Below are positions 1-64,000 of a stretch of 64,000 nucleotides of DNA, piece by piece; within the stretch, counting starts at the first letter, position 1; the number at the start of each line of letters is the position of its first letter. The stretch lies in the NCBI GenBank assembly GCA_017478025.1, contig JAFVGZ010000018.1:62001-126000 (forward strand). Reading direction: 5' to 3'. The notes beneath the pieces are model-generated. The model saw only the letters and a list, made by a program, of their open reading frames with translations. It ran no database searches and had not been told where the DNA came from. The DNA comes from Prevotella sp. (GTDB taxonomy: Bacteria; Bacteroidota; Bacteroidia; Bacteroidales; Bacteroidaceae). The translations under genes were made by a program, and so were the position numbers.

Positions 1-1142
1 GAGTTCGGACCGTTACGCTCCTCAAAGCGGGTACCGAAGTTCACGGAGAGCGTGAGGTTCTTCACGAGGTCAAAGTCCAGGTTGGCACGGAAACCGTAGC
101 GGGAGTACGAGGTGTTTGACTTGTTGCCGTACTCATCGGTAGAGAGGTTCTTGAATATACCCTGCTGGTTGTAGAACTCACCAGACACGAAGTACTTCAT
201 TCTCTTCGTACCGCCGCGCACGTTCAGGTTGTAACGCATGGCGGGAGCCGTTGATTTCAGCACCTCGTTATACCAGTCCACGTCGGGCAGGTTGGCTATC
301 TGTGCGTCTGTGAACGCCACTCCCAGTCCGTCGTTGGCGTAGGCCTCGTTCAGCAGCATCGTTGACTCCTTAGTGCCTAAATAATTAGAGGTACGCGTAG
401 GCGAGGTAATCTGATAGTTTGCTGTCAGGCTGACGATAGGCTTCTGATCCTTACCGCGCTTTGTCGTTATCAGCATCACGCCGTTAGCGCCGCGCACACC
501 ATATACGGCTGTTGCCGAGGCATCCTTCAGCACAGAGATTGACTCGATGTCGTCAGGAGCAATCTGCGAGAAGGCACGCTCCACACCATCCACCAGCACC
601 AGAGGCTGGTCGTTGCCCGTGAACGTGGCACGTCCGCGGATGAAGATGCTGGCGTCATCGGCACCCGGGGCACCTGAAGCCTGGTTGGTCACAACGCCGG
701 AGATCTTACCTGCCAGCGCCTGAGAGATATTGGCAGCCGGAGTGGCAAGGAGGTCGGCAGAGCTTACCTGAGAGATGGCACCGATGACCGACTCTTTCTT
801 CTGCTGGCCGTAGCCCACAACGACAACCTCATTGAGGAGCTTCTTGTCCTCACCCATCTTCACATCTATCTGCGTCTTGCCCGCAACGGGGATTTCCTGA
901 GTAGCAAAACCCACGTAGCTGATGCTCAGCGTAGCATCGGCAGGCACCTTGATAGAGAAATTACCCTCAAAGTCGGTAACGGTAGCATTCTTAGTGCCTT
1001 TCTGTATCACCGTGGCACCAATAATGTCTTCGCCCGTCTCATCCGTCACATGACCCTTCACCGTCACCTGGGCCAGAGCCACAGACGACACGAACGTCAG
1101 CAACAATGCAAAGACGAGATTATATATCGATTTACTATTCAT
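1..1142 (-). CDS. SusC/RagA-type TonB-dependent outer-membrane receptor, N-terminal part
   Basis: The gene starts at 1142 and runs off the left edge, so about 380 residues are visible. A signal peptide ends in ALAQ. It is followed by a carboxypeptidase-D-like plug extension (VKGHVTDETGEDIIGATV), the SusC hallmark VVVGYGQQKK, and a TonB plug domain with LVLVDGVERAF and SVLKDASATAVYGVRGANGV. Such receptors import glycans across the outer membrane with a SusD lipoprotein, which would lie beyond the edge. It sits 35 nt downstream of the lipoprotein gene at 1178-3046 and is probably co-transcribed. The substrate cannot be read from this fragment. The family call is secure; a pectic or plant-glycan substrate is only a guess from genes elsewhere in the window. 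Confidence 0.95.
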   Translation of the reverse strand, partial: MNSKSIYNLVFALLLTFVSSVALAQVTVKGHVTDETGEDIIGATVIQKGTKNATVTDFEGNFSIKVPADATLSISYVGFATQEIPVAGKTQIDVKMGEDKKLLNEVVVVGYGQQKKESVIGAISQVSSADLLATPAANISQALAGKISGVVTNQASGAPGADDASIFIRGRATFTGNDQPLVLVDGVERAFSQIAPDDIESISVLKDASATAVYGVRGANGVMLITTKRGKDQKPIVSLTANYQITSPTRTSNYLGTKESTMLLNEAYANDGLGVAFTDAQIANLPDVDWYNEVLKSTAPAMRYNLNVRGGTKRMKYFVSGEFYNQQGIFKNLSTDEYGNKSNTSYSRYGFRANLDFDLVKNLTLSVNFGTRFEERNGPN

Positions 1143-1177
1143 AAGTTTTTAGTTCTAAAGTTCTTAGGTTTTTAAGA

Positions 1178-3046
1178 TCAGAACGGTTTTGTCAGCATAC
1201 ATCCGGCAGGCTGCATCTCAAGGTGACATCCGTCAACGGTGAGGAACGCCCTGATGTTTTCGCTGTCATTACCGATATCTACAGTAAATGTCTCGTTATA
1301 CACGTGACCGTTCTGGCATGTTGCTGTTGCATTCATCACGCATTGTGTACCGTTGCGCGAGATGGTCATCTTCACCACGGCGCCGTCCATATTCTCACGG
1401 AAGGCGTCCCAGTCGTCATAGCCTGTGCTGGTCCATGTACCGTCGGCATAGTTCAGACCCCAGCCGAAGAGGTCAGAACGCAGGATGGCGTACTCGGCGT
1501 ATGCCGGACCCTCACGGTCATCGTCGGTCGTGATGCCTACCACCCAGTTGTTCCAGTTGTTGGCCTTCGAACTGTAGTTGGTGAATGTCAGCGTATGGAT
1601 CCATCCGGCAGGGATAGTGAAGTAATCGGAGTGGTCACCCCACCAGCCGGTAGAGTTGTCCGTTGCGCCCACGGTGGTCTTCTGTACTGTCACGGCCTTC
1701 ATAGCGCCGCACTGGCTCTTGTTCATCTCCAGATGGCATCCGTCCACGGTGAGGAAGGCGCGCATCGGATCGCTGCTGTTGCCGGTGTCCATAGTGAATG
1801 TCTCGGTATATACGTGACCGTTCTGACATGTTGCCACAGCAGTCATCACGCATTGTGAGCCCTTGCGCACGATGCTGATGTTCACATCGGCACCGTCCAT
1901 GTTCTCGCGGAAGGCGTCCCAGTCGTCATAGCCTGAGCTGGTCCATGTGCCTGCGCCATAGCTGTCGCCCCATCCGTAGAGGTCGGAACGCAAGATGGCA
2001 TACTCGGTATAGCCGTCAGTGCTACGGTCGGCATCTGTCGTGAGGCCGATGACCCAGTTGTTCCAGTTATTGGCCTTTGAGCTGTAGTTCTTGAAGTTCA
2101 GCACGATGGAACCATCAGCCGGTATGCGGAAGTAGTTGGAGTGTGCTCCCCACCAGCCTGTAGAGTTGTCGGCAGCACCTACGGTAGGAATCCATTCACC
2201 CACAACATACTCGAAGTCGGCATCGCCACCGCCGCCACCACCGGCGCCGCCGCGGTTGTCGCGCCACTGACGCTCGGTTATCATGTTGCGATATACATCG
2301 ATGTCATCAACCTTCCATACGTACTTAGAGGCCTTCTCTTCCTCTGCTGTAGCATCGTAAGTGCTGTTGCCGAAGAACAGATAAGGCGCATCGGCCATAA
2401 ACTTCACCACGTCCTTCATGTTGATGTTGGCAGAGGTCTTGTAGCTGTACTTCGGAGTATAGTCCAGGCGCTTCAGGCCGTCAACATAGATAAAGTAGTC
2501 CCAGTCGCTGATGCACACCGCCACCTTGTGCCAGGCGGTGTCGCCCTGCAGGATGCCGGTCTTTGACTCGGTGTTGAACTCCCACTGGCCTGATGTGGTG
2601 TTCACGTGCAGGCCGCCGTTACCGTCCAGACTCACCTCCTGCGAGCCGTCCTCATTCTTAAACGAGAACAGCGTGAGCGTAGAGATGTCAACATCGTCAT
2701 CCACGTCCGTATAGACATAGAACACCAGAGATACTGCGTTCTGCGCATTGCCGCCGATAGGGTTGGGCAGGCACAGATAGCCACCATTCAGCTTCATGAA
2801 TGTGGTTTTCCAGGTAGCATCGTTCTCAAACACCGGCAGGTCTCCGCCTTCGTATTGGAACAGTACACCCTCTTGAGATGTGGAGATGGAATTCACTGGC
2901 GTTCCGTCATCAAAATGGTATGACGCCAACTGCTCCAGCTTTGGATAGACCTGCCCTCCTGCGGGTGGGTCCACCTCATCCCATTCCTTGCACGACGACA
3001 GGCACAACAGCGCCGCAGCCGCCAGAAATAGCATTGATTTCCTCAT
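1178..3046 (-). CDS. Surface lipoprotein with LamG-like domain and duplicated C-terminal domain
   Basis: This 622-residue protein starts with a lipoprotein signal peptide (lipobox LSSC, Cys near residue 19), so it is probably anchored in the outer membrane. Residues about 40-265 resemble a LamG/concanavalin-A-like jelly roll (SLVFYVYTD, WHKVAVCISDWDYFIYVDG). A Gly-rich hinge (GGAGGGGGG) leads into two tandem copies of a domain of about 170 residues. The copies begin near residues 285 and 455 with TVGAxDNSTGWWG and share NYSSKANNWNNWV and GYDDWDAFRENMDGA. The copies are Trp- and Tyr-rich, which suits carbohydrate binding. The gene lies directly upstream of susC, in the place of a surface glycan-binding protein. 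The function is inferred from position and domain type; I do not recognise the repeated domain by name. Confidence 0.8.
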   Translation of the reverse strand: MRKSMLFLAAAALLCLSSCKEWDEVDPPAGGQVYPKLEQLASYHFDDGTPVNSISTSQEGVLFQYEGGDLPVFENDATWKTTFMKLNGGYLCLPNPIGGNAQNAVSLVFYVYTDVDDDVDISTLTLFSFKNEDGSQEVSLDGNGGLHVNTTSGQWEFNTESKTGILQGDTAWHKVAVCISDWDYFIYVDGLKRLDYTPKYSYKTSANINMKDVVKFMADAPYLFFGNSTYDATAEEEKASKYVWKVDDIDVYRNMITERQWRDNRGGAGGGGGGDADFEYVVGEWIPTVGAADNSTGWWGAHSNYFRIPADGSIVLNFKNYSSKANNWNNWVIGLTTDADRSTDGYTEYAILRSDLYGWGDSYGAGTWTSSGYDDWDAFRENMDGADVNISIVRKGSQCVMTAVATCQNGHVYTETFTMDTGNSSDPMRAFLTVDGCHLEMNKSQCGAMKAVTVQKTTVGATDNSTGWWGDHSDYFTIPAGWIHTLTFTNYSSKANNWNNWVVGITTDDDREGPAYAEYAILRSDLFGWGLNYADGTWTSTGYDDWDAFRENMDGAVVKMTISRNGTQCVMNATATCQNGHVYNETFTVDIGNDSENIRAFLTVDGCHLEMQPAGCMLTKPF

Positions 3047-3310
3047 AATGGTTAGTTAGTTTGTTTAGTATGTTTAGTGTATTTAGTATCGGTTTCAGCT
3101 AAATCGGGACAAATTTACGAAATTTTATGTAAACAAAAGTAAAAGACACCGTTAAAAAAACTAAATCAACCAAATAATTCCTCCATTCAGGAAATGTTAA
3201 AAGGATATTCCGGAAAGTGTTAAAATGGGCTTTATAATTATTCGAGTTTTCACTATCAAAAAATGAAATCTAGAGAATTTCAGAGTGGAAAAGCAGGGTT
3301 CAGAGAGGGG

Positions 3311-3386
3311 AAGTAGGTCTATTACCACACAAAAGTAGGTCTTTTACCTTGTAAAAGTTACTTCATTACGAGGTAAAAGACCTACT
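3311..3386. repeat. Intergenic AAGTAGGTCTTTTAC inverted/direct repeat array
   Basis: AAGTAGGTCTATTACC is followed at 3334-3349 by AGTAGGTCTTTTACCT. The perfect reverse complement of the latter lies at 3371-3386, giving 16-bp arms around a 21-nt loop that itself contains AAAGTTACTT. The same words recur near 44720-44797, and a related array lies at 14177-14287. Confidence 0.75.
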
Positions 3387-3741
3387 ATTACAATCTAAAA
3401 AATATCCGATTGTTCGCCTTTGGTTGAGGATATTCAATACGTTTCGGCTGTTTTCTTAGGGTGTCCACTACTCTATCGCCCACCAACACGAGCACTAATA
3501 ATGCGCAACCGACTATCAATCAACGTGTTGCACAAAACCGACAGAAAATCGCAAAAATTGCGCAAATTTTAAACGAAGTTAGAGTTTGCTCGCAAATTTT
3601 GAACGAGAGAGGACGAATCCGAAATCGTTCGTTTGCGATTTTAACACTTTTCGGGGGATGATTTTAACATTTCCAAGAGCCGAAATTGATAGTATTCGGA
3701 GCAGATTTCTATTCTGTCCAGAGCCGATAATGATATTATTC

Positions 3742-3768
3742 GGGGGAAGATTATGAACCTTCCCCCGT
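3742..3768. terminator. Hairpin terminator downstream of the PIN-domain gene
   Basis: CGGGGGAAG pairs with CTTCCCCCG across a 9-nt loop, 14 nt past the stop of the minus-strand gene at 3783. A T-rich run follows on the plus strand (TTATTTTTTG), so it may work in both directions. Confidence 0.6.
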
Positions 3769-3782
3769 TATTTTTTGTGCGT

Positions 3783-5555
3783 TTATTTCTTTTCCGCTAA
3801 TGTTTTGCGGCCAGTTGTTATCTTCTCTGTGGTGGCGGATTTAGCCTTTAGGCGAGATGATGTAGCGCGCGTCTTGCGTGTGGCGGTTGTCTTTGGTGCG
3901 TCGGAGGTACCATCGGCAGCCGCTGTTGCCTCAGCGGTTTTCTTTGTTGTTCGCTTTGCTGCGGTGCGGCGCTGGGGTTTCTTGGCTTCAGCTGCTGGGG
4001 CGGCAGACGGCTCAGCAGGCTGAGCAGGCTGCGCTGAGTCTGCGGTTGGCTGCTGGGGCTGTTCTTTGCGAAGCAAAGCGTCGTTAGTGCCGAGCGGCTG
4101 GGGCTCTGCTGTTGCAGCAGGAGCCTCTGCGCCTTTCCTGGTTGTGCGCCTTGAGGGAGCGCGGCGCTGGCCTTTCTTGACAGGAGCAGCCCCTTCCGGC
4201 TCTCCCGATGGGGAGAAAGAAGCCCCTTCCGGCTCTCCCGTGGCAGGGGAAGCCCCCTCCGGCTCCCCCAAGGGGGAGGGACGTGAAGCGGCAGCTGTCG
4301 GTTCAGCAGAGCCTGTTGCCTCTTGACGAGGGCTCTGGGGCTGCTGCTGGGACGGAGTCTGCTTGTCCTGCTGGGACTGTGTCTGCTTGTCCTGCTGGGA
4401 CTGTGTCTGTTTGTCCTGCTGGGACTGTGTCTGCTTGTCCTGCTGGGGCTGCTGCTTGTCCTGCTGGGGCTGTGTCTGCTTGTCCTGCTGGGGCTGCTGA
4501 TTGTCCTGTCTGTCTTGCTTTTGCTTGTCCTGCTGGGGCTGCTGCTTCTTTTGCTGCTGTGGCTGCTGCGGCTTCTTGTCCTGGGACTTCTGCTGTTTGT
4601 TTTGCTGACCCTGCTGCTGCTTCTTCTGCTGGGCCTGCTGCTGTTGTTTCTTCTCCTGCTTGCGCTCCGGCTGTTCCTCTAACTTGATGAAGAGGTTGTC
4701 ACCGCGATGTTTGTCTCCCTGACGGAAGGCGTACTCGTCGATGGTGAGCGGCGTGAGGGGCTGGCTGCAGCGAGGGGCAGAGGCGCTGAACGGCTGTATG
4801 TCACTCATCCAAGGAGTGCCGTCGGCCATCTGGATGTAGTGGTACTGGCGTGTGTAGTTGTCGAGCAGGCGCAGGTCGTCGAAGGTGAATGCCATTGGCC
4901 TGAGCTGGGTGTATGTGGCGTTCCACTCCTCGTCGCTGATGCCGTTGATGCGCTGCAGGTCATCGCAGAGCGCGATGGAGCGTATAGCGACGCTGGCATC
5001 GTTGGTGAGCAGCAACACCTTCTTTCCCTCGGTGAAGAGCTCTACGACGCGCCGCACAATGGCGGGGTCGGCAAAGGCGGCATGGTGGCTCTCGCTGCTT
5101 ATGCCCTCGATGCGCAGACGATTCTCGCGCTGCATGGAGAGGATGAGGCGCTTGGCCAGACGCGCTGCGGCGTTGAGATAGACGAGGTTGTCGGAGAAGT
5201 CGGCCTCCTTGTGGTTCACAGGGTCCTGCACGGCAGCGAAGCGGTCTATCTCTTCGTAGGTCTCGCCCATGATGATGAACTTGCCGCCACGATGGCGCAT
5301 CATCTTGGACATGAAGTCCAGCTGTCGCTCAAACATCAGGCGTGTGTTGCCCCTGTTGTCGCCATAGGAGGTGGCGTTGAGCTCGAGCCACACATTGGTG
5401 TCGCTGAGGACGATGTCGTAGTCAAGGACGCCGGAGAGAATCTCCTGGAGCATGAGGTGTCGCTGATGAACCTCCTCGAGGGTCAGCTGCTGTATCTGCT
5501 GGTCGCTGAGGATGAGATCCTTCTGCGGAGTGTTGATAAGGTCTATTATGTTCAC
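3783..5555 (-). CDS. PIN-domain protein with long Gln-rich and Lys/Ala-rich C-terminal tail
   Basis: The 590-residue product has two parts. Residues about 1-260 look like a PIN-type nuclease domain, with acidic residues in the right order: Asp52 (LSDTNVW), Glu98/101/102 (GETYEEID), Asp163 and Asp186 (LLTNDASVA). From about 295 the protein is low complexity. It has a Gln/Lys run, several near-identical DKQTQSQQ octamers, three GEPEGA(S/A) units around nt 4170-4290, and an Ala/Lys/Arg tail (RRTAAKRTTKKTAEA) that could bind RNA or DNA. The octamers are encoded by a 24-bp minisatellite that may vary in copy number. It is downstream of the carboxylase genes, but an 18-bp palindrome lies before its start. 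No antitoxin gene adjoins it, so a VapC toxin role is unlikely. The function is unknown. Confidence 0.75.
   Translation of the reverse strand: MNIIDLINTPQKDLILSDQQIQQLTLEEVHQRHLMLQEILSGVLDYDIVLSDTNVWLELNATSYGDNRGNTRLMFERQLDFMSKMMRHRGGKFIIMGETYEEIDRFAAVQDPVNHKEADFSDNLVYLNAAARLAKRLILSMQRENRLRIEGISSESHHAAFADPAIVRRVVELFTEGKKVLLLTNDASVAIRSIALCDDLQRINGISDEEWNATYTQLRPMAFTFDDLRLLDNYTRQYHYIQMADGTPWMSDIQPFSASAPRCSQPLTPLTIDEYAFRQGDKHRGDNLFIKLEEQPERKQEKKQQQQAQQKKQQQGQQNKQQKSQDKKPQQPQQQKKQQPQQDKQKQDRQDNQQPQQDKQTQPQQDKQQPQQDKQTQSQQDKQTQSQQDKQTQSQQDKQTPSQQQPQSPRQEATGSAEPTAAASRPSPLGEPEGASPATGEPEGASFSPSGEPEGAAPVKKGQRRAPSRRTTRKGAEAPAATAEPQPLGTNDALLRKEQPQQPTADSAQPAQPAEPSAAPAAEAKKPQRRTAAKRTTKKTAEATAAADGTSDAPKTTATRKTRATSSRLKAKSATTEKITTGRKTLAEKK
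4172..4290. repeat. GC-rich dispersed repeat lying inside a coding sequence
   Basis: Three copies of a GGGGAGCCGGAGGGGGC-like unit, read on the minus strand, encode GEPEGA(S/A) in frame in the PIN-domain gene. The sequence matches the style of the GC-rich intergenic repeats at 7690-7720, 37783-37838 and 48302-48340 (CCCTCCCCTGGGGGAGGG types). Confidence 0.6.
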
Positions 5556-5580
5556 GTGATTATTGTTTTTACGTTAATGG

Positions 5581-5598
5581 GGTTGCGATATCGCAACC
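5581..5598. promoter_or_regulatory. Perfect 18-bp palindrome between carboxyltransferase and PIN genes
   Basis: GGTTGCGATATCGCAACC is a perfect, loopless palindrome. It lies 15 nt after the carboxyltransferase stop and 26 nt before the PIN-gene start. With no loop and no T run next to it, it reads better as an operator for a dimeric protein than as a terminator. Confidence 0.45.
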
Positions 5599-5613
5599 TC
5601 TCGGACATTTGGG

Positions 5614-7065
5614 TTACAGCGGCATGTTGCCGTGCTTCTTTGGCGGGTTGCTCTGGTTCTTGTTGCGGCACATCTCGAGTGACTGTATGAGGCGTACACG
5701 GGTGTCGCAAGGCTCTATGATCTCGTCGATGTAACCGAGTTCTGCCGCCATCATGGGGTTAGCGAACTTCTCACGATACTCCGCAATCTTCTCCTGCCTT
5801 ACCTCCGGCGTCTCCTTTCTGTAAAGGATGTTGCATGCTCCTTCTGCTCCCATCACGGCAATCTCAGCCGTTGGGTAAGCAAGATTCACATCGGCACCGA
5901 TGCACTTGGAGTTCATCACGATGTAAGCGCCGCCATAGGCCTTACGCGTGATGAGCGTCACCTTCGGCACGGTAGCCTCAGCAAAGGCATATACAATCTT
6001 CGCTCCGTGGCGTATGATGCCGTGATGCTCCTGGTCAACGCCCGGCAGGAAGCCCGGCACATCGAGCATGGCAACGAGAGGGATATTGAAACAGTCGCAG
6101 AAGCGTATGAAGCGCGCTGCCTTGTCAGAGGCGTCGATGTCGAGCGAGCCCGCAAGGTGGTTGGGCTGGTTGGCCACAAAGCCTACGGTACGTCCGGCGA
6201 GGCGACCGAAACCGATTACGACATTCTTGGCAAACTCCGGCTGTATCTCAAAGAAATACTGCTGGTCGCAGACGGGTTCGATGATGTCCTTAATGTCATA
6301 CGGCACGTTGGGATCAGCCGGTACCACGTCGTCGAGTTCGTGACATACGCGATGCAGGTCATCGGTAGCAGCACGCACGGGGGCATCCTCCATATTGTTT
6401 GAGGGGATGAAACCGATGAGCTCGCGTATGGTCATCAGCGTCTCCTCATCGTCGTTGCAGAGGAAATGCGACACGCCGCTGATGGAGTTGTGGGTCATAG
6501 CGCCGCCGAGGGTTTCCTTGTCCACATCCTCGTTGGTGACCGCCTTAACGACGTTAGGGCCCGTTACGAACATCTGGCTCTGCTCCTTCACCATCAGGAT
6601 GAAGTCGGTCAGCGCAGGAGAGTAGCACGAACCGCCGGCACAGGGCCCCATGATGGCAGAGATCTGGGGGATGACTCCGCTTGCCATCACATTGCGACGG
6701 AAGATGTGTGCAAAGCCGGTCAGGGAGTCCACACCCTCCTGTATGCGTGCACCACCCGAGTCATTGAGGCCGATGATGGGTGCGCCGTTCTTGAGTGCAA
6801 GGTCCTGAACCTTTGCTATCTTCTGGGCGTTGGCAGCGCTGAGGGAGCCGCCGAGGACGGCAAAGTCGAAGGCATAGACGAAGACAATGCGGCCATCTAT
6901 CTTGCCATATCCGCTGATGACGCCGTCACCGGGAATGCGTTTCTTCTCCATTCCGAAGTCGTTGCAATGATGCACGACGTGCTTATCTATCTCTACAAAT
7001 GAATCCTTATCAAGGAGTGTCTCTATTCTCTCGCGTGCGGAGAGTTTCTTCTTTTCTTTTTCCAT
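5614..7065 (-). CDS. Acyl-CoA carboxylase carboxyltransferase subunit (propionyl-CoA carboxylase beta / MmdA family)
   Basis: At 483 residues this is a biotin-dependent carboxyltransferase. It moves CO2 between carboxybiotin and an acyl-CoA, most likely propionyl-CoA/methylmalonyl-CoA. The start SARERIETLLDKDSFVEID is the family start, with a slightly short N-terminus. GGARIQEGV, GPCAGGSCYSPALTDF and the C-terminal-half ITRKAYGGAYIVMNSK are characteristic crotonase-fold motifs. The preceding genes encode the biotin carrier and biotin carboxylase, so the three should form an ATP-dependent carboxylase. The Na+-pumping beta and gamma subunits of a decarboxylase are absent here. Substrate choice among propionyl- and acetyl-CoA cannot be settled by eye; family resemblance and lineage favour propionyl-CoA. 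Confidence 0.92.
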   Translation of the reverse strand: MEKEKKKLSARERIETLLDKDSFVEIDKHVVHHCNDFGMEKKRIPGDGVISGYGKIDGRIVFVYAFDFAVLGGSLSAANAQKIAKVQDLALKNGAPIIGLNDSGGARIQEGVDSLTGFAHIFRRNVMASGVIPQISAIMGPCAGGSCYSPALTDFILMVKEQSQMFVTGPNVVKAVTNEDVDKETLGGAMTHNSISGVSHFLCNDDEETLMTIRELIGFIPSNNMEDAPVRAATDDLHRVCHELDDVVPADPNVPYDIKDIIEPVCDQQYFFEIQPEFAKNVVIGFGRLAGRTVGFVANQPNHLAGSLDIDASDKAARFIRFCDCFNIPLVAMLDVPGFLPGVDQEHHGIIRHGAKIVYAFAEATVPKVTLITRKAYGGAYIVMNSKCIGADVNLAYPTAEIAVMGAEGACNILYRKETPEVRQEKIAEYREKFANPMMAAELGYIDEIIEPCDTRVRLIQSLEMCRNKNQSNPPKKHGNMPL

Positions 7066-7115
7066 TTTCTTCTTCTGTTGTTTTAGGATGTGAGTAGCGT
7101 GTGTTTGGGGATTAT

Positions 7116-7676
7116 CTACTTAGCTCCTTCGTTTTCAGTTTGCGTATCTACGGTCACCATCGTCTGGTTTGCCATCACGTTGTCGCCCTCCTTCACGAGG
7201 ACTTCCCTGATGACACAGTCGGCAGAAACCTTGTAGTTTGACTGCATCTTCATGGCCTCCATGGTGAGTACGGAGTCACCTGTCTTCAGCTTGTCACCGG
7301 GCTTGACATAGACCTTCACAATCTTGCACGGCATGGGCGAGGTGATGGTATTGGCCTGAGCCACATTCTCCGCACCCTTATTGCGGCGCATACGCATGTA
7401 CTTGGCCTGTGAGTCGAGTATGTCTATATCGTAAACTGAGTAGTTGAGATTGGCGCGATAGCCCTGTCCCACGCTTGGAGTGGGTGGGACGGTCTCATTC
7501 TTGCGCGTCAGTTCTACGTTGTATGAATTGCCTTTGTGGATGATGGAATAGACATTCTTCTCAAGCATACAGATGTCCACATCATATACCTTATCGTCTA
7601 ACGCCACCTTCACGTGATTGCCTTCCTTGCTCAGCAGCGTCACCTCCATCATTTTATTTCCTACTTGTATTTCCAT
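7116..7676 (-). CDS. Biotin carboxyl carrier protein of acyl-CoA carboxylase
   Basis: This 186-residue protein has a C-terminal biotinyl/lipoyl domain with the biotinylation motif EAMKM (Lys143) and the usual PMPCKIVKVYVKPGDKL strand before it. The N-terminal 100 residues form a carrier extension like that of other PCC/OadA-type carriers in Bacteroidetes (EIQVGNKMMEVTLL). It shuttles carboxybiotin between the carboxylase at 7784-9295 and the carboxyltransferase at 5614-7065. Spacing to the downstream gene is 50 nt. The upstream gap of 107 nt carries repeats only, so one transcript is likely. Confidence 0.93.
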   Translation of the reverse strand: MEIQVGNKMMEVTLLSKEGNHVKVALDDKVYDVDICMLEKNVYSIIHKGNSYNVELTRKNETVPPTPSVGQGYRANLNYSVYDIDILDSQAKYMRMRRNKGAENVAQANTITSPMPCKIVKVYVKPGDKLKTGDSVLTMEAMKMQSNYKVSADCVIREVLVKEGDNVMANQTMVTVDTQTENEGAK

Positions 7677-7689
7677 TGTTACGAATTAA

Positions 7690-7787
7690 AAGCCCCACCC
7701 CAGCCCTCCCCTGGGGGAGGGAGATAGGTTACGAGCCACTATTTTGAATTCTGAATTATGAATTATGCATTATGCATTTTGCATTAC
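7690..7787. repeat. GC-rich repeat plus 7-bp-period AT-rich array
   Basis: A GC-rich element (CCCTCCCCTGGGGGAGGG, a near palindrome) is followed at 7741-7785 by units of exactly 7 bp (TCTGAAT, TATGAAT, TATGCAT, TATGCAT, TTTGCAT). It fills the gap between the biotin carrier and biotin carboxylase genes. Confidence 0.75.
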
Positions 7788-9295
7788 ACTCTCAGCACAC
7801 CTTTCTGTAAGCCGAAGGCACGCCAGCGGTTGATAGCAGAATCGGGCTCGGTGGATTGCGGCTTGTTCTCCTCTATGTTCATCACATAGTCTATGTAGGC
7901 AGCAATAACGGCCATCGGCTCCGAGTCGTTCTTGAAGCCGCTGCGGGGCTTCAGGCGCTCCTGGTTGCGCTCTATGAAGTATGTATTGTAGTTACCGTTC
8001 TTGAAGTCCGGCACATCGATGATGCGACGCAGGTACCGGATGTTGGTGGTGAGGCCCGTAATCTTATACTCATACAGTACACGTCTCATGCGCTCTATGG
8101 CATACTCGCGGGTGACAGCCCACACGATGAGCTTTCCTATCATCGGGTCATAGTGTACGGGAATCTCATATCCCTCGTAGCAATGAGAGTCAACACGCGT
8201 TCCTATGCCCTGCGGCACGCTCAGCTGCTGTATGACTCCGGGCGAAGGCATGAAGTTGTGTTCCGTGTCCTCAGCACAGATTCGGCACTCGATGGCGTGT
8301 CCATGCTGGCGTATCTCCTCCTGCCTGAAGCGCAGGGGCATACCGTCGGCTATGCGTATCTGCTCCTTTACCAGGTCAACGCCAACAACCTCTTCGGTTA
8401 TGGGGTGCTCCACCTGCAGGCGGGTGTTCATCTCAAGGAAGTAGAAATGGTGGTACTTATCCACAAGGAACTCTATCGTTCCGGCTCCGACATAGCCCAC
8501 GGCCTTTGCTGCTGCTACGGCTTTGGCACCCATCTCCATGCGCAGATTGTAGTCGATGAAGGGTGAAGGGCTCTCCTCTACTATCTTCTGATGGCGGCGC
8601 TGCACGGAGCATTCGCGGTCAAAGAGGTGTACCACGTTGCCCTGCTGGTCGCCGAGAATCTGGAACTCGATGTGGTGCGGCTCCTCCACAAACTTCTCGA
8701 TATACACGGTATCATCTCCGAAGCCTGCCATTGCCTCGCTCTTTGCAGCCTCATACATCTCCCGTACTTCGCTCTCCTCGTGGATGAGGCGCATACCCTT
8801 ACCGCCGCCACCCATAGAAGCCTTGAGCATCACGGGGAAACCAATCTCTTTTGACACGGCGATAGCCTCCTCTACGCTCTTCAAGGGCTGCTCCGTTCCA
8901 GGTACTACCGGCACTCCGGCCTCTATCATCTTCTTACGGGCGCTTATCTTATCACCCATCTCCTCCATCGTCTCAGGGCGGGGACCGATGAAGATAATGC
9001 CCTCAGCCTCACAACGGCGGGCAAACTCTGCATTCTCGCTGAGGAAGCCGTAGCCGGGATGAATGGCATCAGCTCCGTGCTTCTTCGCTGCTGCGATGAT
9101 ACGATCTATGTTCAGATAACTCTCGCTACTTGCTGCAGGGCCTATACACTCAGCCTCATTAGCAAAGAGCACGTGGCGCGAGGTGCGGTCGGCGGTACTA
9201 TAGACAGCAACGCTACGGATGCCCATCTCATAGCAGCTTCGCATGACGCGCAACGCTATCTCGCCACGATTTGCAATTAGAATTTTCTTTATCAT
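7784..9295 (-). CDS. accC: Biotin carboxylase subunit of acyl-CoA carboxylase
   Basis: This ATP-grasp enzyme of 503 residues carboxylates protein-bound biotin with bicarbonate and ATP. The N-terminus KKILIANRGEIALRVMRSC is the classical biotin-carboxylase start. The Gly-rich ATP loop KASMGGGGKGMRLIH is at about 158-173, and FLEMNTRLQVEHPITEEV carries the metal and catalytic residues. The C-terminal tail of about 50 residues beyond the AccC core is usual in PCC-type subunits. It heads a carrier and carboxyltransferase set, downstream of an NhaC antiporter by 52 nt. The symbol is used in the family sense; the complex is probably propionyl-CoA carboxylase rather than the fatty-acid enzyme. Confidence 0.93.
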   Translation of the reverse strand: MIKKILIANRGEIALRVMRSCYEMGIRSVAVYSTADRTSRHVLFANEAECIGPAASSESYLNIDRIIAAAKKHGADAIHPGYGFLSENAEFARRCEAEGIIFIGPRPETMEEMGDKISARKKMIEAGVPVVPGTEQPLKSVEEAIAVSKEIGFPVMLKASMGGGGKGMRLIHEESEVREMYEAAKSEAMAGFGDDTVYIEKFVEEPHHIEFQILGDQQGNVVHLFDRECSVQRRHQKIVEESPSPFIDYNLRMEMGAKAVAAAKAVGYVGAGTIEFLVDKYHHFYFLEMNTRLQVEHPITEEVVGVDLVKEQIRIADGMPLRFRQEEIRQHGHAIECRICAEDTEHNFMPSPGVIQQLSVPQGIGTRVDSHCYEGYEIPVHYDPMIGKLIVWAVTREYAIERMRRVLYEYKITGLTTNIRYLRRIIDVPDFKNGNYNTYFIERNQERLKPRSGFKNDSEPMAVIAAYIDYVMNIEENKPQSTEPDSAINRWRAFGLQKGVLRV

Positions 9296-9347
9296 TATTA
9301 ATATGTTTATGTTCTACGTTTCAACGTTTCGGCATTTTTACGTGCTT

Positions 9348-10625
9348 CTATGCCTCGGCGCTATCATATTTCACTTGTTTTCTCGGTCTCAGCACTATGT
9401 CGCCCAGGGCGAAGAGGCAGAGGAGGTAGGGGTAGTAGAGATGGGGGATGATCTCTATGGGATTGATGCCTGCGAGGGCTCCGCCCATGAGCATCTGCGC
9501 GCCGTAGGGGATGATGCCCTGCATGATGCATGAGAAGGTGTCGAGGATGCTTGCCACTCGCCTGGGGTCGAGGGAGAAGCGATTGGAGATGTCCTTTGCT
9601 ATGCCCGATACGGTTATGATGGCAACGGTATTGTTTGCCGTGCAGAGGTCCGTGACGCTTACCAGAGCGGCGATGCTGAGCTCTGCCGAGCGTGGTGAGC
9701 TGACATGCTTCATGATACGGTTCATCAGGTAGCGTATGCCTCCGTTGGCACGGATAGTCTCGAGCACGCCTCCGGCAAGCATGGTGACGATGATGAGTTC
9801 GCCCATACCCATGATGCCTTTGCCCATTACCATCATCCACGAGATGAACGAGTAGTCACCATAGAGCATACCGATGATGCCGCAGAGCATGGTGCCTATG
9901 ACCAGCACGATGAGCACGTTGAGACCCATTATAGCCGTCACGAGCACCACGAGATAGGGCAGCACCTTGAAGGGATTGACCGTCGGCACGGTGTTGGCAT
10001 TCTCTACGGAATGGCTCATGAAGGCATAGACCACGAAGGCTATGATGGCGGCAGGGGCGGCGATGCGTATGTTGGTCCTGAACTTATCGCTCATGCGACA
10101 GCCCTGCGACTGGGTGGCGCAGACGGTGGTGTCGGAGATGAACGACAGATTGTCGCCAAAGAACGCGCCTCCCACAACGATGGCGGCGGTAAAGCCCAAC
10201 GGCTCGTAGAGTATCTGGGCTATGCCCACGGCAATAGGCATGAGGGCTACGATGGTGCCAACGCTCGTGCCGATGCTCAGGGATATGACCGCAGCAGCAA
10301 GGAAGAGGCCCGGCAACACCATGCTGGCAGGCAGGATGGAGAGTGTCAGGTTTACTACTTCGTTGACGCTACCCATCTCCTTGGCCGACGAGGAAAAGGT
10401 GCCGGCAAGGATGAATATCCATATCATCAGCAGCAGATTGCTTGAACCCGCACCGCGGCTGAAGACATTGAAACGATGCTTCAGGGAGCCGCGACTGACT
10501 ATGATAGCCACGACGGATGTGAGCATGAAGGCTACCGTGATGGGTATCTTGTAGAAGTCACCGGCGTATATGGAGCTTCCGAGATAGAAGGTAGCGAAGA
10601 ATATGAGTGGTAAGAGTGCGCGCAT
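9348..10625 (-). CDS. NhaC-family Na+/H+ antiporter
   Basis: The product is about 425 residues, polytopic, with NhaC/ArsB-type features: GTSVGTIVALMPIAVGIA, GGAFFGDNLSFISDTTVCATQSQGC and VTDLCTANNTVAIITVSGIA. It exchanges Na+ for H+ at the inner membrane. An open frame extends upstream to 10853, but that extension is encoded by the 7-bp repeats (SSLLILHSSLFTLNSSLFTL). I therefore place the start at 10625 (MRALLPLIFFATFYLG), where the first membrane segment begins. The gene precedes the acyl-CoA carboxylase set by 52 nt; a functional link to sodium-coupled metabolism is plausible but not shown. Confidence 0.88.
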   Translation of the reverse strand: MRALLPLIFFATFYLGSSIYAGDFYKIPITVAFMLTSVVAIIVSRGSLKHRFNVFSRGAGSSNLLLMIWIFILAGTFSSSAKEMGSVNEVVNLTLSILPASMVLPGLFLAAAVISLSIGTSVGTIVALMPIAVGIAQILYEPLGFTAAIVVGGAFFGDNLSFISDTTVCATQSQGCRMSDKFRTNIRIAAPAAIIAFVVYAFMSHSVENANTVPTVNPFKVLPYLVVLVTAIMGLNVLIVLVIGTMLCGIIGMLYGDYSFISWMMVMGKGIMGMGELIIVTMLAGGVLETIRANGGIRYLMNRIMKHVSSPRSAELSIAALVSVTDLCTANNTVAIITVSGIAKDISNRFSLDPRRVASILDTFSCIMQGIIPYGAQMLMGGALAGINPIEIIPHLYYPYLLCLFALGDIVLRPRKQVKYDSAEA

Positions 10626-10627
10626 TA

Positions 10628-10765
10628 AGTGAAGAGTGAAGAGTGAAGAATTAAGAGTGAAGAGTGAAGAGTGAAGAATTAAGAGTGAAGAATTAACCTT
10701 GCCAGCCGGGACATTCTCCAAGGGTTGAGAGATGAGGGGTGAGGGATGAGGGGTGAGGGATGAGG
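10628..10765. repeat. Composite repeat: two 7-bp-period arrays around a shared core
   Basis: Ten 7-bp units (AGTGAAG/AATTAAG) run from 10628 to 10697. A core of about 26 bp follows (GCCAGCCGGGACATTCTCC), then six units of GRTGAGG type at 10724-10765. The same order of parts occurs at 12513-12608, on the far side of the peptidase and DUF486 genes. The rest of the gap to 10878 shows no gene. Confidence 0.85.
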
Positions 10766-10878
10766 GTCTGATTGCTAATTGTAATGTCTTCTGACTCCTT
10801 CCAACTCCTTTTAGCTCGGCACTCTGTGACGCTTGCGTAGCATAGCAGAGCAAGAACTTCTTATCACTCCTTATAAAA

Positions 10879-12084
10879 TTACTTTCCTAATTTGTTAAGG
10901 ATGTCCTTGGGCACGGCGTTTTTGTTGACCATAAAGTCCATTGTCTTGGCTATGATATAGTTCTTGGACATATACCAGATGCCCTTGTAGTCGCCTGTCT
11001 CGCCCCAGGAGTTCTTTACCATATAGTACTCACGGCCGTTCTGGTCTTTCGCTATGCCATAGATCAGCATGCCGTGATCGTCGGTCAGCTCCCAGTTGTC
11101 GAACTCCTCCTGACGCTTCTCCTGCGACGGAGTCAGCTCCGGCACATTCACTCCGAGATCCTTCACCTTGCTCTTACGGTCCTTTGCCTCAAGCTTCAGC
11201 CACTTGGCCATATCAGAGCCTTCGATGTCGAGGAACTTCTTGGTATCTACGAGCACGGCCAGTCCTTCGCGTGAGAAGCCGTCATCACTCACGTCGCCGC
11301 CCCAGGCTACGGTATAGCCCTGCATGACGGCATTGTCGATGATGCGCTCAAGGCAATCCATAGGCACATTCCATGATGGGCCCTGACGCCAGTTGTCCTG
11401 CACCTCAACGGCAAACTCCGTCCAGAAGGGATGGTGGGTGTAGGAGGTAAAGGAATAGTAATCATCCCAGTTCAGGCCAAGCGAAGCGGCAAATGACTGT
11501 GGCGTGTATTTCTTTCCCTCGTAGGTGAACGTCTCAGGCACGGTACCGAGATAAGCGTCTATGATGCCCTGCAGACCTTTCTTCCATGCGGGGGTGAGGC
11601 GTTTGTTTGATGTTTTGGCAAGTGTACGCACATAGGCAGGCATCACCTGAAAGAACTCCGAGAAGTTGTTGAGTGTGTCGCCATACATAGTGCCGGGCAG
11701 AGCCATCGCCTCCTCTGGGCATATGCCATAGTTCTTGAGGACATACAGCACATCGTAGGCAGAGCCGCCCTGCTCAAACTGCATGTCCCCGTGCAGGCGT
11801 ACCGTCATGATGGCGCGGTCCATATAGTTTTTGTTGGTCACAAACATCTCGCTCAGGTTGTAGGTCTTGCCGCTCTTGCGCAGTATCTCTGACTCAAAGA
11901 AAGAGAGAGTAGAGTAATCCCAGCAGGTGCCGGACTTGCTCTGGTTCTTGATACTCGTAATGGGATTTTGCTTTACGATGGTGAATACGGGCTTGTTGGC
12001 TGCCGTATCGGTGGTCAGGCTGTCAGCAGCATAACCGGAGATGCTGATGCAGAGAAGAAGTAGGTTGAGTATGAGATTTTTCAT
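10879..12084 (-). CDS. Secreted C1B cysteine peptidase (aminopeptidase C / bleomycin-hydrolase family)
   Basis: This 401-residue protein begins with a signal peptide ending near SGYAA, so it acts outside the cytoplasm, unlike typical cytosolic PepC. The papain-fold triad is visible: Cys54 in QSKSGTCWDYS, His337 in DDHGMLIYG and Asn358 in VKNSWGETGDY. The C-terminal residues MVNKNAVP fit the C1B family, where the tail reaches into the active site to give aminopeptidase activity. It lies 15 nt downstream of the DUF486 gene and probably shares its transcript. The family assignment is firm; the substrate is unknown. Confidence 0.92.
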   Translation of the reverse strand: MKNLILNLLLLCISISGYAADSLTTDTAANKPVFTIVKQNPITSIKNQSKSGTCWDYSTLSFFESEILRKSGKTYNLSEMFVTNKNYMDRAIMTVRLHGDMQFEQGGSAYDVLYVLKNYGICPEEAMALPGTMYGDTLNNFSEFFQVMPAYVRTLAKTSNKRLTPAWKKGLQGIIDAYLGTVPETFTYEGKKYTPQSFAASLGLNWDDYYSFTSYTHHPFWTEFAVEVQDNWRQGPSWNVPMDCLERIIDNAVMQGYTVAWGGDVSDDGFSREGLAVLVDTKKFLDIEGSDMAKWLKLEAKDRKSKVKDLGVNVPELTPSQEKRQEEFDNWELTDDHGMLIYGIAKDQNGREYYMVKNSWGETGDYKGIWYMSKNYIIAKTMDFMVNKNAVPKDILNKLGK

Positions 12085-12099
12085 TATATGAGTGTTTTA

Positions 12100-12456
12100 T
12101 TATTCCAAGAAAACGAAATATACGGCTGCCACGAGGCATATAAACGCCACGAAATGATTCCAATGCAGCTGCTCGCCCTGAAACATCATGCCTGCGATGA
12201 CGGTAAAGACAGTCAGGGATATCACCTCCTGAATGACCTTCAGCTGCATGAGGGTGAAGGGGCCTCCGTTGCCCACGAAGCCTATTCTGTTTGCCGGCAC
12301 CTGTAGAGAATACTCCGCCAGCGCTATGCCCCACGAGAAAAGGATGACCCCGATGAGCGGCCAATGGGTGGAAATGTTCATCTCAGACAGTTTCAGGTGC
12401 CCGTACCAGGCTAAAGTCATGAAGATATTTGACCCTATCAGCAGGACAACCGTCAT
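12100..12456 (-). CDS. DMT-superfamily small membrane protein (DUF486)
   Basis: The product is about 118 residues with four hydrophobic segments. The motifs LIGSNIFMTLAWYGHLK, GIALAEYSLQVPANRIG and GPFTLMQLKVIQEVISL are those of DUF486, a small drug/metabolite-transporter-like family of unknown substrate. An upstream in-frame Met at 12495 would add 13 polar residues (ITPHLPHLSSPF). The family normally starts right at the first membrane segment, so the Met at 12456 is preferred. The gene is immediately upstream of the secreted peptidase on the same strand. Confidence 0.85.
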   Translation of the reverse strand: MTVVLLIGSNIFMTLAWYGHLKLSEMNISTHWPLIGVILFSWGIALAEYSLQVPANRIGFVGNGGPFTLMQLKVIQEVISLTVFTVIAGMMFQGEQLHWNHFVAFICLVAAVYFVFLE

Positions 12457-12512
12457 GAATGGCGACGAAAGATGAGGTAGGTGTGGAGTTATCATTGAAT
12501 GTTGATGGGTTG

Positions 12513-12757
12513 AGTGAAGAGTTTAAAGTGAATAGTGAAGAGTGAAGAGTGAAGAATTAACCTCGCCAGCCGAGACTTTCTCCAAGGGTTTAGAGATGAG
12601 GGGTGAGGGTTAAGCTTTGAGTGTTAAGCGTTGGCATCCCGTAGGGCCGTAATCAGTAAGCGTCGCACTATGAATTTTGAATTATTAATTTTTAATTTAA
12701 TCCGCCCGAGCGTCGCACTATGAATTTTGAATTTTGAATTATTAATTTTTAATTTAC
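12513..12757. repeat. Second composite repeat and duplicated AT-rich 7-bp arrays
   Basis: Seven AGTGAAG-type units (12513-12561) are followed by GCCAGCCGAGACTTTCTCC and GRTGAGG-type units (12595-12608), matching 10628-10765. Further 7-bp units (GTTAAGC, TTTGAGT) continue to 12629. Then CGTCGCACTATGAATTTTGA occurs twice, 50 bp apart (12661 and 12711). Each copy leads into 7-bp units ATGAATT, TTGAATT, ATTAATT, TTTAATT. The last unit overlaps the stop codon of the NusG-like gene. Confidence 0.85.
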
Positions 12758-13392
12758 TCTATCAGTTCATACATTTTGCGCGGTATGTAGTCGGCCTCTG
12801 CTACTATGAGCCCGTCTATGTCAAAGTGTATCTTCTTGTTCTTGTTCTTCTTTCCTATGCGCCTCACTACGGCCTCCATTCCCTTGAACGGACCGTCAAC
12901 GAAGCGGACACGCTTGCCATAGTGACGGAACATCTCCTCGTATGGGATGAGCGTGATATGCTCCTTGCCAAGCTCAACGACCTTGATAAACTGCTCCATC
13001 TCCTTCTTTGGCACCACAATGATGCGGCGCAACGACAAGTTCTCGAAATAGGTAGGATTGCTCACTCCGTCCTCACGGCTGCCGTAGGTCATGAAGCGCA
13101 TATACGACAGAGGCTCGCCACCATTCTTCAGCTCGCGCACTTCCGTGCGTGTACCATAGACAAAGACAAGGTTTGAGATTATCGGCACCTCCTTCACTAC
13201 GGCGCTGTCCTGCCCCTTTCCGTTATTAGGGGCAACCGTTTCGCGCGAGGGTACGAAATGCTTCACGCCACGGGCATGCAGGCTCTCGGCCACGACGATG
13301 CCGCGACCATAGCTCACACGCATGGGAAACCAATAACTGTTGCCATCATCGGGCATATTGGCATGCAGGGATGTTACCTCCTCACACTTCAT
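12754..13392 (-). CDS. NusG-like transcription antiterminator, UpxY type
   Basis: The protein has 212 residues. The N-terminal NusG domain (YWFPMRVSYGRGIVVAESL, VPIISNLVFVYG) and C-terminal KOW region (KRVRFVDGPFKGMEAVVRRI) match the specialised NusG paralogues of Bacteroidetes. Those paralogues, such as UpxY, let RNA polymerase read through long polysaccharide operons. Its own gene is not inside a glycan locus. The large polysaccharide operon starts 4.7 kb away on the opposite strand, behind a leader of about 200 nt, so it could be the target; that link is inference. A promoter with TTG and TACCTTCG boxes lies just upstream (13410-13439). Confidence 0.85.
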   Translation of the reverse strand: MKCEEVTSLHANMPDDGNSYWFPMRVSYGRGIVVAESLHARGVKHFVPSRETVAPNNGKGQDSAVVKEVPIISNLVFVYGTRTEVRELKNGGEPLSYMRFMTYGSREDGVSNPTYFENLSLRRIIVVPKKEMEQFIKVVELGKEHITLIPYEEMFRHYGKRVRFVDGPFKGMEAVVRRIGKKNKNKKIHFDIDGLIVAEADYIPRKMYELIE

Positions 13393-13409
13393 TTTTTCAT
13401 TTTTGGGCG

Positions 13410-13439
13410 CGAAGGTACTGCTTTTTTTTGAATTGGCAA
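13410..13439 (-). promoter_or_regulatory. Housekeeping-type promoter of the NusG-like gene
   Basis: On the minus strand TTG (13439-13437) and TACCTTCG (13417-13410) are 19 nt apart, close to the Bacteroidetes -33/-7 consensus (TTTG, TAnnTTTG). The start codon is about 18 nt beyond the -7 box, so the leader is very short. Confidence 0.6.
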
Positions 13440-13478
13440 AATGTACATAATAAATAAGGTGTAAAATACAGCAAAGAC

Positions 13479-13513
13479 TGACAGTTTGTCATGCACAGCT
13501 GCCAGATTGTCAT
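13479..13513 (+). promoter_or_regulatory. Paired TGNCAGNTTGTCAT sites upstream of the hsp20 promoter
   Basis: TGACAGTTTGTCAT (13479-13492) and TGCCAGATTGTCAT (13500-13513) are 21 bp apart start to start, two helical turns, and each is a partial palindrome. They end 12 bp before the sigma-54-like core. That is close for enhancer sites but suits an activator or heat-shock regulator bound as two dimers on one face. Confidence 0.55.
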
Positions 13514-13525
13514 ACTAAGGGCACG

Positions 13526-13540
13526 TGGCACGCCCGTTGC
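13526..13540 (+). promoter_or_regulatory. Sigma-54 (-24/-12) promoter of hsp20
   Basis: TGGCACGCCCGTTGC matches the RpoN consensus TGGCACG-N4-TTGC exactly, with GG and GC dinucleotides at the right spacing. The predicted transcript starts near 13552, giving an 83-nt leader that ends in a perfect Shine-Dalgarno sequence. Confidence 0.75.
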
Positions 13541-13620
13541 CATTATACAGAGCGAAAGCCGCAAGGCTGATAAGCAAACAAATAAAACAAAAAGAAAACT
13601 TACAAACCAATAAAACATTT

Positions 13621-13627
13621 AAGGAGG
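13621..13627 (+). promoter_or_regulatory. Strong Shine-Dalgarno sequence of hsp20
   Basis: AAGGAGG lies 7 nt before the ATG at 13635. This is a full anti-16S match, unusual in a group where most genes in this window show no such sequence. It suggests high translation of the heat-shock protein and fixes the start codon. Confidence 0.8.
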
Positions 13628-13634
13628 AAAAATT

Positions 13635-14060
13635 ATGAACACTATCACAAAAAACAACTGGTTCCCAACAATGATGAACGATTTCTTCTTCAATGACTTT
13701 ATGCCAAAGACCCAATCGCAATATACCACCCCAAAGATGAACATCACCGAGACCGACGGCGCCTTTGAGATAGAGCTGGCTGCCCCAGGTATGACAAAGG
13801 ATGATTTCACCATCCATCTGACCGACAATAACACTCTGGAGCTGAAGATGGAGAAGAAGCAGAGCAACGAGGAGAAGAAGGACGACAAGTCTTACCTGCG
13901 CAAGGAGTTCAGCTATCAGAGCTACGCACAGACGTTCACCCTGCCTGACACGATAGCCAACGATGACATCAAGGCAACAATGGCAGACGGAATCCTGACC
14001 ATCACACTCCCAAAGAAGGAAGAGAAACCAAAGGTTGACAAGATGATTGAAATCCTCTAA
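13635..14060 (+). CDS. Hsp20/alpha-crystallin small heat-shock protein
   Basis: This 141-residue ATP-independent holdase binds unfolding proteins in the cytoplasm. The alpha-crystallin domain covers about residues 35-135. It includes ITETDGAFEIELAAPGMTKD, a Lys/Glu-rich middle (KKQSNEEKKDDK) and the terminal strand MADGILTITLPKKEE, where GxLxxxLP is the family signature. The start is fixed by AAGGAGG 7 nt upstream. It is monocistronic: a sigma-54-like promoter lies 95 nt upstream and a hairpin terminator follows. The last 30 nt including the stop are tandemly duplicated just after the gene. Confidence 0.95.
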   Translation: MNTITKNNWFPTMMNDFFFNDFMPKTQSQYTTPKMNITETDGAFEIELAAPGMTKDDFTIHLTDNNTLELKMEKKQSNEEKKDDKSYLRKEFSYQSYAQTFTLPDTIANDDIKATMADGILTITLPKKEEKPKVDKMIEIL

Positions 14061-14094
14061 ACCCAAGGTTGACAAGATGATTGAGATCCTCTAA
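14027..14094. repeat. Tandem duplication of the hsp20 3' end
   Basis: A 34-bp unit ending in the stop codon (AAGGTTGACAAGATGATTGA...CTCTAA) occurs at 14027-14060 and again at 14061-14094 with only two or three mismatches. The second copy lies wholly outside the reading frame. Confidence 0.9.
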
Positions 14095-14112
14095 GCCTAA
14101 CCCCGACACATC

Positions 14113-14151
14113 AATCCCCGTCACGACACCTGTGGCGGGGATTGTTTGTTT
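14113..14151 (+). terminator. Terminator after hsp20
   Basis: AATCCCCGTCAC pairs with GTGGCGGGGATT around a short loop and is followed by TGTTTGTTTA. Confidence 0.8.
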
Positions 14152-14176
14152 ATACCCCTCGCCTGCTTCCCTTCCA

Positions 14177-14287
14177 GATGTGAGTAACTTCCCTTGGCGA
14201 GATGAGTAACTTCCCTGCCGGAGGTGAGTAACTTCCCTTGGTGAGATGAGTAATTTCCCTTGTCGAGATGAGTAACTTCCCTAACGA
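14177..14287. repeat. Five-unit array of GAGTAACTTCCCT repeats
   Basis: Five units of 20-24 bp, each built as GATGAGTAACTTCCCT plus a variable tail (TGGCGA, GCCG, TGGTGA, TGTCGA, AACGAC). The core AGTAACTT recurs in the intergenic array at 44720-44797, and its complement AAGTTACT lies inside the array at 3311-3386. Confidence 0.85.
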
Positions 14288-14315
14288 CTAAGTAATTCGC
14301 TCGACTTTCGCGAGT

Positions 14316-14504
14316 GCGCCCTGAAGGGGCAAAAGCATTTAGCCCAGGGCAGCGCCCTGGGTTTCTACGTGATGTGTAGCCACGCCCTGTAAGGGCAGCA
14401 GAGTCCTTTGCCTATTGTTCTGCTGCCCCTACAGGGCGTGATTACTGATTGCCTTTGTACCCAGGGCGTTGCCCTGGGCTAAATGCTTTTGCCCTTTCAG
14501 GGCG
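14316..14504. repeat. Nested long inverted repeat (possible REP/MITE-like element)
   Basis: Outer arms of about 47 bp (14316-14362 and 14459-14504) are complementary with about two mismatches and contain AGCCCAGGGC and GCCCTGGGT, themselves palindromic. Inner arms of 21 bp (14381-14401 and 14420-14440, CACGCCCTGTAAGGGCAGCAG) pair with one mismatch. The whole could form one long hairpin or a cruciform. No transposase gene adjoins. Confidence 0.9.
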
Positions 14505-14600
14505 CGCTAACGTAGAGCAGCGGAGCAAGCGGCCTTAGGGCCGAGCGCAGGGCGCGCTAACGTAGAGCAGCAGAGCAAGCGGCCTTAGGGCCGAGCGCAG
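14501..14600. repeat. Two tandem 50-bp repeats
   Basis: GGCGCGCTAACGTAGAGCAG begins a 50-bp unit at 14501 and again at 14551, differing by about one base. Each contains the palindrome GGCCTTAGGGCC. The first unit shares its start with the right arm of the adjacent inverted repeat. Confidence 0.9.
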
Positions 14601-14634
14601 GGCTCACAAGCATAATTCATAATGCATAATTTGT

Positions 14635-14752
14635 GAAATTCTTCGCACATTACTTTCTTTTTAGCGGTGCTCAGGCGAGCAAAGCTCGGAACGGGAAATT
14701 CTTCGCACATTATTTATCTTTAGCGGAGCTCAGGCGAGCACAGCTCGGAGCG
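14635..14752. repeat. Two imperfect direct repeats of about 58 bp
   Basis: GAAATTCTTCGCACATTA begins a unit at 14635 and again at 14695. Both continue through AGCGG(T/A)GCTCAGGCGAGCA and AGCTCGGA. Confidence 0.85.
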
Positions 14753-14759
14753 TGGTTTG

Positions 14760-14795
14760 TTTTTTTGCATATCTCAAGACTTAATCGTACCTTTG
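14760..14795 (+). promoter_or_regulatory. Upstream duplicate of the clpS promoter
   Basis: A 36-bp stretch identical to 14883-14918, including TTTGCATATCTCAAGACTTA and TACCTTTG. If active it would give a clpS transcript with a leader about 120 nt longer. Confidence 0.6.
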
Positions 14796-14882
14796 GCTGC
14801 GCCTTAGTTCTTGCGCTCCAGCAGGTGCTCAGGCGCTTCACGGAATCCTCCGTCTTGGACATGCAATAAAAAATGCACGCAC

Positions 14883-14918
14883 TTTTTTTGCATATCTCAA
14901 GACTTAATCGTACCTTTG
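14883..14918 (+). promoter_or_regulatory. Promoter of clpS-clpA
   Basis: TTTG (14887-14890) and TACCTTTG (14911-14918) are 20 nt apart, the Bacteroidetes housekeeping pattern. The ATG is at 14935, so the leader is only about 12-15 nt. Confidence 0.8.
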
Positions 14919-14934
14919 CATAAAAGATTCTGAT

Positions 14935-15237
14935 ATGCCAAAGACACAAAGACAACAAGAGAGCACGGCGCAATTCAAGGTGAAGGAGCCGTCAATGTAT
15001 GACGTTATAATGCTGAATGATGACGTCACAACGATGGATTTCGTGGTGCGCGTATTGATGCGCGTATTCCATAAATCAAAGGAAATAGCCCAGAGCCTGA
15101 TGATGAAGATACACCTGGAGGGCTCGGCAGTAGTAGGAACATATAGCAAGGACATAGCCCAAAGCAAGGCCCAGCTGACGATGCAATTAGCTAAGGCCGA
15201 GGGATTTCCACTTAAAGTAACAGTAAAAGAGAAATGA
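14935..15237 (+). CDS. clpS: ATP-dependent Clp protease adaptor ClpS
   Basis: The product has 100 residues. The ClpS core is clear: YDVIMLNDDVTTMDFVVRVL (binding pocket for N-degrons), VFHKSKEIAQSLMMKIHLEG and AKAEGFPLKVTVKEK. It delivers proteins with destabilising N-terminal residues to ClpAP. The reading frame overlaps clpA by 4 nt (ATGA), so the two are translationally coupled. The promoter lies immediately upstream and is duplicated. Confidence 0.96.
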   Translation: MPKTQRQQESTAQFKVKEPSMYDVIMLNDDVTTMDFVVRVLMRVFHKSKEIAQSLMMKIHLEGSAVVGTYSKDIAQSKAQLTMQLAKAEGFPLKVTVKEK

Positions 15238-17774
15238 CACAGGATATATACGACATAGATTTAAGTAAGTGTACGCCTCAGACACGCAGGGTTTTCACGG
15301 TCACTCTGGAGAATGTGGAGAAGTATCGCATGGAGTTCCTCACGCCTGAACACCTGCTCTTCTCTATAATTATTCAGGACGAGTTCAAGCAGTTTTGCAA
15401 CGACTACCTCATAAGCCAGGAAAAGATGAGAGCCGAACTGGTATCACACATTCAGGACATGGACCGTGTGGCAGAGGATGAGGAGTATGAGGTGCGACTA
15501 TCCGTGAACCTACAGTACATGTTGAAGATAGCAAAAAGCTACATGTATGAAACAAACAAGGACAACGACGACGAGCAGGATACGCCGTTAGATGTGGCGG
15601 ACCTGATAATGATGATGTATGACCTCGACAACTCTATGACGCAATATCTGCTCATGAAGTATCTTGGAGAGCACAAGGCTGAGTGTCTTGACCGCATAAG
15701 AAAATACTACGAGCAGGACATCGAGGACTACTACGACATCGCGTCTATGACCGGAGACGAGATGTATGACAGGATGATGGCCAGCGCCAACCGTCTCATG
15801 GGAGCGCTGAGCGCCTTGGGGCAGGGATTCGGAGTATCGGATGATGATGATGACGAGGATGAAGAGGACATAATGGACAGCATGGAACAGTCGGAGCCGT
15901 GGGAGGAGTATGTGACACAGCTTACCCCGGAGGTCTGCGCAAAGAAGGTTGTACCCCTGGCGCGAGAGAAGGAACTGACACGAACAGTCAGAATCCTATG
16001 CCGCCACGACAAGAACAACCCGCTCTTCATAGGCGAGCCAGGCGTGGGAAAGACAACGATGATATACGGTCTCATACACCTGATAGCATCTGGGCAGGTG
16101 CCCGAATGGATGAAGAAGGTACAGATCTATTCGCTTGACGTAGGGGCACTTATGGCCGGCACGAGCTATCATGGGGAGTTTGAGAAGCGCATGAAGATGA
16201 TTCTCGACGGACTGAAGGCCAAAGGCAACTGCATACTCTACATAGACGACATCCACACCCTGATGGATGTGGGAGGCAACAACGGCAGCCTGAACGCCGC
16301 AGACCTGCTGATGCCATATCTGGAGGACGGCACTATAAGGTTTGTGGGCTCTACGACCTATCAGGATTACAACAAGACTATGGCCAACAGAAAAGCCATA
16401 GCGCGCCGCTTCGGGCTCATAGACATTAAGGAGCCTTCGGTGGAGGAGGCTATCAGCATGGCCCAGGGAGCCCTGCACAGGTACGAGAGCCACCACAAGG
16501 TGAAATATACTGAGGAGGCATTGAGGTATGCGGTAGAGCAAAGTCACGCCCTCATAACGGACCGCTACCTGCCGGACAAGGCGTTTGACATCATAGACGA
16601 GGCCGGAGCATACAGACAGCAGAACCCATTGCTGAAGAAAGACGGCACGCCAAAGGCACGCACAGGGCAGAAGGTGGATGTGGATGTGATAAGGAACATA
16701 CTGACGGAGGTATGCCGCATAGACTCCAAAGCCCTCAGCAGCGAAAGCAACGAACAGCTGAAAGACCTGGACAAGCGCATATCATCAGACATCTACGGGC
16801 AGGATGAGGCCGTAAAGCAGGTTGTCAGAGCAGTCATGATGGCCAAAGCAGGACTTACCGAACCGGACAAACCGCTGGCAAGTCTGCTCTTCGTGGGACC
16901 TACGGGAGTGGGTAAGACAGAGGTCTGCAAGGTGCTGGCACGCGAGCTGGGAGTGGAGCTCCTGCGATTCGACATGAGCGAATATACGGAGAAACACACG
17001 GTATCAAAGCTCATCGGCTCACCTGCCGGATATGTTGGCTATGAGGAAGGAGGACTGTTGACTGACGCGATACGCAGAACGCCGAACTGTGTCTTGTTGC
17101 TCGACGAGATAGAGAAGGCGCATAGCGACATATACAACATACTGCTGCAGGTGATGGACTATGCAAAACTGACTGACAATAAGGGCAATAAGGCTGACTT
17201 CAAGAACGTCATACTCATCATGACCTCTAACGCCGGAGCGCAATACGCTTCACAGGCCTCCATCGGTTTTGCAGGCGGACAGTCACGGGGCGAAGCGATG
17301 TTGCAGACAGTCAAGAAGACCTTCAAGCCGGAGTTCCTCAACCGCCTCTCTGCCACAGTCGTATTCCACGATATGGACAAGAAGATGGCATCGCTGATAC
17401 TCGAAAAGAAACTGCGCCACCTATCGGAACGCCTTGCGGCAAAGCACGTCACAATGACCCTCACGGACGAGGCGCGGCAATACCTGCTGAAGAAAGGCTT
17501 CACACCACAGTATGGTGCCCGCGAAATGGACCGCACCATACAGCAGGAGCTCACGCCTCTGCTGATGGACGAGATCCTCTTCGGCTCGCTCACCAAAGGC
17601 GGGGAGATAAGCGTCACGCTAAGTCCCGACAACAAACTGACCAAAGCACCAGACAGCAAACCGGAGAAAGCCCCAGATAGCAAAAAGACGAAAGCCCCTG
17701 CTGAAAAAGCGCAAAAGCCTCAACGCCCTGCGACAAAAGCATCATCAACAGGCAGCAAAACCACCTCAAAATGA
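15234..17774 (+). CDS. clpA: ATP-dependent Clp protease ATP-binding subunit ClpA
   Basis: This 846-residue double-AAA+ unfoldase pairs with ClpP. It has an N-terminal Clp repeat domain (LTPEHLLFSIIIQD) and an acidic insert near 203-216 (DDDDDEDEED). The first Walker A, GEPGVGKTT, is near 266 with LYIDDIHTLM as Walker B. The second Walker A, GPTGVGKTE, is near 554 with VLLLDEIEKAH. The C-terminal D2 small domain includes FTPQYGAREMDRTIQ. The middle domain of ClpB is absent, which supports ClpA. An unusual Lys/Ala/Pro tail of about 45 residues (KAPDSKPEKAPDSKKTKAPA) ends the protein. It is coupled to clpS by a 4-nt overlap. Confidence 0.95.
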   Translation: MTQDIYDIDLSKCTPQTRRVFTVTLENVEKYRMEFLTPEHLLFSIIIQDEFKQFCNDYLISQEKMRAELVSHIQDMDRVAEDEEYEVRLSVNLQYMLKIAKSYMYETNKDNDDEQDTPLDVADLIMMMYDLDNSMTQYLLMKYLGEHKAECLDRIRKYYEQDIEDYYDIASMTGDEMYDRMMASANRLMGALSALGQGFGVSDDDDDEDEEDIMDSMEQSEPWEEYVTQLTPEVCAKKVVPLAREKELTRTVRILCRHDKNNPLFIGEPGVGKTTMIYGLIHLIASGQVPEWMKKVQIYSLDVGALMAGTSYHGEFEKRMKMILDGLKAKGNCILYIDDIHTLMDVGGNNGSLNAADLLMPYLEDGTIRFVGSTTYQDYNKTMANRKAIARRFGLIDIKEPSVEEAISMAQGALHRYESHHKVKYTEEALRYAVEQSHALITDRYLPDKAFDIIDEAGAYRQQNPLLKKDGTPKARTGQKVDVDVIRNILTEVCRIDSKALSSESNEQLKDLDKRISSDIYGQDEAVKQVVRAVMMAKAGLTEPDKPLASLLFVGPTGVGKTEVCKVLARELGVELLRFDMSEYTEKHTVSKLIGSPAGYVGYEEGGLLTDAIRRTPNCVLLLDEIEKAHSDIYNILLQVMDYAKLTDNKGNKADFKNVILIMTSNAGAQYASQASIGFAGGQSRGEAMLQTVKKTFKPEFLNRLSATVVFHDMDKKMASLILEKKLRHLSERLAAKHVTMTLTDEARQYLLKKGFTPQYGAREMDRTIQQELTPLLMDEILFGSLTKGGEISVTLSPDNKLTKAPDSKPEKAPDSKKTKAPAEKAQKPQRPATKASSTGSKTTSK

Positions 17775-17843
17775 CGAAGAAGGCACTTTTAAGCGATTAC
17801 GAGGCCTTATTGCCTTGCGATAAAAGCAAATAATTGTTAAAAC

Positions 17844-17875
17844 TTGCATTGGTACGAAATAATTTCGTACCTTTG
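17844..17875 (+). promoter_or_regulatory. Promoter of the polysaccharide operon with overlapping palindrome
   Basis: TTG (17844-17846) and TACCTTTG (17868-17875) form the promoter. GGTACGAAATAATTTCGTACC (17851-17871 with one extra base, 10-bp perfect arms) fills the spacer and covers the start of the -7 box, the usual place for a repressor site. Confidence 0.7.
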
Positions 17876-18082
17876 CAGGTGATGTTATCAATAGCGTCAA
17901 CAAGCCTTACGAAAACTATGAATGTGACTGGAATTCAGCACAGTTCCGTTTCAGTGGCATCAACACACCAACCTAGACAATTCCTTCGCGCTCAAGCAGA
18001 GAGAGTGTGATGACCCCGTGTAGTGCAAGAAAAGTGTCAAATCGAGGTCTATCGAGAACTCGAAAAACATTTGTAGTATAAA
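17876..18082 (+). other. Leader of the polysaccharide operon with a 30-codon frame
   Basis: About 200 nt between the predicted start site and the first gene. It holds an open frame of 30 codons at 17918-18010 (starts MNVTGIQHSS, ends QAERV) without a visible ribosome-binding site. It also holds a partly self-complementary stretch, TCGAGGTCTATCGAGAACTCGA, at 18043-18064. Long leaders of such operons are sites of antitermination in Bacteroidetes; no specific element is recognised. Confidence 0.35.
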
Positions 18083-19537
18083 TTGAGTACAGATAGCTTA
18101 AAACAGAAAACCATTTCAGGTCTATTTTGGCAATTTGCGCAGAAAGCAGTCGGACAAATAGTCTCGTTTGCTATATCCGTTGTGCTTGCCCGATTGCTGA
18201 TGCCTGCGGAATTTGGTGTAGTGGCATTGGCAGGCATGTTTACCGTACTGATCGGTATCTTCATTGACTGCGGCTTTGGTAACGCCTTAGTTCAGAAAAA
18301 AGATGCAGACGACATTGATTTCAGCACTATTTTCTGGGCCCAGACAATCTTTGCGTCCCTCGTCTATACTCTATTATTCTTTGCAGCTCCTTGGCTGAGT
18401 GATATTTTCCATACTCCCAAACTATGCGACGTTGTAAGAGTTTTGGGATTAGGAATGATTCTCGGCACATTCGGAGGCATACAAAATGTTGTAGTAACCC
18501 GCAGAATGGCCTTCAAGGTGTATTTTTATATGACCTTGATTGGCACAGCCCTCTCAGGAGGTATTGGTATTTTTCTCGCATACGAAGGATGGGGAGTATG
18601 GGCTTTGGTATTTCAAGGGCTGGCTGCAACCATAATCAACACAATTACGGTGTTTGCACAGGTACGCTGGATTCCTAAATTCAGATTTTCCGCGGAAAGA
18701 TTCAAAAGTATCTTTGGTGTCAGTTCCAAATTTATGCTGTCCGGTCTGATTGGTACCGCCTTTAGCCAACTAAAAGGATACACAATCGGTTTGAAGTATA
18801 TGCCATCAGATTTGGCATTTTACAATAGAGGCGAAGGAGTGCCACAAATTTTCACCCGCAACATTGACGCATCTATCAACTCAGTTTTATTTCCGGTATT
18901 CTCGAAACTTCAAGATGACAAGCCAGCCGTAAAAAACGTTATGCGTCGCGCGATGAAGACAAGTAGTTTCATTTTGTTTCCTCTGCTTTTAGGATTGGCT
19001 GCAGTCTCAGAGAACCTCGTATATATTCTTTACACAGAGAAGTGGGCTGCCTGTATTCCATTTATGCAAGCCTTTTGTATCGGAGAGTGTTTCAGCATAA
19101 TGAACACCACAAATTTACAGGCTTTGAGAGGAATGGGAAAGGTTAACACTATACTGAAGTTGGAGATTTACAAGAAACCCATCATGATAGCTATACTTAT
19201 TTTCACGATGTTCATCAGTCCACTTGCCATAGCGATAGGCATGTGCTTCTATAGTTTCTATACCATGATTATTAACGCATTTCCGAACAGAGAATACGTA
19301 GGATATAAATTAGAGGAGCAAATCAAAGACGTCAGTGGTGCCCTGATGGCAGCAGTCATAATGGCAGCAGTCGTCACGTCACTCAATTGGATACAACTCA
19401 ACAGATATATGTTATTATTCATACAAATAGCTGTTGGCATCTTGGTATACTGTGGACTCTCTGAAATCTTCCACATTGAGAGTTGGGAGTATATGAAGAG
19501 TAATCTGAAGGAACGAGCAAAGATATTTAAGAGATAA
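18083..19537 (+). CDS. Oligosaccharide flippase (MOP superfamily, Wzx-like)
   Basis: This 484-residue polytopic membrane protein should flip lipid-linked repeat units across the inner membrane. The start SLKQKTISGLFWQFAQKAVGQ and the hydrophobic pattern of about 12-14 segments are typical of polysaccharide exporters, with VVALAGMFTVLIGIFIDCGFGNALVQ near the N-terminus. The start codon is TTG, chosen because the family N-terminus begins there and the nearest in-frame ATG would cut into the first helix. It is the first gene of the operon. Base composition from here to about 23500 is visibly more AT-rich than the flanking chromosome. Confidence 0.9.
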   Translation: MSTDSLKQKTISGLFWQFAQKAVGQIVSFAISVVLARLLMPAEFGVVALAGMFTVLIGIFIDCGFGNALVQKKDADDIDFSTIFWAQTIFASLVYTLLFFAAPWLSDIFHTPKLCDVVRVLGLGMILGTFGGIQNVVVTRRMAFKVYFYMTLIGTALSGGIGIFLAYEGWGVWALVFQGLAATIINTITVFAQVRWIPKFRFSAERFKSIFGVSSKFMLSGLIGTAFSQLKGYTIGLKYMPSDLAFYNRGEGVPQIFTRNIDASINSVLFPVFSKLQDDKPAVKNVMRRAMKTSSFILFPLLLGLAAVSENLVYILYTEKWAACIPFMQAFCIGECFSIMNTTNLQALRGMGKVNTILKLEIYKKPIMIAILIFTMFISPLAIAIGMCFYSFYTMIINAFPNREYVGYKLEEQIKDVSGALMAAVIMAAVVTSLNWIQLNRYMLLFIQIAVGILVYCGLSEIFHIESWEYMKSNLKERAKIFKR

Positions 19538-19543
19538 TTCTTT

Positions 19544-20698
19544 ATGAACAGAAGTTTAAAACAGGCTATAGAGCCATTATATAATAAGGTGAGAGAACTG
19601 TCCATATCGTGGTTTAGGTACCTTCCTGTAAAGAAAAACAAAATTGTTTTCATACAGGCAAACGGAGGAGGATATAAGTGTAATCTGAAATACGTTGCGG
19701 AGGAGATAATCAGACAAAAATTATCATATGACTTAGTTTGGCTAGTAGATTTTCTGAACTATGACATACCGTATCCTATCCGAAGCGCAAAGTTCAATCG
19801 CATAAAAGCGATATATGAGCTTTCCACCGCTCATGTCATAATTACTAACTCAAAGTCTTTACTACCGTTCAAGAAGAAATCATCACAGAAACTGATCTAT
19901 ATACCACACGGGCAACCTGGTATGAAATGTGCGGAAGGAGATGCCTTACTTCCAAAACAATATGTTGAGAATAGTAAACGGCACTCTGCCATGACGGATG
20001 TTTTCGTCTCAATGGGAACATACCATACACAAGTTCTGAAAGACACATTTTGGGTTCCGGAACATGCAGAAATATGGGAATGTGGTTTTCCGAGAAATGA
20101 TCAGTACTATATAGATACTACAGAGAAACAAAAAGCAATCCGTAAGCAGTTACAGATACCGGAAGATATACACATTGCGTTTTATGCTCCTACCTTCAGA
20201 GACAATAATAACACAAGTGCGTATGATTTGGACATGAATAGGTTGCTTGACACCCTCGAGGAGAAAACTGGGCAGAAATGGATATTCTTTGTCACCCTGC
20301 ATCCTAACTTCAAGTGGTTCAAGCATCCACCCTACCATTTTAGTGACCGGATACGAAACATGTCTGACTATACCGACATACACGAACTAATGTTGATAGC
20401 AGATATTGCTATAACCGACTATTCAAGTACAGGACTTGATTTTGCCAACACCCGTCGCCCTGTTTTTCTCTATGCGTCAGACATTGATGAATACACCAAG
20501 ATGCGTGGATTAAAAGACATGTACTATAAACTTCCATTTACTCTTTGCCGCACAAATGATGAAATCAACAACGCTGTTAGGGAGTTTAATGCCAATGAAT
20601 ATATCAACAGGCTTGAAAACTTCCAGAAGGAATATGGTAGTGTAGATGATGGTCATGCTGCAGAACGTTTTGTAAAAAAAATTAGTGCCATAATGTAA
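19544..20698 (+). CDS. CDP-glycerol glycerophosphotransferase-like (TagB/TagF family)
   Basis: This 384-residue GT-B enzyme has a C-terminal half typical of the CDP-glycerol:poly(glycerophosphate) glycerophosphotransferase family. It shows PEDIHIAFYAPTFRD, a Gly/Asp-rich region, ADIAITDYSSTGLDFA near 285-300 and RPVFLYASDIDEYTKMRGL. The family adds glycerol- or ribitol-phosphate, or similar units, to surface polymers. It follows the flippase by 6 nt. Here it may build a phosphate-containing glycan; the donor cannot be read from sequence, and no CDP-glycerol synthase gene is present in the locus. Confidence 0.85.
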   Translation: MNRSLKQAIEPLYNKVRELSISWFRYLPVKKNKIVFIQANGGGYKCNLKYVAEEIIRQKLSYDLVWLVDFLNYDIPYPIRSAKFNRIKAIYELSTAHVIITNSKSLLPFKKKSSQKLIYIPHGQPGMKCAEGDALLPKQYVENSKRHSAMTDVFVSMGTYHTQVLKDTFWVPEHAEIWECGFPRNDQYYIDTTEKQKAIRKQLQIPEDIHIAFYAPTFRDNNNTSAYDLDMNRLLDTLEEKTGQKWIFFVTLHPNFKWFKHPPYHFSDRIRNMSDYTDIHELMLIADIAITDYSSTGLDFANTRRPVFLYASDIDEYTKMRGLKDMYYKLPFTLCRTNDEINNAVREFNANEYINRLENFQKEYGSVDDGHAAERFVKKISAIM

Positions 20699-20704
20699 AG
20701 ATTT

Positions 20705-21673
20705 ATGAAATATAAGGTTTCAATAATCATACCAGCCTACAACGTTGCGCAGTATATAGAACGATGTTTAGATTCTGTAGTCAATCAAACTGTTACGGAG
20801 GGAATAGAATGTATAATCATTGACGATTGTGGTCCAGACAACAGCTTAGAATTAGCTGAACAGTATGTACAACGATATCAAGGAAATATCAAATTTCACA
20901 TCCTCCGTCACGAGCGGAACAAAGGATTGTCAGGTGCAAGAAATACAGGAATTGCCCATGCTGCAGGCAGGTATCTCTATTTTTTAGATAGTGATGATGA
21001 AATTACTCCAAATTGCATGGAGTTGATGTTAGGACTCATTGAAAAGTATGGTGAGGTAGATCTTGTTCAAGGTTCATTCTTTGAAAACCAAGAAGAGTTT
21101 AGGACTCCGAGTCCTTATGAATTTCCTGAACACACGTGTGACAGAAAGAGAATAAAAGCATTCCTTCTTCAGTTCAAGGGAGACATCGTTGGGGCTCAAA
21201 GCAGACTGATAAGAAGAGATTTCCTGTACGAACATAACCTTATGTTCAAGGAAGGAATAATTCACGAAGACAATCATTGGACTTTTTTCTTGTCTAAACA
21301 TGTAAAAGACATGGTCTTCTGTCCAGTACGCACATATTTCCACAGGTATAACCCAACTTCAATAACAGTACACAAAAACATCAATAAAGAGACTCATGCA
21401 TTCTCAATAATGATAAAAGATTTCTCTGCAAACATTGATGATTTCATGGCAGGGTATCAAAAAGAATTAATTCTTAATACTCTCATATTTGCGCTCAACA
21501 ATCATTATTATGCAGATGATAATCATCGAAAATTACTTATTGACACATTTTCTAAACAGAACACGTTCATTGAGAAGTTTCTGCTAAGGAGTTATATTAG
21601 CATCAATAATAACTGGCTAAAAACCAAGGTTCTTCACCTTTTGATAAGAATCTACAAACTGAAAGATTTATGA
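20705..21673 (+). CDS. Family 2 glycosyltransferase
   Basis: This 322-residue GT-A enzyme has the GT2 N-terminus (VSIIIPAYNVAQYIERCLDSV), IIIDDCGPDNS near 38-47, LSGARNTGIAHAAGRYLYFLDSDDE ending near 97 (the metal-binding DxD), and HEDNHWTFFL further on. It would transfer a sugar to the lipid-linked oligosaccharide on the cytoplasmic face. It follows the preceding gene by 6 nt and overlaps the next by 4 nt. Codon use is AT-rich like its upstream neighbours. Confidence 0.93.
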   Translation: MKYKVSIIIPAYNVAQYIERCLDSVVNQTVTEGIECIIIDDCGPDNSLELAEQYVQRYQGNIKFHILRHERNKGLSGARNTGIAHAAGRYLYFLDSDDEITPNCMELMLGLIEKYGEVDLVQGSFFENQEEFRTPSPYEFPEHTCDRKRIKAFLLQFKGDIVGAQSRLIRRDFLYEHNLMFKEGIIHEDNHWTFFLSKHVKDMVFCPVRTYFHRYNPTSITVHKNINKETHAFSIMIKDFSANIDDFMAGYQKELILNTLIFALNNHYYADDNHRKLLIDTFSKQNTFIEKFLLRSYISINNNWLKTKVLHLLIRIYKLKDL

Positions 21674-22587
21674 TAAAAGACACATTAAGGAAATGGTGTC
21701 CTAATTTCATACACAAATGGTATGCAGACACCAAATTTTGGATAAGGTTCAAGTGGCATCCACAAGGGCTTGCCTCTGAGATATTTCGAGGAGTTCTTGG
21801 ATATGACATAAGTTGGGATGACCCTAAAGATTTAAATGAAAAGATCAATTGGATGAAGTTTAATTATGACACATCCGAATGGACAAGGCTGGCTGATAAA
21901 TACTTAGTCAGAGACTATGTGAAAGAGCGCATTGGAGAAACGGTCTTACCACAAGTTTACGGTGCATGGGAAAGGGCATCTGACATTGACTTTGAAAAAC
22001 TACCTGAGAGATTTGTATTAAAAACCAATCATGGTTGTGGTATGGTTATACCTGTCAAGGATAAATCAATACTTGATGATGAAGGCATAAGAAAAAAACT
22101 TGACATGTGGTTGAAAGAAAGATATGGTTATGATACAGTTGAGCCTCACTACTTGAAGATCCATCCTTTAATCTATGCAGAAGAACTTTTGGAAAATGAT
22201 ACTGATTTTTCTTCTTCGCTTGTGGACTATAAAGTTTTCTGTTTTTCAGGGGAGCCTTATTGCATTATGGTCTGTATTGATAGAGAAATAGGTCAACACG
22301 CAGATTTTTATTTCTATGACACAAAATGGGATTCATTTCCGCCTCACCTGGCCGGCAAGCATCACAAAGATATTTCTATCCCCAAGCCTAAATGCCTTTC
22401 ACAACTTTTAGATTATGCTTCAAAACTTGCAGAGGGTCATCCACAAGTACGAGTAGATTTCTATATTATTAAGAACAAAATCTATTTTGGAGAAATGACC
22501 TTTACTTCTCAGGGAGGATATATGGATTATATCTCGAGAGAACTCAGTTACAACATGGGACAACTTGTAAAACTTCCGTGCAAATGA
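21670..22587 (+). CDS. TupA-like ATP-grasp protein
   Basis: This 305-residue protein resembles the TupA-like family, named for teichuronopeptide biosynthesis, which has an ATP-grasp-type fold and is common in glycan loci. Seen here are SWDDPKDLNEKINWMKFN, KYLVRDYVKERIG, RFVLKTNHGCG, YAEELL, DYKVFCFSGEPYCIMVC and VRVDFYIIKNKIYFGEMTFTSQGG, the last holding acidic metal-binding residues. It might ligate an amino acid or transfer a group to the glycan; the exact reaction is unknown for this family in Bacteroidetes. The gene overlaps the next by 4 nt. Confidence 0.82.
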   Translation: MIKDTLRKWCPNFIHKWYADTKFWIRFKWHPQGLASEIFRGVLGYDISWDDPKDLNEKINWMKFNYDTSEWTRLADKYLVRDYVKERIGETVLPQVYGAWERASDIDFEKLPERFVLKTNHGCGMVIPVKDKSILDDEGIRKKLDMWLKERYGYDTVEPHYLKIHPLIYAEELLENDTDFSSSLVDYKVFCFSGEPYCIMVCIDREIGQHADFYFYDTKWDSFPPHLAGKHHKDISIPKPKCLSQLLDYASKLAEGHPQVRVDFYIIKNKIYFGEMTFTSQGGYMDYISRELSYNMGQLVKLPCK

Positions 22588-23501
22588 AACAATACGCTCC
22601 TATAGCCTTATTTACATACGCTCGCGCTGACCATACCCAGAAGGCAGTTGAATCGTTGCTTACCAACAAAGAAGCGACGGAAAGTGAATTATTTATCTTC
22701 TCTGACGGACCAAAGAATGAGAACAAAAAAGCTGCCGTTGAGGAGAATCGAAAGTATATACATACTATCACCGGATTTAAGTCCATTCACATAATAGAGC
22801 GCGAGAAAAATTGGGGATTAGCCAATAGCCTCATAGCGGGAATTACAGATGTTATAAGTAAATACGGACGGATAATCGTTGTCGAGGATGATCTCATACT
22901 GTCGCCCTATTTCCTTAAATTTATGAACGAAGCACTGGAAAAGTACAAAGATGAAGACAAGATAGGTACTATTTCCGCCTTTGTTCCTCCAATACCAGAA
23001 GAGCTTCCTGAGACTTTCTTATTGACTTATTTTCAGTGTTGGGGATGGGCTACATGGAAACGAGCATGGGATTTGCTGGAAAAGGATCCTAAGCCTCTGT
23101 TACGTAAACTCCGTTTCAGGAAAAAGAAATTTGATGTTGGCGGATACGTTGGAAATTATGGCAACCTCTATTGTCAGAAAGTCGGATTGGTTGACTCCTG
23201 GTATATCAGATACTATGCCTCCCTATTTTTGCAGGGCAAATTGTCTTTATATCCTGGTCATTCACTAACAGGTAACAACGGATTAGATGATTCCGGCACA
23301 CACTGTAAGTCCTCTGCGAAGGAGGTATTTAATGTTACATGCTACAATCAACCTATTAATCTTAATGATATCAAAATACAAGAAGACGCACAAACTTTTG
23401 ATGCCTTTAAAAATTATTTTAAGGGCAAAAACGGAGAAACGCCCACATATAATAGAATAAAATCATTCATTAGACGATTGTTCTATATTGATTGCATGTA
23501 A
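22584..23501 (+). CDS. Glycosyltransferase, GT2/GNT-I-like
   Basis: The product of about 305 residues starts with YAPIALFTYARADHTQKAVESL, followed by FSDGPKN, NWGLANSLIAGI and IIVVEDDLILSPYFLKFMNEAL, where the EDD triplet is the metal-binding site. CWGWATWKRAWD is typical of GNT-I-like bacterial enzymes. The ATG at 22584 overlaps the upstream stop (ATGA), so it is preferred to a GTG two codons earlier. A second enzyme of the same type is encoded at 29460-30533. The acceptor is unknown. Confidence 0.85.
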   Translation: MKQYAPIALFTYARADHTQKAVESLLTNKEATESELFIFSDGPKNENKKAAVEENRKYIHTITGFKSIHIIEREKNWGLANSLIAGITDVISKYGRIIVVEDDLILSPYFLKFMNEALEKYKDEDKIGTISAFVPPIPEELPETFLLTYFQCWGWATWKRAWDLLEKDPKPLLRKLRFRKKKFDVGGYVGNYGNLYCQKVGLVDSWYIRYYASLFLQGKLSLYPGHSLTGNNGLDDSGTHCKSSAKEVFNVTCYNQPINLNDIKIQEDAQTFDAFKNYFKGKNGETPTYNRIKSFIRRLFYIDCM

Positions 23502-23565
23502 CTCAACGGGAATGTACCGGTGTTAACACTTCCGCACAACGAATGAAACTTATATTCACTATTCA

Positions 23566-24774
23566 ATGAAGTATTACGACTATCTGATTGTTGGCTCTGG
23601 GCTTTACGGGGCTACGTTTGCGTATCGCGCTATGAAGGCCGGGAAGTCATGCCTCGTCATCGACAAGCGTTGCCACTTGGGGGGCAACGTGTATTGCGAG
23701 AAGCAGGAGGGGATAAACGTGCATAAATACGGAGCGCATATCTTTCATACCAACAACAGGGAGGTGTGGGGGTTCGTTAATTCCATCGTGCCCTTTAACC
23801 GCTATACCAACTCGCCTGTGGCAAACTACAAAGGGAAGTTGTATAACCTGCCGTTCAATATGAACACGTTCTACCAGATGTGGGGCGTAACGACACCGGA
23901 GCAGGCACAGGCCAAGATTGAAGAGCAGCGAGAAGAGGCTCTGGAGCAATTCAAGAAGAGTAATCCACAAGGCATAATTAACGGAGAGTATCAGCCACAA
24001 AACCTTGAGGAGCAGGCTCTTCTGTTGGTGGGGCGTGATATCTATGAGACCCTTATCAAAGAATATACGGAGAAGCAATGGGGACGGAAATGTGTAGACC
24101 TACCGGCCTTTATCATTAAGAGACTGCCCGTTAGACTGATATTTGACAATAACTATTTCAACGATAGCTATCAAGGCATCCCCATTGGTGGATACAACAA
24201 GCTGATCGACGGTCTGCTGAAAGGGGCCGACACTCTAACCGACTGCAATTTCTTTGATTGTCAGCGCACGTATGACCCTCAGTCACAGTTATTCAGCGTG
24301 CAGGGTGCGATGTTTGACATACAGTGCCGCAGGATAGTCTATACAGGAGCATTGGATGAGTATTTCGGCTATTCGTTAGGTAAGCTTGACTGGCGCACCG
24401 TGTCATTCAAGACTCGCACAGAGGATACGCCGAACTATCAGGGCAATGCTGTCGTGAACTATACCTCTCACGACGTTCCCTTCACCCGCGTCATTGAGCA
24501 TAAGCATTTCGAGATGTTCGGCCCGGACGTTTATGCTTGTCCAAAGACTGTTGTGAGCGAAGAGTACAGCGTGGAGTATCAGGAGGGCATGGAACCTTAC
24601 TACCCCATCAATGATGAGCGCAACAATGACTTGGCGGCAAAGTATCGTGAACTGGCGGCAAAGGAGCCTGGAGTGATTTTCGGTGGCCGCTTAGGGCAAT
24701 ACGAATACTATGACATGGCGCCGGTAATAGAAGAGGTGATGAAGATTGAACTGCAAGCTCTTACAGAAGAGTAA
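23566..24774 (+). CDS. glf: UDP-galactopyranose mutase
   Basis: This 402-residue flavoenzyme converts UDP-galactopyranose to UDP-galactofuranose. The N-terminal FAD-binding stretch YLIVGSGLYGATFAYRA is followed by LGGNVYCEKQEGINVHKYGAHIFHTN, a strong Glf signature, then YNLPFNMNTFYQMWG, EKQWGRKC, and the C-terminal GRLGQYEYYDMAPVIEEV. Its presence predicts galactofuranose in the surface polymer. It is richer in G+C than the genes on both sides and separated by 64 nt from the one before, so it may have been acquired separately. Confidence 0.97.
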   Translation: MKYYDYLIVGSGLYGATFAYRAMKAGKSCLVIDKRCHLGGNVYCEKQEGINVHKYGAHIFHTNNREVWGFVNSIVPFNRYTNSPVANYKGKLYNLPFNMNTFYQMWGVTTPEQAQAKIEEQREEALEQFKKSNPQGIINGEYQPQNLEEQALLLVGRDIYETLIKEYTEKQWGRKCVDLPAFIIKRLPVRLIFDNNYFNDSYQGIPIGGYNKLIDGLLKGADTLTDCNFFDCQRTYDPQSQLFSVQGAMFDIQCRRIVYTGALDEYFGYSLGKLDWRTVSFKTRTEDTPNYQGNAVVNYTSHDVPFTRVIEHKHFEMFGPDVYACPKTVVSEEYSVEYQEGMEPYYPINDERNNDLAAKYRELAAKEPGVIFGGRLGQYEYYDMAPVIEEVMKIELQALTEE

Positions 24775-24819
24775 AACTTCCTAGGTCAGATAATTAAAGT
24801 GCGTTCTCAACTACAAGTG

Positions 24820-26370
24820 ATGAAAATCAAATTAAATTACAATGAAATTGGAGTATTGCTTGCCATATTTATTATGTTGGTAACTCCAATTCTGTTTAAG
24901 GAAACGGCAGTAATAACCAAAATGCTGAGTTGTCTATTGTATGCTCTTCCTGTTGCCTTCCTTATCGCCTCCATCAGTAAGAAATGGTTCTATAGCGTTA
25001 TTTTGACCCTGTTTATGATTACATCATTTCTTGAGGTAATGATGGTAGGGCTATTTGGAAGCTATATTACATCAGGAAATATCATAGCAATCTTAACAAC
25101 AAACAATGAAGAGGCAACTGGCTTTGTATCTACTACGTTTCATGCCTTACCGACCACAATTCCCGTTATTCTATCTTGGGTAGCAGCGCTGTCTATCAAA
25201 AGGGGAAGAAGTATTGTATGGCCACACATTTTGGGGGCATTGACAACATTTATGCTTTCCGCTACCTTTATATTTCTTAACATTACAATAAAATGGGACG
25301 GAAGCATTACATCAAAATTCTATATAGACCAAAATGTTTTAAACCATCCTCCATACAATTTTTTTAATCAATCATTTAACGCTATTCATCAACTATATAT
25401 CAAATCGTGTATTGACGATGCGAAGGATATGACCTTTGGGGCAAAGAAAGATAGTATCAACGAAAACGAAATATATGTTCTTGCAATAGGTGAATCCATG
25501 AGATATGACAATCTGTCAATTGGAGGGTATAAGCGAAATACCACACCGCAGTTGTCTGAGCTTAATAATCTTATGCTTTTTTCTGACTATTATTCTACGG
25601 CAACTCTTACAATGTACTCAGTTCCTCAAATCATAACACGCGCAACAGCGGATAATTTTGAGCTGAACTACAAGGAAAAAAGTATTTTCCAACCATTTAA
25701 GGAATGCGGATTTAAGACTTTTGCGATATGTTGTAATAACCTATTAACATATGAAAAGTATCTCACTAATGGTGTAGATAGTTTGTACATCGTCCCCACA
25801 GATGATGATATTCGATTAAAAATAGACTCATTGTCTTCTCTCTATCCAAAAACCTTTTTCATTGTCCAATTTTACGGAAACCATAGTCCATATAATAATT
25901 TCTGCCCAAAAGATAATATATTTGGAAGCAAAAAGAAAATGGATGAATATGATAAAACTATTCTGCATGCTGATCACGTAATTTCAAATATCATCAAGAC
26001 AATTGATAAACCGGATTACATTTCCACTTATGTTATGATGTCAGACCACGGAGAGGATTTTACCTCCGAAAAGTTCAGCGGTCATGGTGCGAGTTGCAAT
26101 CCTAGCAAAGAAGAATATCACGTGCCGCTGATAATATGGTATAACACGAATTGGGCAGACAGGTTCCCTGAAAAGGCTGCATATCTAAGTGAGCGGAAGG
26201 ATATTCCAGTTAATGCAGATAATATATTTTATACAGTCTGCGATATGGCAGGCATAAGGCTTTCACCCCAATATAGCAAATCTGATTGGGCTATAACATC
26301 TAATAGATTTCAGGTTCATACTAGGAAACTTCTAACTCCCGATGGTAAGAACTGCCTTACCCTGAAATAA
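24820..26370 (+). CDS. Phosphoethanolamine transferase (EptA-like, sulfatase fold)
   Basis: This inner-membrane enzyme of about 516 residues has roughly five N-terminal membrane segments up to residue 170, then a periplasmic sulfatase/alkaline-phosphatase domain. It shows VLAIGESMRYDNLSIGGYKRNTTP, the nucleophile region TATLTMYSVPQIITRA (a Thr is expected to carry the phosphoethanolamine), and MSDHGEDF with metal-binding Asp and His. The family decorates lipid A or sugars with phosphoethanolamine. I chose the ATG at 24820; a GTG at 24799 would add seven polar residues. It is AT-rich, unlike glf before it. The target here is likely the operon's glycan or lipid A. Confidence 0.87.
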   Translation: MKIKLNYNEIGVLLAIFIMLVTPILFKETAVITKMLSCLLYALPVAFLIASISKKWFYSVILTLFMITSFLEVMMVGLFGSYITSGNIIAILTTNNEEATGFVSTTFHALPTTIPVILSWVAALSIKRGRSIVWPHILGALTTFMLSATFIFLNITIKWDGSITSKFYIDQNVLNHPPYNFFNQSFNAIHQLYIKSCIDDAKDMTFGAKKDSINENEIYVLAIGESMRYDNLSIGGYKRNTTPQLSELNNLMLFSDYYSTATLTMYSVPQIITRATADNFELNYKEKSIFQPFKECGFKTFAICCNNLLTYEKYLTNGVDSLYIVPTDDDIRLKIDSLSSLYPKTFFIVQFYGNHSPYNNFCPKDNIFGSKKKMDEYDKTILHADHVISNIIKTIDKPDYISTYVMMSDHGEDFTSEKFSGHGASCNPSKEEYHVPLIIWYNTNWADRFPEKAAYLSERKDIPVNADNIFYTVCDMAGIRLSPQYSKSDWAITSNRFQVHTRKLLTPDGKNCLTLK

Positions 26371-26379
26371 CAAGTATCA

Positions 26380-27312
26380 ATGAAAACAGTCAAAGCAGTA
26401 GCCCCATATAGTCACGGCATCAATTTCAAGATGCAGGTGTATGATGCTTGGGTTAAGACAGGGGGACAGACGATGAAGAGCCATTATCCCTGGCGTATGT
26501 TTCATCGATTTGCCTTCAATCACGAGCTGCCCACAATTCATAAGAGCAAGGATATTGCGCAACTGCGGTTCGTGGAGCCCGTCAGCATTAACTTTGACAC
26601 CTTTCCAGACTATGCCTGCCATGAGATAATACCGTTCATCTGGGACTGCTGGCCAGGATATTTTGAGAAAACCTGTAAATGGTTCAAGCGTCACGAGGTG
26701 AGGACTGCCATCTTCACATCATCGCAGACGGCAGAGAGAATGCGCGAGCGGTTCCCGGAAATGAACATCCTTTGGTGTCCTGAGGGGATAGATACATCGC
26801 TATATAGTGAAGGCAAAGAGCTGAAGAACCGCGAAATTGACATTCTCGAGTTTGGGCGCTCTAACCGCAAAGTGTTCAAGGCAGAGCTGCCTTCAAGCAT
26901 AAAACATGTGTGCACCATGCAAGATGGCAAGTATATCTTCACAAACGAAGAGCTGCGTCAAAGCATGGGCAATGCCAAAGTGACCATCACCCTACCCCGC
27001 TCCATCACGCAACCGGAAGTGGCGGGCGATATTGAGACCCTGACGCAACGCTACTGGGAATGTATGTTGACGCGGATGGTAATGGTGGGACATGCACCTA
27101 AGGAACTCGTTGACTTCATAGGATACAATCCCGTAATAGAAATAGACTTTGAGAATCCTAACGAGCAGATATGCAATATCTTGCAGCACATCAATGATTA
27201 CATCGACCTGACGAACAAAAATAGGGAAACAGCCCTGCTCAAAGGCGATTGGCTGGCAAGGATGCAGGGAATAAAGGGGTTCCTTACTCAAAGCGGATAT
27301 AAAATAAGTTGA
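26380..27312 (+). CDS. GT-B type glycosyltransferase
   Basis: This 310-residue protein resembles family-1/4-like transferases of Bacteroidetes glycan loci. An N-terminal domain contains YACHEIIPFIWDCWPGYFEKTCKWF, then FTSSQTAERMRERFP, and a nucleotide-binding half has ILWCPEGIDTSLY and QRYWECMLTRMVMVGHAPKELVDFIGYNPV. The classical E-x7-E motif is not obvious. It lies 9 nt after the phosphoethanolamine transferase gene. The assignment is by overall pattern, so donor and acceptor are unknown. Confidence 0.72.
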   Translation: MKTVKAVAPYSHGINFKMQVYDAWVKTGGQTMKSHYPWRMFHRFAFNHELPTIHKSKDIAQLRFVEPVSINFDTFPDYACHEIIPFIWDCWPGYFEKTCKWFKRHEVRTAIFTSSQTAERMRERFPEMNILWCPEGIDTSLYSEGKELKNREIDILEFGRSNRKVFKAELPSSIKHVCTMQDGKYIFTNEELRQSMGNAKVTITLPRSITQPEVAGDIETLTQRYWECMLTRMVMVGHAPKELVDFIGYNPVIEIDFENPNEQICNILQHINDYIDLTNKNRETALLKGDWLARMQGIKGFLTQSGYKIS

Positions 27313-27351
27313 GGTGGTGGGGCTAATAATTCCCACCTTGAGAGAATAAAC

Positions 27352-28134
27352 ATGATACCCAAGATTATACATTATTGCTGGTTCGGGCGTAATCCGTTGC
27401 CTCCGTTGGCACTGGAGTGCATAGCCTCGTGGCGAAAGTTTCTGCCTGATTATGAGATTAAGGAGTGGAACGAGGACAACTTCGACGTTAACTCCATACC
27501 ATATACCGCAGAGGCCTACCGTCAGAAGAAGTATGCCTTCGTCAGCGATTATGCACGGTTCTGGATACTGTACAAATACGGCGGCATATACTTTGACACC
27601 GATGTGGAGGTATTACGTCCAATGGATGCCATCATCTCACGAGGCAGTTTCATGGGCTTTGAGGTAGATCCAGACGGAGAGAACTCCCCCGGCAAGTATG
27701 CCCCGCGTTATGCTTTCGCCGTAAATCTCGGATTGGGTGTCGGCATTTCAAAGGAGCATCCTTTCATGAAGAAGATGCTGCATATCTACAATGGACTGAA
27801 GTTTGAGGGGGCTACAATGAATCCCTGGCTAAAGACCATCGTGGCTCATACCACAGAGGCACTGATGGAGGAAGGTCTGAAGAATATCAAAGGCATACAG
27901 ACCGTTGGCGACATAACAGTTTATCCCCATGAGTATTTCGCACCGATAAACGTCATTTCTGGCAAAACACATATAACAGAGAACACCTATACCATACACC
28001 GCTACATGGGTTCATGGGACTCAGGCAAAAGCCGGGACCTGAAAACCATCATCAGATCATATATACCCGAATGGGTATTCTTCCTCAACAACAGGCTGAA
28101 AAGGCGTAAATACAAGGTGCGCTCAGCAAAATAA
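27352..28134 (+). CDS. Family 32-type glycosyltransferase (DXD sugar-binding)
   Basis: This 260-residue protein has IPKIIHYCWFGRNPLPPLA at its start, WRKFLPDYEIKEWNEDNFDV, and AFVSDYARFWILYKYGGIYFDTDVEVLRP with the DxD at about 83-85, all typical of the GT32/OCH1-like capsular transferases. A 39-nt gap before it can form a small hairpin (GGTGG...CCCACC), perhaps an operon-internal attenuator. It would add one sugar on the cytoplasmic side. It ends 2 nt before the polymerase gene. Confidence 0.92.
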   Translation: MIPKIIHYCWFGRNPLPPLALECIASWRKFLPDYEIKEWNEDNFDVNSIPYTAEAYRQKKYAFVSDYARFWILYKYGGIYFDTDVEVLRPMDAIISRGSFMGFEVDPDGENSPGKYAPRYAFAVNLGLGVGISKEHPFMKKMLHIYNGLKFEGATMNPWLKTIVAHTTEALMEEGLKNIKGIQTVGDITVYPHEYFAPINVISGKTHITENTYTIHRYMGSWDSGKSRDLKTIIRSYIPEWVFFLNNRLKRRKYKVRSAK

Positions 28135-28136
28135 GC

Positions 28137-29375
28137 ATGCAACAGATAGCAAATTTCTATTTCTGGTTCTGGATTATATATTTCCCGACCTGTGTTGCTT
28201 ATAATGACCTTCCGGGCTTCTCAAGCATTGATGAGGCTCTGACGGTTATCCTCATAGGCTATACTTTCTCCAAGCGGGAGATCCATCGCAGGAGATTCAC
28301 CAATCCCGAGCCCTGGAGGGAATACATTCAGTTCCTGTGGATACTGGCATTCTATGTGGCCTACTCACTCATACGAGCCGTGAATGTATCCGGGGCAGTA
28401 TATCTGGATGCCATACAAACCATTAGGCCCTTCTCGGTCATCTATTGCACATGGATACTGAATCCGCGCTTCACTGAGAAGCAAAAGAAGTGGATTATCC
28501 GTGTGATGGTTCTCACTCTCCTGTCATGGGTCGTGTATCATCCCTCTACAGCTGCAGCGCTCACAGGCGGCAGGCAAGAGGAATTCCCCGTATTGGGACA
28601 GCTGGCCATCTGCACGGGTATGACATACTATCTCTTCTCCGAGGAGAATAAATATACCCGCCGCAGGGCTCTGTTCCTGGTTGCCATTGGACTGTTGGCA
28701 CCTAAGTTTAAGTTTTTGGGAGAGTGTATCTGCTTCTATGCCATCATCACCTACCTGCACGAACGGCTGGACTTCAAATCGGGTAAGACGCTGGGAGCCC
28801 TCTTGCTGCTCATCACCGTCGTGCTGGCAGTCACGTGGACTCGCTTCGATTTCTACTATGTGTCAGGCATGACGGGCGATGACAGATTAGCACGCCCTGA
28901 GACCTATAAGACTGCGGTCAAGATACTCTTCGAACCGGAATACTTCCCCTTTGGCCCGGGCATGGGAACACTTGGCACTAACGGTGCATGGAAATACTAC
29001 TCTCCTCTGTATTACAAATATGACCTGAATACCATCTGGGGTTTGGACGAAGGCGGAGGATTCATCTGCGACGCCTATTACCCCACGCTGGCACAGTTCG
29101 GATGGGTGGGCGTGATTCTCTTCTATATCTTCTGGAAACGGAGACTGAAGGATTTCAATCAAATCAGGGACCTCAAGTACTATCGCATCTTCCTCATGGC
29201 CTTCTTCTGTCTGGCTATTGAGCAGACCTCCGACTCGTCATTCCTCTCAGGCAAGGGTATGGGATACTGCATACTCATAGGCTTGTGTCTCAATGCTAAT
29301 AGGAACTCTGAGTCAACTAAGAAGAAAGAGGTCAGACAGAGTCAACAGCATGAAGATCTCAAACCTGTTATATAA
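28137..29375 (+). CDS. O-antigen/exopolysaccharide polymerase or ligase-like membrane protein
   Basis: The 412 residues make about ten hydrophobic segments with a longer periplasmic loop near 240-310 (GDDRLARPETYKTAVKILFEPEYFPFGPGMGTLG). This layout is typical of Wzy polymerases and WaaL ligases, which are poorly conserved in sequence. It is the only such gene in the operon, so it is the best candidate for chain polymerisation. The last 15 codons (VRQSQQHEDLKPVI) reappear at 30778-30822 next to the acetyltransferase gene, evidence of a later insertion between the two. Confidence 0.78.
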   Translation: MQQIANFYFWFWIIYFPTCVAYNDLPGFSSIDEALTVILIGYTFSKREIHRRRFTNPEPWREYIQFLWILAFYVAYSLIRAVNVSGAVYLDAIQTIRPFSVIYCTWILNPRFTEKQKKWIIRVMVLTLLSWVVYHPSTAAALTGGRQEEFPVLGQLAICTGMTYYLFSEENKYTRRRALFLVAIGLLAPKFKFLGECICFYAIITYLHERLDFKSGKTLGALLLLITVVLAVTWTRFDFYYVSGMTGDDRLARPETYKTAVKILFEPEYFPFGPGMGTLGTNGAWKYYSPLYYKYDLNTIWGLDEGGGFICDAYYPTLAQFGWVGVILFYIFWKRRLKDFNQIRDLKYYRIFLMAFFCLAIEQTSDSSFLSGKGMGYCILIGLCLNANRNSESTKKKEVRQSQQHEDLKPVI

Positions 29376-29457
29376 ATGCAGCCCTGCTGTGCTGCATCTA
29401 TGGTGGACAGAGCCTGCGTCAGACCCTCACAAACATTTTTTTAACGATACACGATAA
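29331..29457 (+). pseudogene. Left copy of a duplicated junction: remnant 5' end of the acetyltransferase gene
   Basis: Within the polymerase 3' end an ATG at 29350 opens a 35-codon frame (MKISNLLYKCSPAVLHLWW...) whose first 20 or so residues match the start of the intact acetyltransferase at 30797 (MKISKLLYKCSLAPAYLW). The frame then diverges and stops at 29457. The spacing between the polymerase-tail codons and this ATG is identical in the two copies (19 nt). Confidence 0.8.
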
Positions 29458-29459
29458 TT

Positions 29460-30533
29460 ATGAAATATGCTCCAATCATCATTACGACACTCTACCGGCA
29501 TGAGCATTTCAGACGCTTGGTTGAAAGCCTCAAACGCAACAGCTGGGCTAAGTACACAGATGTTTATGTCAGTATAGACTATCCACCGGCGGAGAAATAC
29601 CGCGGGGGGTGGAGTAAAATTTGTGAGTATGTTGACTCAGGGAATTTTACTGCATTCGCATCGTTCAACGTCATCAAGCAGAAAAAGAATTTAGGTGCCG
29701 GCCTAAACTATAGTATTCTGAAAAATCACGTAGCAGAGCGTTACGACAGATGGATTTCAACAGAAGATGACAATGAGTTCGCGCCGAATTTCATTGAGTA
29801 TATGGACAAATGCCTTGACGCTTACGAAAACGATCCGTCGGTGATAGGAGTAACAGGGTATTCTTATCCTATCAGCTGGGATGTTTCCGACGGGGCTACG
29901 TGTCTGAGGCAGAATATCAATGCTTCCATGTGGGGAACGGGGTCATGGAACACTAAATGGAATCCCATGGTAGCGTATATTAAAAGAGGTGAAACGATAG
30001 CCAATATAGACAGGGTTGTCCGTGAGAGGACATACGAGAAGATGATAGATGCCTCGATGCGAGAGTATATCATTGCAGCTGTACAGCCGTATAAGCGGCT
30101 AAACCGATTGATGTATTGTAACAGCGACATCGGTGTTCGTGCTTACTTAGCAGTTGACGACAAATACTTCATATCGCCTGTTGTTTCCAAAGTGCGGAAT
30201 TATGGCTTTGACGGTTCTGGCGTGTATTGCCAGGCTATAGAGAGCGAGAATGGGGGGGGAACGGCGGGCACGTATAACTATTCGAAGCAGCCAATAGACG
30301 AGGGCTACTCCTTTGAAGTAGTTGAAAATACTAAAGAGAGTCTCAAGGAAAACCGTGACAGGCTGAATCGATTTGACAAACGCACCCCTGCGCAGATGAG
30401 GAGGACAAGGCTTTATCTCTGGCTGATGACTCATCTTGGGGTATGGGCAGGGAAGGTCTGTGCCACCATTCTCTTTCCTTTTGATATAACATTGAGACTC
30501 GTCAGAAAGATCATTCGACAAACTAAAAAGTGA
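29460..30533 (+). CDS. Glycosyltransferase, GT2/GNT-I-like
   Basis: This 357-residue protein has YAPIIITTLYRHEHFRRLVESL at the start, DVYVSIDYPP, LGAGLNYSILKNHVAERYDRWISTEDDNEFAPNFIEYMDKCLDAY with the EDD metal site, and NASMWGTGSWNTKWNPM. It is the same broad type as the gene at 22584. It lies in a segment flanked by two copies of the polymerase/acetyltransferase junction and is followed by a broken acyltransferase, so it was probably brought in as part of a cassette. Its base composition differs from the genes just before it. Confidence 0.85.
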   Translation: MKYAPIIITTLYRHEHFRRLVESLKRNSWAKYTDVYVSIDYPPAEKYRGGWSKICEYVDSGNFTAFASFNVIKQKKNLGAGLNYSILKNHVAERYDRWISTEDDNEFAPNFIEYMDKCLDAYENDPSVIGVTGYSYPISWDVSDGATCLRQNINASMWGTGSWNTKWNPMVAYIKRGETIANIDRVVRERTYEKMIDASMREYIIAAVQPYKRLNRLMYCNSDIGVRAYLAVDDKYFISPVVSKVRNYGFDGSGVYCQAIESENGGGTAGTYNYSKQPIDEGYSFEVVENTKESLKENRDRLNRFDKRTPAQMRRTRLYLWLMTHLGVWAGKVCATILFPFDITLRLVRKIIRQTKK

Positions 30534-30534
30534 C

Positions 30535-30771
30535 ATAGAAATCAATAAGCGCTGGACATCAAACATTGAGTTTTATCGCATTCTTGTGATGTTATCAATT
30601 ATTGCTCATCACTATGTGATTAATTCTGGATTGGTGGAAGGAAAGACATTCTTAGACAACTATTTCTCGTGGGTTAATCAGTTTTACCTGATATTTGGCA
30701 TGTGGGGCAAAATTGGTATAAACTGTTTTGCGCTCATAACAGGGTATTATATGTGTGTGTCATATAACTAA
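30535..30771 (+). pseudogene. Acyltransferase-3 family gene, N-terminal fragment
   Basis: In frame from 30535 the codons read INKRWTSNIEFYRILVMLSI, the usual N-terminus of membrane O-acyltransferases that acetylate sugars. The frame continues through YLIFGMWGKIGINCFALITG and stops at 30771, after about 78 of the usual 330 or more codons. No ATG is present at the expected start, where an ATA lies, so both ends are damaged. It abuts the right copy of the duplicated junction at 30778 and looks like the truncated end of an inserted cassette. Confidence 0.82.
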
Positions 30772-30777
30772 ACGCTA

Positions 30778-30852
30778 GTCAGACAGAGTCAAAAGCATGA
30801 AGATATCAAAACTATTATATAAATGCAGCCTTGCCCCAGCATATCTGTGGGA
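30778..30852 (+). repeat. Right copy of the duplicated polymerase/acetyltransferase junction
   Basis: It carries the last 14 codons and stop of the polymerase gene (VRQSQKHEDIKTII) and the first codons of the acetyltransferase, matching 29331-29405. Copies are 1447 bp apart. Confidence 0.85.
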
Positions 30853-31357
30853 CATGGTGTGGGCACCTATATATAAAAGGTGTATGAGGCACTGCGGAGA
30901 GGGTGTGTATCTCAGACCCATGTCATGTGACCTTAAGGGGCTGGAGAATCTTTCCATCGGCGACGGCACATCCCTCCCCAAAGGCTCCACCATCTACTGT
31001 ACAGGGGCAACGTGCACTATCGGAAAGAAGGTTCTCTTTGGGCCTAAGCCGACAATCATCACCGGCGATCATCGCATCGACATCATCGGAAAGCATATCA
31101 TTGACGTTGGTGAAGACGAGAAACTGCCTGAGAACGACCAGCCCGTCATCATCGGCGACGGCTGTTGGATTGGCGCCCATGTCACCATCCTCAAGGGTGT
31201 CATCATCGGTGCCGGCAGCGTGGTGGCGGCAGGTGCCGTCGTAACAAGAAGCTGTGAACCCTACTCCATCATCGGAGGCGTACCGGCAAAACTTATAAAG
31301 ATGCGCTTCTCGCCCGAGGAGATACAGCAACACGAATCTATAATAAAAACTAAATAA
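30797..31357 (+). CDS. Hexapeptide-repeat acetyltransferase
   Basis: This 186-residue left-handed beta-helix acyltransferase of the maltose/serine-acetyltransferase type has repeats of the (I/V/L)GxGxx pattern: IGDGTSLPKGSTI, VIIGDGCWIGAHVTILKGVIIGAGSVVAAGAVV and the end motif YSIIGGVPAKLIKMRF. It probably O-acetylates a sugar of the polymer using acetyl-CoA. It is the last gene of the operon, before the NSS transporter 16 nt on. A broken copy of its start lies at 29350. Confidence 0.93.
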   Translation: MKISKLLYKCSLAPAYLWDMVWAPIYKRCMRHCGEGVYLRPMSCDLKGLENLSIGDGTSLPKGSTIYCTGATCTIGKKVLFGPKPTIITGDHRIDIIGKHIIDVGEDEKLPENDQPVIIGDGCWIGAHVTILKGVIIGAGSVVAAGAVVTRSCEPYSIIGGVPAKLIKMRFSPEEIQQHESIIKTK

Positions 31358-31373
31358 TAATTTAATCATTATC

Positions 31374-32762
31374 ATGCCACAAAAAAGAAACACTTTTAGC
31401 GGGTCAATAGGCTTTGTACTTGCTGCAGCGGGAAGTGCCGTCGGCCTCGGAAACATCTGGCGGTTTCCTTACCTTGCAGCCCGCGACGGAGGTGGTACAT
31501 TTCTACTCATTTACATCATCCTTGCCGTCACATTCGGTTTCACGCTCCTTATCACCGAGGTTGCCATTGGCCGCCGCTCACAACAGGGACCGCTGACCGC
31601 TTATCGCTTCTTCAACAAGAACTGGGCCTTCCTGGGAGTCTTCTCCTTCATCGTGCCGGCTATCATCTACCCCTACTACTGCGTCATCGGTGGATGGGTT
31701 CTCAAGTATTTCATCACCTACCTAACCTTCGACAGCGCGGGGACGGTTGAGAGTTCATTCTTCACCGGCTTTATAACGGGACAGTGGGAACCCATTATCT
31801 ACACCATGATCTTTGCTACGATGTGCTTCTATGTGGTGTATAGCGGCGTGGAGAAAGGCATCGAGAAATTCTCCAAGATTGTCATGCCGCTCCTGGTGAT
31901 ACAGGTGATAATCATCTCCATCTATTCCCTCACCATCAGCCACACGGATGAGAACGGCGTAACCCGCACAGGACTTCAGGGAGCTATGATCTATCTCATA
32001 CCTAACTTTGATGGCATGACGCTGACCCGCTTCCTGCAAATCACCATGGATGCCACCTCACAGCTGTTCTATTCTCTCAGCATCGCAATGGGTATCATGG
32101 TTGCCTACGGCTCATACATGAAGCGCAGCGTGAACCTCGGACAGGCCATAGACCGCATCGAGATCTGCGACACGGCCATAGCGCTCTTAGCCGGCATGAT
32201 GGTCATCCCCGCCGTCTATGTCTTCATGGGAACAGAAGGCATGGGAGCCGGACCGGGGCTTATCTTCGTCGCTCTGCCAAAGATATTCAATTCTCTGGGC
32301 GCCATCGGTCCCTTCATGGGATTAGCCTTCTTCCTGCTTGTGCTCTTTGCGGCCACCACAAGTGCCGTGTCCATTCTTGAGGCATGCGTAGCAGGAGTCA
32401 TGGACGCCTTCCACTGGGGAAGGGCAAAGTCCGTCAAGGTTCTCTCGTCCGTAGGCATCATAGCATCCATTATCGTTTCACTCGGCTACAACGTACTCTA
32501 CTTTGAATACACGCTGCCCAATGGTGCCACGGCTCAGATTCTCGACATCTTCGACTATGTCAGCAACAACCTCCTCATGCCATTCGTAGCTATCTGCACC
32601 TGTATCCTCATCGGCTGGGTCACCAAGCCACACCTGCTCATAGGTGAGATGAGACTCAACGGCTACAAATTCCGCAGAAAGGGAGTCTATATCGTAATGC
32701 TCAAATACATCGTGCCAATACTGCTCTCCGTGCTGCTCCTCGGAGCATTCGGAGTATTCTGA
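31374..32762 (+). CDS. Sodium-dependent transporter, NSS/SNF family
   Basis: This 462-residue protein with 11-12 membrane segments belongs to the neurotransmitter:sodium symporter (LeuT-like) family. The first helix has GFVLAAAGSAVGLGNIWRFPYLAARDGGG, the unwound Na+/substrate site. YSLSIAMGIMVAYGSYM and the segment around FFLLVLFAATTSAVSILE match helices 6-8. It likely imports an amino acid with Na+. It follows the acetyltransferase by 16 nt but is functionally unrelated to glycan synthesis. A strong two-way terminator follows. Confidence 0.95.
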   Translation: MPQKRNTFSGSIGFVLAAAGSAVGLGNIWRFPYLAARDGGGTFLLIYIILAVTFGFTLLITEVAIGRRSQQGPLTAYRFFNKNWAFLGVFSFIVPAIIYPYYCVIGGWVLKYFITYLTFDSAGTVESSFFTGFITGQWEPIIYTMIFATMCFYVVYSGVEKGIEKFSKIVMPLLVIQVIIISIYSLTISHTDENGVTRTGLQGAMIYLIPNFDGMTLTRFLQITMDATSQLFYSLSIAMGIMVAYGSYMKRSVNLGQAIDRIEICDTAIALLAGMMVIPAVYVFMGTEGMGAGPGLIFVALPKIFNSLGAIGPFMGLAFFLLVLFAATTSAVSILEACVAGVMDAFHWGRAKSVKVLSSVGIIASIIVSLGYNVLYFEYTLPNGATAQILDIFDYVSNNLLMPFVAICTCILIGWVTKPHLLIGEMRLNGYKFRRKGVYIVMLKYIVPILLSVLLLGAFGVF

Positions 32763-32792
32763 TACTAATTCCCACCATATACCACAACACAA

Positions 32793-32839
32793 GAGAAAGC
32801 CCCTCGGACTTGCCAACGCAATGTCCGAGGGGCTTTCTC
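32793..32839. terminator. Bidirectional terminator after the NSS transporter
   Basis: GAGAAAGCCCCTCGGAC and its perfect complement GTCCGAGGGGCTTTCTC form a 17-bp stem with a 13-nt loop. Confidence 0.9.
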
Positions 32840-33311
32840 GTATCTTAGGCAAAAAGCACCAAAGGTACAAACCTATGTTGATATATGACACCGAGGCCGG
32901 GGACGGAAACCCCGACACTGAACCGTAGGCACACACAATGTTACACAAGCGACCAGAAGGACCGAACGGAGAATCCAAGAAATTACCAAGCTTTGGTAAT
33001 GTGTTTACCAAGCTTTGGTAATGAGGTTACCAAGCCTTGGTAATCGGTTTACCAGCCTTTGGTAATTATTTGGTAAAAATATGGCAGGTTGTTACGGAAG
33101 TAGGGTGTACGATATGATGTAACCACTCCTACGCAGATTACGAGCATTCATACGGGGACGTGGGTGTCAGATATCAGCATAGGTTTGCACATTAATCAGA
33201 ACCGTCTGCCAGATGGTGTTTCAAGTGACTGAAGCCCCGTGTGGATGCTCGCTAATGATATTCATGTATAATTTATGGTCATTCATGTTTAAAAAAAAAC
33301 AGCCTGGGGGG
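32840..33311. other. Intergenic region between convergent genes with a palindromic array
   Basis: About 470 bp between the NSS gene and the glycosyltransferase cluster, with no credible gene. It contains the array at 32983-33066. Otherwise I see only the 12-bp word ATTCATGTATAA near 33260 followed by a partly complementary stretch and an A-rich run. Confidence 0.7.
32983..33066. repeat. Four-unit array of TTACCAAGCTTTGGTAA near-palindromes
   Basis: Four units, each close to TTACCAAGCTTTGGTAAT, are spaced about 21 bp apart with 3-4 nt linkers (GTG, GAGG, CGG). Each unit is almost self-complementary. A fifth half-unit (TTTGGTA) follows at 33069. Confidence 0.9.
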
Positions 33312-34601
33312 TTACAGGCTGTGGTATATGCGCATGAATTCGCTAACTTTCTTGTCCCAGGTGAGGTTTTCGCTGACCCATTGGCGTGACCTCTCGCCTA
33401 TCGCTGTCAGCTCGTCACGATGCGCGAGGCACCATCGTAACCGCTCCGCAAAGGCCTCGACACACTGAGGGTATGTGTCGCACACGGGTACCTTTATTAA
33501 TATATCATCGGGGAAGGCATCCTGTCCGCCTGCATCAAAGCATATCGTGGGACACCCTAAGGAACAGGCCTCCAGCACCGACATGGAACCGGAGTCGCGG
33601 AATGCGGGATAGACGCTGAGGTCACATTCCGTCATGACGCGCAACAACTCATCGCGCTGCATGAACGGTATCAGCTCCACCAAGCCCTGCAATCCTTCCT
33701 CCTCTACCCAGCCTTTCACCTTCTGCTGCTCCTCGTCCGTGCGAATGCCTATAAGCTTGATGCAGATTGCGGGCAGGGGTTCCTGCGTGTCTTTCTGCAC
33801 AAAGGCGCGTGACGCAGCCCTGAGGAACAGATGCAGCCCCTTCCAGTCAAGCGCCTTGCCGGCATAGACCACCGTCATAGGCCTGCCAGCGCGCTCAGGA
33901 GTAGTGTCAGGGGCGCTCTTACTGATGTCATGGCGGCTGATGCCAATGGCAGGCATGAGAGCCATCCGGCTGTCTCCCTTGTAGGGCTCAAGGCGATTCT
34001 GGTTTTCCTTGGCCGAACAGAGAATTACCTTCTTGTTCTTGCTGCGGGTATTGAGAAAGCGGAACAGAGGCAGGTCACGTCCCTTCAGGCGAATAGCCTC
34101 CTTCTTGGCAGTATGCTCCTCCAGATCCTGCCACAATGCCGGAGCAATCACCTCGGCCCCGCCTATCGGTCCGATAACAAACGGTATCTTCATCCAATAG
34201 CCCGGCGAAGGCGTGCGATACTGGTTGAATGTGATATGGTGCAGTATGTCTATGCCATATTCCTTTATCGCCCTGCGCACCGCGCCGCGCGCACAGAGCT
34301 GCCACATCAGGTAATTGTACTGCTCACCCCAATGGCTCGACATCTCCTTTTTATAATATAATAAGGTGGGGACATCATAGAACAGCACATGAAGATTGGT
34401 CACCCTACCCGCTCCCTGATACCTCCCCTCAGAGAGTTCTGCGAGGGCTGTCTCAATCTTCTCCCTGCACCGTGAGCGTGTGAGCACATACACTTCATTG
34501 TCAGGATACTGCTGCGCCATCGTCAGCGGTACCATCCACCCCACTCCATACTCGCTCCCCGCCCCGGGTTCACAAGCGTATGCCAAATACAAGATTTTCA
34601 T
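33312..34601 (-). CDS. Family 4 glycosyltransferase
   Basis: The 429 residues make a GT-B fold. The start LYLAYACEPGAGSEYGVGW is typical of a Bacteroidetes GT4 subgroup. VIGPIGGAEVIAP follows, then the nucleotide-sugar half with MTVVYAGKALDWKGLHLFLRA and SGSMSVLEACSLGCPTICFDAGG, where Glu in VLEA belongs to the E-x7-E motif. Its start overlaps the stop of the upstream gene by 4 nt (ATGA). Three genes on this strand (36783 down to 33312) form one operon, convergent to the large polysaccharide operon. Confidence 0.93.
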   Translation of the reverse strand: MKILYLAYACEPGAGSEYGVGWMVPLTMAQQYPDNEVYVLTRSRCREKIETALAELSEGRYQGAGRVTNLHVLFYDVPTLLYYKKEMSSHWGEQYNYLMWQLCARGAVRRAIKEYGIDILHHITFNQYRTPSPGYWMKIPFVIGPIGGAEVIAPALWQDLEEHTAKKEAIRLKGRDLPLFRFLNTRSKNKKVILCSAKENQNRLEPYKGDSRMALMPAIGISRHDISKSAPDTTPERAGRPMTVVYAGKALDWKGLHLFLRAASRAFVQKDTQEPLPAICIKLIGIRTDEEQQKVKGWVEEEGLQGLVELIPFMQRDELLRVMTECDLSVYPAFRDSGSMSVLEACSLGCPTICFDAGGQDAFPDDILIKVPVCDTYPQCVEAFAERLRWCLAHRDELTAIGERSRQWVSENLTWDKKVSEFMRIYHSL

Positions 34602-35650
34602 AGACTCAATGATTTATAGATTGCATCTGCATCAGAACTGATTCTGTCAAGCGAGAATGTCCTGTCAACAAACTCCTTGGAATAGCGTCCCATCTCGTCA
34701 CGCAGTTGCTTGTCATTCATCAGCCTGTGTAGCTGCTGCGCTAAGGCTTTGCTATCCCCAAAGGGGAACGTGAGGCAGTTCTTTGCCTCCTCCACCACAT
34801 CGGGCAGTCCCCCCACAGGAGTCGAGATGACGCTGATGCCGTAGTTCCAGGCCTCGAGCACCACCATGGGGAAGCCCTCCTCGTATGAGCACAGCACTAA
34901 TATGGATGCCTCTGAGAAGTTACGCTCCTTTTCCTTGCCGGTGATGTAGCCTGTGAAAGTCACGTTATCCTTCAGCCCCATCTCCTCGCTCATCCGTGCA
35001 AAGCGCTCCACGTCGCCGTTGCCCATCATCGTCACCTTCCACTTGCCCAGCTTACCCTCAGCCTTCAGCTGTGATACGGCGTCAAGCAGGATGTTGGGAG
35101 CCTTGTTATCATCCATATATCCCACAAAGATGATGCTCTCCCGCTTAGCGTAATCGGACTGTCCTGCCGTGTATGCCTTAGTGTTGCTGGCATTATACAG
35201 CACCGCCGTGGGCGTTTTCACCGATGGGAAGTATTGCGGGAACAGTGCCTGCCATTTCTTTGCAAGCAGGATTATGAGGTCTGCACGCTTGAGATGCCAC
35301 AGGAACAGGCCGTTGCCGGTATGCTTGCTCAGCTGATTGCCCATGTGGATGTGCATGATAATCTTCTTTCTCCCCAGGAGCGCAAGAAAGAATACAGGGA
35401 ACTGTATGACCAGACATATCCTGTCAGGAACGGTATGGAAATGCACCACGTCATACCGCCATATATGCAACACCGCCCACAGGTAAGCCTTCAGGGCATA
35501 ATAAATCTTCCACAGATAGTTGCGTTGTATCTGCGTGCCGAGCCAATGACACCTATACTTCTCCCATATAGGCATCTGCTCCATGAGGCGTATGACCGAG
35601 GCAACACCGCCACCGGACTCACGCGCACTTCCTACCATCAGTACTTTCAT
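34598..35650 (-). CDS. Family 4 glycosyltransferase
   Basis: The product is about 350 residues. From MKVLMVGSARESGGGVASVIRL it shows a GT4 N-terminal domain (YDVVHFHTVPDR, KKIIMHIHMGNQLSK) and C-terminal domain (IIFVGYMDDNKAPNILLDAV, EGFPMVVLEAWNYGISVISTPVGGLPDVV). An open frame extends upstream to 35713, but the ATG at 35650 overlaps the preceding stop as ATGA and begins exactly at the Rossmann strand, so it is preferred. It overlaps the next gene in the same way. It may act on the surface glycan with its neighbours. Confidence 0.93.
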   Translation of the reverse strand: MKVLMVGSARESGGGVASVIRLMEQMPIWEKYRCHWLGTQIQRNYLWKIYYALKAYLWAVLHIWRYDVVHFHTVPDRICLVIQFPVFFLALLGRKKIIMHIHMGNQLSKHTGNGLFLWHLKRADLIILLAKKWQALFPQYFPSVKTPTAVLYNASNTKAYTAGQSDYAKRESIIFVGYMDDNKAPNILLDAVSQLKAEGKLGKWKVTMMGNGDVERFARMSEEMGLKDNVTFTGYITGKEKERNFSEASILVLCSYEEGFPMVVLEAWNYGISVISTPVGGLPDVVEEAKNCLTFPFGDSKALAQQLHRLMNDKQLRDEMGRYSKEFVDRTFSLDRISSDADAIYKSLSL

Positions 35651-36783
35651 TCCCATCTCCATAGTCGTAAGCGTCTCCAGAGGTAGTGATACATGCGGAA
35701 CACTGGTTCCCATAGCACTTCCTCTGGATAGTTCTTAAGAAACCGTAAATTGTGCTTGATGCGTGTCCAGGCATATAACACACCGCGAAACTCTAAAGAC
35801 TCTTCCGTAACCTCTGACCACTTGTAGAGCGTGTCGTACTTGCCGAAGTTCCCGCATCGTATTATCTCGTCGAGCAGGCATGGACCTCCGTGGGTGTCAG
35901 GGGGACACAGCAGAGAGTCATCAGGCATGGCAAACGACTCGCGCATTATGTACATCACATCCCCAGCAAAGCCTTTCAATCCGAAATCTGACAGGCATTG
36001 CCGCAGTGCCGCCATATCTTCGGGCGTGGCTTCACGATGCAATGACTGCAGGACAAAGTAATAATCCACAAGCTGGCGAAAACCTATACCCTCTTCAAAG
36101 ATATGCTTGTAGAGGTGGAGCAACTGGAAGATAGCGTTAAACTGTACCGTCGGAATATGGTAGCCCTCAAACTCCACGACGTTGTGCTGGTGCTTCAGCC
36201 AGCGCTGCAACCTCCTGTTGCGCAGGGGGGAGTAGAGCCATGTAGGTCTGTAATGCACCTCTACGGTCGTTGGCAGCACAGGCCAGTCCATGTCGTGATA
36301 ATAGATGAACCGCCCGGGCTTCACGTTCTGGCAGTATTCTATTACCCTCCTTATCGGACCGCTGCCGCCTTGCCCTGCATTCTCTGTAGTTGGCCACACC
36401 CATATATCTATGTCACCTGGAACACGGCAGTTCCTTAACTCCTCCGGATAGTAAGCGCGATTTCCCTGTCCTTTCAGCACCATACATTGGAACCCATCGC
36501 TGCGCAAACGGTCAGAGACGCGCCTGCTGTCAGCAGATGCATATCGGTTGAGCTCAGCAATCTTGTCTGCCTTCAACGCCCATTGCCGCAACAACTTGCG
36601 TGGTGGACGCTGCTCATCAGGCAACATCTGTACGCCCGCATAGCACACCCCCACCAAGGTTTGACGCTTTGACATCTCGTAAACCTTAGCCCATTCCTCA
36701 TCTGTAGGCGCCGCAGCAAGCGATTTCTTGCAGGCACCTACAGACAAGCGAAGCAGCTCAAAGAACAGTTCCTCTGTATTCAT
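35647..36783 (-). CDS. Nucleotidyltransferase-fold protein (NTP_transf_5 family)
   Basis: This 378-residue protein belongs to a family often found in Bacteroidetes glycan loci. Motifs include LLRLSVGACKKSLAAAPTDEEWAKVYEMSKRQTLVG at the start, FQCMVLKGQGNRAYYP, and VPGDIDIWVWP near 126-136, where the DxD-like acidic pair is the presumed metal site. The C-terminal half has HHNVVEF-type and FRQLVDYYFVLQ segments. The biochemical role is not established. It heads the three-gene operon and is coupled to the next gene by a 4-nt overlap. Confidence 0.82.
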   Translation of the reverse strand: MNTEELFFELLRLSVGACKKSLAAAPTDEEWAKVYEMSKRQTLVGVCYAGVQMLPDEQRPPRKLLRQWALKADKIAELNRYASADSRRVSDRLRSDGFQCMVLKGQGNRAYYPEELRNCRVPGDIDIWVWPTTENAGQGGSGPIRRVIEYCQNVKPGRFIYYHDMDWPVLPTTVEVHYRPTWLYSPLRNRRLQRWLKHQHNVVEFEGYHIPTVQFNAIFQLLHLYKHIFEEGIGFRQLVDYYFVLQSLHREATPEDMAALRQCLSDFGLKGFAGDVMYIMRESFAMPDDSLLCPPDTHGGPCLLDEIIRCGNFGKYDTLYKWSEVTEESLEFRGVLYAWTRIKHNLRFLKNYPEEVLWEPVFRMYHYLWRRLRLWRWE

Positions 36784-36820
36784 TCCTCGTTAAGGCAGAA
36801 TTAATGTGGGTTAATAAGTT

Positions 36821-36851
36821 GTCCAAGAGTCTGCGATACCATCACAGACAC
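36821..36851. repeat. 31-bp near-palindromic repeat, copy 1
   Basis: GTCCAAGAGTCTGCGATACC... at 36821-36851 matches 37728-37758 at most positions. The core GTCTGCGATACCATCACAGAC is nearly self-complementary. The two copies flank nagB. The rest of the 36784-36890 gap shows nothing else. Confidence 0.75.
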
Positions 36852-36890
36852 AATTAGCGGTGGACTCTATTAATTTTAATTCCGACCTTT

Positions 36891-37682
36891 TTATAGATTT
36901 CCGCGTTCCTTGTCCAGATAATACTTGTAAGTGCCCACAGTGAGTTCATCACACGCAGCCTCATCGCATACCACGATTGCCTTCGGGTGCATCTGCAGCA
37001 TAGATGCCGTCCACTTGTGACTTATCTCACCGTCCACGATATGCTTCAGGGCGCGAGCCTTATGATGACCGTTGCACACAAGCAGCACCTCCTTTGCAGC
37101 CATCACGGTGCCGATACCTACCGTCAGAGCCTGAGATGGCACCTGCGAAAGGTCACCGTCAAAGAAGCGGCTGTTGGCTATGATTGTGTCAGTGGTGAGA
37201 GTCTTAATGCGAGTCTTAGATGTCAGACTGGAACCGGGTTCGTTAAATGCCAAGTGTCCGTCTGGACCTACTCCACCCATGAAGAGATCTATGCCACCAG
37301 CATCCTCTATCATCTTCTCATAGTCCTCACACTCCTTTATCAGGTCAGGGGCATTGCCATTCAATATATGGACGTTCTCCTTCTTTATGTCAATGTGCGA
37401 GAAGAAGTTTTTCCACATGAAGGAATGATATGACTCTGGGTGAGACTCCGGCAGCTTCACATACTCATCCATATTAAATGTTACAACATTCTGGAATGAC
37501 AGCTCACCTGCTTCATATTTCTTTATCAACTCACGATACAGTCCCAACGGGCTTGAGCCGGTAGGACAACCTAACTTAAAAGGCTTTTCTGCTGTTGGCT
37601 TAGCAGCAATGATTCGGCCTGCCACATAGTCAGCAGCCCATTTTGACATCTTCTCGTAATTTGGTTCAATAATTACTCTCAT
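36891..37682 (-). CDS. nagB: Glucosamine-6-phosphate deaminase
   Basis: This 263-residue isomerase/deaminase converts glucosamine-6-phosphate to fructose-6-phosphate and ammonia. Active-site residues are in place: Asp72 in FNMDEYV, and Asp141, His143 and Glu148 in GGVGPDGHLAFNEPG. TGSSPLGLYRELI binds phosphate. SLTSKTRIKTLTTDT is also typical. The gene is flanked on both sides by copies of a 31-bp palindromic repeat. It is on the same strand as rfbC but 153 nt away, so it may have its own promoter. Confidence 0.97.
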   Translation of the reverse strand: MRVIIEPNYEKMSKWAADYVAGRIIAAKPTAEKPFKLGCPTGSSPLGLYRELIKKYEAGELSFQNVVTFNMDEYVKLPESHPESYHSFMWKNFFSHIDIKKENVHILNGNAPDLIKECEDYEKMIEDAGGIDLFMGGVGPDGHLAFNEPGSSLTSKTRIKTLTTDTIIANSRFFDGDLSQVPSQALTVGIGTVMAAKEVLLVCNGHHKARALKHIVDGEISHKWTASMLQMHPKAIVVCDEAACDELTVGTYKYYLDKERGNL

Positions 37683-37727
37683 TTTCTTAATCGTGTTTGT
37701 TTATTAATATTATCGTTTATTCTCTAT

Positions 37728-37758
37728 GTCCCAGAGTCTTCGACACCATCGCAGATAC
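37728..37758. repeat. 31-bp near-palindromic repeat, copy 2
   Basis: GTCCCAGAGTCTTCGACACC... at 37728-37758, the partner of 36821-36851. Confidence 0.75.
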
Positions 37759-37782
37759 TCCGTTCATGTTGAATTACTTTCA

Positions 37783-37838
37783 CCTTGCAGATTGTGATAC
37801 TCCCCTCGCCTTTGGAGAGGGGGTCGGGGGTGAGGTTA
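37783..37838. repeat. 55-bp dispersed repeat overlapping the rfbC stop
   Basis: ACCTTGCAG..., CCCCTCGCCTTTGGAGAGG and GGGGGTGAGGTTAA match 38527-38582 with a handful of differences and one extra base. This copy is intergenic and supplies the rfbC stop codon. The other copy is inside the GH105 coding sequence. Confidence 0.88.
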
Positions 37839-38399
37839 AAACGGGCTTTCAAAATCCCTCAGCAGCGGTTGCTTAGTGTCTTTCTCACTCAGCAACGCCT
37901 TCTCTGCAGGTATCTGCCAATCCACGCCGAGGCTTTCGTCAAGGATGCTTATGCCCCCGTCTGCCTCAGGGTGATAGAATTCGTCACACTTATACTGGAA
38001 CACCGCCGTCTCGCTCAGCACCGCAAAGCCATGCGCAAAGCCTTTAGGAATGAAGAACTGCCTGTGGTTCTCCTCTGTCAGCTCTGCCGTCACGTGCTGA
38101 CCATACGTCGGTGAGCCCTTACGGATATCCACTGCCACATCGAGCACGGCACCCCTTACGCAGCGCACAAGCTTGCTCTGCGTGAACGGTGGGCGCTGGA
38201 AATGCAGGCCACGCATCACGCCGTATGACGACATACTCTCATTGTCCTGCACAAAGCGCACATCATACCCCAATATGGGGCTTACCAACCGGTCAAACTC
38301 GCGTTGCGAGAAACTTTCAAAGAAGTACCCGCGCGCATCCTTAAATATGCGGGGCTCTATTATCAACACCCCCTTCAGTGGAGTCTCTATTATATTCAT
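37836..38399 (-). CDS. rfbC: dTDP-4-dehydrorhamnose 3,5-epimerase
   Basis: This 187-residue cupin-fold enzyme makes dTDP-4-dehydro-L-rhamnose. IFKDARGYFFESFSQREF, FVQDNESMSSYGVMRGLHFQRPPFTQSKLVRC with catalytic His66, and FIPKGFAHGFAVLSETAVFQYKCDEFYHPEADGGI are standard. The other rfb genes are not in the window. Its stop codon is formed by a dispersed GC-rich repeat. It lies 60 nt downstream of the GH105 gene; rhamnose synthesis could serve the nearby surface glycans. Confidence 0.96.
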   Translation of the reverse strand: MNIIETPLKGVLIIEPRIFKDARGYFFESFSQREFDRLVSPILGYDVRFVQDNESMSSYGVMRGLHFQRPPFTQSKLVRCVRGAVLDVAVDIRKGSPTYGQHVTAELTEENHRQFFIPKGFAHGFAVLSETAVFQYKCDEFYHPEADGGISILDESLGVDWQIPAEKALLSEKDTKQPLLRDFESPF

Positions 38400-38407
38400 T
38401 TATTCTT

Positions 38408-38463
38408 TTATATGTAGTGTCAATTCGTTAATCCGTTATTCCGTTAATTCGTTAACTCGTTAA
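38408..38463. repeat. 8-bp-period AT-rich array
   Basis: Six 8-bp units (ATTCGTTA, ATCCGTTA, TTCCGTTA, ATTCGTTA, ACTCGTTA, ATTCGTGA) fill most of the gap between rfbC and the GH105 gene and overlap the latter's stop codon. A similar 8-bp array is at 55031-55070. Confidence 0.85.
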
Positions 38464-39761
38464 TTCGTGACCTTCTTTCCGTTCACAATGTATATCTCGC
38501 CCTCTTTCAGCTCCTGCACCCTGCGACCTTGCAGGTCGTAATACTCCCCTCGCCTTTGGAGAGGGGCCGGGGGTGAGGTTAACCCTGTCTCTCCACTCTG
38601 TTCCTTCAGCCATTTGTAATACTCTGTCGTACCCAGCAGGAAGCACCCCAGACCGAAGTCCTCAAAGTTTGGCACGCCGTCATAGGTAAACGGCCATCCC
38701 TTCGAAGGCCTGTCTGATGTCCCTTGCACATATCCCAGGAAGCCATTCTCATGCACACACGACGCACACGCCGACCATGCCCTGTCTGCCGCCTCACGAT
38801 ATATCGGCTCCGTCAGCAAGCCCTTTCGCAGGCCCCATACCAGGCCATAGAGGAACAGTCCCGTTCCCGTCAGCTCCGGACCGTTATATGCCGTCGACAC
38901 AAGGCTGGCATTCCAAAAGCCATCCTCACGCTGACACTCCACGATAGCTCGGCTCATTAACAGGAAGTCGCGCTGCAGCGGAGCATAAAAATCCCTCATA
39001 TCATCCTCGCTCACGGGGCTCATCATATCCAATTGGTCCATCACTCTCACTAAAGCAGCATAGACCCAGCCGTTGCCGCGGCTCCAATAGCTATTCTTAC
39101 CATCATTCTCCTTCACGCCTCGCAGCGCCGCATCGCGCCACCACAGGCCCTCACTCTCCACGAAGAGGGGACCGCCACCACATGAGTTGCGCGTCCAGAG
39201 ATAGGACTGCATCGCAAACTCCATATACCGCCTATCATCAGTTATTCTGTAAAGCATCGCCAATGCCGGCATCGCCATCTGAATGGCATCTATCCACGTC
39301 CAGTCACGGTTATGCACCGAGCGGTCCCTACCCCATATCTGACTGTCGAAATCTGCCTTTGCACCAGCATATTTCTTTGCGCCGCCCACCTGGAAATAAC
39401 GCATCATATACGTCTGCGTGCAACACTGGTCATCAGCATGGATGCGCCATATCGTGCTGCGCGGCGACCAATCGTGCGAATCAGCCCACGTATCAGTATA
39501 TTCTATATACCTCTCCTGCGGGTCAATCTCATACAGTCCCATCAGTCCCTCGTAATACACGCCACGCGTCCAGATATGACTGGGCCTCACTTTATCGGTC
39601 ACGCTATTAGCCGTAGGGTCTGGCACCGTGCGCATAAAATAATCGTTAGCACGCCGCGACAGGTTCAGCACAGAGTCCATACGACTCTCTGCCGCAACAT
39701 TGATGACGCCACACAACAGCAGCCCCATCATCAGACACAGATATGACACACAGTGCTTCAT
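38460..39761 (-). CDS. Unsaturated rhamnogalacturonyl/glucuronyl hydrolase (GH88/GH105 type), secreted
   Basis: The product has about 433 residues with an N-terminal signal peptide ending near NVAAES. The (alpha/alpha)6 barrel shows RPSHIWTRGVYYEGLMGLY, DWTWIDAIQMAMPALAMLYRIT (acidic catalytic residue), YWSRGNGWVYAALVRVMDQL and ELTGTGLFLYGLVWGLRKG. It removes unsaturated uronic acid left by pectate or rhamnogalacturonan lyases. The C-terminus YYDLQGRRVQELKEGEIYIV resembles the sorting tail of secreted Prevotella proteins. It is preceded by SPPAPLQRRGE, which is encoded by a dispersed repeat. The ATG at 39761 is preferred to a TTG at 39770. A TACCTTTG box at 39775-39768 puts transcription start almost at the ATG. 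Confidence 0.9.
   Translation of the reverse strand: MKHCVSYLCLMMGLLLCGVINVAAESRMDSVLNLSRRANDYFMRTVPDPTANSVTDKVRPSHIWTRGVYYEGLMGLYEIDPQERYIEYTDTWADSHDWSPRSTIWRIHADDQCCTQTYMMRYFQVGGAKKYAGAKADFDSQIWGRDRSVHNRDWTWIDAIQMAMPALAMLYRITDDRRYMEFAMQSYLWTRNSCGGGPLFVESEGLWWRDAALRGVKENDGKNSYWSRGNGWVYAALVRVMDQLDMMSPVSEDDMRDFYAPLQRDFLLMSRAIVECQREDGFWNASLVSTAYNGPELTGTGLFLYGLVWGLRKGLLTEPIYREAADRAWSACASCVHENGFLGYVQGTSDRPSKGWPFTYDGVPNFEDFGLGCFLLGTTEYYKWLKEQSGETGLTSPPAPLQRRGEYYDLQGRRVQELKEGEIYIVNGKKVTN
38527..38582. repeat. 55-bp dispersed repeat inside the GH105 coding sequence
   Basis: This copy of the element at 37783-37838 is in frame, encoding the linker between the catalytic domain and the C-terminal tail and the first residues of that tail (YYDLQG). 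Confidence 0.85.
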
Positions 39762-39767
39762 TGGCGA

Positions 39768-39775
39768 CAAAGGTA
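39768..39775 (-). promoter_or_regulatory. -7 box of the GH105 gene
   Basis: TACCTTTG on the minus strand, about 7 nt before the chosen ATG; no good -33 box is visible. The position implies a nearly leaderless transcript. Confidence 0.45.
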
Positions 39776-39884
39776 ATCAATTTTATCCACTTTCATGACA
39801 TGATGAGCAGAAATTTGTAACTTATTTCATAAAAATTCCACTTTTCAGGCCTATGAATCGATAAAAATGAGTATATTTGCAACC

Positions 39885-40055
39885 ATGAAACACCTTATTA
39901 TTCGTAATTTGGGGTCACAGAAGGCGTCAGCCCTTGGCGCAGATGCCGCCCCTCTGTTGGCCTTGCAAAACGAATATGATATACTGATGGCCGAACGCGA
40001 TGACACGTTTATGGAGAAACTCAAACATATTCGCCGCGTTGCAGCCACCTTCTAA
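39885..40055 (+). CDS. Small hypothetical protein (56 residues)
   Basis: A frame of 56 codons begins MKHLIIRNLGSQKASALGAD and ends HIRRVAATF. A TATATTTG box at 39872-39879 would start transcription just before its ATG. An in-frame ATG at 39867 would add six residues but overlaps that box. I recognise no family. The first nine residues recall ATPase starts of the type MKxLIIxNxG, so it may be a remnant. It lies divergent to the GH105 gene. Low confidence that it is translated. Confidence 0.35.
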   Translation: MKHLIIRNLGSQKASALGADAAPLLALQNEYDILMAERDDTFMEKLKHIRRVAATF

Positions 40056-40208
40056 TAATAAGAATAATGTATAACATCAAAACAAATACGCCAATAAACA
40101 GATAAAACATAATAGGACATAAGGCTGTGCACGACCTTTGGTCGCCTTGCATAGCAAAGAACGTCAACTTTTGATGGCGTCTCTACATCAAGATGATGGT
40201 ACGGATGT

Positions 40209-40517
40209 TTATTTGTAGTACTCGATGTTCAGTTCCTCGGTGATGTTGAAATCATCGTGGAGGTCATCGTCGTAGGTATAGATGAGGCGCAGACCTCGAT
40301 AGACTGCCGGTACTTTCAGGGTGTCGAGCAAGTGCCATCTAGGCTTGCCGAAGTCATAGGATTCCCTGTCGAGGAGGATGCGGTTGGTGGTATAGTCAAA
40401 ATGATAGTACCCGCCACCGATGCATTGGTCTCCAGGTTTCAACAGGTCCTTGTGCTGATTTACCATTCCGAGCCGGAAATGGCCGTCCATTGTAATGATG
40501 AATTTCGGGAGTGACAT
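40209..40517 (-). CDS. Conserved hypothetical protein (102 residues)
   Basis: A small soluble protein with KFIITMDGHFRLGMVNQHKDLLKPGDQCIGGGYYHFDY and YGxPRWHLLDTLKVP-like segments. I know similar hypothetical proteins from Bacteroidetes, but no function is assigned. It lies on the same strand as, and 51 nt downstream of, the HxlR regulator. The 150 nt after it (40056-40208) show no gene. Confidence 0.7.
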   Translation of the reverse strand: MSLPKFIITMDGHFRLGMVNQHKDLLKPGDQCIGGGYYHFDYTTNRILLDRESYDFGKPRWHLLDTLKVPAVYRGLRLIYTYDDDLHDDFNITEELNIEYYK

Positions 40518-40568
40518 AATTTAGGTTAGAAACAAAGTGATGGACTATGAATAATGCAGGCTTATAAT

Positions 40569-40913
40569 CTAATCTGTTACAACCTCGCTGAAATGCTCCT
40601 TACCCCATTCGATGAGGGCTGTAAGTACTGGCATCAGCGATTTGCCTGTATCTGTCAATGAGTATTCCACACGGGGCGGAACCTCGGGATAGACCTCACG
40701 ATGAACCAGATGGCTCTGCTCCAGACTCTTCAGCGTCTGAGATAGCATCTTCTGCGAGCAGTCCGTCATGAAGTTGCGTAGCTCGCTGAACCGCAACACT
40801 CCTGTTTCACTGGTGTGAAGCATGTATAGGACCAACATTGACCACTTGTCGCCGAAACGACTCACCACTTGCCTGATGGGACAGGCTAAATATGCTGCTT
40901 TTATATCTGCCAT
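40569..40913 (-). CDS. HxlR-family transcriptional regulator
   Basis: This 114-residue winged-helix protein has ACPIRQVVSRFGDKWSMLVLYML at the start, with the family Cys near residue 11 and the KW pair, then LRFSELRNFMTDCSQKMLSQTLKSLEQSHLVHREVYPEVPPRVEYSLTDTGKSL, the recognition helix and wing. HxlR proteins often sense oxidants or aldehydes and control a divergent gene. Here that would be the cupin and flavin genes starting at 41306. A short palindrome GCGCCCTTAGGGCG lies at 40942-40955. Confidence 0.93.
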   Translation of the reverse strand: MADIKAAYLACPIRQVVSRFGDKWSMLVLYMLHTSETGVLRFSELRNFMTDCSQKMLSQTLKSLEQSHLVHREVYPEVPPRVEYSLTDTGKSLMPVLTALIEWGKEHFSEVVTD

Positions 40914-41305
40914 AGCTAAAAACTTTCACGTTTCGTAAGTGCGCCCTTAGGGCGTTTAAGTACTAAAGAGAAAGTTGAATAAATACTCTTTATATATTTT
41001 TCTGCGCAAAGGTAACAAAAAGTTACTAAGTATCGGCATTATACTACGTTAATCTAAGTTAACGCCGGTTATGCGGTAGTCCTATATTCATCCAATTCCT
41101 ACTTTTTGGTAACTATGAAACCAAAAAGTGCCTTCTTGTGGGAACGGAATAGTTGCCGTACCTTTGCACCCAGTTAAGAACCGGTGGCGGAGATGTTCAC
41201 TCTCGGCATAAATGAAGCACGCTTCGTTCTGCTCTCGCTTAATCGCATCGTTGCACCGGCAAAACAAAAACAACAATTAGTTTAACTTAATAAAGAATAA
41301 GAACA
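40914..41305. other. Divergent promoter region and cupin leader
   Basis: TTG (41136-41138) and TACCTTTG (41159-41166) form a promoter for the cupin gene, leaving a leader of about 135 nt. The leader includes an open frame of 30 codons (41193-41285, starting MFTLGINEARFVLLSLNRIV) with no visible ribosome-binding site. The HxlR side contains a GCGCCCTTAGGGCG palindrome. Confidence 0.6.
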
Positions 41306-41758
41306 ATGAAACAGATTGAGACAATTAAGGAAGGCAAGAACTTCAAGGCAGTTAGTGTAGGTAAGATGGATGAGATCATTGAGCATGAGTTGCCAATGGG
41401 TCCTGTAACCATTCAGGGTAAGGTATTCGCAGGTCAGGCCGTAGGTGCTACTGGCAGCGAACTGAGTTTCCAGACGCTTGTTCCGGGTCAGGACAGCGGT
41501 TTCCTTCACACTCACAAGACCCACGAGGAGCTTTACATAATCCTGAAGGGTGAGGGTCAGTATCAGGTTGACGGTGAGATATTCCCTGTCAGCGAGGGTG
41601 CCATTATCCGCGTTGCTCCAGATGGCAAGCGTGCCCTGAAGAATACCGGTAAGGAGAACCTGACCATGCTCTGCATCCAATACAAGGCCAATGCCTTCAC
41701 CGAGGCTGACAGCCCTATGACAGACGGCGTTATACTGCAGGACGAACTGAAATGGTAA
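41306..41758 (+). CDS. Cupin-domain protein
   Basis: The 150-residue product has one conserved cupin barrel: GFLHTHKTHEELYIILKGEGQYQVDGE, with metal-binding His/His/Glu, and the second motif GAIIRVAPDGKRALKNTGKENLTMLCIQYKAN. The enzymatic or sensing role is unknown. It is divergent from the HxlR regulator and overlaps the next gene's start by 7 nt, so it is probably HxlR-controlled and co-expressed with the flavin protein. Confidence 0.9.
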   Translation: MKQIETIKEGKNFKAVSVGKMDEIIEHELPMGPVTIQGKVFAGQAVGATGSELSFQTLVPGQDSGFLHTHKTHEELYIILKGEGQYQVDGEIFPVSEGAIIRVAPDGKRALKNTGKENLTMLCIQYKANAFTEADSPMTDGVILQDELKW

Positions 41759-42246
41759 GCAATATGTTCGGCAAAGCAATACAGTTTCTCAAAGAACATA
41801 AGGAGATTGCCCTCGCCACGTGTGAGGGCAATCTGCCTAAGTTGCGTGTCTTCCAGGTAATGAAGCAGGAGGGGCATGTACTTTATTTTGCCACCTCTGC
41901 CCATAAAGCTGTCTATAGGGAGTTACGTCATAACCCTAATGTGGAGATTATGGCGTACGCCGATAATGTCTCTGTCCGCTGCTCTGGGATGGTGAACTTT
42001 AACGTGGAGGACGATGTGAAACGCTGGATATATGACAATAACCCCGTGCTGCCTCGTCTCTACACCAGCTATGATCAGCTGGAGTATTTCTGTCTGCCTA
42101 TAGCGGCAATGGATTATTATGACCTGACGCCCACTCCCCCTGTCTTTGAGCATTTTGATCTTATAGCCGGTGAAGTGGAGCAGGGGTTTGTAGGTAACAG
42201 GTTTACGCCTGCTCCTCAAACACATACCCAAAGCCGGTGCGACTGA
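41752..42246 (+). CDS. Pyridoxamine 5'-phosphate oxidase-like flavin-binding protein
   Basis: This 164-residue split-barrel protein has FLKEHKEIALATCEGNLPKLRVFQVMKQEGHVLYFATSAHKAVYRELRHNPNVEIMAYA, the family FMN-binding pattern. SVRCSGMVNFNVEDDVKRWIYDNNPVLPRLY follows. It probably reduces or binds a small substrate with FMN; the substrate is unknown. It is translationally coupled to the cupin gene. Its last 44 nt overlap, on the opposite strand, the end of the Na/Pi transporter gene. Confidence 0.88.
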   Translation: MVSNMFGKAIQFLKEHKEIALATCEGNLPKLRVFQVMKQEGHVLYFATSAHKAVYRELRHNPNVEIMAYADNVSVRCSGMVNFNVEDDVKRWIYDNNPVLPRLYTSYDQLEYFCLPIAAMDYYDLTPTPPVFEHFDLIAGEVEQGFVGNRFTPAPQTHTQSRCD

Positions 42247-44167
42247 CAATGTTCTGAGCATACGGTCCCAGCTTCTTCCTCAGACGTGTGACGTTGACGT
42301 TTATGGTACGGTCTGTGACTATGACGCCTTGCCATATAGTATCCATCATTTGCTGGCGTGATACGACCTTACCCATGTTGGCCATCAGTTGGTGGAGCAG
42401 CGCGAACTCTGTGGGGGTAAGTTTCACGAGGATACCGTCAACGGTTATGCTCTTTTTCTCGGTGTTCAGGTGCAGGCCTTTGTACGCCAGCAGATGTTTA
42501 CCCAAACGTGCTTCAACGATGTTCATGACATAATCGCCTATCTTCTCGCAGTCCGCTATGATGTCATTGTAGAGCGTATAGAGCGCATAGGAATGCTGGT
42601 GTGAGTCGCTTTCTGTGATGGTCTCATGCCTTATCTGGTCTCTCAGTCCGTTGATGTCGCTCTCTATGGATTGCGAGTCGGCGAGTGAGAGGTCTTCGCG
42701 ACGTCCGCTCACCACGACATTCATCTGCACCAGAGCCTCGTTCACCAGTCGGAGCATGTCCTGCAGTCTGGCGTATTGCCCGGTTGTAAAGTCCTCCTTG
42801 TGTTCGCGCAGGTGCTTAACGGTGCGTGCTATCTTATAGCAGGCATCGCCGACTGACTCCAGTTCACCTATCTGTCTGAGCATCACGCGCGTCTTCTCCT
42901 TTGTGTCATCAGAGAGGTGCTCATTGCTCACCTGCTCCAGATAGTTCGCTATCTCTATCTCCATATTGTCGGCTATGGTCTCATAGTTCTCAATGCGAGC
43001 ATATTGACTCGCAAACTCCTTCTTGTCCTTTTCGTCTATGAGTGTGCACAGCATGCCAAACATGCGCAGCATACGCTCTGCAAAATGCACTATCTCCTTC
43101 TGTGCCTGCAGCACGGCAATCTCAGGTGTCTGTATCACGCCGCCGCTGATGAAGTGCAGCGTAGTGGGCAGCGTCACATCGTTCTTGTTTGCAGGCAGGA
43201 TGCGGCACACTATTCGCTCCATCTGGGGAATAAAGCCGATGAGCAGGGCCGTGTTGAGAATGTTAAAGCAGGTATGGAACATTGCCAGCACCACCGGTAT
43301 GCGTTCCGCCTGTCCTGTTGCCGCAGGGTCATATCCCACGATGCCGCACACCATATCCACGAAGGGATAGAACACACAGAGCACCCAGATGACGCCAAAG
43401 ACATTGAACAGCAGGTGTGCCAGGGCTGCCCGCCTTGCGTCAATGCCGGCACCCAGGGCTGCAAGATTGGCTGTTGCCGTAGTGCCGATATTCTCGCCCA
43501 TCACCAGGGCAATACCCATGTATATGGGCAGCACGCCGGTAGAGCAGAGCAGAATGGTAATAGCCATCACCGCTGCCGATGACTGCACGATGCAGGTGAT
43601 GATGGTGCCGGCAGCCAGGAAGGCCAGAATGGTGAAATAGCTGCCCGTATCAAATGAGGCAAAGAACTCGATGACATCGGGATTGTGTGCCAAATCCATA
43701 TCGCGCCCCACGCTGCTCAGCATGACGAGCGACCAAAAGAGGAACGCCAATCCAAAGAGGAAATCGCCTGCCACGCGGTGGCGCTTCTTGTATATGAGCA
43801 CCATACCGATGAGGAAGGCTGGGAACACCACTATGGTCAGGTCGATGTTGTAGCCCAGCGACATAATCCACGCCGTGAGGGTGGTGCCGATGTTGGCACC
43901 CATGATGACTGAGATAGCCTGTGCCAGTGTGAGCAGTCCTGCCGAGACGAATGATACCGTCATCACGGTCGTGGCCGATGACGACTGCACGGCACAGGTC
44001 AGCATTGTGCCTGTCAGCATGCCGCTCAGCCTGTTTCCTGTCATGCGGGCTAAGATGTGTCGCAAGCCTGGACCTGCCATTTTCTGCAGGGCATCACTCA
44101 TGGTCTTCATTCCATAGATGAGCAACGCCAGAGTGCCAAGTAGCTTGAAAAATAATTCGATAGTCAT
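42203..44167 (-). CDS. Na/Pi cotransporter fused to PhoU-like and OmpR-type DNA-binding domains
   Basis: At 654 residues, this protein has three parts. Residues about 1-320 are a Na+/phosphate cotransporter with two inverted-repeat signatures, VQSSSATTVMTVSFV near 60-75 and CIVQSSAAVMAITILL near 200. Residues about 335-550 are helical and PhoU-like (HFAERMLRMFGMLCTLIDEKD, RQIGELESVGDACYKIART, LVNEALVQMN). Residues about 564-654 are a winged-helix effector domain of OmpR/PhoB type (VKLTPTEFALLHQLMANMGKVVSRQQMMDTIW, RTINVNVTRLRKKLG, GFGYVFE). The first two parts are a known combination. The DNA-binding third is unusual and would make a transporter that reports directly to DNA. No frameshift or internal stop separates the parts. 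Confidence 0.9.
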   Translation of the reverse strand: MTIELFFKLLGTLALLIYGMKTMSDALQKMAGPGLRHILARMTGNRLSGMLTGTMLTCAVQSSSATTVMTVSFVSAGLLTLAQAISVIMGANIGTTLTAWIMSLGYNIDLTIVVFPAFLIGMVLIYKKRHRVAGDFLFGLAFLFWSLVMLSSVGRDMDLAHNPDVIEFFASFDTGSYFTILAFLAAGTIITCIVQSSAAVMAITILLCSTGVLPIYMGIALVMGENIGTTATANLAALGAGIDARRAALAHLLFNVFGVIWVLCVFYPFVDMVCGIVGYDPAATGQAERIPVVLAMFHTCFNILNTALLIGFIPQMERIVCRILPANKNDVTLPTTLHFISGGVIQTPEIAVLQAQKEIVHFAERMLRMFGMLCTLIDEKDKKEFASQYARIENYETIADNMEIEIANYLEQVSNEHLSDDTKEKTRVMLRQIGELESVGDACYKIARTVKHLREHKEDFTTGQYARLQDMLRLVNEALVQMNVVVSGRREDLSLADSQSIESDINGLRDQIRHETITESDSHQHSYALYTLYNDIIADCEKIGDYVMNIVEARLGKHLLAYKGLHLNTEKKSITVDGILVKLTPTEFALLHQLMANMGKVVSRQQMMDTIWQGVIVTDRTINVNVTRLRKKLGPYAQNIVSRTGFGYVFEEQA

Positions 44168-45037
44168 ATTAATAGCATTTTAATTGCGTTGCAAAGATAC
44201 ACAAACTTAACCAAACAGACTAATAAACTGGGTTACAATTCGGTTACGATTGCAGATATGGGAGCTGTAATCGTTGTTTTTTCCGTGGGTGTGTCTGTTT
44301 TATATTGATGTTTGTGGGATATTTGCAGGAAAAACAGGAGGCGATGTGTCCTCATGTCTCAGTTGTTAGTGATGCTGATAATGATGCCGGTTATTGTGAT
44401 GCTGATAATGATGTGTGTTATTATGATGGCTGATTGTGATGGCTGACGATTGCGACGTGAGATACGTCGCCTCCTGTGCTACAACATTTTGGGCGATAGG
44501 ACAAAAGTGACATTTATGCAGAAAATACATATTTATTCGTGCTCTACAGTCGATTATTTTCCACGACAAAATATATTTTTGCGTATATGCGCTAAAATGG
44601 CCGGTTTTGTAAAGTATTGTTATATAGGAGGTTAGTGTTTGGTGTATTAAAATTGGATTTTCTAAAGGGTAAAAATGGGACAATATAGCGGTATCAGAGG
44701 TGAATTTTTGGCCTGTCCGCGAGTAACTTTAAGGGTGTCGCGGAGTAACTTTAAGGGGGTAAAAGACCTACTTCGAGGGGGTTAAAGTTACTCGGGGACC
44801 CTGCGAAGGGTCATTTTGGCTCTCCTGGAAGTTTTTTAGCGATTTTTTAGAGGTTTTTTCATAGGGAGTTGATGCATAGTTATTCATAGGATTTATGCAA
44901 CAATTGGTCTTCTGCTATGACGATGTTCCGTAAGCCTATGGAAAGGTGATTTCTATGCTTTCTTTTTCGCAAACTGAGCCGTAAGATCAACAAAATGTGC
45001 TATTTTTCCGACTTGCAGATGTAAAAGAACACATTTT
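44168..45037. other. Long intergenic region before the AraC regulator
   Basis: About 870 bp without a credible gene. A low-complexity stretch of TGATGCTGATAATGATG-type repeats lies at 44366-44450; its reverse frame encodes only HYQHHNNRHH-like residues. Then come the AGTAACTTTA array at 44720-44797, T-rich tandem pieces (TTTTTTAG) near 44830-44865, and the AraC promoter at 45053-45082. Confidence 0.75.
44720..44797. repeat. GAGTAACTTTAAGG array with inverted unit
   Basis: Two direct units (GAGTAACTTTAAGGGTGTCG and GAGTAACTTTAAGGGGG), then GTAAAAGACCTACTTCGAGG, then the inverted form GTTAAAGTTACTCGGGG. Units are about 20-22 bp. The words GTAAAAGACCTACT and AGTAACTT link it to the arrays at 3311 and 14177. 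Confidence 0.85.
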
Positions 45038-45052
45038 ATGAAAAAAAAAGCA

Positions 45053-45082
45053 TTGCAGTTTCGGAAAAATAGACTAATTTTG
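45053..45082 (+). promoter_or_regulatory. Promoter of the AraC-family regulator
   Basis: TTG (45053-45055) and TAATTTTG (45075-45082) with 19-nt spacing, a good Bacteroidetes match. This makes ATGs before 45086 unlikely starts. Confidence 0.7.
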
Positions 45083-45109
45083 CACATGAGTTTGCAAAAA
45101 CGAACATAT

Positions 45110-46042
45110 ATGAAACTACAAAACCTAAAACCTCCCATAGGCAGAGACACATACAGAATAGGCGACAGCGATGATCTGGTGGTGACCGAAAATGTGTGCA
45201 CCATTCCTTCCGGCACTTTCTATATGGAGGATTACGGCCTCATTATCGTTTGCACATCGGGCCGTGCTCAGTTGGAGTATGACGGTGTGCTGACTCAGAT
45301 GAAGGAGAATGACCTCTTCCTATATATGGCTCATAGCGTGGCATCCAACTTTATGGCCACGACAGATTTCAAGTGTCGGCAGATATGGTTCTCCCGGAGC
45401 GGACTATTCAATATCAATATCTTTACGCAAGCGAGCCTTGCTGATATCCCGCATCTGAAGTTGAATCCTGTGACCCATCTCAACGGAGAGGAAGTGAAGT
45501 TGCTGGACAACTATTTTGATTTGATTATCAGCAGGATGAAGAACATCTCCGTAGGACTCTATCCAGACATTGCCCGTGCTCTCATAGGTACGATGATGCT
45601 GGAGATGATGGAGATCATGCGACGCACCAAGCCTGAGAACCGCGCATTTCCTGACAGCATGCAGGCGATGGCGTTTGCCGCAGAGGAGAACAGTGGCCGG
45701 GTTCATAAACGACGTATCACGGATCAGTTTATGCGGCTGGTGGAGCAGAGCGACGGGCGCATACGCAAGGTGGAGGAATATGCCAACATGCTGAATATCA
45801 CCCCGAAATATCTTTCGACCGTTATGAAGGAAGTGATGAACCGCAAACCGAGTGTGTTTATCAAACTCTTCACAATGAGGGCCATTGAGCACCGTCTGCG
45901 CTATACGGATATGACAATGCAGGAGATAGCTAATGACCTGAAGTTTCCGAACGCCTCATTCTTTGGCAAATACTTCAAAGAGCAAATGGGAATGACCCCT
46001 ATGGAGTACCGAGTGAAATACTATGCTAAGACCAAGAGATAA
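45110..46042 (+). CDS. AraC-family transcriptional regulator
   Basis: The product is about 310 residues. The N-terminal half is a cupin-like sensing domain (YMEDYGLIIVCTSGRAQLEYDGVL). The C-terminal 100 residues hold the two AraC helix-turn-helix units: VEEYANMLNITPKYLSTVMKEVMNRKPSVFIK and TMQEIANDLKFPNASFFGKYFKEQMGMTPMEYR. The frame is open from 45038, but the promoter at 45053-45082 lies inside that extension, so 45110 (MKLQNLKPPIGRDTYR) is preferred. It is just upstream of the patatin and export genes. A pair of 19-bp direct repeats before tolC (48357, 48391) is a candidate target. Confidence 0.93.
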   Translation: MKLQNLKPPIGRDTYRIGDSDDLVVTENVCTIPSGTFYMEDYGLIIVCTSGRAQLEYDGVLTQMKENDLFLYMAHSVASNFMATTDFKCRQIWFSRSGLFNINIFTQASLADIPHLKLNPVTHLNGEEVKLLDNYFDLIISRMKNISVGLYPDIARALIGTMMLEMMEIMRRTKPENRAFPDSMQAMAFAAEENSGRVHKRRITDQFMRLVEQSDGRIRKVEEYANMLNITPKYLSTVMKEVMNRKPSVFIKLFTMRAIEHRLRYTDMTMQEIANDLKFPNASFFGKYFKEQMGMTPMEYRVKYYAKTKR

Positions 46043-46052
46043 GCATGATATT

Positions 46053-48302
46053 ATGAAAAAAACGATATTGATATTAGTTGCGTTGCTGACATGCGTACTG
46101 GCTAATGCGCAAAGTGACAGCGTCTATGCTAACCGAAAGAAGGTGGGCATCGTGCTGAGTGGCGGCGGTGCCAAGGGTATGGCGCACATCGGCGTGCTGA
46201 AGGTGCTGGAGAAGGCCGGTATCCCTGTAGATTACGTGACGGGCACATCGATGGGCAGCATCATCGGCGGCCTGTATTCCATAGGTTATAACGCCAATGC
46301 GCTCGACTCGCTGGTGCGCGTGCAGGACTGGAGCTACGTGATAAGCGACAAGGAGGATATGCGCAACCAGAGCATCAATGACCGCAAGAAGCAGAACACC
46401 TATTTTATTACTACAGGCCTGACCATCGGCAAGAAGGATATGAATGCCGGCGGCATCATCAAAGGCAAGAACCTGGCTGAGCTGTTTCAGAAACTCTGCG
46501 TAGGCTATACCGACTCCATTGACTTCTCAAAGGATTTGCAGATACCGTTCTCGTGCGTAGCAACTGATATCATCACCAACAACGAATATGACTTCCACAG
46601 CGGCCGCTTGCCACAGGCCATGCGTGCCTCGATGTCAATCCCCGCTGCCTTCTCGCCTGTGAGACTGGGCGATATGGTGCTCGTAGATGGCGGCTTGAAG
46701 AACAACTATCCTGCCGACATTGCCCGCGAGATGGGAGCAGAGGTCATCATTGGCGTCACCGTGCAGGGCCCTCCAAAGGTAGCTGAGGATATGGGCGGCA
46801 CGATGAGCATCATAAGCCAGATTGTGGACGTGAACTGTAAGAACAAGTATGACGAGAACCTGGCCATTACCGACCTTCATGTGCCCGTAAACACAAAGGG
46901 CTTCAACGCCGCCAGTTTTACTCCGGCTGCCATCGACACGCTGATACGCCGAGGCGAGGAAGAGGCTATGCGCCATTGGGACGAGATTATAGCCCTGAAG
47001 AAGATAATCGGCATAGACGAGAATTTCCATCCAGTCATCCATCAGCCGCTGCGCCCAGGGGTGCTGACCGAGAAGCAACGCGTGACGGGGTTCACCTTTG
47101 AGAATATGACGCCGCAGGCAGAGCGCTTCGTGAGGCAGAAGTTTCACCTGAACAAGGTGGACAGCATAGATGCAAAACTGGAGCAGCAGATTACCACCAC
47201 TATGCGCGTGGACCTTTTCTATCAGACGGCAGAGTGCCGCTTGGTGCCTGATGGTGACGGAGTGCGCGCCATCCTCTCGGCAGGCCAGCGTAAGTCGGTG
47301 CAGCTGCATGCGGGATTCCGTTTCGATACGGAGGAATATGCTACTGTACAGGCCGGACTTGACATCCCTCTGAAGACAGCCATACCCGTCAATACGGAGA
47401 TCACGCTGCGACTGGGCAAGCGACTGAAGACACGTGCCGAGCTGACGGTACACCCACGAAGCTTCACCAGACCTACTGCCAGCTTTGAGTTCTGCAGGAA
47501 TGATGTGGATGTCTATCTGAAAGGCGAGCGCTCATTCAACATTCTGTACAACCAGTTCCAAGGTGAGCTGACCCCCATCAACTTCAATCTGAAGAACTTC
47601 AATCTTCAGTTCGGCGTGCGTTGGGACTACATGCATTACCGCAATAAGCTGGGGGCAGAGGACACGCCTGAGCTGACGCTGCGTGATGAGCATTTCTTCA
47701 GTTACCGTGCCCGTCTGACCTACAACAGCGAGGACAGCTGGTATTTCCCCACAAGGGGTGCCAGGCTGAATGCGGAGTATTCATATCTTACGAATAATAT
47801 GGCCAAGCTCTACGTTCGCGATGCAGAGGGAAACCGACAGGGGAATACCGCCGGCATGAGCGACGTGAGTGCCAACTGGCGTATGTCATTTACCATCGGC
47901 GGGCGTTTCACTATCCAGCCCATGCTGTACGGCCGTCTGCTCTTCGGCGCTGTGGTTCCCACTGTCTTTGGCAATAACATAGGCGGTGAATGGTTCGGGC
48001 ATTACGTGCAGCAGCAGATGCCGTTTGCAGGCATCGGACACATGGAGTATATCGCGAAGCAGTTTGCTGCCGCACAGCTGCAACTGCAGCAGCGCATCGG
48101 TGACAACCATTACGCGTTGGTCCGTGTGGCATTCGGGCAGCAGGCTGACAAGCTGAAGGAACTCTTTGACAACCGTACGATGTTTGGCGTGCAGGCAGCC
48201 TATTACTTCAATACAATCTTCGGTCCCCTCGGGGCTACGCTCGGTTATAGCAACCATACGAAGAAAGCGTATTTCTTCCTGAACCTCGGTTATGAGTTCT
48301 GA
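46053..48302 (+). CDS. Patatin-like phospholipase with POTRA-like region and outer-membrane beta-barrel
   Basis: This protein of about 749 residues has a signal peptide (MKKTILILVALLTCVLANAQ). The patatin domain has the oxyanion loop VLSGGGAKGMAHIGVLKVL (35-52), nucleophile Ser66 in GTSMGS and catalytic Asp in LVDGGLKNNYP near 212. A POTRA-like stretch follows at about 345 (RVTGFTFENMTPQAERFV). A C-terminal BamA/Omp85-like barrel ends in FFLNLGYEF with the terminal Phe. The layout matches PlpD-type (type Vd) autotransporter lipases, with the lipase anchored or released at the outer membrane. The upstream extension to 46023 overlaps the AraC gene and lacks a signal peptide, so it is rejected. 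Confidence 0.92.
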   Translation: MKKTILILVALLTCVLANAQSDSVYANRKKVGIVLSGGGAKGMAHIGVLKVLEKAGIPVDYVTGTSMGSIIGGLYSIGYNANALDSLVRVQDWSYVISDKEDMRNQSINDRKKQNTYFITTGLTIGKKDMNAGGIIKGKNLAELFQKLCVGYTDSIDFSKDLQIPFSCVATDIITNNEYDFHSGRLPQAMRASMSIPAAFSPVRLGDMVLVDGGLKNNYPADIAREMGAEVIIGVTVQGPPKVAEDMGGTMSIISQIVDVNCKNKYDENLAITDLHVPVNTKGFNAASFTPAAIDTLIRRGEEEAMRHWDEIIALKKIIGIDENFHPVIHQPLRPGVLTEKQRVTGFTFENMTPQAERFVRQKFHLNKVDSIDAKLEQQITTTMRVDLFYQTAECRLVPDGDGVRAILSAGQRKSVQLHAGFRFDTEEYATVQAGLDIPLKTAIPVNTEITLRLGKRLKTRAELTVHPRSFTRPTASFEFCRNDVDVYLKGERSFNILYNQFQGELTPINFNLKNFNLQFGVRWDYMHYRNKLGAEDTPELTLRDEHFFSYRARLTYNSEDSWYFPTRGARLNAEYSYLTNNMAKLYVRDAEGNRQGNTAGMSDVSANWRMSFTIGGRFTIQPMLYGRLLFGAVVPTVFGNNIGGEWFGHYVQQQMPFAGIGHMEYIAKQFAAAQLQLQQRIGDNHYALVRVAFGQQADKLKELFDNRTMFGVQAAYYFNTIFGPLGATLGYSNHTKKAYFFLNLGYEF

Positions 48303-48428
48303 CATTCCCTTGGCTGAGCCACCCCTTGCAGGGGAGGGCAATGAACGAAAAGGGAAGCAGGGGAAATGTAACAATGGTCGAAAGCATAAAGCAGGGAAAC
48401 TGTAACAATAAATAGAAGAAATAAAGTC
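48303..48428. other. GC-rich repeat and paired direct repeats before tolC
   Basis: A GC-rich element (CCACCCCTTGCAGGGGAGGG) follows the patatin stop. Then GCAGGGGAAATGTAACAAT (48357-48375) and GCAGGGAAACTGTAACAAT (48391-48409), 17 of 19 bases identical and 34 bp apart, precede the tolC start. They could be regulator sites. Confidence 0.65.
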
Positions 48429-49937
48429 ATGAAGAAGAGAAAATCTGAATGGACGATGATGGTCCGGGCGGTTATGCTCGGGATGCTGTTGTCGTTGCCT
48501 ATGGCCGGAGGTGCGCAACGGATGTTGACGCTCGACAGTTGCAGGGCAATGGCATTGAGAAACAACAAACAGATGGGTGTGGCGAGGATAAAGCAGGAGG
48601 TGAACACCAACCTGCGTAAGTCTGCGCGCACACAGTATCTGCCAAAGGTGAATGCGCTGGGCGGCTATGTGCTGATGAGCAGAGAGATGTCGCTCCTGAA
48701 TGATGACCAGAAGGCAGCTCTGCGGAATATGGGCACGAGTGCTACGGGCAAGTTGCAGGATGCATTGTCGCCGCTGATGTCTCATTTGCCATCTGCCACA
48801 CAGGACAAGATAGGCCAGGATCTGGGGCAGTTTGCAGGAGTGCTGAACCAAGTCGGAGCAGGCTTGGTGGATGGCTTCCGTACTGACACGCGCAATATGT
48901 TTGCGGGTGCGGTAACGGTGACCCAGCCCGTGTTTATGGGCGGTGCCATCGTGGCAGCCAACAAGATGGCTGACATCAACGAGCAGATAGCAGCAAACTC
49001 ATTGGAGATGAAGCGCCAGAACACCTTATATAATATAGAACAGGCATACTGGCAGGTAGTGTCGCTTAGGCATAAGCAGACACTCGCTGAGAGTTATGTG
49101 GCACTCGTCAGAAAGCTGAACGGCGATGTGCAGAAGATGATAGACCAAGGCGTGGCTACGAAAGGCGACGGCCTGAGCGTCAGCGTGAGAGTAAACGAGG
49201 CAGAGATGGCGCTGACACAGGTGACTGACGGGTTGGAACTCTCGAAGATGTTCCTGTGCCAGCTGTGCGGGCTGCCCGAGGATGAGCAGATCGTGCTGGC
49301 TGACGAAGAGCGTAAGGAACTCTTTACAGAGGCTCAGATAGCTGAGGGAGCCGGTGCGGTGATACCTGCCGATGCATCCATAGCCCTGGAGAACAGGCCT
49401 GAGCTGAAGGTGTTGCAGAACACGGTGGACCTGTCAAGCCAGGCCACAAACGCGCTGAAAGCCGGCAACATGCCACAGGTGCTGCTCACGGGAGGCTATG
49501 CCGTGACAAATCCGAACACCTTCAATGGCTTTGAGAAGAAGTTTGGAGGAGTATGGAACATGGCTGTCGTGGTGAGAGTGCCCGTGTGGAATTGGGGTGA
49601 CGTGAAGTACAAGGTGCGTGCCTCTAAGGGTACTACGGCAATGGCAAAGCTCGAGCTCGACGATGCACGCGAGATGGTGAACCTGCAAGTGCGTCAGAAT
49701 AACTTCAAGGTGAAGGAGGCGCAGAAGAAGCTCACGATGGCTCTGTCAAATGTTGCTAATGCTGAGGAGAACCTGCGCATGGCCAACCTTGCCTTCAAGG
49801 AGGGTACTGCATCGCACACCACCGTAATGGAGGCGCAGACAGCATGGAACCAGGCTCAGTCGCAGAAGATTGACGCGGAGATTGGTGTCAAGCTGAGTCA
49901 GGTAGAGCTGGAGAAGGCACTGGGTATCTTGGAGTGA
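48429..49937 (+). CDS. TolC-family outer-membrane efflux protein
   Basis: This 502-residue outer-membrane channel protein has a signal peptide ending near AGGAQ, then LTLDSCRAMALRNNKQMGVARIKQEVNTNLRKSARTQYLPKVNALGGY, the first coiled-coil half. The second half repeats the pattern (VAVVVRVPVWNWGDVKYKVRASKG, LAFKEGTASHTTVMEAQTAWNQAQSQKIDAEIGVKLSQVELEKALG). A region of about 50 residues after 95 (DALSPLMSHLPSATQDKIGQD) is larger than usual. It opens an export operon with HlyD and two permeases. A 126-bp heptanucleotide repeat separates it from hlyD. Confidence 0.93.
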   Translation: MKKRKSEWTMMVRAVMLGMLLSLPMAGGAQRMLTLDSCRAMALRNNKQMGVARIKQEVNTNLRKSARTQYLPKVNALGGYVLMSREMSLLNDDQKAALRNMGTSATGKLQDALSPLMSHLPSATQDKIGQDLGQFAGVLNQVGAGLVDGFRTDTRNMFAGAVTVTQPVFMGGAIVAANKMADINEQIAANSLEMKRQNTLYNIEQAYWQVVSLRHKQTLAESYVALVRKLNGDVQKMIDQGVATKGDGLSVSVRVNEAEMALTQVTDGLELSKMFLCQLCGLPEDEQIVLADEERKELFTEAQIAEGAGAVIPADASIALENRPELKVLQNTVDLSSQATNALKAGNMPQVLLTGGYAVTNPNTFNGFEKKFGGVWNMAVVVRVPVWNWGDVKYKVRASKGTTAMAKLELDDAREMVNLQVRQNNFKVKEAQKKLTMALSNVANAEENLRMANLAFKEGTASHTTVMEAQTAWNQAQSQKIDAEIGVKLSQVELEKALGILE

Positions 49938-49939
49938 GG

Positions 49940-50065
49940 ATTGACCATTGACCATTGAGGATTGACCATTGAGCATTGAGCATTGACCATTGAGCATTGA
50001 CCATTGAGCATTGAGCATTGAGCATTGACCATTGAGCATTGAGGATTGAGCATTGAGGATTGAGA
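49940..50065. repeat. Heptanucleotide array, 18 units of ATTGASS
   Basis: Eighteen consecutive 7-bp units (ATTGACC, ATTGAGC, ATTGAGG in mixed order) between tolC and hlyD. Such an array could gain or lose units and change the gene spacing. Confidence 0.95.
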
Positions 50066-50084
50066 ATTATAATTTAAGAGTATT

Positions 50085-51077
50085 ATGACAGATAAAGCAA
50101 AAGAACAGCATAACAATATCCTGCTAGCTGTGGCAGGGTTTTCGGCAGTAGTAGTTATCGTAGCTCTCATCGGTTTCCTGACCCTGGGCCGTGCCCCTGA
50201 GGTGATACAGGGCGAGATGGAAGTGGAGGAGTATCGCGTGTCGGGTAAGGTGCCCGGACGTATCCTTGAGCTCCGAGTGAAGGAGGGTGACTTTGTGAAG
50301 GCTGGTGATACGCTGGCTATCATCGAAGCTCCCGAGGTGGAGGCCAAGATGGTACAAGCCCGGAGTGCCGCCGATGCAGCCCAGGCAATGGAGCAGATGG
50401 CTCAGAACGGAGCCCGCAAGGAGCAGATACAGGCCGCCGCACAGCTCCTGGAGCAGGCAAAGGCAGGACTGGAGATAGCCGAGAAGTCATATAAGCGCAT
50501 GAAGTATCTCTATGAAGAGGAGGTGGTAAGTGCGCAGAAGTTTGATGAGGCTGAGGCTATGTACAAGTCGGCTCAGGCCCAGGTGAAGGCTGCGCAGAGC
50601 TCGTATGACATGGCTGTCAACGGTGCCCGCGCTGAGGAGCGCCGTGCCGCGTCAGCCACAGCGGGTCAGGCCCGCGGTGCCGTGCAGGAGGTGAACAGCT
50701 ACATACGTGAGACTGTGCAGGTGGCACAGATGGCAGGCGAGGTGACCGATGTATATCCAAAGGTGGGTGAGCTCGTAGGCACGGGTACGCCCATTATGAC
50801 CATCGCTGTGATGGAAGACCAGTGGGCTACGTTCAACATACGTGAGGATCTGTTGAAGAATGTCAAGGTGGGGCAGGAGATAACAGTACGTATCCCGGCA
50901 ATTGACAAAGAGGCCAAGATGAAGGTCACCTCGATGAAGGACAAGGGCTCATTTGCTGCATGGAAAGCTACGAAGGCCAGCGGTCAGTATGACCAGAAGA
51001 CCTTTGAGGTAAAGGCCCGTCCGATAGCAAAGATTGCAGATATCCGTCCGGGTATGTCTGTCATACTGGAGAAGTAA
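50085..51077 (+). CDS. HlyD-family periplasmic adaptor (membrane-fusion protein)
   Basis: The 330 residues start with an N-terminal membrane anchor (ILLAVAGFSAVVVIVALIGFL), then the biotinyl-lipoyl-like domain (YRVSGKVPGRILELRVKEGDFVKAGDTLAIIEAPEVEAKM). A helical hairpin about 85-200 rich in Ala/Gln/Glu follows, then the barrel domain (GEVTDVYPKVGELVGTGTPIMTIAVMEDQWATFNIRED). It would link inner-membrane permeases to TolC. It resembles E. coli YhiI/YbhG-type adaptors, which work with ABC-2 permeases like the two genes that follow. Confidence 0.93.
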   Translation: MTDKAKEQHNNILLAVAGFSAVVVIVALIGFLTLGRAPEVIQGEMEVEEYRVSGKVPGRILELRVKEGDFVKAGDTLAIIEAPEVEAKMVQARSAADAAQAMEQMAQNGARKEQIQAAAQLLEQAKAGLEIAEKSYKRMKYLYEEEVVSAQKFDEAEAMYKSAQAQVKAAQSSYDMAVNGARAEERRAASATAGQARGAVQEVNSYIRETVQVAQMAGEVTDVYPKVGELVGTGTPIMTIAVMEDQWATFNIREDLLKNVKVGQEITVRIPAIDKEAKMKVTSMKDKGSFAAWKATKASGQYDQKTFEVKARPIAKIADIRPGMSVILEK

Positions 51078-51140
51078 TGAGGTGAGTATATATAATAAAA
51101 GAGGTAAGAAATAAGTAGTAAGAGATAAAAAGTAAGAATA

Positions 51141-52310
51141 ATGAAGTATTTATCTCAAATAGGCCATGTAGCGCTACGCGAACTGGAAATCCTGCGGAAG
51201 AATACCATCTACGCCTTCTGCATGATAGTGTTCCCGCTATTGCTGGTGGTTTTCTTCACTACGATGCTCGACGAGGGCACCCCTCAGGATCTGCCCATCG
51301 GTGTGGTGGACCACGATAACAGCGCCACGTCGCGCGGTCTCATTCGCAATCTGGAGTCAATGCGCAGCACTCGCATCGTCTATTGGTTTGCCAATGTCAC
51401 CGAGGCCCGCTGCGCAATGCAGGAAGGCAAGGTGTTTGCCTACCTGTACATCCCCGATGGCACTGCGGAGAAGTTGCTGGCAGGTCGTCAGCCCAAGATT
51501 TCGTACTACTACACGATGACCTGTATGACCGCCGGCTCAATGGCTTCCAAAGACCTGACCACCATCGGCACCCTCGGTTCCAAGGCTGTGGGACAGGCCA
51601 CGCTGAGCGGAAAGGGCGCGTCGAAGGAGCAGATAAAGGTTGCCATGCAGCCCATTGCCGTTGATGCCCACATGATAGCCAACCCTGAAGGCTCGTACAA
51701 CTACTCGCTGACGACGGTCTTTGTGCCGGGCATCCTGATGCTCTTTATGGCGCTGCTCTCTGCCTACTCGCTAGGTATGGAGATGAAGCTGGGGACAGGA
51801 AAGGAATGGCTCGACACTGCCGGTAACAATATCCTGGTGGCTATCCTTGGCAAGTTTATCATCCATGCGCTGGTATTCCTGCTCGTGATATTCTTCTATG
51901 AGTATTATATCTTTGAAGTACTTGGCTTTCCGCGGCTTGGCGGCACATGGAAGATTGTGCGCCTCACACTGCTGCAAGTGTCTGCAGGCCTCGGCTTCGG
52001 CATCTTCGCCTTTGGCCTGATGCCCTCAATGCGCATGTCGATGAGTATCTCGTCACTATGGCAGGTGCTGGGCATCTCCATGTGCGGCTCGGCATTCCCC
52101 GTGGCAGGCATGGACGCACCGCTGCAGGCGATGTCATGGCTCTTTCCCTTGCGTCATTACTGGATGCTCTATCAGGCTACGGTGCTCAATGGATTCCCTG
52201 TCATTGAGGTGTGGTTCCATTTTGTGGCGCTTATCGCCTTCACGCTGTTGCCTTGGTTCGTAATTCGTAAAGTCAAAAACGCAATGCTGAATTATGTTTA
52301 CATTCCTTAA
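51141..52310 (+). CDS. ABC-2 type permease, first of two
   Basis: This 389-residue inner-membrane protein has an N-terminal segment RNTIYAFCMIVFPLLLVVFF, a large periplasmic domain about 45-190 (LPIGVVDHDNSATSRGLIRNLES, MIANPEGSYNYSLTTVFVPGILMLF), and a C-terminal group of five segments. LGTGKEWLDTAG is the intracellular coupling stretch. The layout is that of YhhJ/YbhR-like ABC-2 exporters. It overlaps the next permease gene by 17 nt. No ATPase gene is in the operon. Confidence 0.92.
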   Translation: MKYLSQIGHVALRELEILRKNTIYAFCMIVFPLLLVVFFTTMLDEGTPQDLPIGVVDHDNSATSRGLIRNLESMRSTRIVYWFANVTEARCAMQEGKVFAYLYIPDGTAEKLLAGRQPKISYYYTMTCMTAGSMASKDLTTIGTLGSKAVGQATLSGKGASKEQIKVAMQPIAVDAHMIANPEGSYNYSLTTVFVPGILMLFMALLSAYSLGMEMKLGTGKEWLDTAGNNILVAILGKFIIHALVFLLVIFFYEYYIFEVLGFPRLGGTWKIVRLTLLQVSAGLGFGIFAFGLMPSMRMSMSISSLWQVLGISMCGSAFPVAGMDAPLQAMSWLFPLRHYWMLYQATVLNGFPVIEVWFHFVALIAFTLLPWFVIRKVKNAMLNYVYIP

Positions 52311-53496
52311 TAGAATACATGAACATTTCACGGATGTGCTCCACATTTGGCGGCATGAGATGGTGAAGGTCATAAAGGACGAAGGTGTGCTTATGTTCCT
52401 TGTCGTGGTGCCGTTGGGCTATCCGTTGATCTACTCGTGGATATACAACAACGAGACGCTGCGTGAAACGCCTGTTGCCGTCGTTGATCAGTCGCACTCA
52501 GCGCTGTCGCGCCAGTTCATCAACGACTGTGACGCCACGCCTGATGTGCATGTCAAATACTATGCTCAGGACCTTGATGAGGCACGCTCGCTAGTCAGCC
52601 GTCAGTTGGTTCGCGGCATATACCTCATCCCTTCCGACTTTGCCGATTGCGTGAATCGCGGTGAGCAGGCTACGGTGAGTGTCTATTGTGATATGTCCCT
52701 GATGCTTGCCTATAAGGCTGTCTATCAGACCGCAATGGTCGAGGCAGGGCGACTGGGTGCGGGAATCAGTATGCAGAAGAGCGGCGCCTACACCAAGCGT
52801 GAGGCTGTCATCTCGGCCCAGCCGCTGGCTGTGGATGGGGTGGTGATGTATAATCCCTCGGGCGGATATGGCTCATGCGTGCTGCCTGCGGTGCTGATGC
52901 TTCTTGTGCAACAGGCGCTTGCACTGGGTATCGGTATGGCTGCTGGAACCGCCCGCGAGCGACACCGCAATGGCCGGCTTATCCCCGACGACGACCCGCA
53001 TTACCGTGGGCCATACCGCATAGTGTGGGGCAAGGCGCTATGCTATCTTATGATAGGTGCTGCAACATCTGCATACCTGTCTATGGCGGTGCCTGCGATG
53101 TTCTCATTCCCGCAACAGGGTTCTGGCTGGGCGCTGTTCTGGCTGTTGCTGCCTTACACGCTGGCAAGTGTCTTCTTTGGCATGACGGTGAGCTGCCTGG
53201 TGCGTTATAGGGAGAACGTGATGCTGCTGATGGTATTCGTCTCTGTGCCGTTGTTATTTATGACCGGTGTGTCATGGCCGCAGTCCAGCATTCCTGGCGC
53301 ATGGCAGGGCATATCGTGGCTCTTCCCCAGTACGTTCGGCGTGAGGGCCTTCATACGTGTGAACTCCATGGGAGCCAACGTCAGTCAGGTGTTGCCAGAG
53401 CTGCGCATACTGTGGATACAGGCTGCGGTATATCTAGGCATGGCGTGCATCGTGTATCGCTATCAGTTCTACCTGATGCGCAAATATGCTCAATAA
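52294..53496 (+). CDS. ABC-2 type permease, second of two
   Basis: The 400-residue product is a paralogue of the preceding one. LFLVVVPLGYPLIYSWIYN is the first segment. TPVAVVDQSHSALSRQFINDCDATPDVHVKYYA and VMYNPSGGYGSCVLPAVLMLLVQQALALGIGMAAGTARE mirror its neighbour's periplasmic and second-segment regions. The two probably form a heterodimer. The ATP-binding subunit expected for such a pair (YhiH/YbhF-like) is missing from both sides, so it must be encoded elsewhere or the pair works differently. Confidence 0.92.
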   Translation: MFTFLNRIHEHFTDVLHIWRHEMVKVIKDEGVLMFLVVVPLGYPLIYSWIYNNETLRETPVAVVDQSHSALSRQFINDCDATPDVHVKYYAQDLDEARSLVSRQLVRGIYLIPSDFADCVNRGEQATVSVYCDMSLMLAYKAVYQTAMVEAGRLGAGISMQKSGAYTKREAVISAQPLAVDGVVMYNPSGGYGSCVLPAVLMLLVQQALALGIGMAAGTARERHRNGRLIPDDDPHYRGPYRIVWGKALCYLMIGAATSAYLSMAVPAMFSFPQQGSGWALFWLLLPYTLASVFFGMTVSCLVRYRENVMLLMVFVSVPLLFMTGVSWPQSSIPGAWQGISWLFPSTFGVRAFIRVNSMGANVSQVLPELRILWIQAAVYLGMACIVYRYQFYLMRKYAQ

Positions 53497-53544
53497 CTAT
53501 TCATACACAAATATATACTAATAACTAAAACACTATATCTAAGC

Positions 53545-54699
53545 ATGAAGAATTGGTTTGATAATGTCCGTATCTATCATCTGCTGATTGACAGATTTAA
53601 CGGAGGGTGGCAGACACCGCCTAAGAGTGAGAATGTGTTCTGCGGGGGAACATTGCAGGGAGTTATAGAGAAGCTTGACTATATCAAGGGCCTTGGCTTC
53701 AATGCCGTGATGCTTTCGCCTATCTTCAAGTCGGCAAACTATCACGGATACCACACTCTGAATTTTGATGAGGTGGATCCGCATCTCGGCACGTGGGAGG
53801 ACTATCAGTGCCTGCTTGACACTGCCCATGAGAAGGGGATGAAGATAATCTGTGACTTTGTGCCAAACCACTGCTGGTATGAAGCGCCAGTCTTTGTGGA
53901 GTCTCTGCTGAAAAACGGCGGCAATCACCGCGACTGGTTCTTCTTTACAGAGGAGAATAGCGACGCGTTTGTATCGTTCCTGGGCTTCGGGGACTTGCCT
54001 AAGTTTAACCTAACGAACCCTGAAGTGGTGAACTTTATGGTTGACAAGGCAGAGCGCTTGGCCCGTATGGGAGTGGATGCATTCCGCATCGACCACGCCT
54101 TGGGCCAGCCGCATGAGTTCTTGAAGAAGCTTCGTGAGGGTGTGCAGGCTGTTCGCAACGATATCGTGGTGTTCGGAGAGGTATGGGCTCAGGGCATCGG
54201 GCCTAACCTTGCAGGTCAACTGTACTTCAAGACAGAAGCCAGGCTGAACGAGTTCCTGGCTCAAGAGAGTAAGCCGTTTAACCAGGATGCCCTGCAGACC
54301 GATTACACAGAAACACTGGACGGCGTACTGGACTTTGCATATCGTGACATCCTGCTGCAGGAGGTTCATGCGGGACGTGGCATCAAAGGCAACGATACCC
54401 TGCGCAGCAAGATAGAGGAACACTTTGCCAAGTATCCCAAGGACTTCAAGCTGGTATTGTTCCTCGACAATCATGACACGGATCGGTTTATGTTTGACTG
54501 CCAGGATGACGTGAACCTGCTGCATGAAGCCATTGATGTGACAACGAGTCTGGGCCGCCCGTTCTCCTTCCTCTATGGCACGGAGCAGCTGATGACGAAC
54601 AATCCGACCATCGTCAATGCCGAACCATACGCCGACCTGCGTGTACGAGCCTGCATGGACTGGAGGAAAGAGCCCCTGATGTTAATGCATAATGCATGA
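53545..54699 (+). CDS. GH13 alpha-amylase-family glycoside hydrolase
   Basis: This 384-residue cytoplasmic-looking enzyme has no signal peptide. The (beta/alpha)8 barrel motifs are present: FVPNHCW, GVDAFRIDHALG (nucleophile Asp), VVFGEVWA (acid/base Glu) and FLDNHDTDRFMFD (third Asp). RIYHLLIDRFNGGW at the start is typical of small neopullulanase/maltogenic types. The C-terminal beta domain seems short, and the last codons run into an AATGCAT repeat. It is followed 25 nt later by a STAS protein and then glgX, so it likely works on glycogen-derived glucans. Confidence 0.9.
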   Translation: MKNWFDNVRIYHLLIDRFNGGWQTPPKSENVFCGGTLQGVIEKLDYIKGLGFNAVMLSPIFKSANYHGYHTLNFDEVDPHLGTWEDYQCLLDTAHEKGMKIICDFVPNHCWYEAPVFVESLLKNGGNHRDWFFFTEENSDAFVSFLGFGDLPKFNLTNPEVVNFMVDKAERLARMGVDAFRIDHALGQPHEFLKKLREGVQAVRNDIVVFGEVWAQGIGPNLAGQLYFKTEARLNEFLAQESKPFNQDALQTDYTETLDGVLDFAYRDILLQEVHAGRGIKGNDTLRSKIEEHFAKYPKDFKLVLFLDNHDTDRFMFDCQDDVNLLHEAIDVTTSLGRPFSFLYGTEQLMTNNPTIVNAEPYADLRVRACMDWRKEPLMLMHNA

Positions 54700-54724
54700 T
54701 TTATAATACTTAATAAATGAAACT

Positions 54725-55018
54725 ATGGAAATATATAAGCTAAGTGACGAGCTGGACTCGTTCAATTATCAGGAGGTGCAGGACGGTATCATTGCAATTC
54801 TGGAGAAAGGAAATGATGCTGTGCTTGACATGACAGAGTGTAATTATGTATCCAGTACAGGATTGCGCGTGCTGCTGTATTGCAAGAAGATGGCAGCTTC
54901 CAAAGGGCTACGGTTCTGTCTGGTCGGAGTCAGCGATGAGGTCAAGGATATCATGAGTGTCACGGGCTTCAACAGTTTCTTTGAGACCTTCAACACTCTG
55001 GAAGAAGTGAAGGGCTAA
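54725..55018 (+). CDS. STAS-domain anti-sigma factor antagonist
   Basis: This 97-residue protein is of the SpoIIAA/RsbV type. AVLDMTECNYVSSTGLRVLLYCKKMAASKGLRFCLVGVSDEVKDIMSVTGF holds the Ser/Ser/Thr phosphorylation site (43-45) and the following helix. When dephosphorylated, such proteins bind an anti-sigma kinase. An RsbW-like kinase gene lies 2.2 kb on, beyond glgX, in the same gene run. The partner sigma factor or target is not seen. Confidence 0.93.
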   Translation: MEIYKLSDELDSFNYQEVQDGIIAILEKGNDAVLDMTECNYVSSTGLRVLLYCKKMAASKGLRFCLVGVSDEVKDIMSVTGFNSFFETFNTLEEVKG

Positions 55019-55030
55019 GACGCTGGGATT

Positions 55031-55070
55031 AATTTGTTAATTTGTTAATTTGTTAAATTGTTAATTCGTC
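55031..55070. repeat. 8-bp-period array before glgX
   Basis: TTAATTTG repeated three times, then TTAAATTG and TTAATTCG; the ATG follows at 55074. Confidence 0.85.
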
Positions 55071-55073
55071 AGT

Positions 55074-57197
55074 ATGCACAGAGTCGATTTATTTCCAACC
55101 CATGAATATCAGGGACTGAAGTTGCGTACAGGCAGGCCCTATCCCTTTGGCGCAACGGTCATAGGCAATGCGGTTAATTTCTCTATCTATTCCCGCTATG
55201 CCACAAACTGTACGTTGGTGCTCTTTCACAACCGTGAAGAACAGCCCTTCGTGGAGATTCCCTTCTTCAAGGAATTCCGTCTGGGCAACGTGTTCTCCAT
55301 GATGGTGTTCGACTTGGATTACGAGAACATAGAGTACGGATACAGAATGGACGGTCCCTTCATGCCAGAGGAAGGCCATCGTTTCAACAGGTCGAAGATA
55401 CTGCTCGACCCCTACGCCAAGCTGATTGTGGGGCGTGACGTGTGGGGAAAGGAACCGAACTGGGATAACTGCTACCCCTATCGGGCACGTGTAGTGTTCG
55501 ATGATTTCGACTGGGAGGATGACCTGCCCTTGCAAACTCCCGTCAACGACCTCATCGTCTATGAGATGCACGTGCGCAACTTTACGTGCGGTAACGGCTC
55601 GGGGGTAAAGCACAAGGGCACATTCGCCGGTATCGTGGAGAAGATACCATACCTCCTGGAACTGGGTGTGAACTGTGTGGAACTGATGCCCGTACATGAG
55701 TTTGACGAGTTTGAGAACCACCGTGTCTCACCTATCGACGGGCGTCAGTTACTCAACCTGTGGGGCTATAGCAACGTAGGATTCTTTGCTCCCAAGGCTG
55801 CCTACGCCTCCTCGGGGCGTTTCGCCATGCAGGTGGATGAGCTGAAGAACCTTGTCAAGCAGCTACATGCTAACGGCATAGAGGTGATACTCGATGTGGT
55901 GTTCAATCACACCGCCGAGGGCAACGAACAAGGGCCCTATATCTCCTATCGCGGCATAGACAACAAGACCTATTATATGCTGACCCCCGATGGCAGCTAC
56001 TACAACTTCAGCGGTTGCGGCAACACGCTGAACTGCAACAACCCCAATGTGCGCGACATGATAGTGGAAAGTCTGCGCTACTGGGTTACGGACTACCACA
56101 TCGACGGTTTCCGTTTTGATTTGGCGGCTATCTTGGGACGCGACCAGAACGGTAACCCGATGTCTAACCCGCCACTACTCGAATCGCTGGCACATGACCC
56201 TATTCTCGGTAAGACAAAACTCATCGCTGAGGCGTGGGATGCAGGTGGTCTCTATCAGGTAGGCTCCTTCCCGTCGTGGGGACGATGGGCCGAATGGAAC
56301 GGAAAATTCCGTGACAGCATGCGGCGTTTACTGAAGAGCGACGATCAGGTTTTGGGTGATGTAAAGGAACGCATCATCGGTTCGCCAGACCTCTATGCCT
56401 CACAGGGACGAGGCATCAAGGCCAGCGTGAACTTCATCACCGCTCACGACGGCTTCACCCTGTGGGATCTTGTGTCATATAACAGCAAGCACAACGAGGC
56501 CAATGGCGAGGATAACCGCGACGGTGAGAATAATAACAACAGTTGGAACTGCGGCTGTGAGGGCAATACCGACAATCCAGACATCCTGAGCCTGCGCCGC
56601 CGACAAGTGAAGAATGCAGTCACCATGCTCATGCTGAGTCAGGGAATACCCATGATTCTGTCGGGCGATGAGATTGGAAACTCGCAACAGGGCAACAACA
56701 ATGCCTACTGTCAGGACAATGAGATAGCCTGGCTCGATTGGGGTAATGCGGAGAAGAATGCAGACATCCTGCGCTTCTTCAGGCTGATGATACAGTTCCG
56801 CCGCCGTCATAAGGTGCTGCGTTATGAGGACAATCTCCGGCATAGCGACTACCTCGGCTTGGGTTACCCCGACTTCTCATGGCACGGCGTGAAGGCTTGG
56901 CAGCCTGAGAGTGGGTATCACAACCTCACCCTTGCATTCATGCTTAACGGTCAATATGCCCAGAGCAACGGTGTCCCCGACGACTTCATCTATGTGGCAA
57001 TGAACATGCATTGGGAGGCACACGGCTTTGAATTGCCTCGGTTGCCAGAAGGCATGAAGTGGCATGTCTTTGCCAACACAGGCATGGAATCCCCCAACGA
57101 CATCTGCGAGCCGGGAACGGAACGACTGCCGGAAAGCCAGGACGGAGTGCTTGTGGGACCAAGATCTATCATCGTCCTGGTGGGGCGGTATGCGTAA
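55074..57197 (+). CDS. glgX: Glycogen debranching enzyme (GlgX/isoamylase type, GH13)
   Basis: This 707-residue enzyme hydrolyses alpha-1,6 branches of glycogen. The N-terminal CBM48-like domain has GRPYPFGATVIGNAVNFSIYSRYATNCTLVLF. The barrel motifs are DVVFNHTAEG, DGFRFDLAA (nucleophile Asp), LIAEAWDAGG (acid/base Glu) and NFITAHDGFTLWDLVSYNSKHNEANGE (third Asp with the GlgX-type extension). SGDEIGNSQQGNNNAYCQDNEIAWLDW is also standard. It is part of a run with GH13, STAS, kinase and phosphofructokinase genes on one strand. Confidence 0.95.
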   Translation: MHRVDLFPTHEYQGLKLRTGRPYPFGATVIGNAVNFSIYSRYATNCTLVLFHNREEQPFVEIPFFKEFRLGNVFSMMVFDLDYENIEYGYRMDGPFMPEEGHRFNRSKILLDPYAKLIVGRDVWGKEPNWDNCYPYRARVVFDDFDWEDDLPLQTPVNDLIVYEMHVRNFTCGNGSGVKHKGTFAGIVEKIPYLLELGVNCVELMPVHEFDEFENHRVSPIDGRQLLNLWGYSNVGFFAPKAAYASSGRFAMQVDELKNLVKQLHANGIEVILDVVFNHTAEGNEQGPYISYRGIDNKTYYMLTPDGSYYNFSGCGNTLNCNNPNVRDMIVESLRYWVTDYHIDGFRFDLAAILGRDQNGNPMSNPPLLESLAHDPILGKTKLIAEAWDAGGLYQVGSFPSWGRWAEWNGKFRDSMRRLLKSDDQVLGDVKERIIGSPDLYASQGRGIKASVNFITAHDGFTLWDLVSYNSKHNEANGEDNRDGENNNNSWNCGCEGNTDNPDILSLRRRQVKNAVTMLMLSQGIPMILSGDEIGNSQQGNNNAYCQDNEIAWLDWGNAEKNADILRFFRLMIQFRRRHKVLRYEDNLRHSDYLGLGYPDFSWHGVKAWQPESGYHNLTLAFMLNGQYAQSNGVPDDFIYVAMNMHWEAHGFELPRLPEGMKWHVFANTGMESPNDICEPGTERLPESQDGVLVGPRSIIVLVGRYA

Positions 57198-57235
57198 GGC
57201 AGTTCTGTATGAAGTAAAGAAAAACGCAAATAGTG

Positions 57236-57643
57236 ATGAGTGAACTACATTTCCAACATATTAAGGGTCAGGCTCGTCAGATACTGAGAGCCGTTCTGAA
57301 AACGCCTGAGATATCCTCCTGCGGCCTGAAGGATGGTATGCTCCTCCGTCTGGCTTGCGAGGAGATAATCATGAATATCACATCCTATGCCTACCCCGAT
57401 GACGTGGACGGCTATCTGGATGTGGACATACTGAGGACGGACCGCATCACGATACGTTTCAAGGACGGCGGCGTCCCCTTCAATCCTCTGGAACGGGAAA
57501 AGCCCGACACCAAGCTGTCGTGGAAATTGCGGCATGTCGGTGGGCTTGGCATATATCTTGTCACCAAGAAAATGGATGCAGTCAGTTACGCCTATGAAAA
57601 CAACAGGAATGTACTGACTATCGAGAAGAATATAAGCGAGTAA
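57236..57643 (+). CDS. Anti-sigma regulatory kinase, RsbW-like (HATPase)
   Basis: This protein of about 135 residues has a GHKL ATPase fold: LRLACEEIIMNITSYAYP carries the N-box (Glu and Asn), RFKDGGVPFNPL the G1 box, and GGLGIYLVTKKMDAVSYAYENNRNVLTIEK the G2 box. It should phosphorylate the STAS protein encoded at 54725-55018 and thereby control a sigma factor or other target. The ATG at 57236 is preferred to a GTG just before it. It follows glgX by 38 nt. Confidence 0.92.
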   Translation: MSELHFQHIKGQARQILRAVLKTPEISSCGLKDGMLLRLACEEIIMNITSYAYPDDVDGYLDVDILRTDRITIRFKDGGVPFNPLEREKPDTKLSWKLRHVGGLGIYLVTKKMDAVSYAYENNRNVLTIEKNISE

Positions 57644-57691
57644 TCGCATACAGATAACATTATTTACAAACACAGAAAGGACTAACTGATT

Positions 57692-57907
57692 ATGATTAAC
57701 AACCTAATTGGCGAGAACGCCGGGATTGTTTGGCGTACATTAGAGAGTAAGGGCCGCCTCAACTTTGAGGAGTTGCAATCAGAGACTGGTCTTGACATGC
57801 CGGTACTCTTTGCTGCTATCGGTTGGTTGGCTCGCGAGAACAAAATTAGTTTCAACAAGGAGCAGAACGTCACATACGTACAGCTCTATCGTGAAAGATA
57901 CTATTAG
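57692..57907 (+). CDS. Winged helix-turn-helix protein (DUF2582 type)
   Basis: The 71-residue sequence [53 protein letters not shown] reads as a compact winged-helix domain of the DUF2582 family, common next to metabolic genes in Bacteroidetes and of unknown role. It is 11 nt upstream of pfkA and probably co-transcribed with it. Confidence 0.87.
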
Positions 57908-57918
57908 AAAGAATCATT

Positions 57919-58896
57919 ATGGGTAAGATTAAAACTATCGGTATTTTGACATCAGGTGGCGATTCACCTGGCATGAATGCCGCTATACGTGCGGTGACAC
58001 GAGCTGGCATTTACAACGGTTTTAAGATCAAAGGTATCTATCGTGGCTACGATGGCCTCATCAATGGCGAGGTGAAAGAGTTTACCACCGAGGACGTCAG
58101 CGGTATCATCACCAAGGGCGGCACCATTCTGAAGAGTGCCCGCAGCAAGGAGTTCATGACCGTTGAGGGCAGACAGAAAGCCTATGAGACCTGTCTGAGG
58201 GAAGAGATTGACGCCCTGGTCGTCATTGGCGGCAATGGTTCGCTGACAGGTGCGCGTGACTTCGCACAGGAGCATGACTTCCCCGTGATTGGTTTGCCCG
58301 GCACTATCGACAACGATCTATACGGTACGGATGCCACCATCGGCTATGATACGACAATGAATACTATCATGGAGTGTGTCGATCGCATCCGCGATACCGC
58401 CAATTCCCATGAGCGTATCTTCTTTGTTGAGGTAATGGGACGCGATGCAGGTTTCCTGGCACAGAATAGCGCCATAGCCTGCGGTGCGGAGGCAGCCATC
58501 GTACCAGAGGAGGTTACCGACGTCGATCAGCTGGCTGTCTTCATGGGGCGCGGCATACGTAAGTCTAAGAAATCGTGCATCGTTATAGTGTCAGAGAGCC
58601 CTAAGTGCGGAGCTTTCTACTATGCTGACCGTGTGAAGAAGGAATTCCCGGAGTTTGATGTCCGTGTATCCATACTTGGACACATGCAGCGTGGCGGCAG
58701 CCCCTCAGCACGTGATCGCATACTGGCAAGTTGCATGGGGGTGGGAGCCATCGAAGCCATACTGCAGGGTCAGCGCAACGTGATGATAGGATATCGTAAC
58801 AACGACATCGTCTATGTTCCATTCTCTGAGTGCATACGTACCGACAAATGCTTTGACAAGCGACTCATCACCGTTCTGGATGAATTAAGCATCTAA
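57919..58896 (+). CDS. pfkA: 6-phosphofructokinase
   Basis: The 325-residue enzyme phosphorylates fructose-6-phosphate with [26 protein letters not shown] is the ATP loop. [37 protein letters not shown] (catalytic TIDND) and MGRDAGFLA bind substrate, and [16 protein letters not shown] is the C-terminal signature. The Gly after GGNG (GGNGS) is the ATP- rather than PPi-dependent form. It follows DUF2582 and ends the plus-strand run; a terminator lies further on. Confidence 0.97.
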
Positions 58897-59044
58897 GTAT
58901 CTTCATACCGCTGTTCAGTTCATCGCTATAGGAAAGAACTGCGTGTATCTGCGGAAACAAAGTGTAAAGGATATCCCCCCACCCCCTTTACATTGACTTG
59001 CGGTTACAGTGTCTTGCGGTTTCCCCGCAAGATCTTCAAAAAAA

Positions 59045-59075
59045 TGTCCCCCGAGAGAAACTCTCCCGGGGGACA
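59045..59075. terminator. Bidirectional terminator between pfkA and the pectinesterase gene
   Basis: TGTCCCCCGAGAG and CTCTCCCGGGGGACA form a long stem with a tiny loop, preceded by an A run for minus-strand transcripts. The 280-nt gap also has a CTTGCGG...CCGCAAG inverted pair at 59013-59031. Confidence 0.85.
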
Positions 59076-59174
59076 CTGCGTACAGTCTCTCATCTCTCCA
59101 GCCACCGTGCCCTGCGGTTTTCCCTTAGGGAATAGCGTCCTAAAGGGCTGAGCGGTGCATTATGAATGATCCAT

Positions 59175-62100
59175 TTATCTCGTGGGCTGTGCCATCAATT
59201 TCTTAGTCGTACCGTCTGACATGCGAACGATGTTCAGCCCCTGCTGCAGGTTGCTTGTCTGACAACCGTCAACGGTGTAGATTGCTACAGGCTGTTGGTT
59301 GGCAGATGCTGACACCTTGTCAACAGCCGTTGTACCATTAGCCTTTGCCTTCTGACTCAGGCCGCCGTTCTCGTTGACCGCCTGTACCTGCCAGGTGTCG
59401 CCATCCGTGTAGCCGTTGAAGGTGGTATCCTTCGTGAAGCCCACAACCTCGCCGTTCTTGGTCACCACGTAGCAGATGGCGTAAGGCACAGCCTCCCATT
59501 GCAGCTGACTGCCAGCAGCCTTTACTACAGGAGCATCGCAGGCCTCGCACATCAGGTCGGGCTGCCAGTTGTCATCGCCGCCCATCACGTTCTTCAGCGT
59601 GTATTCTGATGCCTCCTCTGCTGTCAGCGTGTTCTTCACATTGAATACCTCAGCCTTGGTGCCGGCTTCCTTGTCAATCCAGTAGTAGTAATAGGTCTCG
59701 CGCTGGCTCAGGTCAACGGGATTACCGTCTTTGTCAACAGTATTGTACTCTGCCCAAAGTGCAGGCAGACCGCCCATGGTGTTGTACCAGCCCTTGGCAG
59801 GGATGTTGATGAATGTCTGTGTGTTGATAAACACCGTCTTGGGCTGATCATGCCAAGGACGACCCAGCCATACGTCGGTGACGTTGATACCGTTGCGTGG
59901 ACGTATGATGTTGTTCTGGAACACATAGCCCCACTTCGTATCGGCAGTGTGGCGTGGCGCAACAATGTAGCCGCCGCTAGGACGGTTAATCTGCAGGGTG
60001 TCGCCATCCAGATACACGTCGCCGTTGTTGTAGATGAAGTCAACTGCTCCCTCGATGAGTGAGTTCTTGATGTAGTGGCGCGCCGTAGAGCTGCTTGATG
60101 TGATCCATGTGTCCTGATAAGAGAGCAGTGCCACATTGTTCATGCAGACGCGGTCAGCAACGGTGTTCAGGGCCAGAGCCTGCGGTCCGTCCAACTTCTC
60201 GTAGCCGTAGCTGTTCTCAAGGGTGATATTCTCAAAGAAGGTGTCAGCGGCCTTTACCACTACCGACGCACCCGGGTCAACGGGATAGGCGTTGTCGCCG
60301 CCACTGAGACGGTTGTCATAGACAACGGTCTTGTCGCGGTCCTGACCGATGATGTGGAGATAGGTCTTTGTGGCCGGTATGTCGATGTGCTCGTTATAGC
60401 GTCCGTTCTTCACGAAGATGAGCCAAGGCTTTGCGCGTCCTGCAGGTGCATTGTCTATGGCATCCTGCAGCTTGGTGTAGTCACCGCTGCCGTCCTGGGC
60501 TACTACTGCATCATACAACTTCGCTTCGGGCTGCTGACGCTCCATCGTGGTGAATGTGATAGAGGTGGCGGCTACAGCCTGTCCGCTACGGCTTACGAGC
60601 ACGCCCTCAGGCATGGTGAAGGCGTACTGGGTCGCATAGTTCAGACCTGCGTACTTGAAGATGGCTGACTTGCCGCTGATGATTGGCTTTATCTGCTCTC
60701 CATTGAGCGTGGCAGCACCAGTGCCGGCCTTGATCTTATTGTCGAAGTTGAGTATCACAGAACCATTGCGTGATGTTCCTGTAGCATTGTCAGTAGGAGT
60801 GCTTGAGACGAGGGTAGCCACTTCACTGGCTGCACCTGTAGCATCGGCCAGCACGAAGATGTCGGCGACAGCCGTGCCGTCGTTATCACTTGCCACACCT
60901 GTCATTGGTGAGTCGTAGTCGGGCATGAAGCGGATAAAGAGACGGTCAACGCCGGCAGCATCAGCAGGAAGGTCAAACTCCTGTGAGTCCCAGCCGCGGT
61001 TTGGCAGGTTATAGGTTCCGAAGGTCTTGAATGTCTGACCGCCGTCGGTGCTGTATTGTGCAAAGATGATGCTGTGTGCGTTGTAGTCATCGCCGACAGA
61101 GGCTGACAGCTTCAGGTTCTCATAGCCCTTGGAAGAGAATGAAATCTCAAAGTAATAATTGCCTGTGAGTGGACGCCATACGCGGGCACCATACTTGCCG
61201 TTCATCTTGCCGGCAGCAACTCCGTTGGCAAGCCAGCTGGTGGTCTCGCCGGCAGCATTGCGCAGAGACAACAGACCGGCATTCTCGGTGTCTGCCTTAT
61301 AGTCGGCGGCACGCTCGGTCTTAGGAGCATCATTGTAGAGATCCCAACCCACGATGAAGTCGGTGGCAGAGAAGTTGGCGGTGACGTTCTTGTCAGAATT
61401 CATCTTGATGTCATACTCGGCACTGGTGCCCTGTGCGTCACCCTCCCAATTGGTGAAGGTCAGAATGCGGTTGTTTACCGCAGTTATCTTGACATCGGTA
61501 CCTTCCTCATAATAGTGTGTGCCATCGACGTAGTTGCCTGTAGGCAGGAACTGCACAAGATTCTCGTTTGCGCCGCCTTCCAGCTTCATGTTGAGTGCAT
61601 ATACGTTGTTCTTGGTGTAGGTAGCCACAAGGGTGGTGTTCTGCGCAATCTCAAAGCTGTAGGGGTTATCCGTGGATACGCTCTTTCCTTCACCATCGGT
61701 CCATCCTGCGAAGTGATAGCCGAAGTTCTCTGTTGCTGTCACTGTCAGCGCGGTTCCCTCGTCAAACTCCGCTCCGGCAGGATTGCACGACACTGTGCCT
61801 GCACCTTCAGTACCCAGTTTTACGTTCATCGTATAGGCAGGCACAGTCTCCGGTGTACCAGACACATCGCCTGTCAGAACAATGCTTCCAAAGCCATACT
61901 CCTTACTGGTCGCCAGCGAATAGACCTTGATTTTGATTACCAGGCCATTAGCGTCAGGTGTCAGTTTGGACAGGTCGTATGAGAGTTGTGAGAACTCATT
62001 GTTGCGCAGCGGACTGAAGCCCTGGTCGAGCACTGTCTCCGTGCCGCCCGCTATGGCTATGACATCAAACTTGCCGCCGCCTGTTCCCCATTTAGAAGAC

Positions 62101-63011
62101 TCAAACGAGAATGACTTGGGGGCAAAGGTAATGCCCTTCTTGGGCTTGATGGTAAAGGTGAGTACGTCATCGTCGTTAGGTGTGCCAGCGTTGTTGTTTG
62201 TAGGCTTGTAGAGTGTCTGCTGTGAAGTGCCGGCAGCGCGCTGTGTGGAGATGTTCAGTTTGCCATAGTCAAACTCTGCCACGCTGAAGAGACCGGGAGT
62301 CTTTACCTCAGCAGCCGTAGCATCATCGGCACCCTTGCCGAGAGGCCACGAGAGGGTGAAGCCTTTCTCGTCAACGGGCTTCGCCTCTTCCATCTTCTCG
62401 CCATTGACTACCACATAGTCCATGTTCCAATTTGACTTGAAACCATTACCAGCAATGAGTCGCAGGATTACCTTTTCCTTATTGTTGGCAGAGAGCTGCA
62501 CACTGTTCTTGTTATAGGTCCACCATGTGGCAGCGGTCTTATATGCACCTGCGTCAAACCATGTAGCGCCGCCATCGGTAGAGACTACAGCCTCCAGCGT
62601 GGCTTCGGCATTGGCACCGTAAGCACAGGCAAAGTCAACGCTTATGTTCTTGTAGCCAGTCGTGGGGAACTGCACCTCATAATAGACATTGTGTTTTGAG
62701 GCATCGGTGTAGTCGGTAATAGCATTCTCTGCGGCATTCTCTATGCGCAGCACCTTGTTCTGATAACCAGTGCAGAGCTGCCAATAGCGGCCCTCGCTCC
62801 ATCCTGTCAGCAGATAAGCGGCTTTGTCGCCGATAGTTTCATCGGGAGCAATCTGGGGTGCTCCGCCCTGTGAGAACCATGTGACAGAGATGTCATCACT
62901 GCTCTCCATGTTCCATTCAGCCAGTTTCACGCTCTCCTGAGCCGCTGCCATCATGGGCAGCAGGGCGAAGAGTGCAACAAGCAGTCTTGTAAGATAGCTT
63001 TTCTTTTGCAT
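59175..63011 (-). CDS. Large multidomain secreted pectin methylesterase (CE8)
   Basis: This 1278-residue protein has a signal peptide (LLVALFALLPMMAAAQ). Two similar jelly-roll-like modules lie at about 30-215 and 560-770, with VSTDGGATWFDAG and YSTDGGQTFKTFG respectively. Between them are two InlB-like B-repeats (GYHFAGWTDGEGKSVSTDNPYSFEIAQNTTLVATYT), then a Big_5-type Ig domain (VSSTPTDNATGTSRNGSVILNF). The CE8 right-handed helix (about 870-1190) has QDGSGDYTKLQDAI, YQDTW, GAVDFIYNNGDV and WLGRPWHD, the catalytic Gln, Asp and Arg motifs. A C-terminal tail NIVRMSDGTTKKLMAQ recurs in the next gene and may be a secretion signal. It de-esterifies pectin. Confidence 0.93.
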   Translation of the reverse strand: MQKKSYLTRLLVALFALLPMMAAAQESVKLAEWNMESSDDISVTWFSQGGAPQIAPDETIGDKAAYLLTGWSEGRYWQLCTGYQNKVLRIENAAENAITDYTDASKHNVYYEVQFPTTGYKNISVDFACAYGANAEATLEAVVSTDGGATWFDAGAYKTAATWWTYNKNSVQLSANNKEKVILRLIAGNGFKSNWNMDYVVVNGEKMEEAKPVDEKGFTLSWPLGKGADDATAAEVKTPGLFSVAEFDYGKLNISTQRAAGTSQQTLYKPTNNNAGTPNDDDVLTFTIKPKKGITFAPKSFSFESSKWGTGGGKFDVIAIAGGTETVLDQGFSPLRNNEFSQLSYDLSKLTPDANGLVIKIKVYSLATSKEYGFGSIVLTGDVSGTPETVPAYTMNVKLGTEGAGTVSCNPAGAEFDEGTALTVTATENFGYHFAGWTDGEGKSVSTDNPYSFEIAQNTTLVATYTKNNVYALNMKLEGGANENLVQFLPTGNYVDGTHYYEEGTDVKITAVNNRILTFTNWEGDAQGTSAEYDIKMNSDKNVTANFSATDFIVGWDLYNDAPKTERAADYKADTENAGLLSLRNAAGETTSWLANGVAAGKMNGKYGARVWRPLTGNYYFEISFSSKGYENLKLSASVGDDYNAHSIIFAQYSTDGGQTFKTFGTYNLPNRGWDSQEFDLPADAAGVDRLFIRFMPDYDSPMTGVASDNDGTAVADIFVLADATGAASEVATLVSSTPTDNATGTSRNGSVILNFDNKIKAGTGAATLNGEQIKPIISGKSAIFKYAGLNYATQYAFTMPEGVLVSRSGQAVAATSITFTTMERQQPEAKLYDAVVAQDGSGDYTKLQDAIDNAPAGRAKPWLIFVKNGRYNEHIDIPATKTYLHIIGQDRDKTVVYDNRLSGGDNAYPVDPGASVVVKAADTFFENITLENSYGYEKLDGPQALALNTVADRVCMNNVALLSYQDTWITSSSSTARHYIKNSLIEGAVDFIYNNGDVYLDGDTLQINRPSGGYIVAPRHTADTKWGYVFQNNIIRPRNGINVTDVWLGRPWHDQPKTVFINTQTFINIPAKGWYNTMGGLPALWAEYNTVDKDGNPVDLSQRETYYYYWIDKEAGTKAEVFNVKNTLTAEEASEYTLKNVMGGDDNWQPDLMCEACDAPVVKAAGSQLQWEAVPYAICYVVTKNGEVVGFTKDTTFNGYTDGDTWQVQAVNENGGLSQKAKANGTTAVDKVSASANQQPVAIYTVDGCQTSNLQQGLNIVRMSDGTTKKLMAQPTR

Positions 63012-63030
63012 AATTGTTTATAGATTAGTA

Positions 63031-64000
63031 TTAATAAATGAGTTTCTTAATGCTTCCGTCGCTCATGCGAACGATGTTCAGGCCGCGCTGCATCTGAGCA
63101 TGCTGACGACCGTCAACGGTAAAAAAAGCGGTTGTCATGGTGCTGTCTGTGCTCACCTGGCTGATACCTGTAGCTGTTACGGCCATGCCGTGGATGGTGA
63201 GGTCAGAGAGGCAGATGGTCTTGCCGCTTGCAGCGCCATTGTACCAAGGATAGACACGAACGAGGAGTTCCTGACCCTCCTTGACAGTGAGCACTGGCTT
63301 TGCCTCTACATACTGTGGATTGTTGGCAGGCATGCTCTTCATCTCGAAGATTGTGGTGCGGGTCTCGAAGTTGTCTGTGGAATAGTAGATGTGGCAGCAC
63401 ATACCGTTGCCTCCGCAACCTGATGCGAAGAGTGATATCTGGTCTATCTTCAGTTCTGTGCCGACTGCGGGCTTTATGCCCCACTGTATGTAACGCTCAG
63501 GATTATCATCAATCTCGTCTGCAGGCCATGCATCTCCTGTCAGCAGATCACGCTGCATCTTGCGGCTTGCATCGTAGCCAGTCCATTCTGGCCATACGGT
63601 CTTTGCATTAGGGTTAGAATAACGCTGCACGTACATGCCTTGGAAGGTCTGGGCTATAGGTGTGGCAGGACCGGTCAGCTCGCAGGCATCGTCCTTTTCC
63701 AAGCGCCAGTAAGCCTTTACCTCTGTTCCTCCTTCCAAGGTAACGGCAGTGGCCTTGACAGGTATCTCGATGGTCTTGTCGTCCTGACGGACTGTGATGG
63801 TGCCAGTGGTCTCACCGTCTGTTGTCAGCGTTACTTGGGCGTAGAAGGTCTTTACCAGCGTAGAACCGCTATAGTCAGCAGAAAGGGTTGTCTGCCACTC
63901 CTTCTTGTCAAACGAAAGTACGATGCCATCCGTGGCTGTGACGCTTACCGTACCTGTCTCGGGTGACAGACCGAAGCCGTTGAGAGTGAATTCTTTTTGC
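63031..64000 (-). CDS. Secreted protein, C-terminal part (probably a pectin-active or binding protein)
   Basis: The frame is open to the right edge, giving about 323 visible residues; the true start lies outside. It has beta-rich repeats (TGTVSVTATDGIVLSF, TTGTITVRQDDKTIEIPVKATAVTLEGG) and then a domain with YSTDNFETRTTIFEMKSMPANNP. The tail TVDGRQHAQMQRGLNIVRMSDGSIKKLIY matches the pectinesterase tail. It lies 19 nt upstream of the pectinesterase gene, so the two are probably one operon. The catalytic domain is not visible, so the enzyme type is unknown. Confidence 0.85.
   Translation of the reverse strand, partial: QKEFTLNGFGLSPETGTVSVTATDGIVLSFDKKEWQTTLSADYSGSTLVKTFYAQVTLTTDGETTGTITVRQDDKTIEIPVKATAVTLEGGTEVKAYWRLEKDDACELTGPATPIAQTFQGMYVQRYSNPNAKTVWPEWTGYDASRKMQRDLLTGDAWPADEIDDNPERYIQWGIKPAVGTELKIDQISLFASGCGGNGMCCHIYYSTDNFETRTTIFEMKSMPANNPQYVEAKPVLTVKEGQELLVRVYPWYNGAASGKTICLSDLTIHGMAVTATGISQVSTDSTMTTAFFTVDGRQHAQMQRGLNIVRMSDGSIKKLIY

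Follow-up and report, generated by a model that had tools for sequence, protein, structure and literature searches.

The stretch of Prevotella sp. DNA analysed here (64,000 nucleotides, hereafter the window) contains one reading frame in which a phosphate transporter, a PhoU part and a DNA-binding domain appear to follow one another. We asked whether this three-part protein is real, from what it arose, and what it might regulate. The gene lies on the minus strand and encodes 654 residues in a single frame, from an ATG at 44167 to a stop codon at 42203-42205. Its features and those of its promoter are:

42203..44167, minus strand: fused gene, Na/Pi cotransporter - PhoU - PhoB-type winged helix, 654 residues (Pfam)
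43163..44167, minus strand: membrane transporter part, about residues 1-335 (Pfam, hydrophobic stretches)
43967..43987, minus strand: QSSSATT signature, residues 61-67 (alignment)
43571..43585, minus strand: QSSAA signature, residues 195-199 (alignment)
42500..43135, minus strand: PhoU part, about residues 345-556 (Pfam, alignment)
42206..42499, minus strand: PhoB/OmpR-type winged-helix effector domain, residues 557-654, joined almost without a linker (Pfam, NCBIfam, solved relatives)
42266..42310, minus strand: recognition helix RTINVNVTRLRKKLG, residues 620-634 (role of the helix by analogy with PhoB)
44231..44248, minus strand: Pho-box-like direct repeat CGTAACC-GAAT-TGTAACC (the sole exact match to YGTARCC-N4-YGTARCC in the genome examined)
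44192..44199, minus strand: TATCTTTG, which we take to be of the Bacteroidota -7 element type, 32 bp after the 17-base box

An earlier note on this DNA had read the frame as a Na/Pi cotransporter joined to PhoU and an OmpR/PhoB-type winged helix, and had proposed looking for Trans_reg_C at the C-terminus. Pfam confirmed all three parts above their gathering scores: Na_Pi_cotrans (PF02690) at E 8.1e-54 in two stretches, PhoU at E 8.8e-8 (32.9 bits against a cut-off of 23.5) and Trans_reg_C (PF00486) at E 3.7e-19 over residues 581-650. The NCBIfam model for Na/Pi cotransporters, NF037997, scored 185 bits against a cut-off of 50. The best NCBIfam match of the C-terminus was RespRegPhoBBctds (NF053854; residues 557-651, E 5.9e-29), and for the last 101 residues the structures that matched best were those of the E. 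coli PhoB effector domain (1qqi, 3t72, 1gxp; E about 8e-12). By sequence comparison, the winged helix is a PhoB-class effector domain. Its start had been placed at about residue 564, which is slightly late, as the join sits near residues 556-557. The absence of a receiver domain, also claimed at the time, held up: Pfam returned no Response_reg match in the fused protein up to E 1, and the alignment to NF053854 is limited to profile positions 130-225 (101 bits against a full-length cut-off of 270), so that the receiver half is missing. In the usual layout of the Na/Pi transporter family, the C-terminal parts are on the cytoplasmic side; since the hydrophobic stretches of the fused protein are confined to residues 1-313, the PhoU part and the winged helix would both be cytoplasmic.

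Conservation was assessed in 33 aligned fused proteins, a hand-picked subset of the fused set, and all three Pfam domains are present in every one of them (PhoU at E 0.001). The two transporter signatures pointed out earlier are indeed conserved, with 6 of 7 positions of Q61SSSATT67 and 5 of 5 positions of Q195SSAA199 invariant. E-xxx-D motifs of PhoU bind metal, and in the three such motifs of the PhoU part here (396/400, 437/441 and 541/545) the E and the D are invariant. The same is true of W612, R628, R630, K631 and K632 in the winged helix, in an alignment that does not include the divergent protein L164 described below. The winged helix is slightly less constrained than the rest of the protein (median dN/dS 0.10 vs 0.06, with dS near saturation). 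Nine of the 11 fused-specific positions fall in PhoU, but PhoU is generally more variable, and this bias was given no weight. The flanking genes are functionally unrelated: on one side an HxlR regulator, a cupin and a PNPOx-type gene, the last overlapping the 3’ end of the fused gene by 44 bases, and on the opposite side an AraC-type regulator and a patatin.

How widespread the fusion is was examined by scanning bacterial and archaeal genome contigs. Among the best 80 of 160 relatives, 66 loci carry the fused gene (one cut by a contig end), 11 have the transporter and response-regulator genes separate and side by side, and 3 have the transporter alone in the stretch examined. By title, the relatives include the isolates Prevotella aff. 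ruminicola Tc2-24, Prevotella sp. khp7, Prevotella sp. P6B1, Xylanibacter ruminicola D31d and strain HUN156. Many titles (uncounted) name ruminant stomachs. With a query spanning the junction, at least 38 of 398 genomes of the window’s genus were found to carry the fused gene, including one single-contig genome, G141. The sole fused match outside the genus at E 1e-24 or better was G783, among 393 genomes drawn from the order, a set that includes a few of the window’s genus. The locus and genome sets overlap and share some genomes.

These counts bear on the most trivial reading, namely that the fusion is an assembly or sequencing join of two neighbouring genes. Near relatives do carry the genes side by side, as such a join would need, but the fused form recurs in 66 of 80 loci from separate assemblies, isolates among them, which rules the join out. 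It is also contradicted by the absence of the whole receiver rather than just a stop codon and by the strong support for the fused clade in the transporter tree; we regard its probability as negligible. The conservation of the fusion, which the earlier note had asked to have checked, is supported by the 66 of 80 loci and the at least 38 of 398 genus genomes. Its concern that orthologues in near relatives might be split by a stop was partly justified: near relatives have separate genes, but these form a separate clade in the transporter tree, and the fused form has a conserved clade of its own.

The unfused relatives indicate what was joined. Their genes stand in a row on one strand: NaPi-PhoU, then PhoB (about 220-270 residues, counted from the first start codon), then a PhoR-like kinase of about 300 residues, whose match to the PhoR model is confined to the model’s C-terminal part. 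This short kinase follows PhoB in 13 of 14 PhoB-adjacent loci, and none was seen in the stretch of the remaining one, L024. PhoB-adjacent transporters end in NVV(E/Q)AR(F/L)G or similar plus 1-3 residues; the fused protein takes over at this endpoint and, usually after 1-2 residues, enters the first strand of the effector domain of PhoB. In 74 of 78 fused rows (near-duplicates included), ARLG and the LTxTEF motif are 25-26 residues apart. This comparison shows, at the level of aligned sequences, a PhoU-tailed Na/Pi symporter of the type found next to phoB and phoR, joined almost directly to a PhoB effector domain with loss of the receiver and linker. As for the kinase, a search for a remnant 3’ of the fused genes gave one weak, generic match in 74 stretches.

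A quick-method tree built on 113 rows of the transporter-PhoU region (here and in the promoter counts below, identical sequences were removed and near-identical ones retained) places 68 fused rows in one clade (SH-aLRT 98). Its sister group comprises 13 PhoB-adjacent and 3 other transporters, and the union has support of 100. A second fused lineage, L105/L106/L109, is placed elsewhere in the tree. A constraint forcing all fused proteins into a single clade, tested on 23 fused rows and 42 others, was rejected (AU p 0.006). Barring model error, the fusion therefore probably has at least two origins. In the effector-domain tree three changes are needed, and the PhoB rows L097, L100, L102 and L104 are nested inside the fused clade; this tree has too few columns, is poorly resolved and partly disagrees with the transporter trees, which were relied on.

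We compared the Pho genes of 38 fused genomes with those of 42 unfused genomes, the latter chosen at 99-100% completeness, using thresholds of E 1e-65 or better for PhoB, E 1e-60 or better for PhoR and E 1e-80 for PstB. PhoB was detected in 6 of 38 fused vs 28 of 42 unfused genomes, and PhoR in exactly these genomes of either set; the PhoB of G341, a fused genome, is partial. Neither was found at these thresholds in the other 32 fused genomes, among which are many incomplete ones but also the single-contig genome G141. It is therefore firm that the fused gene occurs in genomes without PhoB or PhoR detectable at these thresholds. The difference between the two sets (p 4e-6) stems partly from the incomplete fused genomes: at a completeness of at least 97%, PhoBR is present in 4 of 11 fused vs 28 of 42 unfused genomes (p 0.09). 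A strict link between the fusion and PhoBR loss was considered and rejected, since PhoBR is retained in 6 of 38 fused genomes and missing from 14 of 42 unfused ones, and the completeness-matched test is also weak (p 0.09); the same 14 genomes indicate that PhoBR loss does not need the fusion. PstB was found in 3 of 38 fused vs 7 of 42 unfused genomes. In the window’s own genome (G000), no PhoR was found at E 1e-40, although at 85% completeness a miss is possible. This genome also has a second NaPi-PhoU gene without a winged helix, other OmpR-family regulators with lower PhoB scores, and PstB on the same contig as the fused gene; the PstB neighbours (L149) resemble, by eye, the remaining Pst genes and a porin.

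A protein with a PhoB-class effector domain raises the question of its DNA target. Fused promoters share a conserved upstream repeat, TGTAACC-GAAT-TGTAACC (consensus AATYGTAACC(G/A)AATYGTAAYC), with an 11-bp period. Pho boxes are built as 11-bp direct repeats, and the box of the fused gene is likewise an 11-bp direct repeat. The search pattern itself required GTA in both arms, so that the invariance of GTA proves nothing; at free positions, the 57 sites show the C after the first arm in 57, the spacer AA in 56 and the C after the second arm in 50. We scored promoters for a box with at most one mismatch followed, 31-34 bp later, by a -7 element (TAnnTTTG, one mismatch allowed), omitting two fused rows with short upstream stretches. 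Both elements are present in 65 of 70 fused promoters, a frequency that is partly circular as the box was learnt from them, in 13 of 14 PhoB-adjacent promoters and in 6 of 28 other transporter promoters. Less circular evidence for the box comes from the PhoB-adjacent promoters and from the count of sites elsewhere. The spacing between box and -7 element is 32 bp in 13 of 13 PhoB-adjacent promoters and 32 or 33 bp in 62 of 65 fused ones. In thirty dinucleotide shuffles scored for the box alone, none appeared in fused or unlinked promoters, and the mean was 0.03 in PhoB-adjacent ones. The six other box-bearing promoters, identified by exclusion, belong to transporters that converge on phoB-phoR genes (L154, L155), to second transporters in a locus holding a PhoB-adjacent one (L098, L103) and to transporters that group inside the PhoB-adjacent clade (L110, L111). 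An exact box precedes phoB itself in only 3 of 11 other phoB-bearing stretches examined (L151, L152, L162; absent in 8); the phoB match of genome G219 has a strict box about 90 bp in front of it.

Across whole genomes, 28 of 38 fused genomes contain a single copy of the strict 17-mer and the remaining 10 have none; it is present in 4 of 42 unfused genomes (6 sites), and its backward control is present in 4 of 38 fused and 3 of 42 unfused genomes. Of the 28 single boxes, 26 are upstream of the fused gene on the same strand; the estimated distance to the start is 64-74 bp for 24 of these and about 250 bp for two. The boxes of G341 and G155 are on different contigs from the fused gene, and the one in G341 has no transporter beside it. 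The window’s genome holds the strict pattern once only, at 44231-44248. Thus, the strict box has essentially one target, the fused gene itself. A wider regulon of the strict box in the window’s genome was sought and not found: a one-mismatch pattern gave 6 sites vs 17 for the backward control, and a shorter pattern 5 vs 5. No exact box was found before the Pst genes of this genome; matches with one or two mismatches are scattered through the Pst stretch and were taken as chance.

Two lineages offer natural contrasts. In genome G417, the fused protein (L164) has the recognition helix SEEAVDAAISRLRNKI instead of the DRTVDVNITRLRKK type, the consensus being lost, and its promoter box has decayed; this genome has PhoB and PhoR. 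In its sister L166 (G400), the helix is kept, the box is within one mismatch and no PhoBR was found. The decay of helix and box together is suggestive, in one lineage. The independent fused lineage L105/L106/L109 has an intact helix and a different conserved promoter stretch, GATATTAAGATTATGTTACAAT.

Our favoured reading, which we hold with somewhat better than even confidence, is that the protein is a one-piece phosphate homeostat, i.e. a Pho regulator of its own gene that is tethered to the membrane and works without a kinase; its DNA binding, signal and sign are predictions. The earlier note had already proposed a membrane-tethered transcription factor. Descent from the NaPi-PhoU/PhoB/PhoR gene set, the 32 of 38 fused genomes (many incomplete) in which PhoB and PhoR were not found, and a promoter repeat in the PhoB-adjacent geometry all argue for it, with the function itself put forward as a proposal. 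When phosphate is scarce, the winged helix would bind the repeat of its own promoter as a tethered dimer and activate the gene; that binding would activate is suggested by the box, which precedes the core promoter here just as it does in PhoB-adjacent promoters. With ample phosphate, PhoU would act through the short, rigid junction to keep the effector domain in an arrangement that does not bind. The input to PhoU may be its metal/phosphate state or the transport state, and the state of PhoU would set whether two effector domains fit on the repeat. The earlier suggestion had been a direct reading of phosphate or sodium flux; PhoU-based phosphate sensing is the likelier route. The chain transporter, PhoU, PhoR, PhoB, DNA would thereby be shortened to transporter-PhoU-DNA in one polypeptide, a regulator with mainly one target, its own gene. 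If the transporter enters the membrane close to its own gene while still being made, this could make it easier for the tethered protein to reach its site.

The same elements could be wired otherwise. In a self-repressor, high phosphate would instead cause the tethered winged helix to bind and turn the gene off. Such autorepression is common and a mainly single self-target would suit it, but the box does not overlap the -7 element and lies 32 bp upstream of it, as at PhoB-adjacent promoters, an activator position by analogy with PhoB; we consider self-repression rather unlikely. In another reading, the winged helix no longer binds DNA and has become a structural or regulatory tail, such as a dimerisation clamp on PhoU, and the box serves another regulator. 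The faster evolution of the effector domain relative to the rest of the protein, the other OmpR-family regulators in the genome that could bind the box, and the retention in G417 of a fused protein that has lost the recognition-helix consensus would all be compatible with this. Against it speak the invariance of R628, R630, K631, K632 and W612 in 33 aligned proteins (L164 not included), the 32 of 38 fused genomes in which PhoB was not found and the joint decay of box and helix in L164, and we hold it to be unlikely.

Alternatively, the effector domain might be freed by proteolysis or internal initiation and then work as a soluble activator in the manner of PhoB. Regulated proteolysis is known for membrane-bound regulators, and possible start codons are present near the junction (ATG 548, TTG 555, GTG 581). 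Against release stand a junction almost without linker in 74 of 78 rows and the lack of a wider strict-box regulon, which is what a tethered protein would be expected to show; this reading seems to us distinctly unlikely. For the tethered regulator of its own gene, a broader claim can be formulated: a closed-loop class whose members unite importer, phosphate sensor and transcription factor in a single chain that would bind its own promoter while in the membrane, and which would have evolved at least twice by deletion of the kinase and receiver from a NaPi-PhoU/PhoB/PhoR set. We give this generalisation an even chance.

Several known systems share part of this design. CbrA is an SLC5-type transporter fused to a histidine kinase that signals by phosphotransfer to CbrB; the fused protein is similar in that a transporter is joined to a signalling module, but differs in that the DNA-binding domain itself is joined on. 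In the NptA-type Na/Pi symporter, transporter and PhoU are also in one chain. According to PMC13170248, PhoU proteins couple a phosphate transporter to PhoR, and the PhoU domain of S. aureus NptA modulates the PhoPR two-component system, most strongly in alkaline medium, where it represses PhoR. Unlike NptA, which acts through PhoR and PhoP (same source), the fused protein has the PhoB effector domain in the same chain, and PhoR/PhoB are mostly not found beside it. That paper surveys these transporters in 926 genomes, and its main text does not contain the words ‘fused’, ‘fusion’ or ‘DNA-binding’.

The effector domain matches the PhoB model of the PhoB-PhoR system of Bacteroidota (B. fragilis PhoB, PMC3547664; NF053854/NF053855). 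In contrast to that system, the fused protein is without receiver and phosphorylation site, is membrane-tethered by prediction, and its genomes usually yielded no kinase. As in the ToxR-like one-component regulators CadC and ToxR (PMC5936718), the winged helix would be fixed to the membrane and has no phosphoryl acceptor. In ToxR-like proteins, as that source describes them, the winged helix is N-terminal and is combined with one transmembrane helix and a periplasmic sensor, whereas here it is C-terminal, the membrane part is a polytopic transporter and PhoU lies between them; and CadC needs a separate transporter, LysP, for the lysine signal (PMC5936718), while the fused protein is one chain. 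The transporter-PhoU pairing, the PhoB-class domain and membrane one-component regulators (PMC5936718) are thus already known. For the three-part combination, which the earlier note had also thought undescribed, as for the missing receiver, the descent from a gene set and the self-directed operator, no description was found in open-access papers.

The way in which PhoU conveys phosphate status to gene expression has long been an open question, and PhoR and PhoB are the usual route for studying it. In the fusion both the kinase and the receiver are gone, and PhoU is the most plausible path by which a signal could reach a PhoB effector domain, so that its signalling could be examined with a single protein and a single promoter. 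If the proposed reading is true, the fused protein would be a rare transporter that itself acts as transcription factor on the gene encoding it, and an operator has already been predicted for it.

The genome that carries the fused gene also holds a further gene for a Na/Pi cotransporter with a PhoU tail (NaPi-PhoU), and a PstB locus. Both are listed here, together with features of the window itself.

G000:C18:10035-11723, further NaPi-PhoU gene (loci L002, L150)
G000:C31:4312-9074, PstB and its neighbours (locus L149), ~100 kb from the fused gene
window 42203-42246, 44 bases shared by the fused gene and a convergent PNPOx-type gene at their 3' ends
window 49746-50347 and 44366-44683, low-complexity tandem repeats

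The further NaPi-PhoU protein shares 61% identity with the fused protein over residues 5-557; it has no winged helix, and the Pho-box-like direct repeat of fused-gene promoters (the box) is absent at its gene. The PstB neighbours resemble Pst genes and a porin, as judged by eye, and no exact Pho-box-like site lies in front of this locus. In the tandem repeats of the window, one ORF reads MLNGQCSMLN... and another ends NNTHHYQHH...

In L164 (G417:C41), a fused protein has a degenerate recognition helix and the box is degenerate too; its host genome has PhoB and PhoR. L105, L106 and L109 form another fused lineage, independent of the main one, whose conserved promoter stretch, GATATTAAGATTATGTTACAAT, is unlike the box and may be the lineage's own operator. 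Dozens of CGTAGCTANNACGTAGC-like sites scattered across G024:C1 are probably an unrelated interspersed repeat. An identical 17-mer, TGTAACACGTGTGTAGC, was observed in several copies per genome in several genomes (e.g. G209, G187, G010 and G219).

Short PhoR-like kinases of ~300 aa adjoin NaPi-PhoU and PhoB genes at the following unfused loci.

L095-L100, L102-L104, L107, L108, L010, L013

Two of them, from L095 and L107, were scanned, and in both the match to the PhoR model is confined to its C-terminal part. At loci with such kinases, sensing may already have shifted to PhoU.
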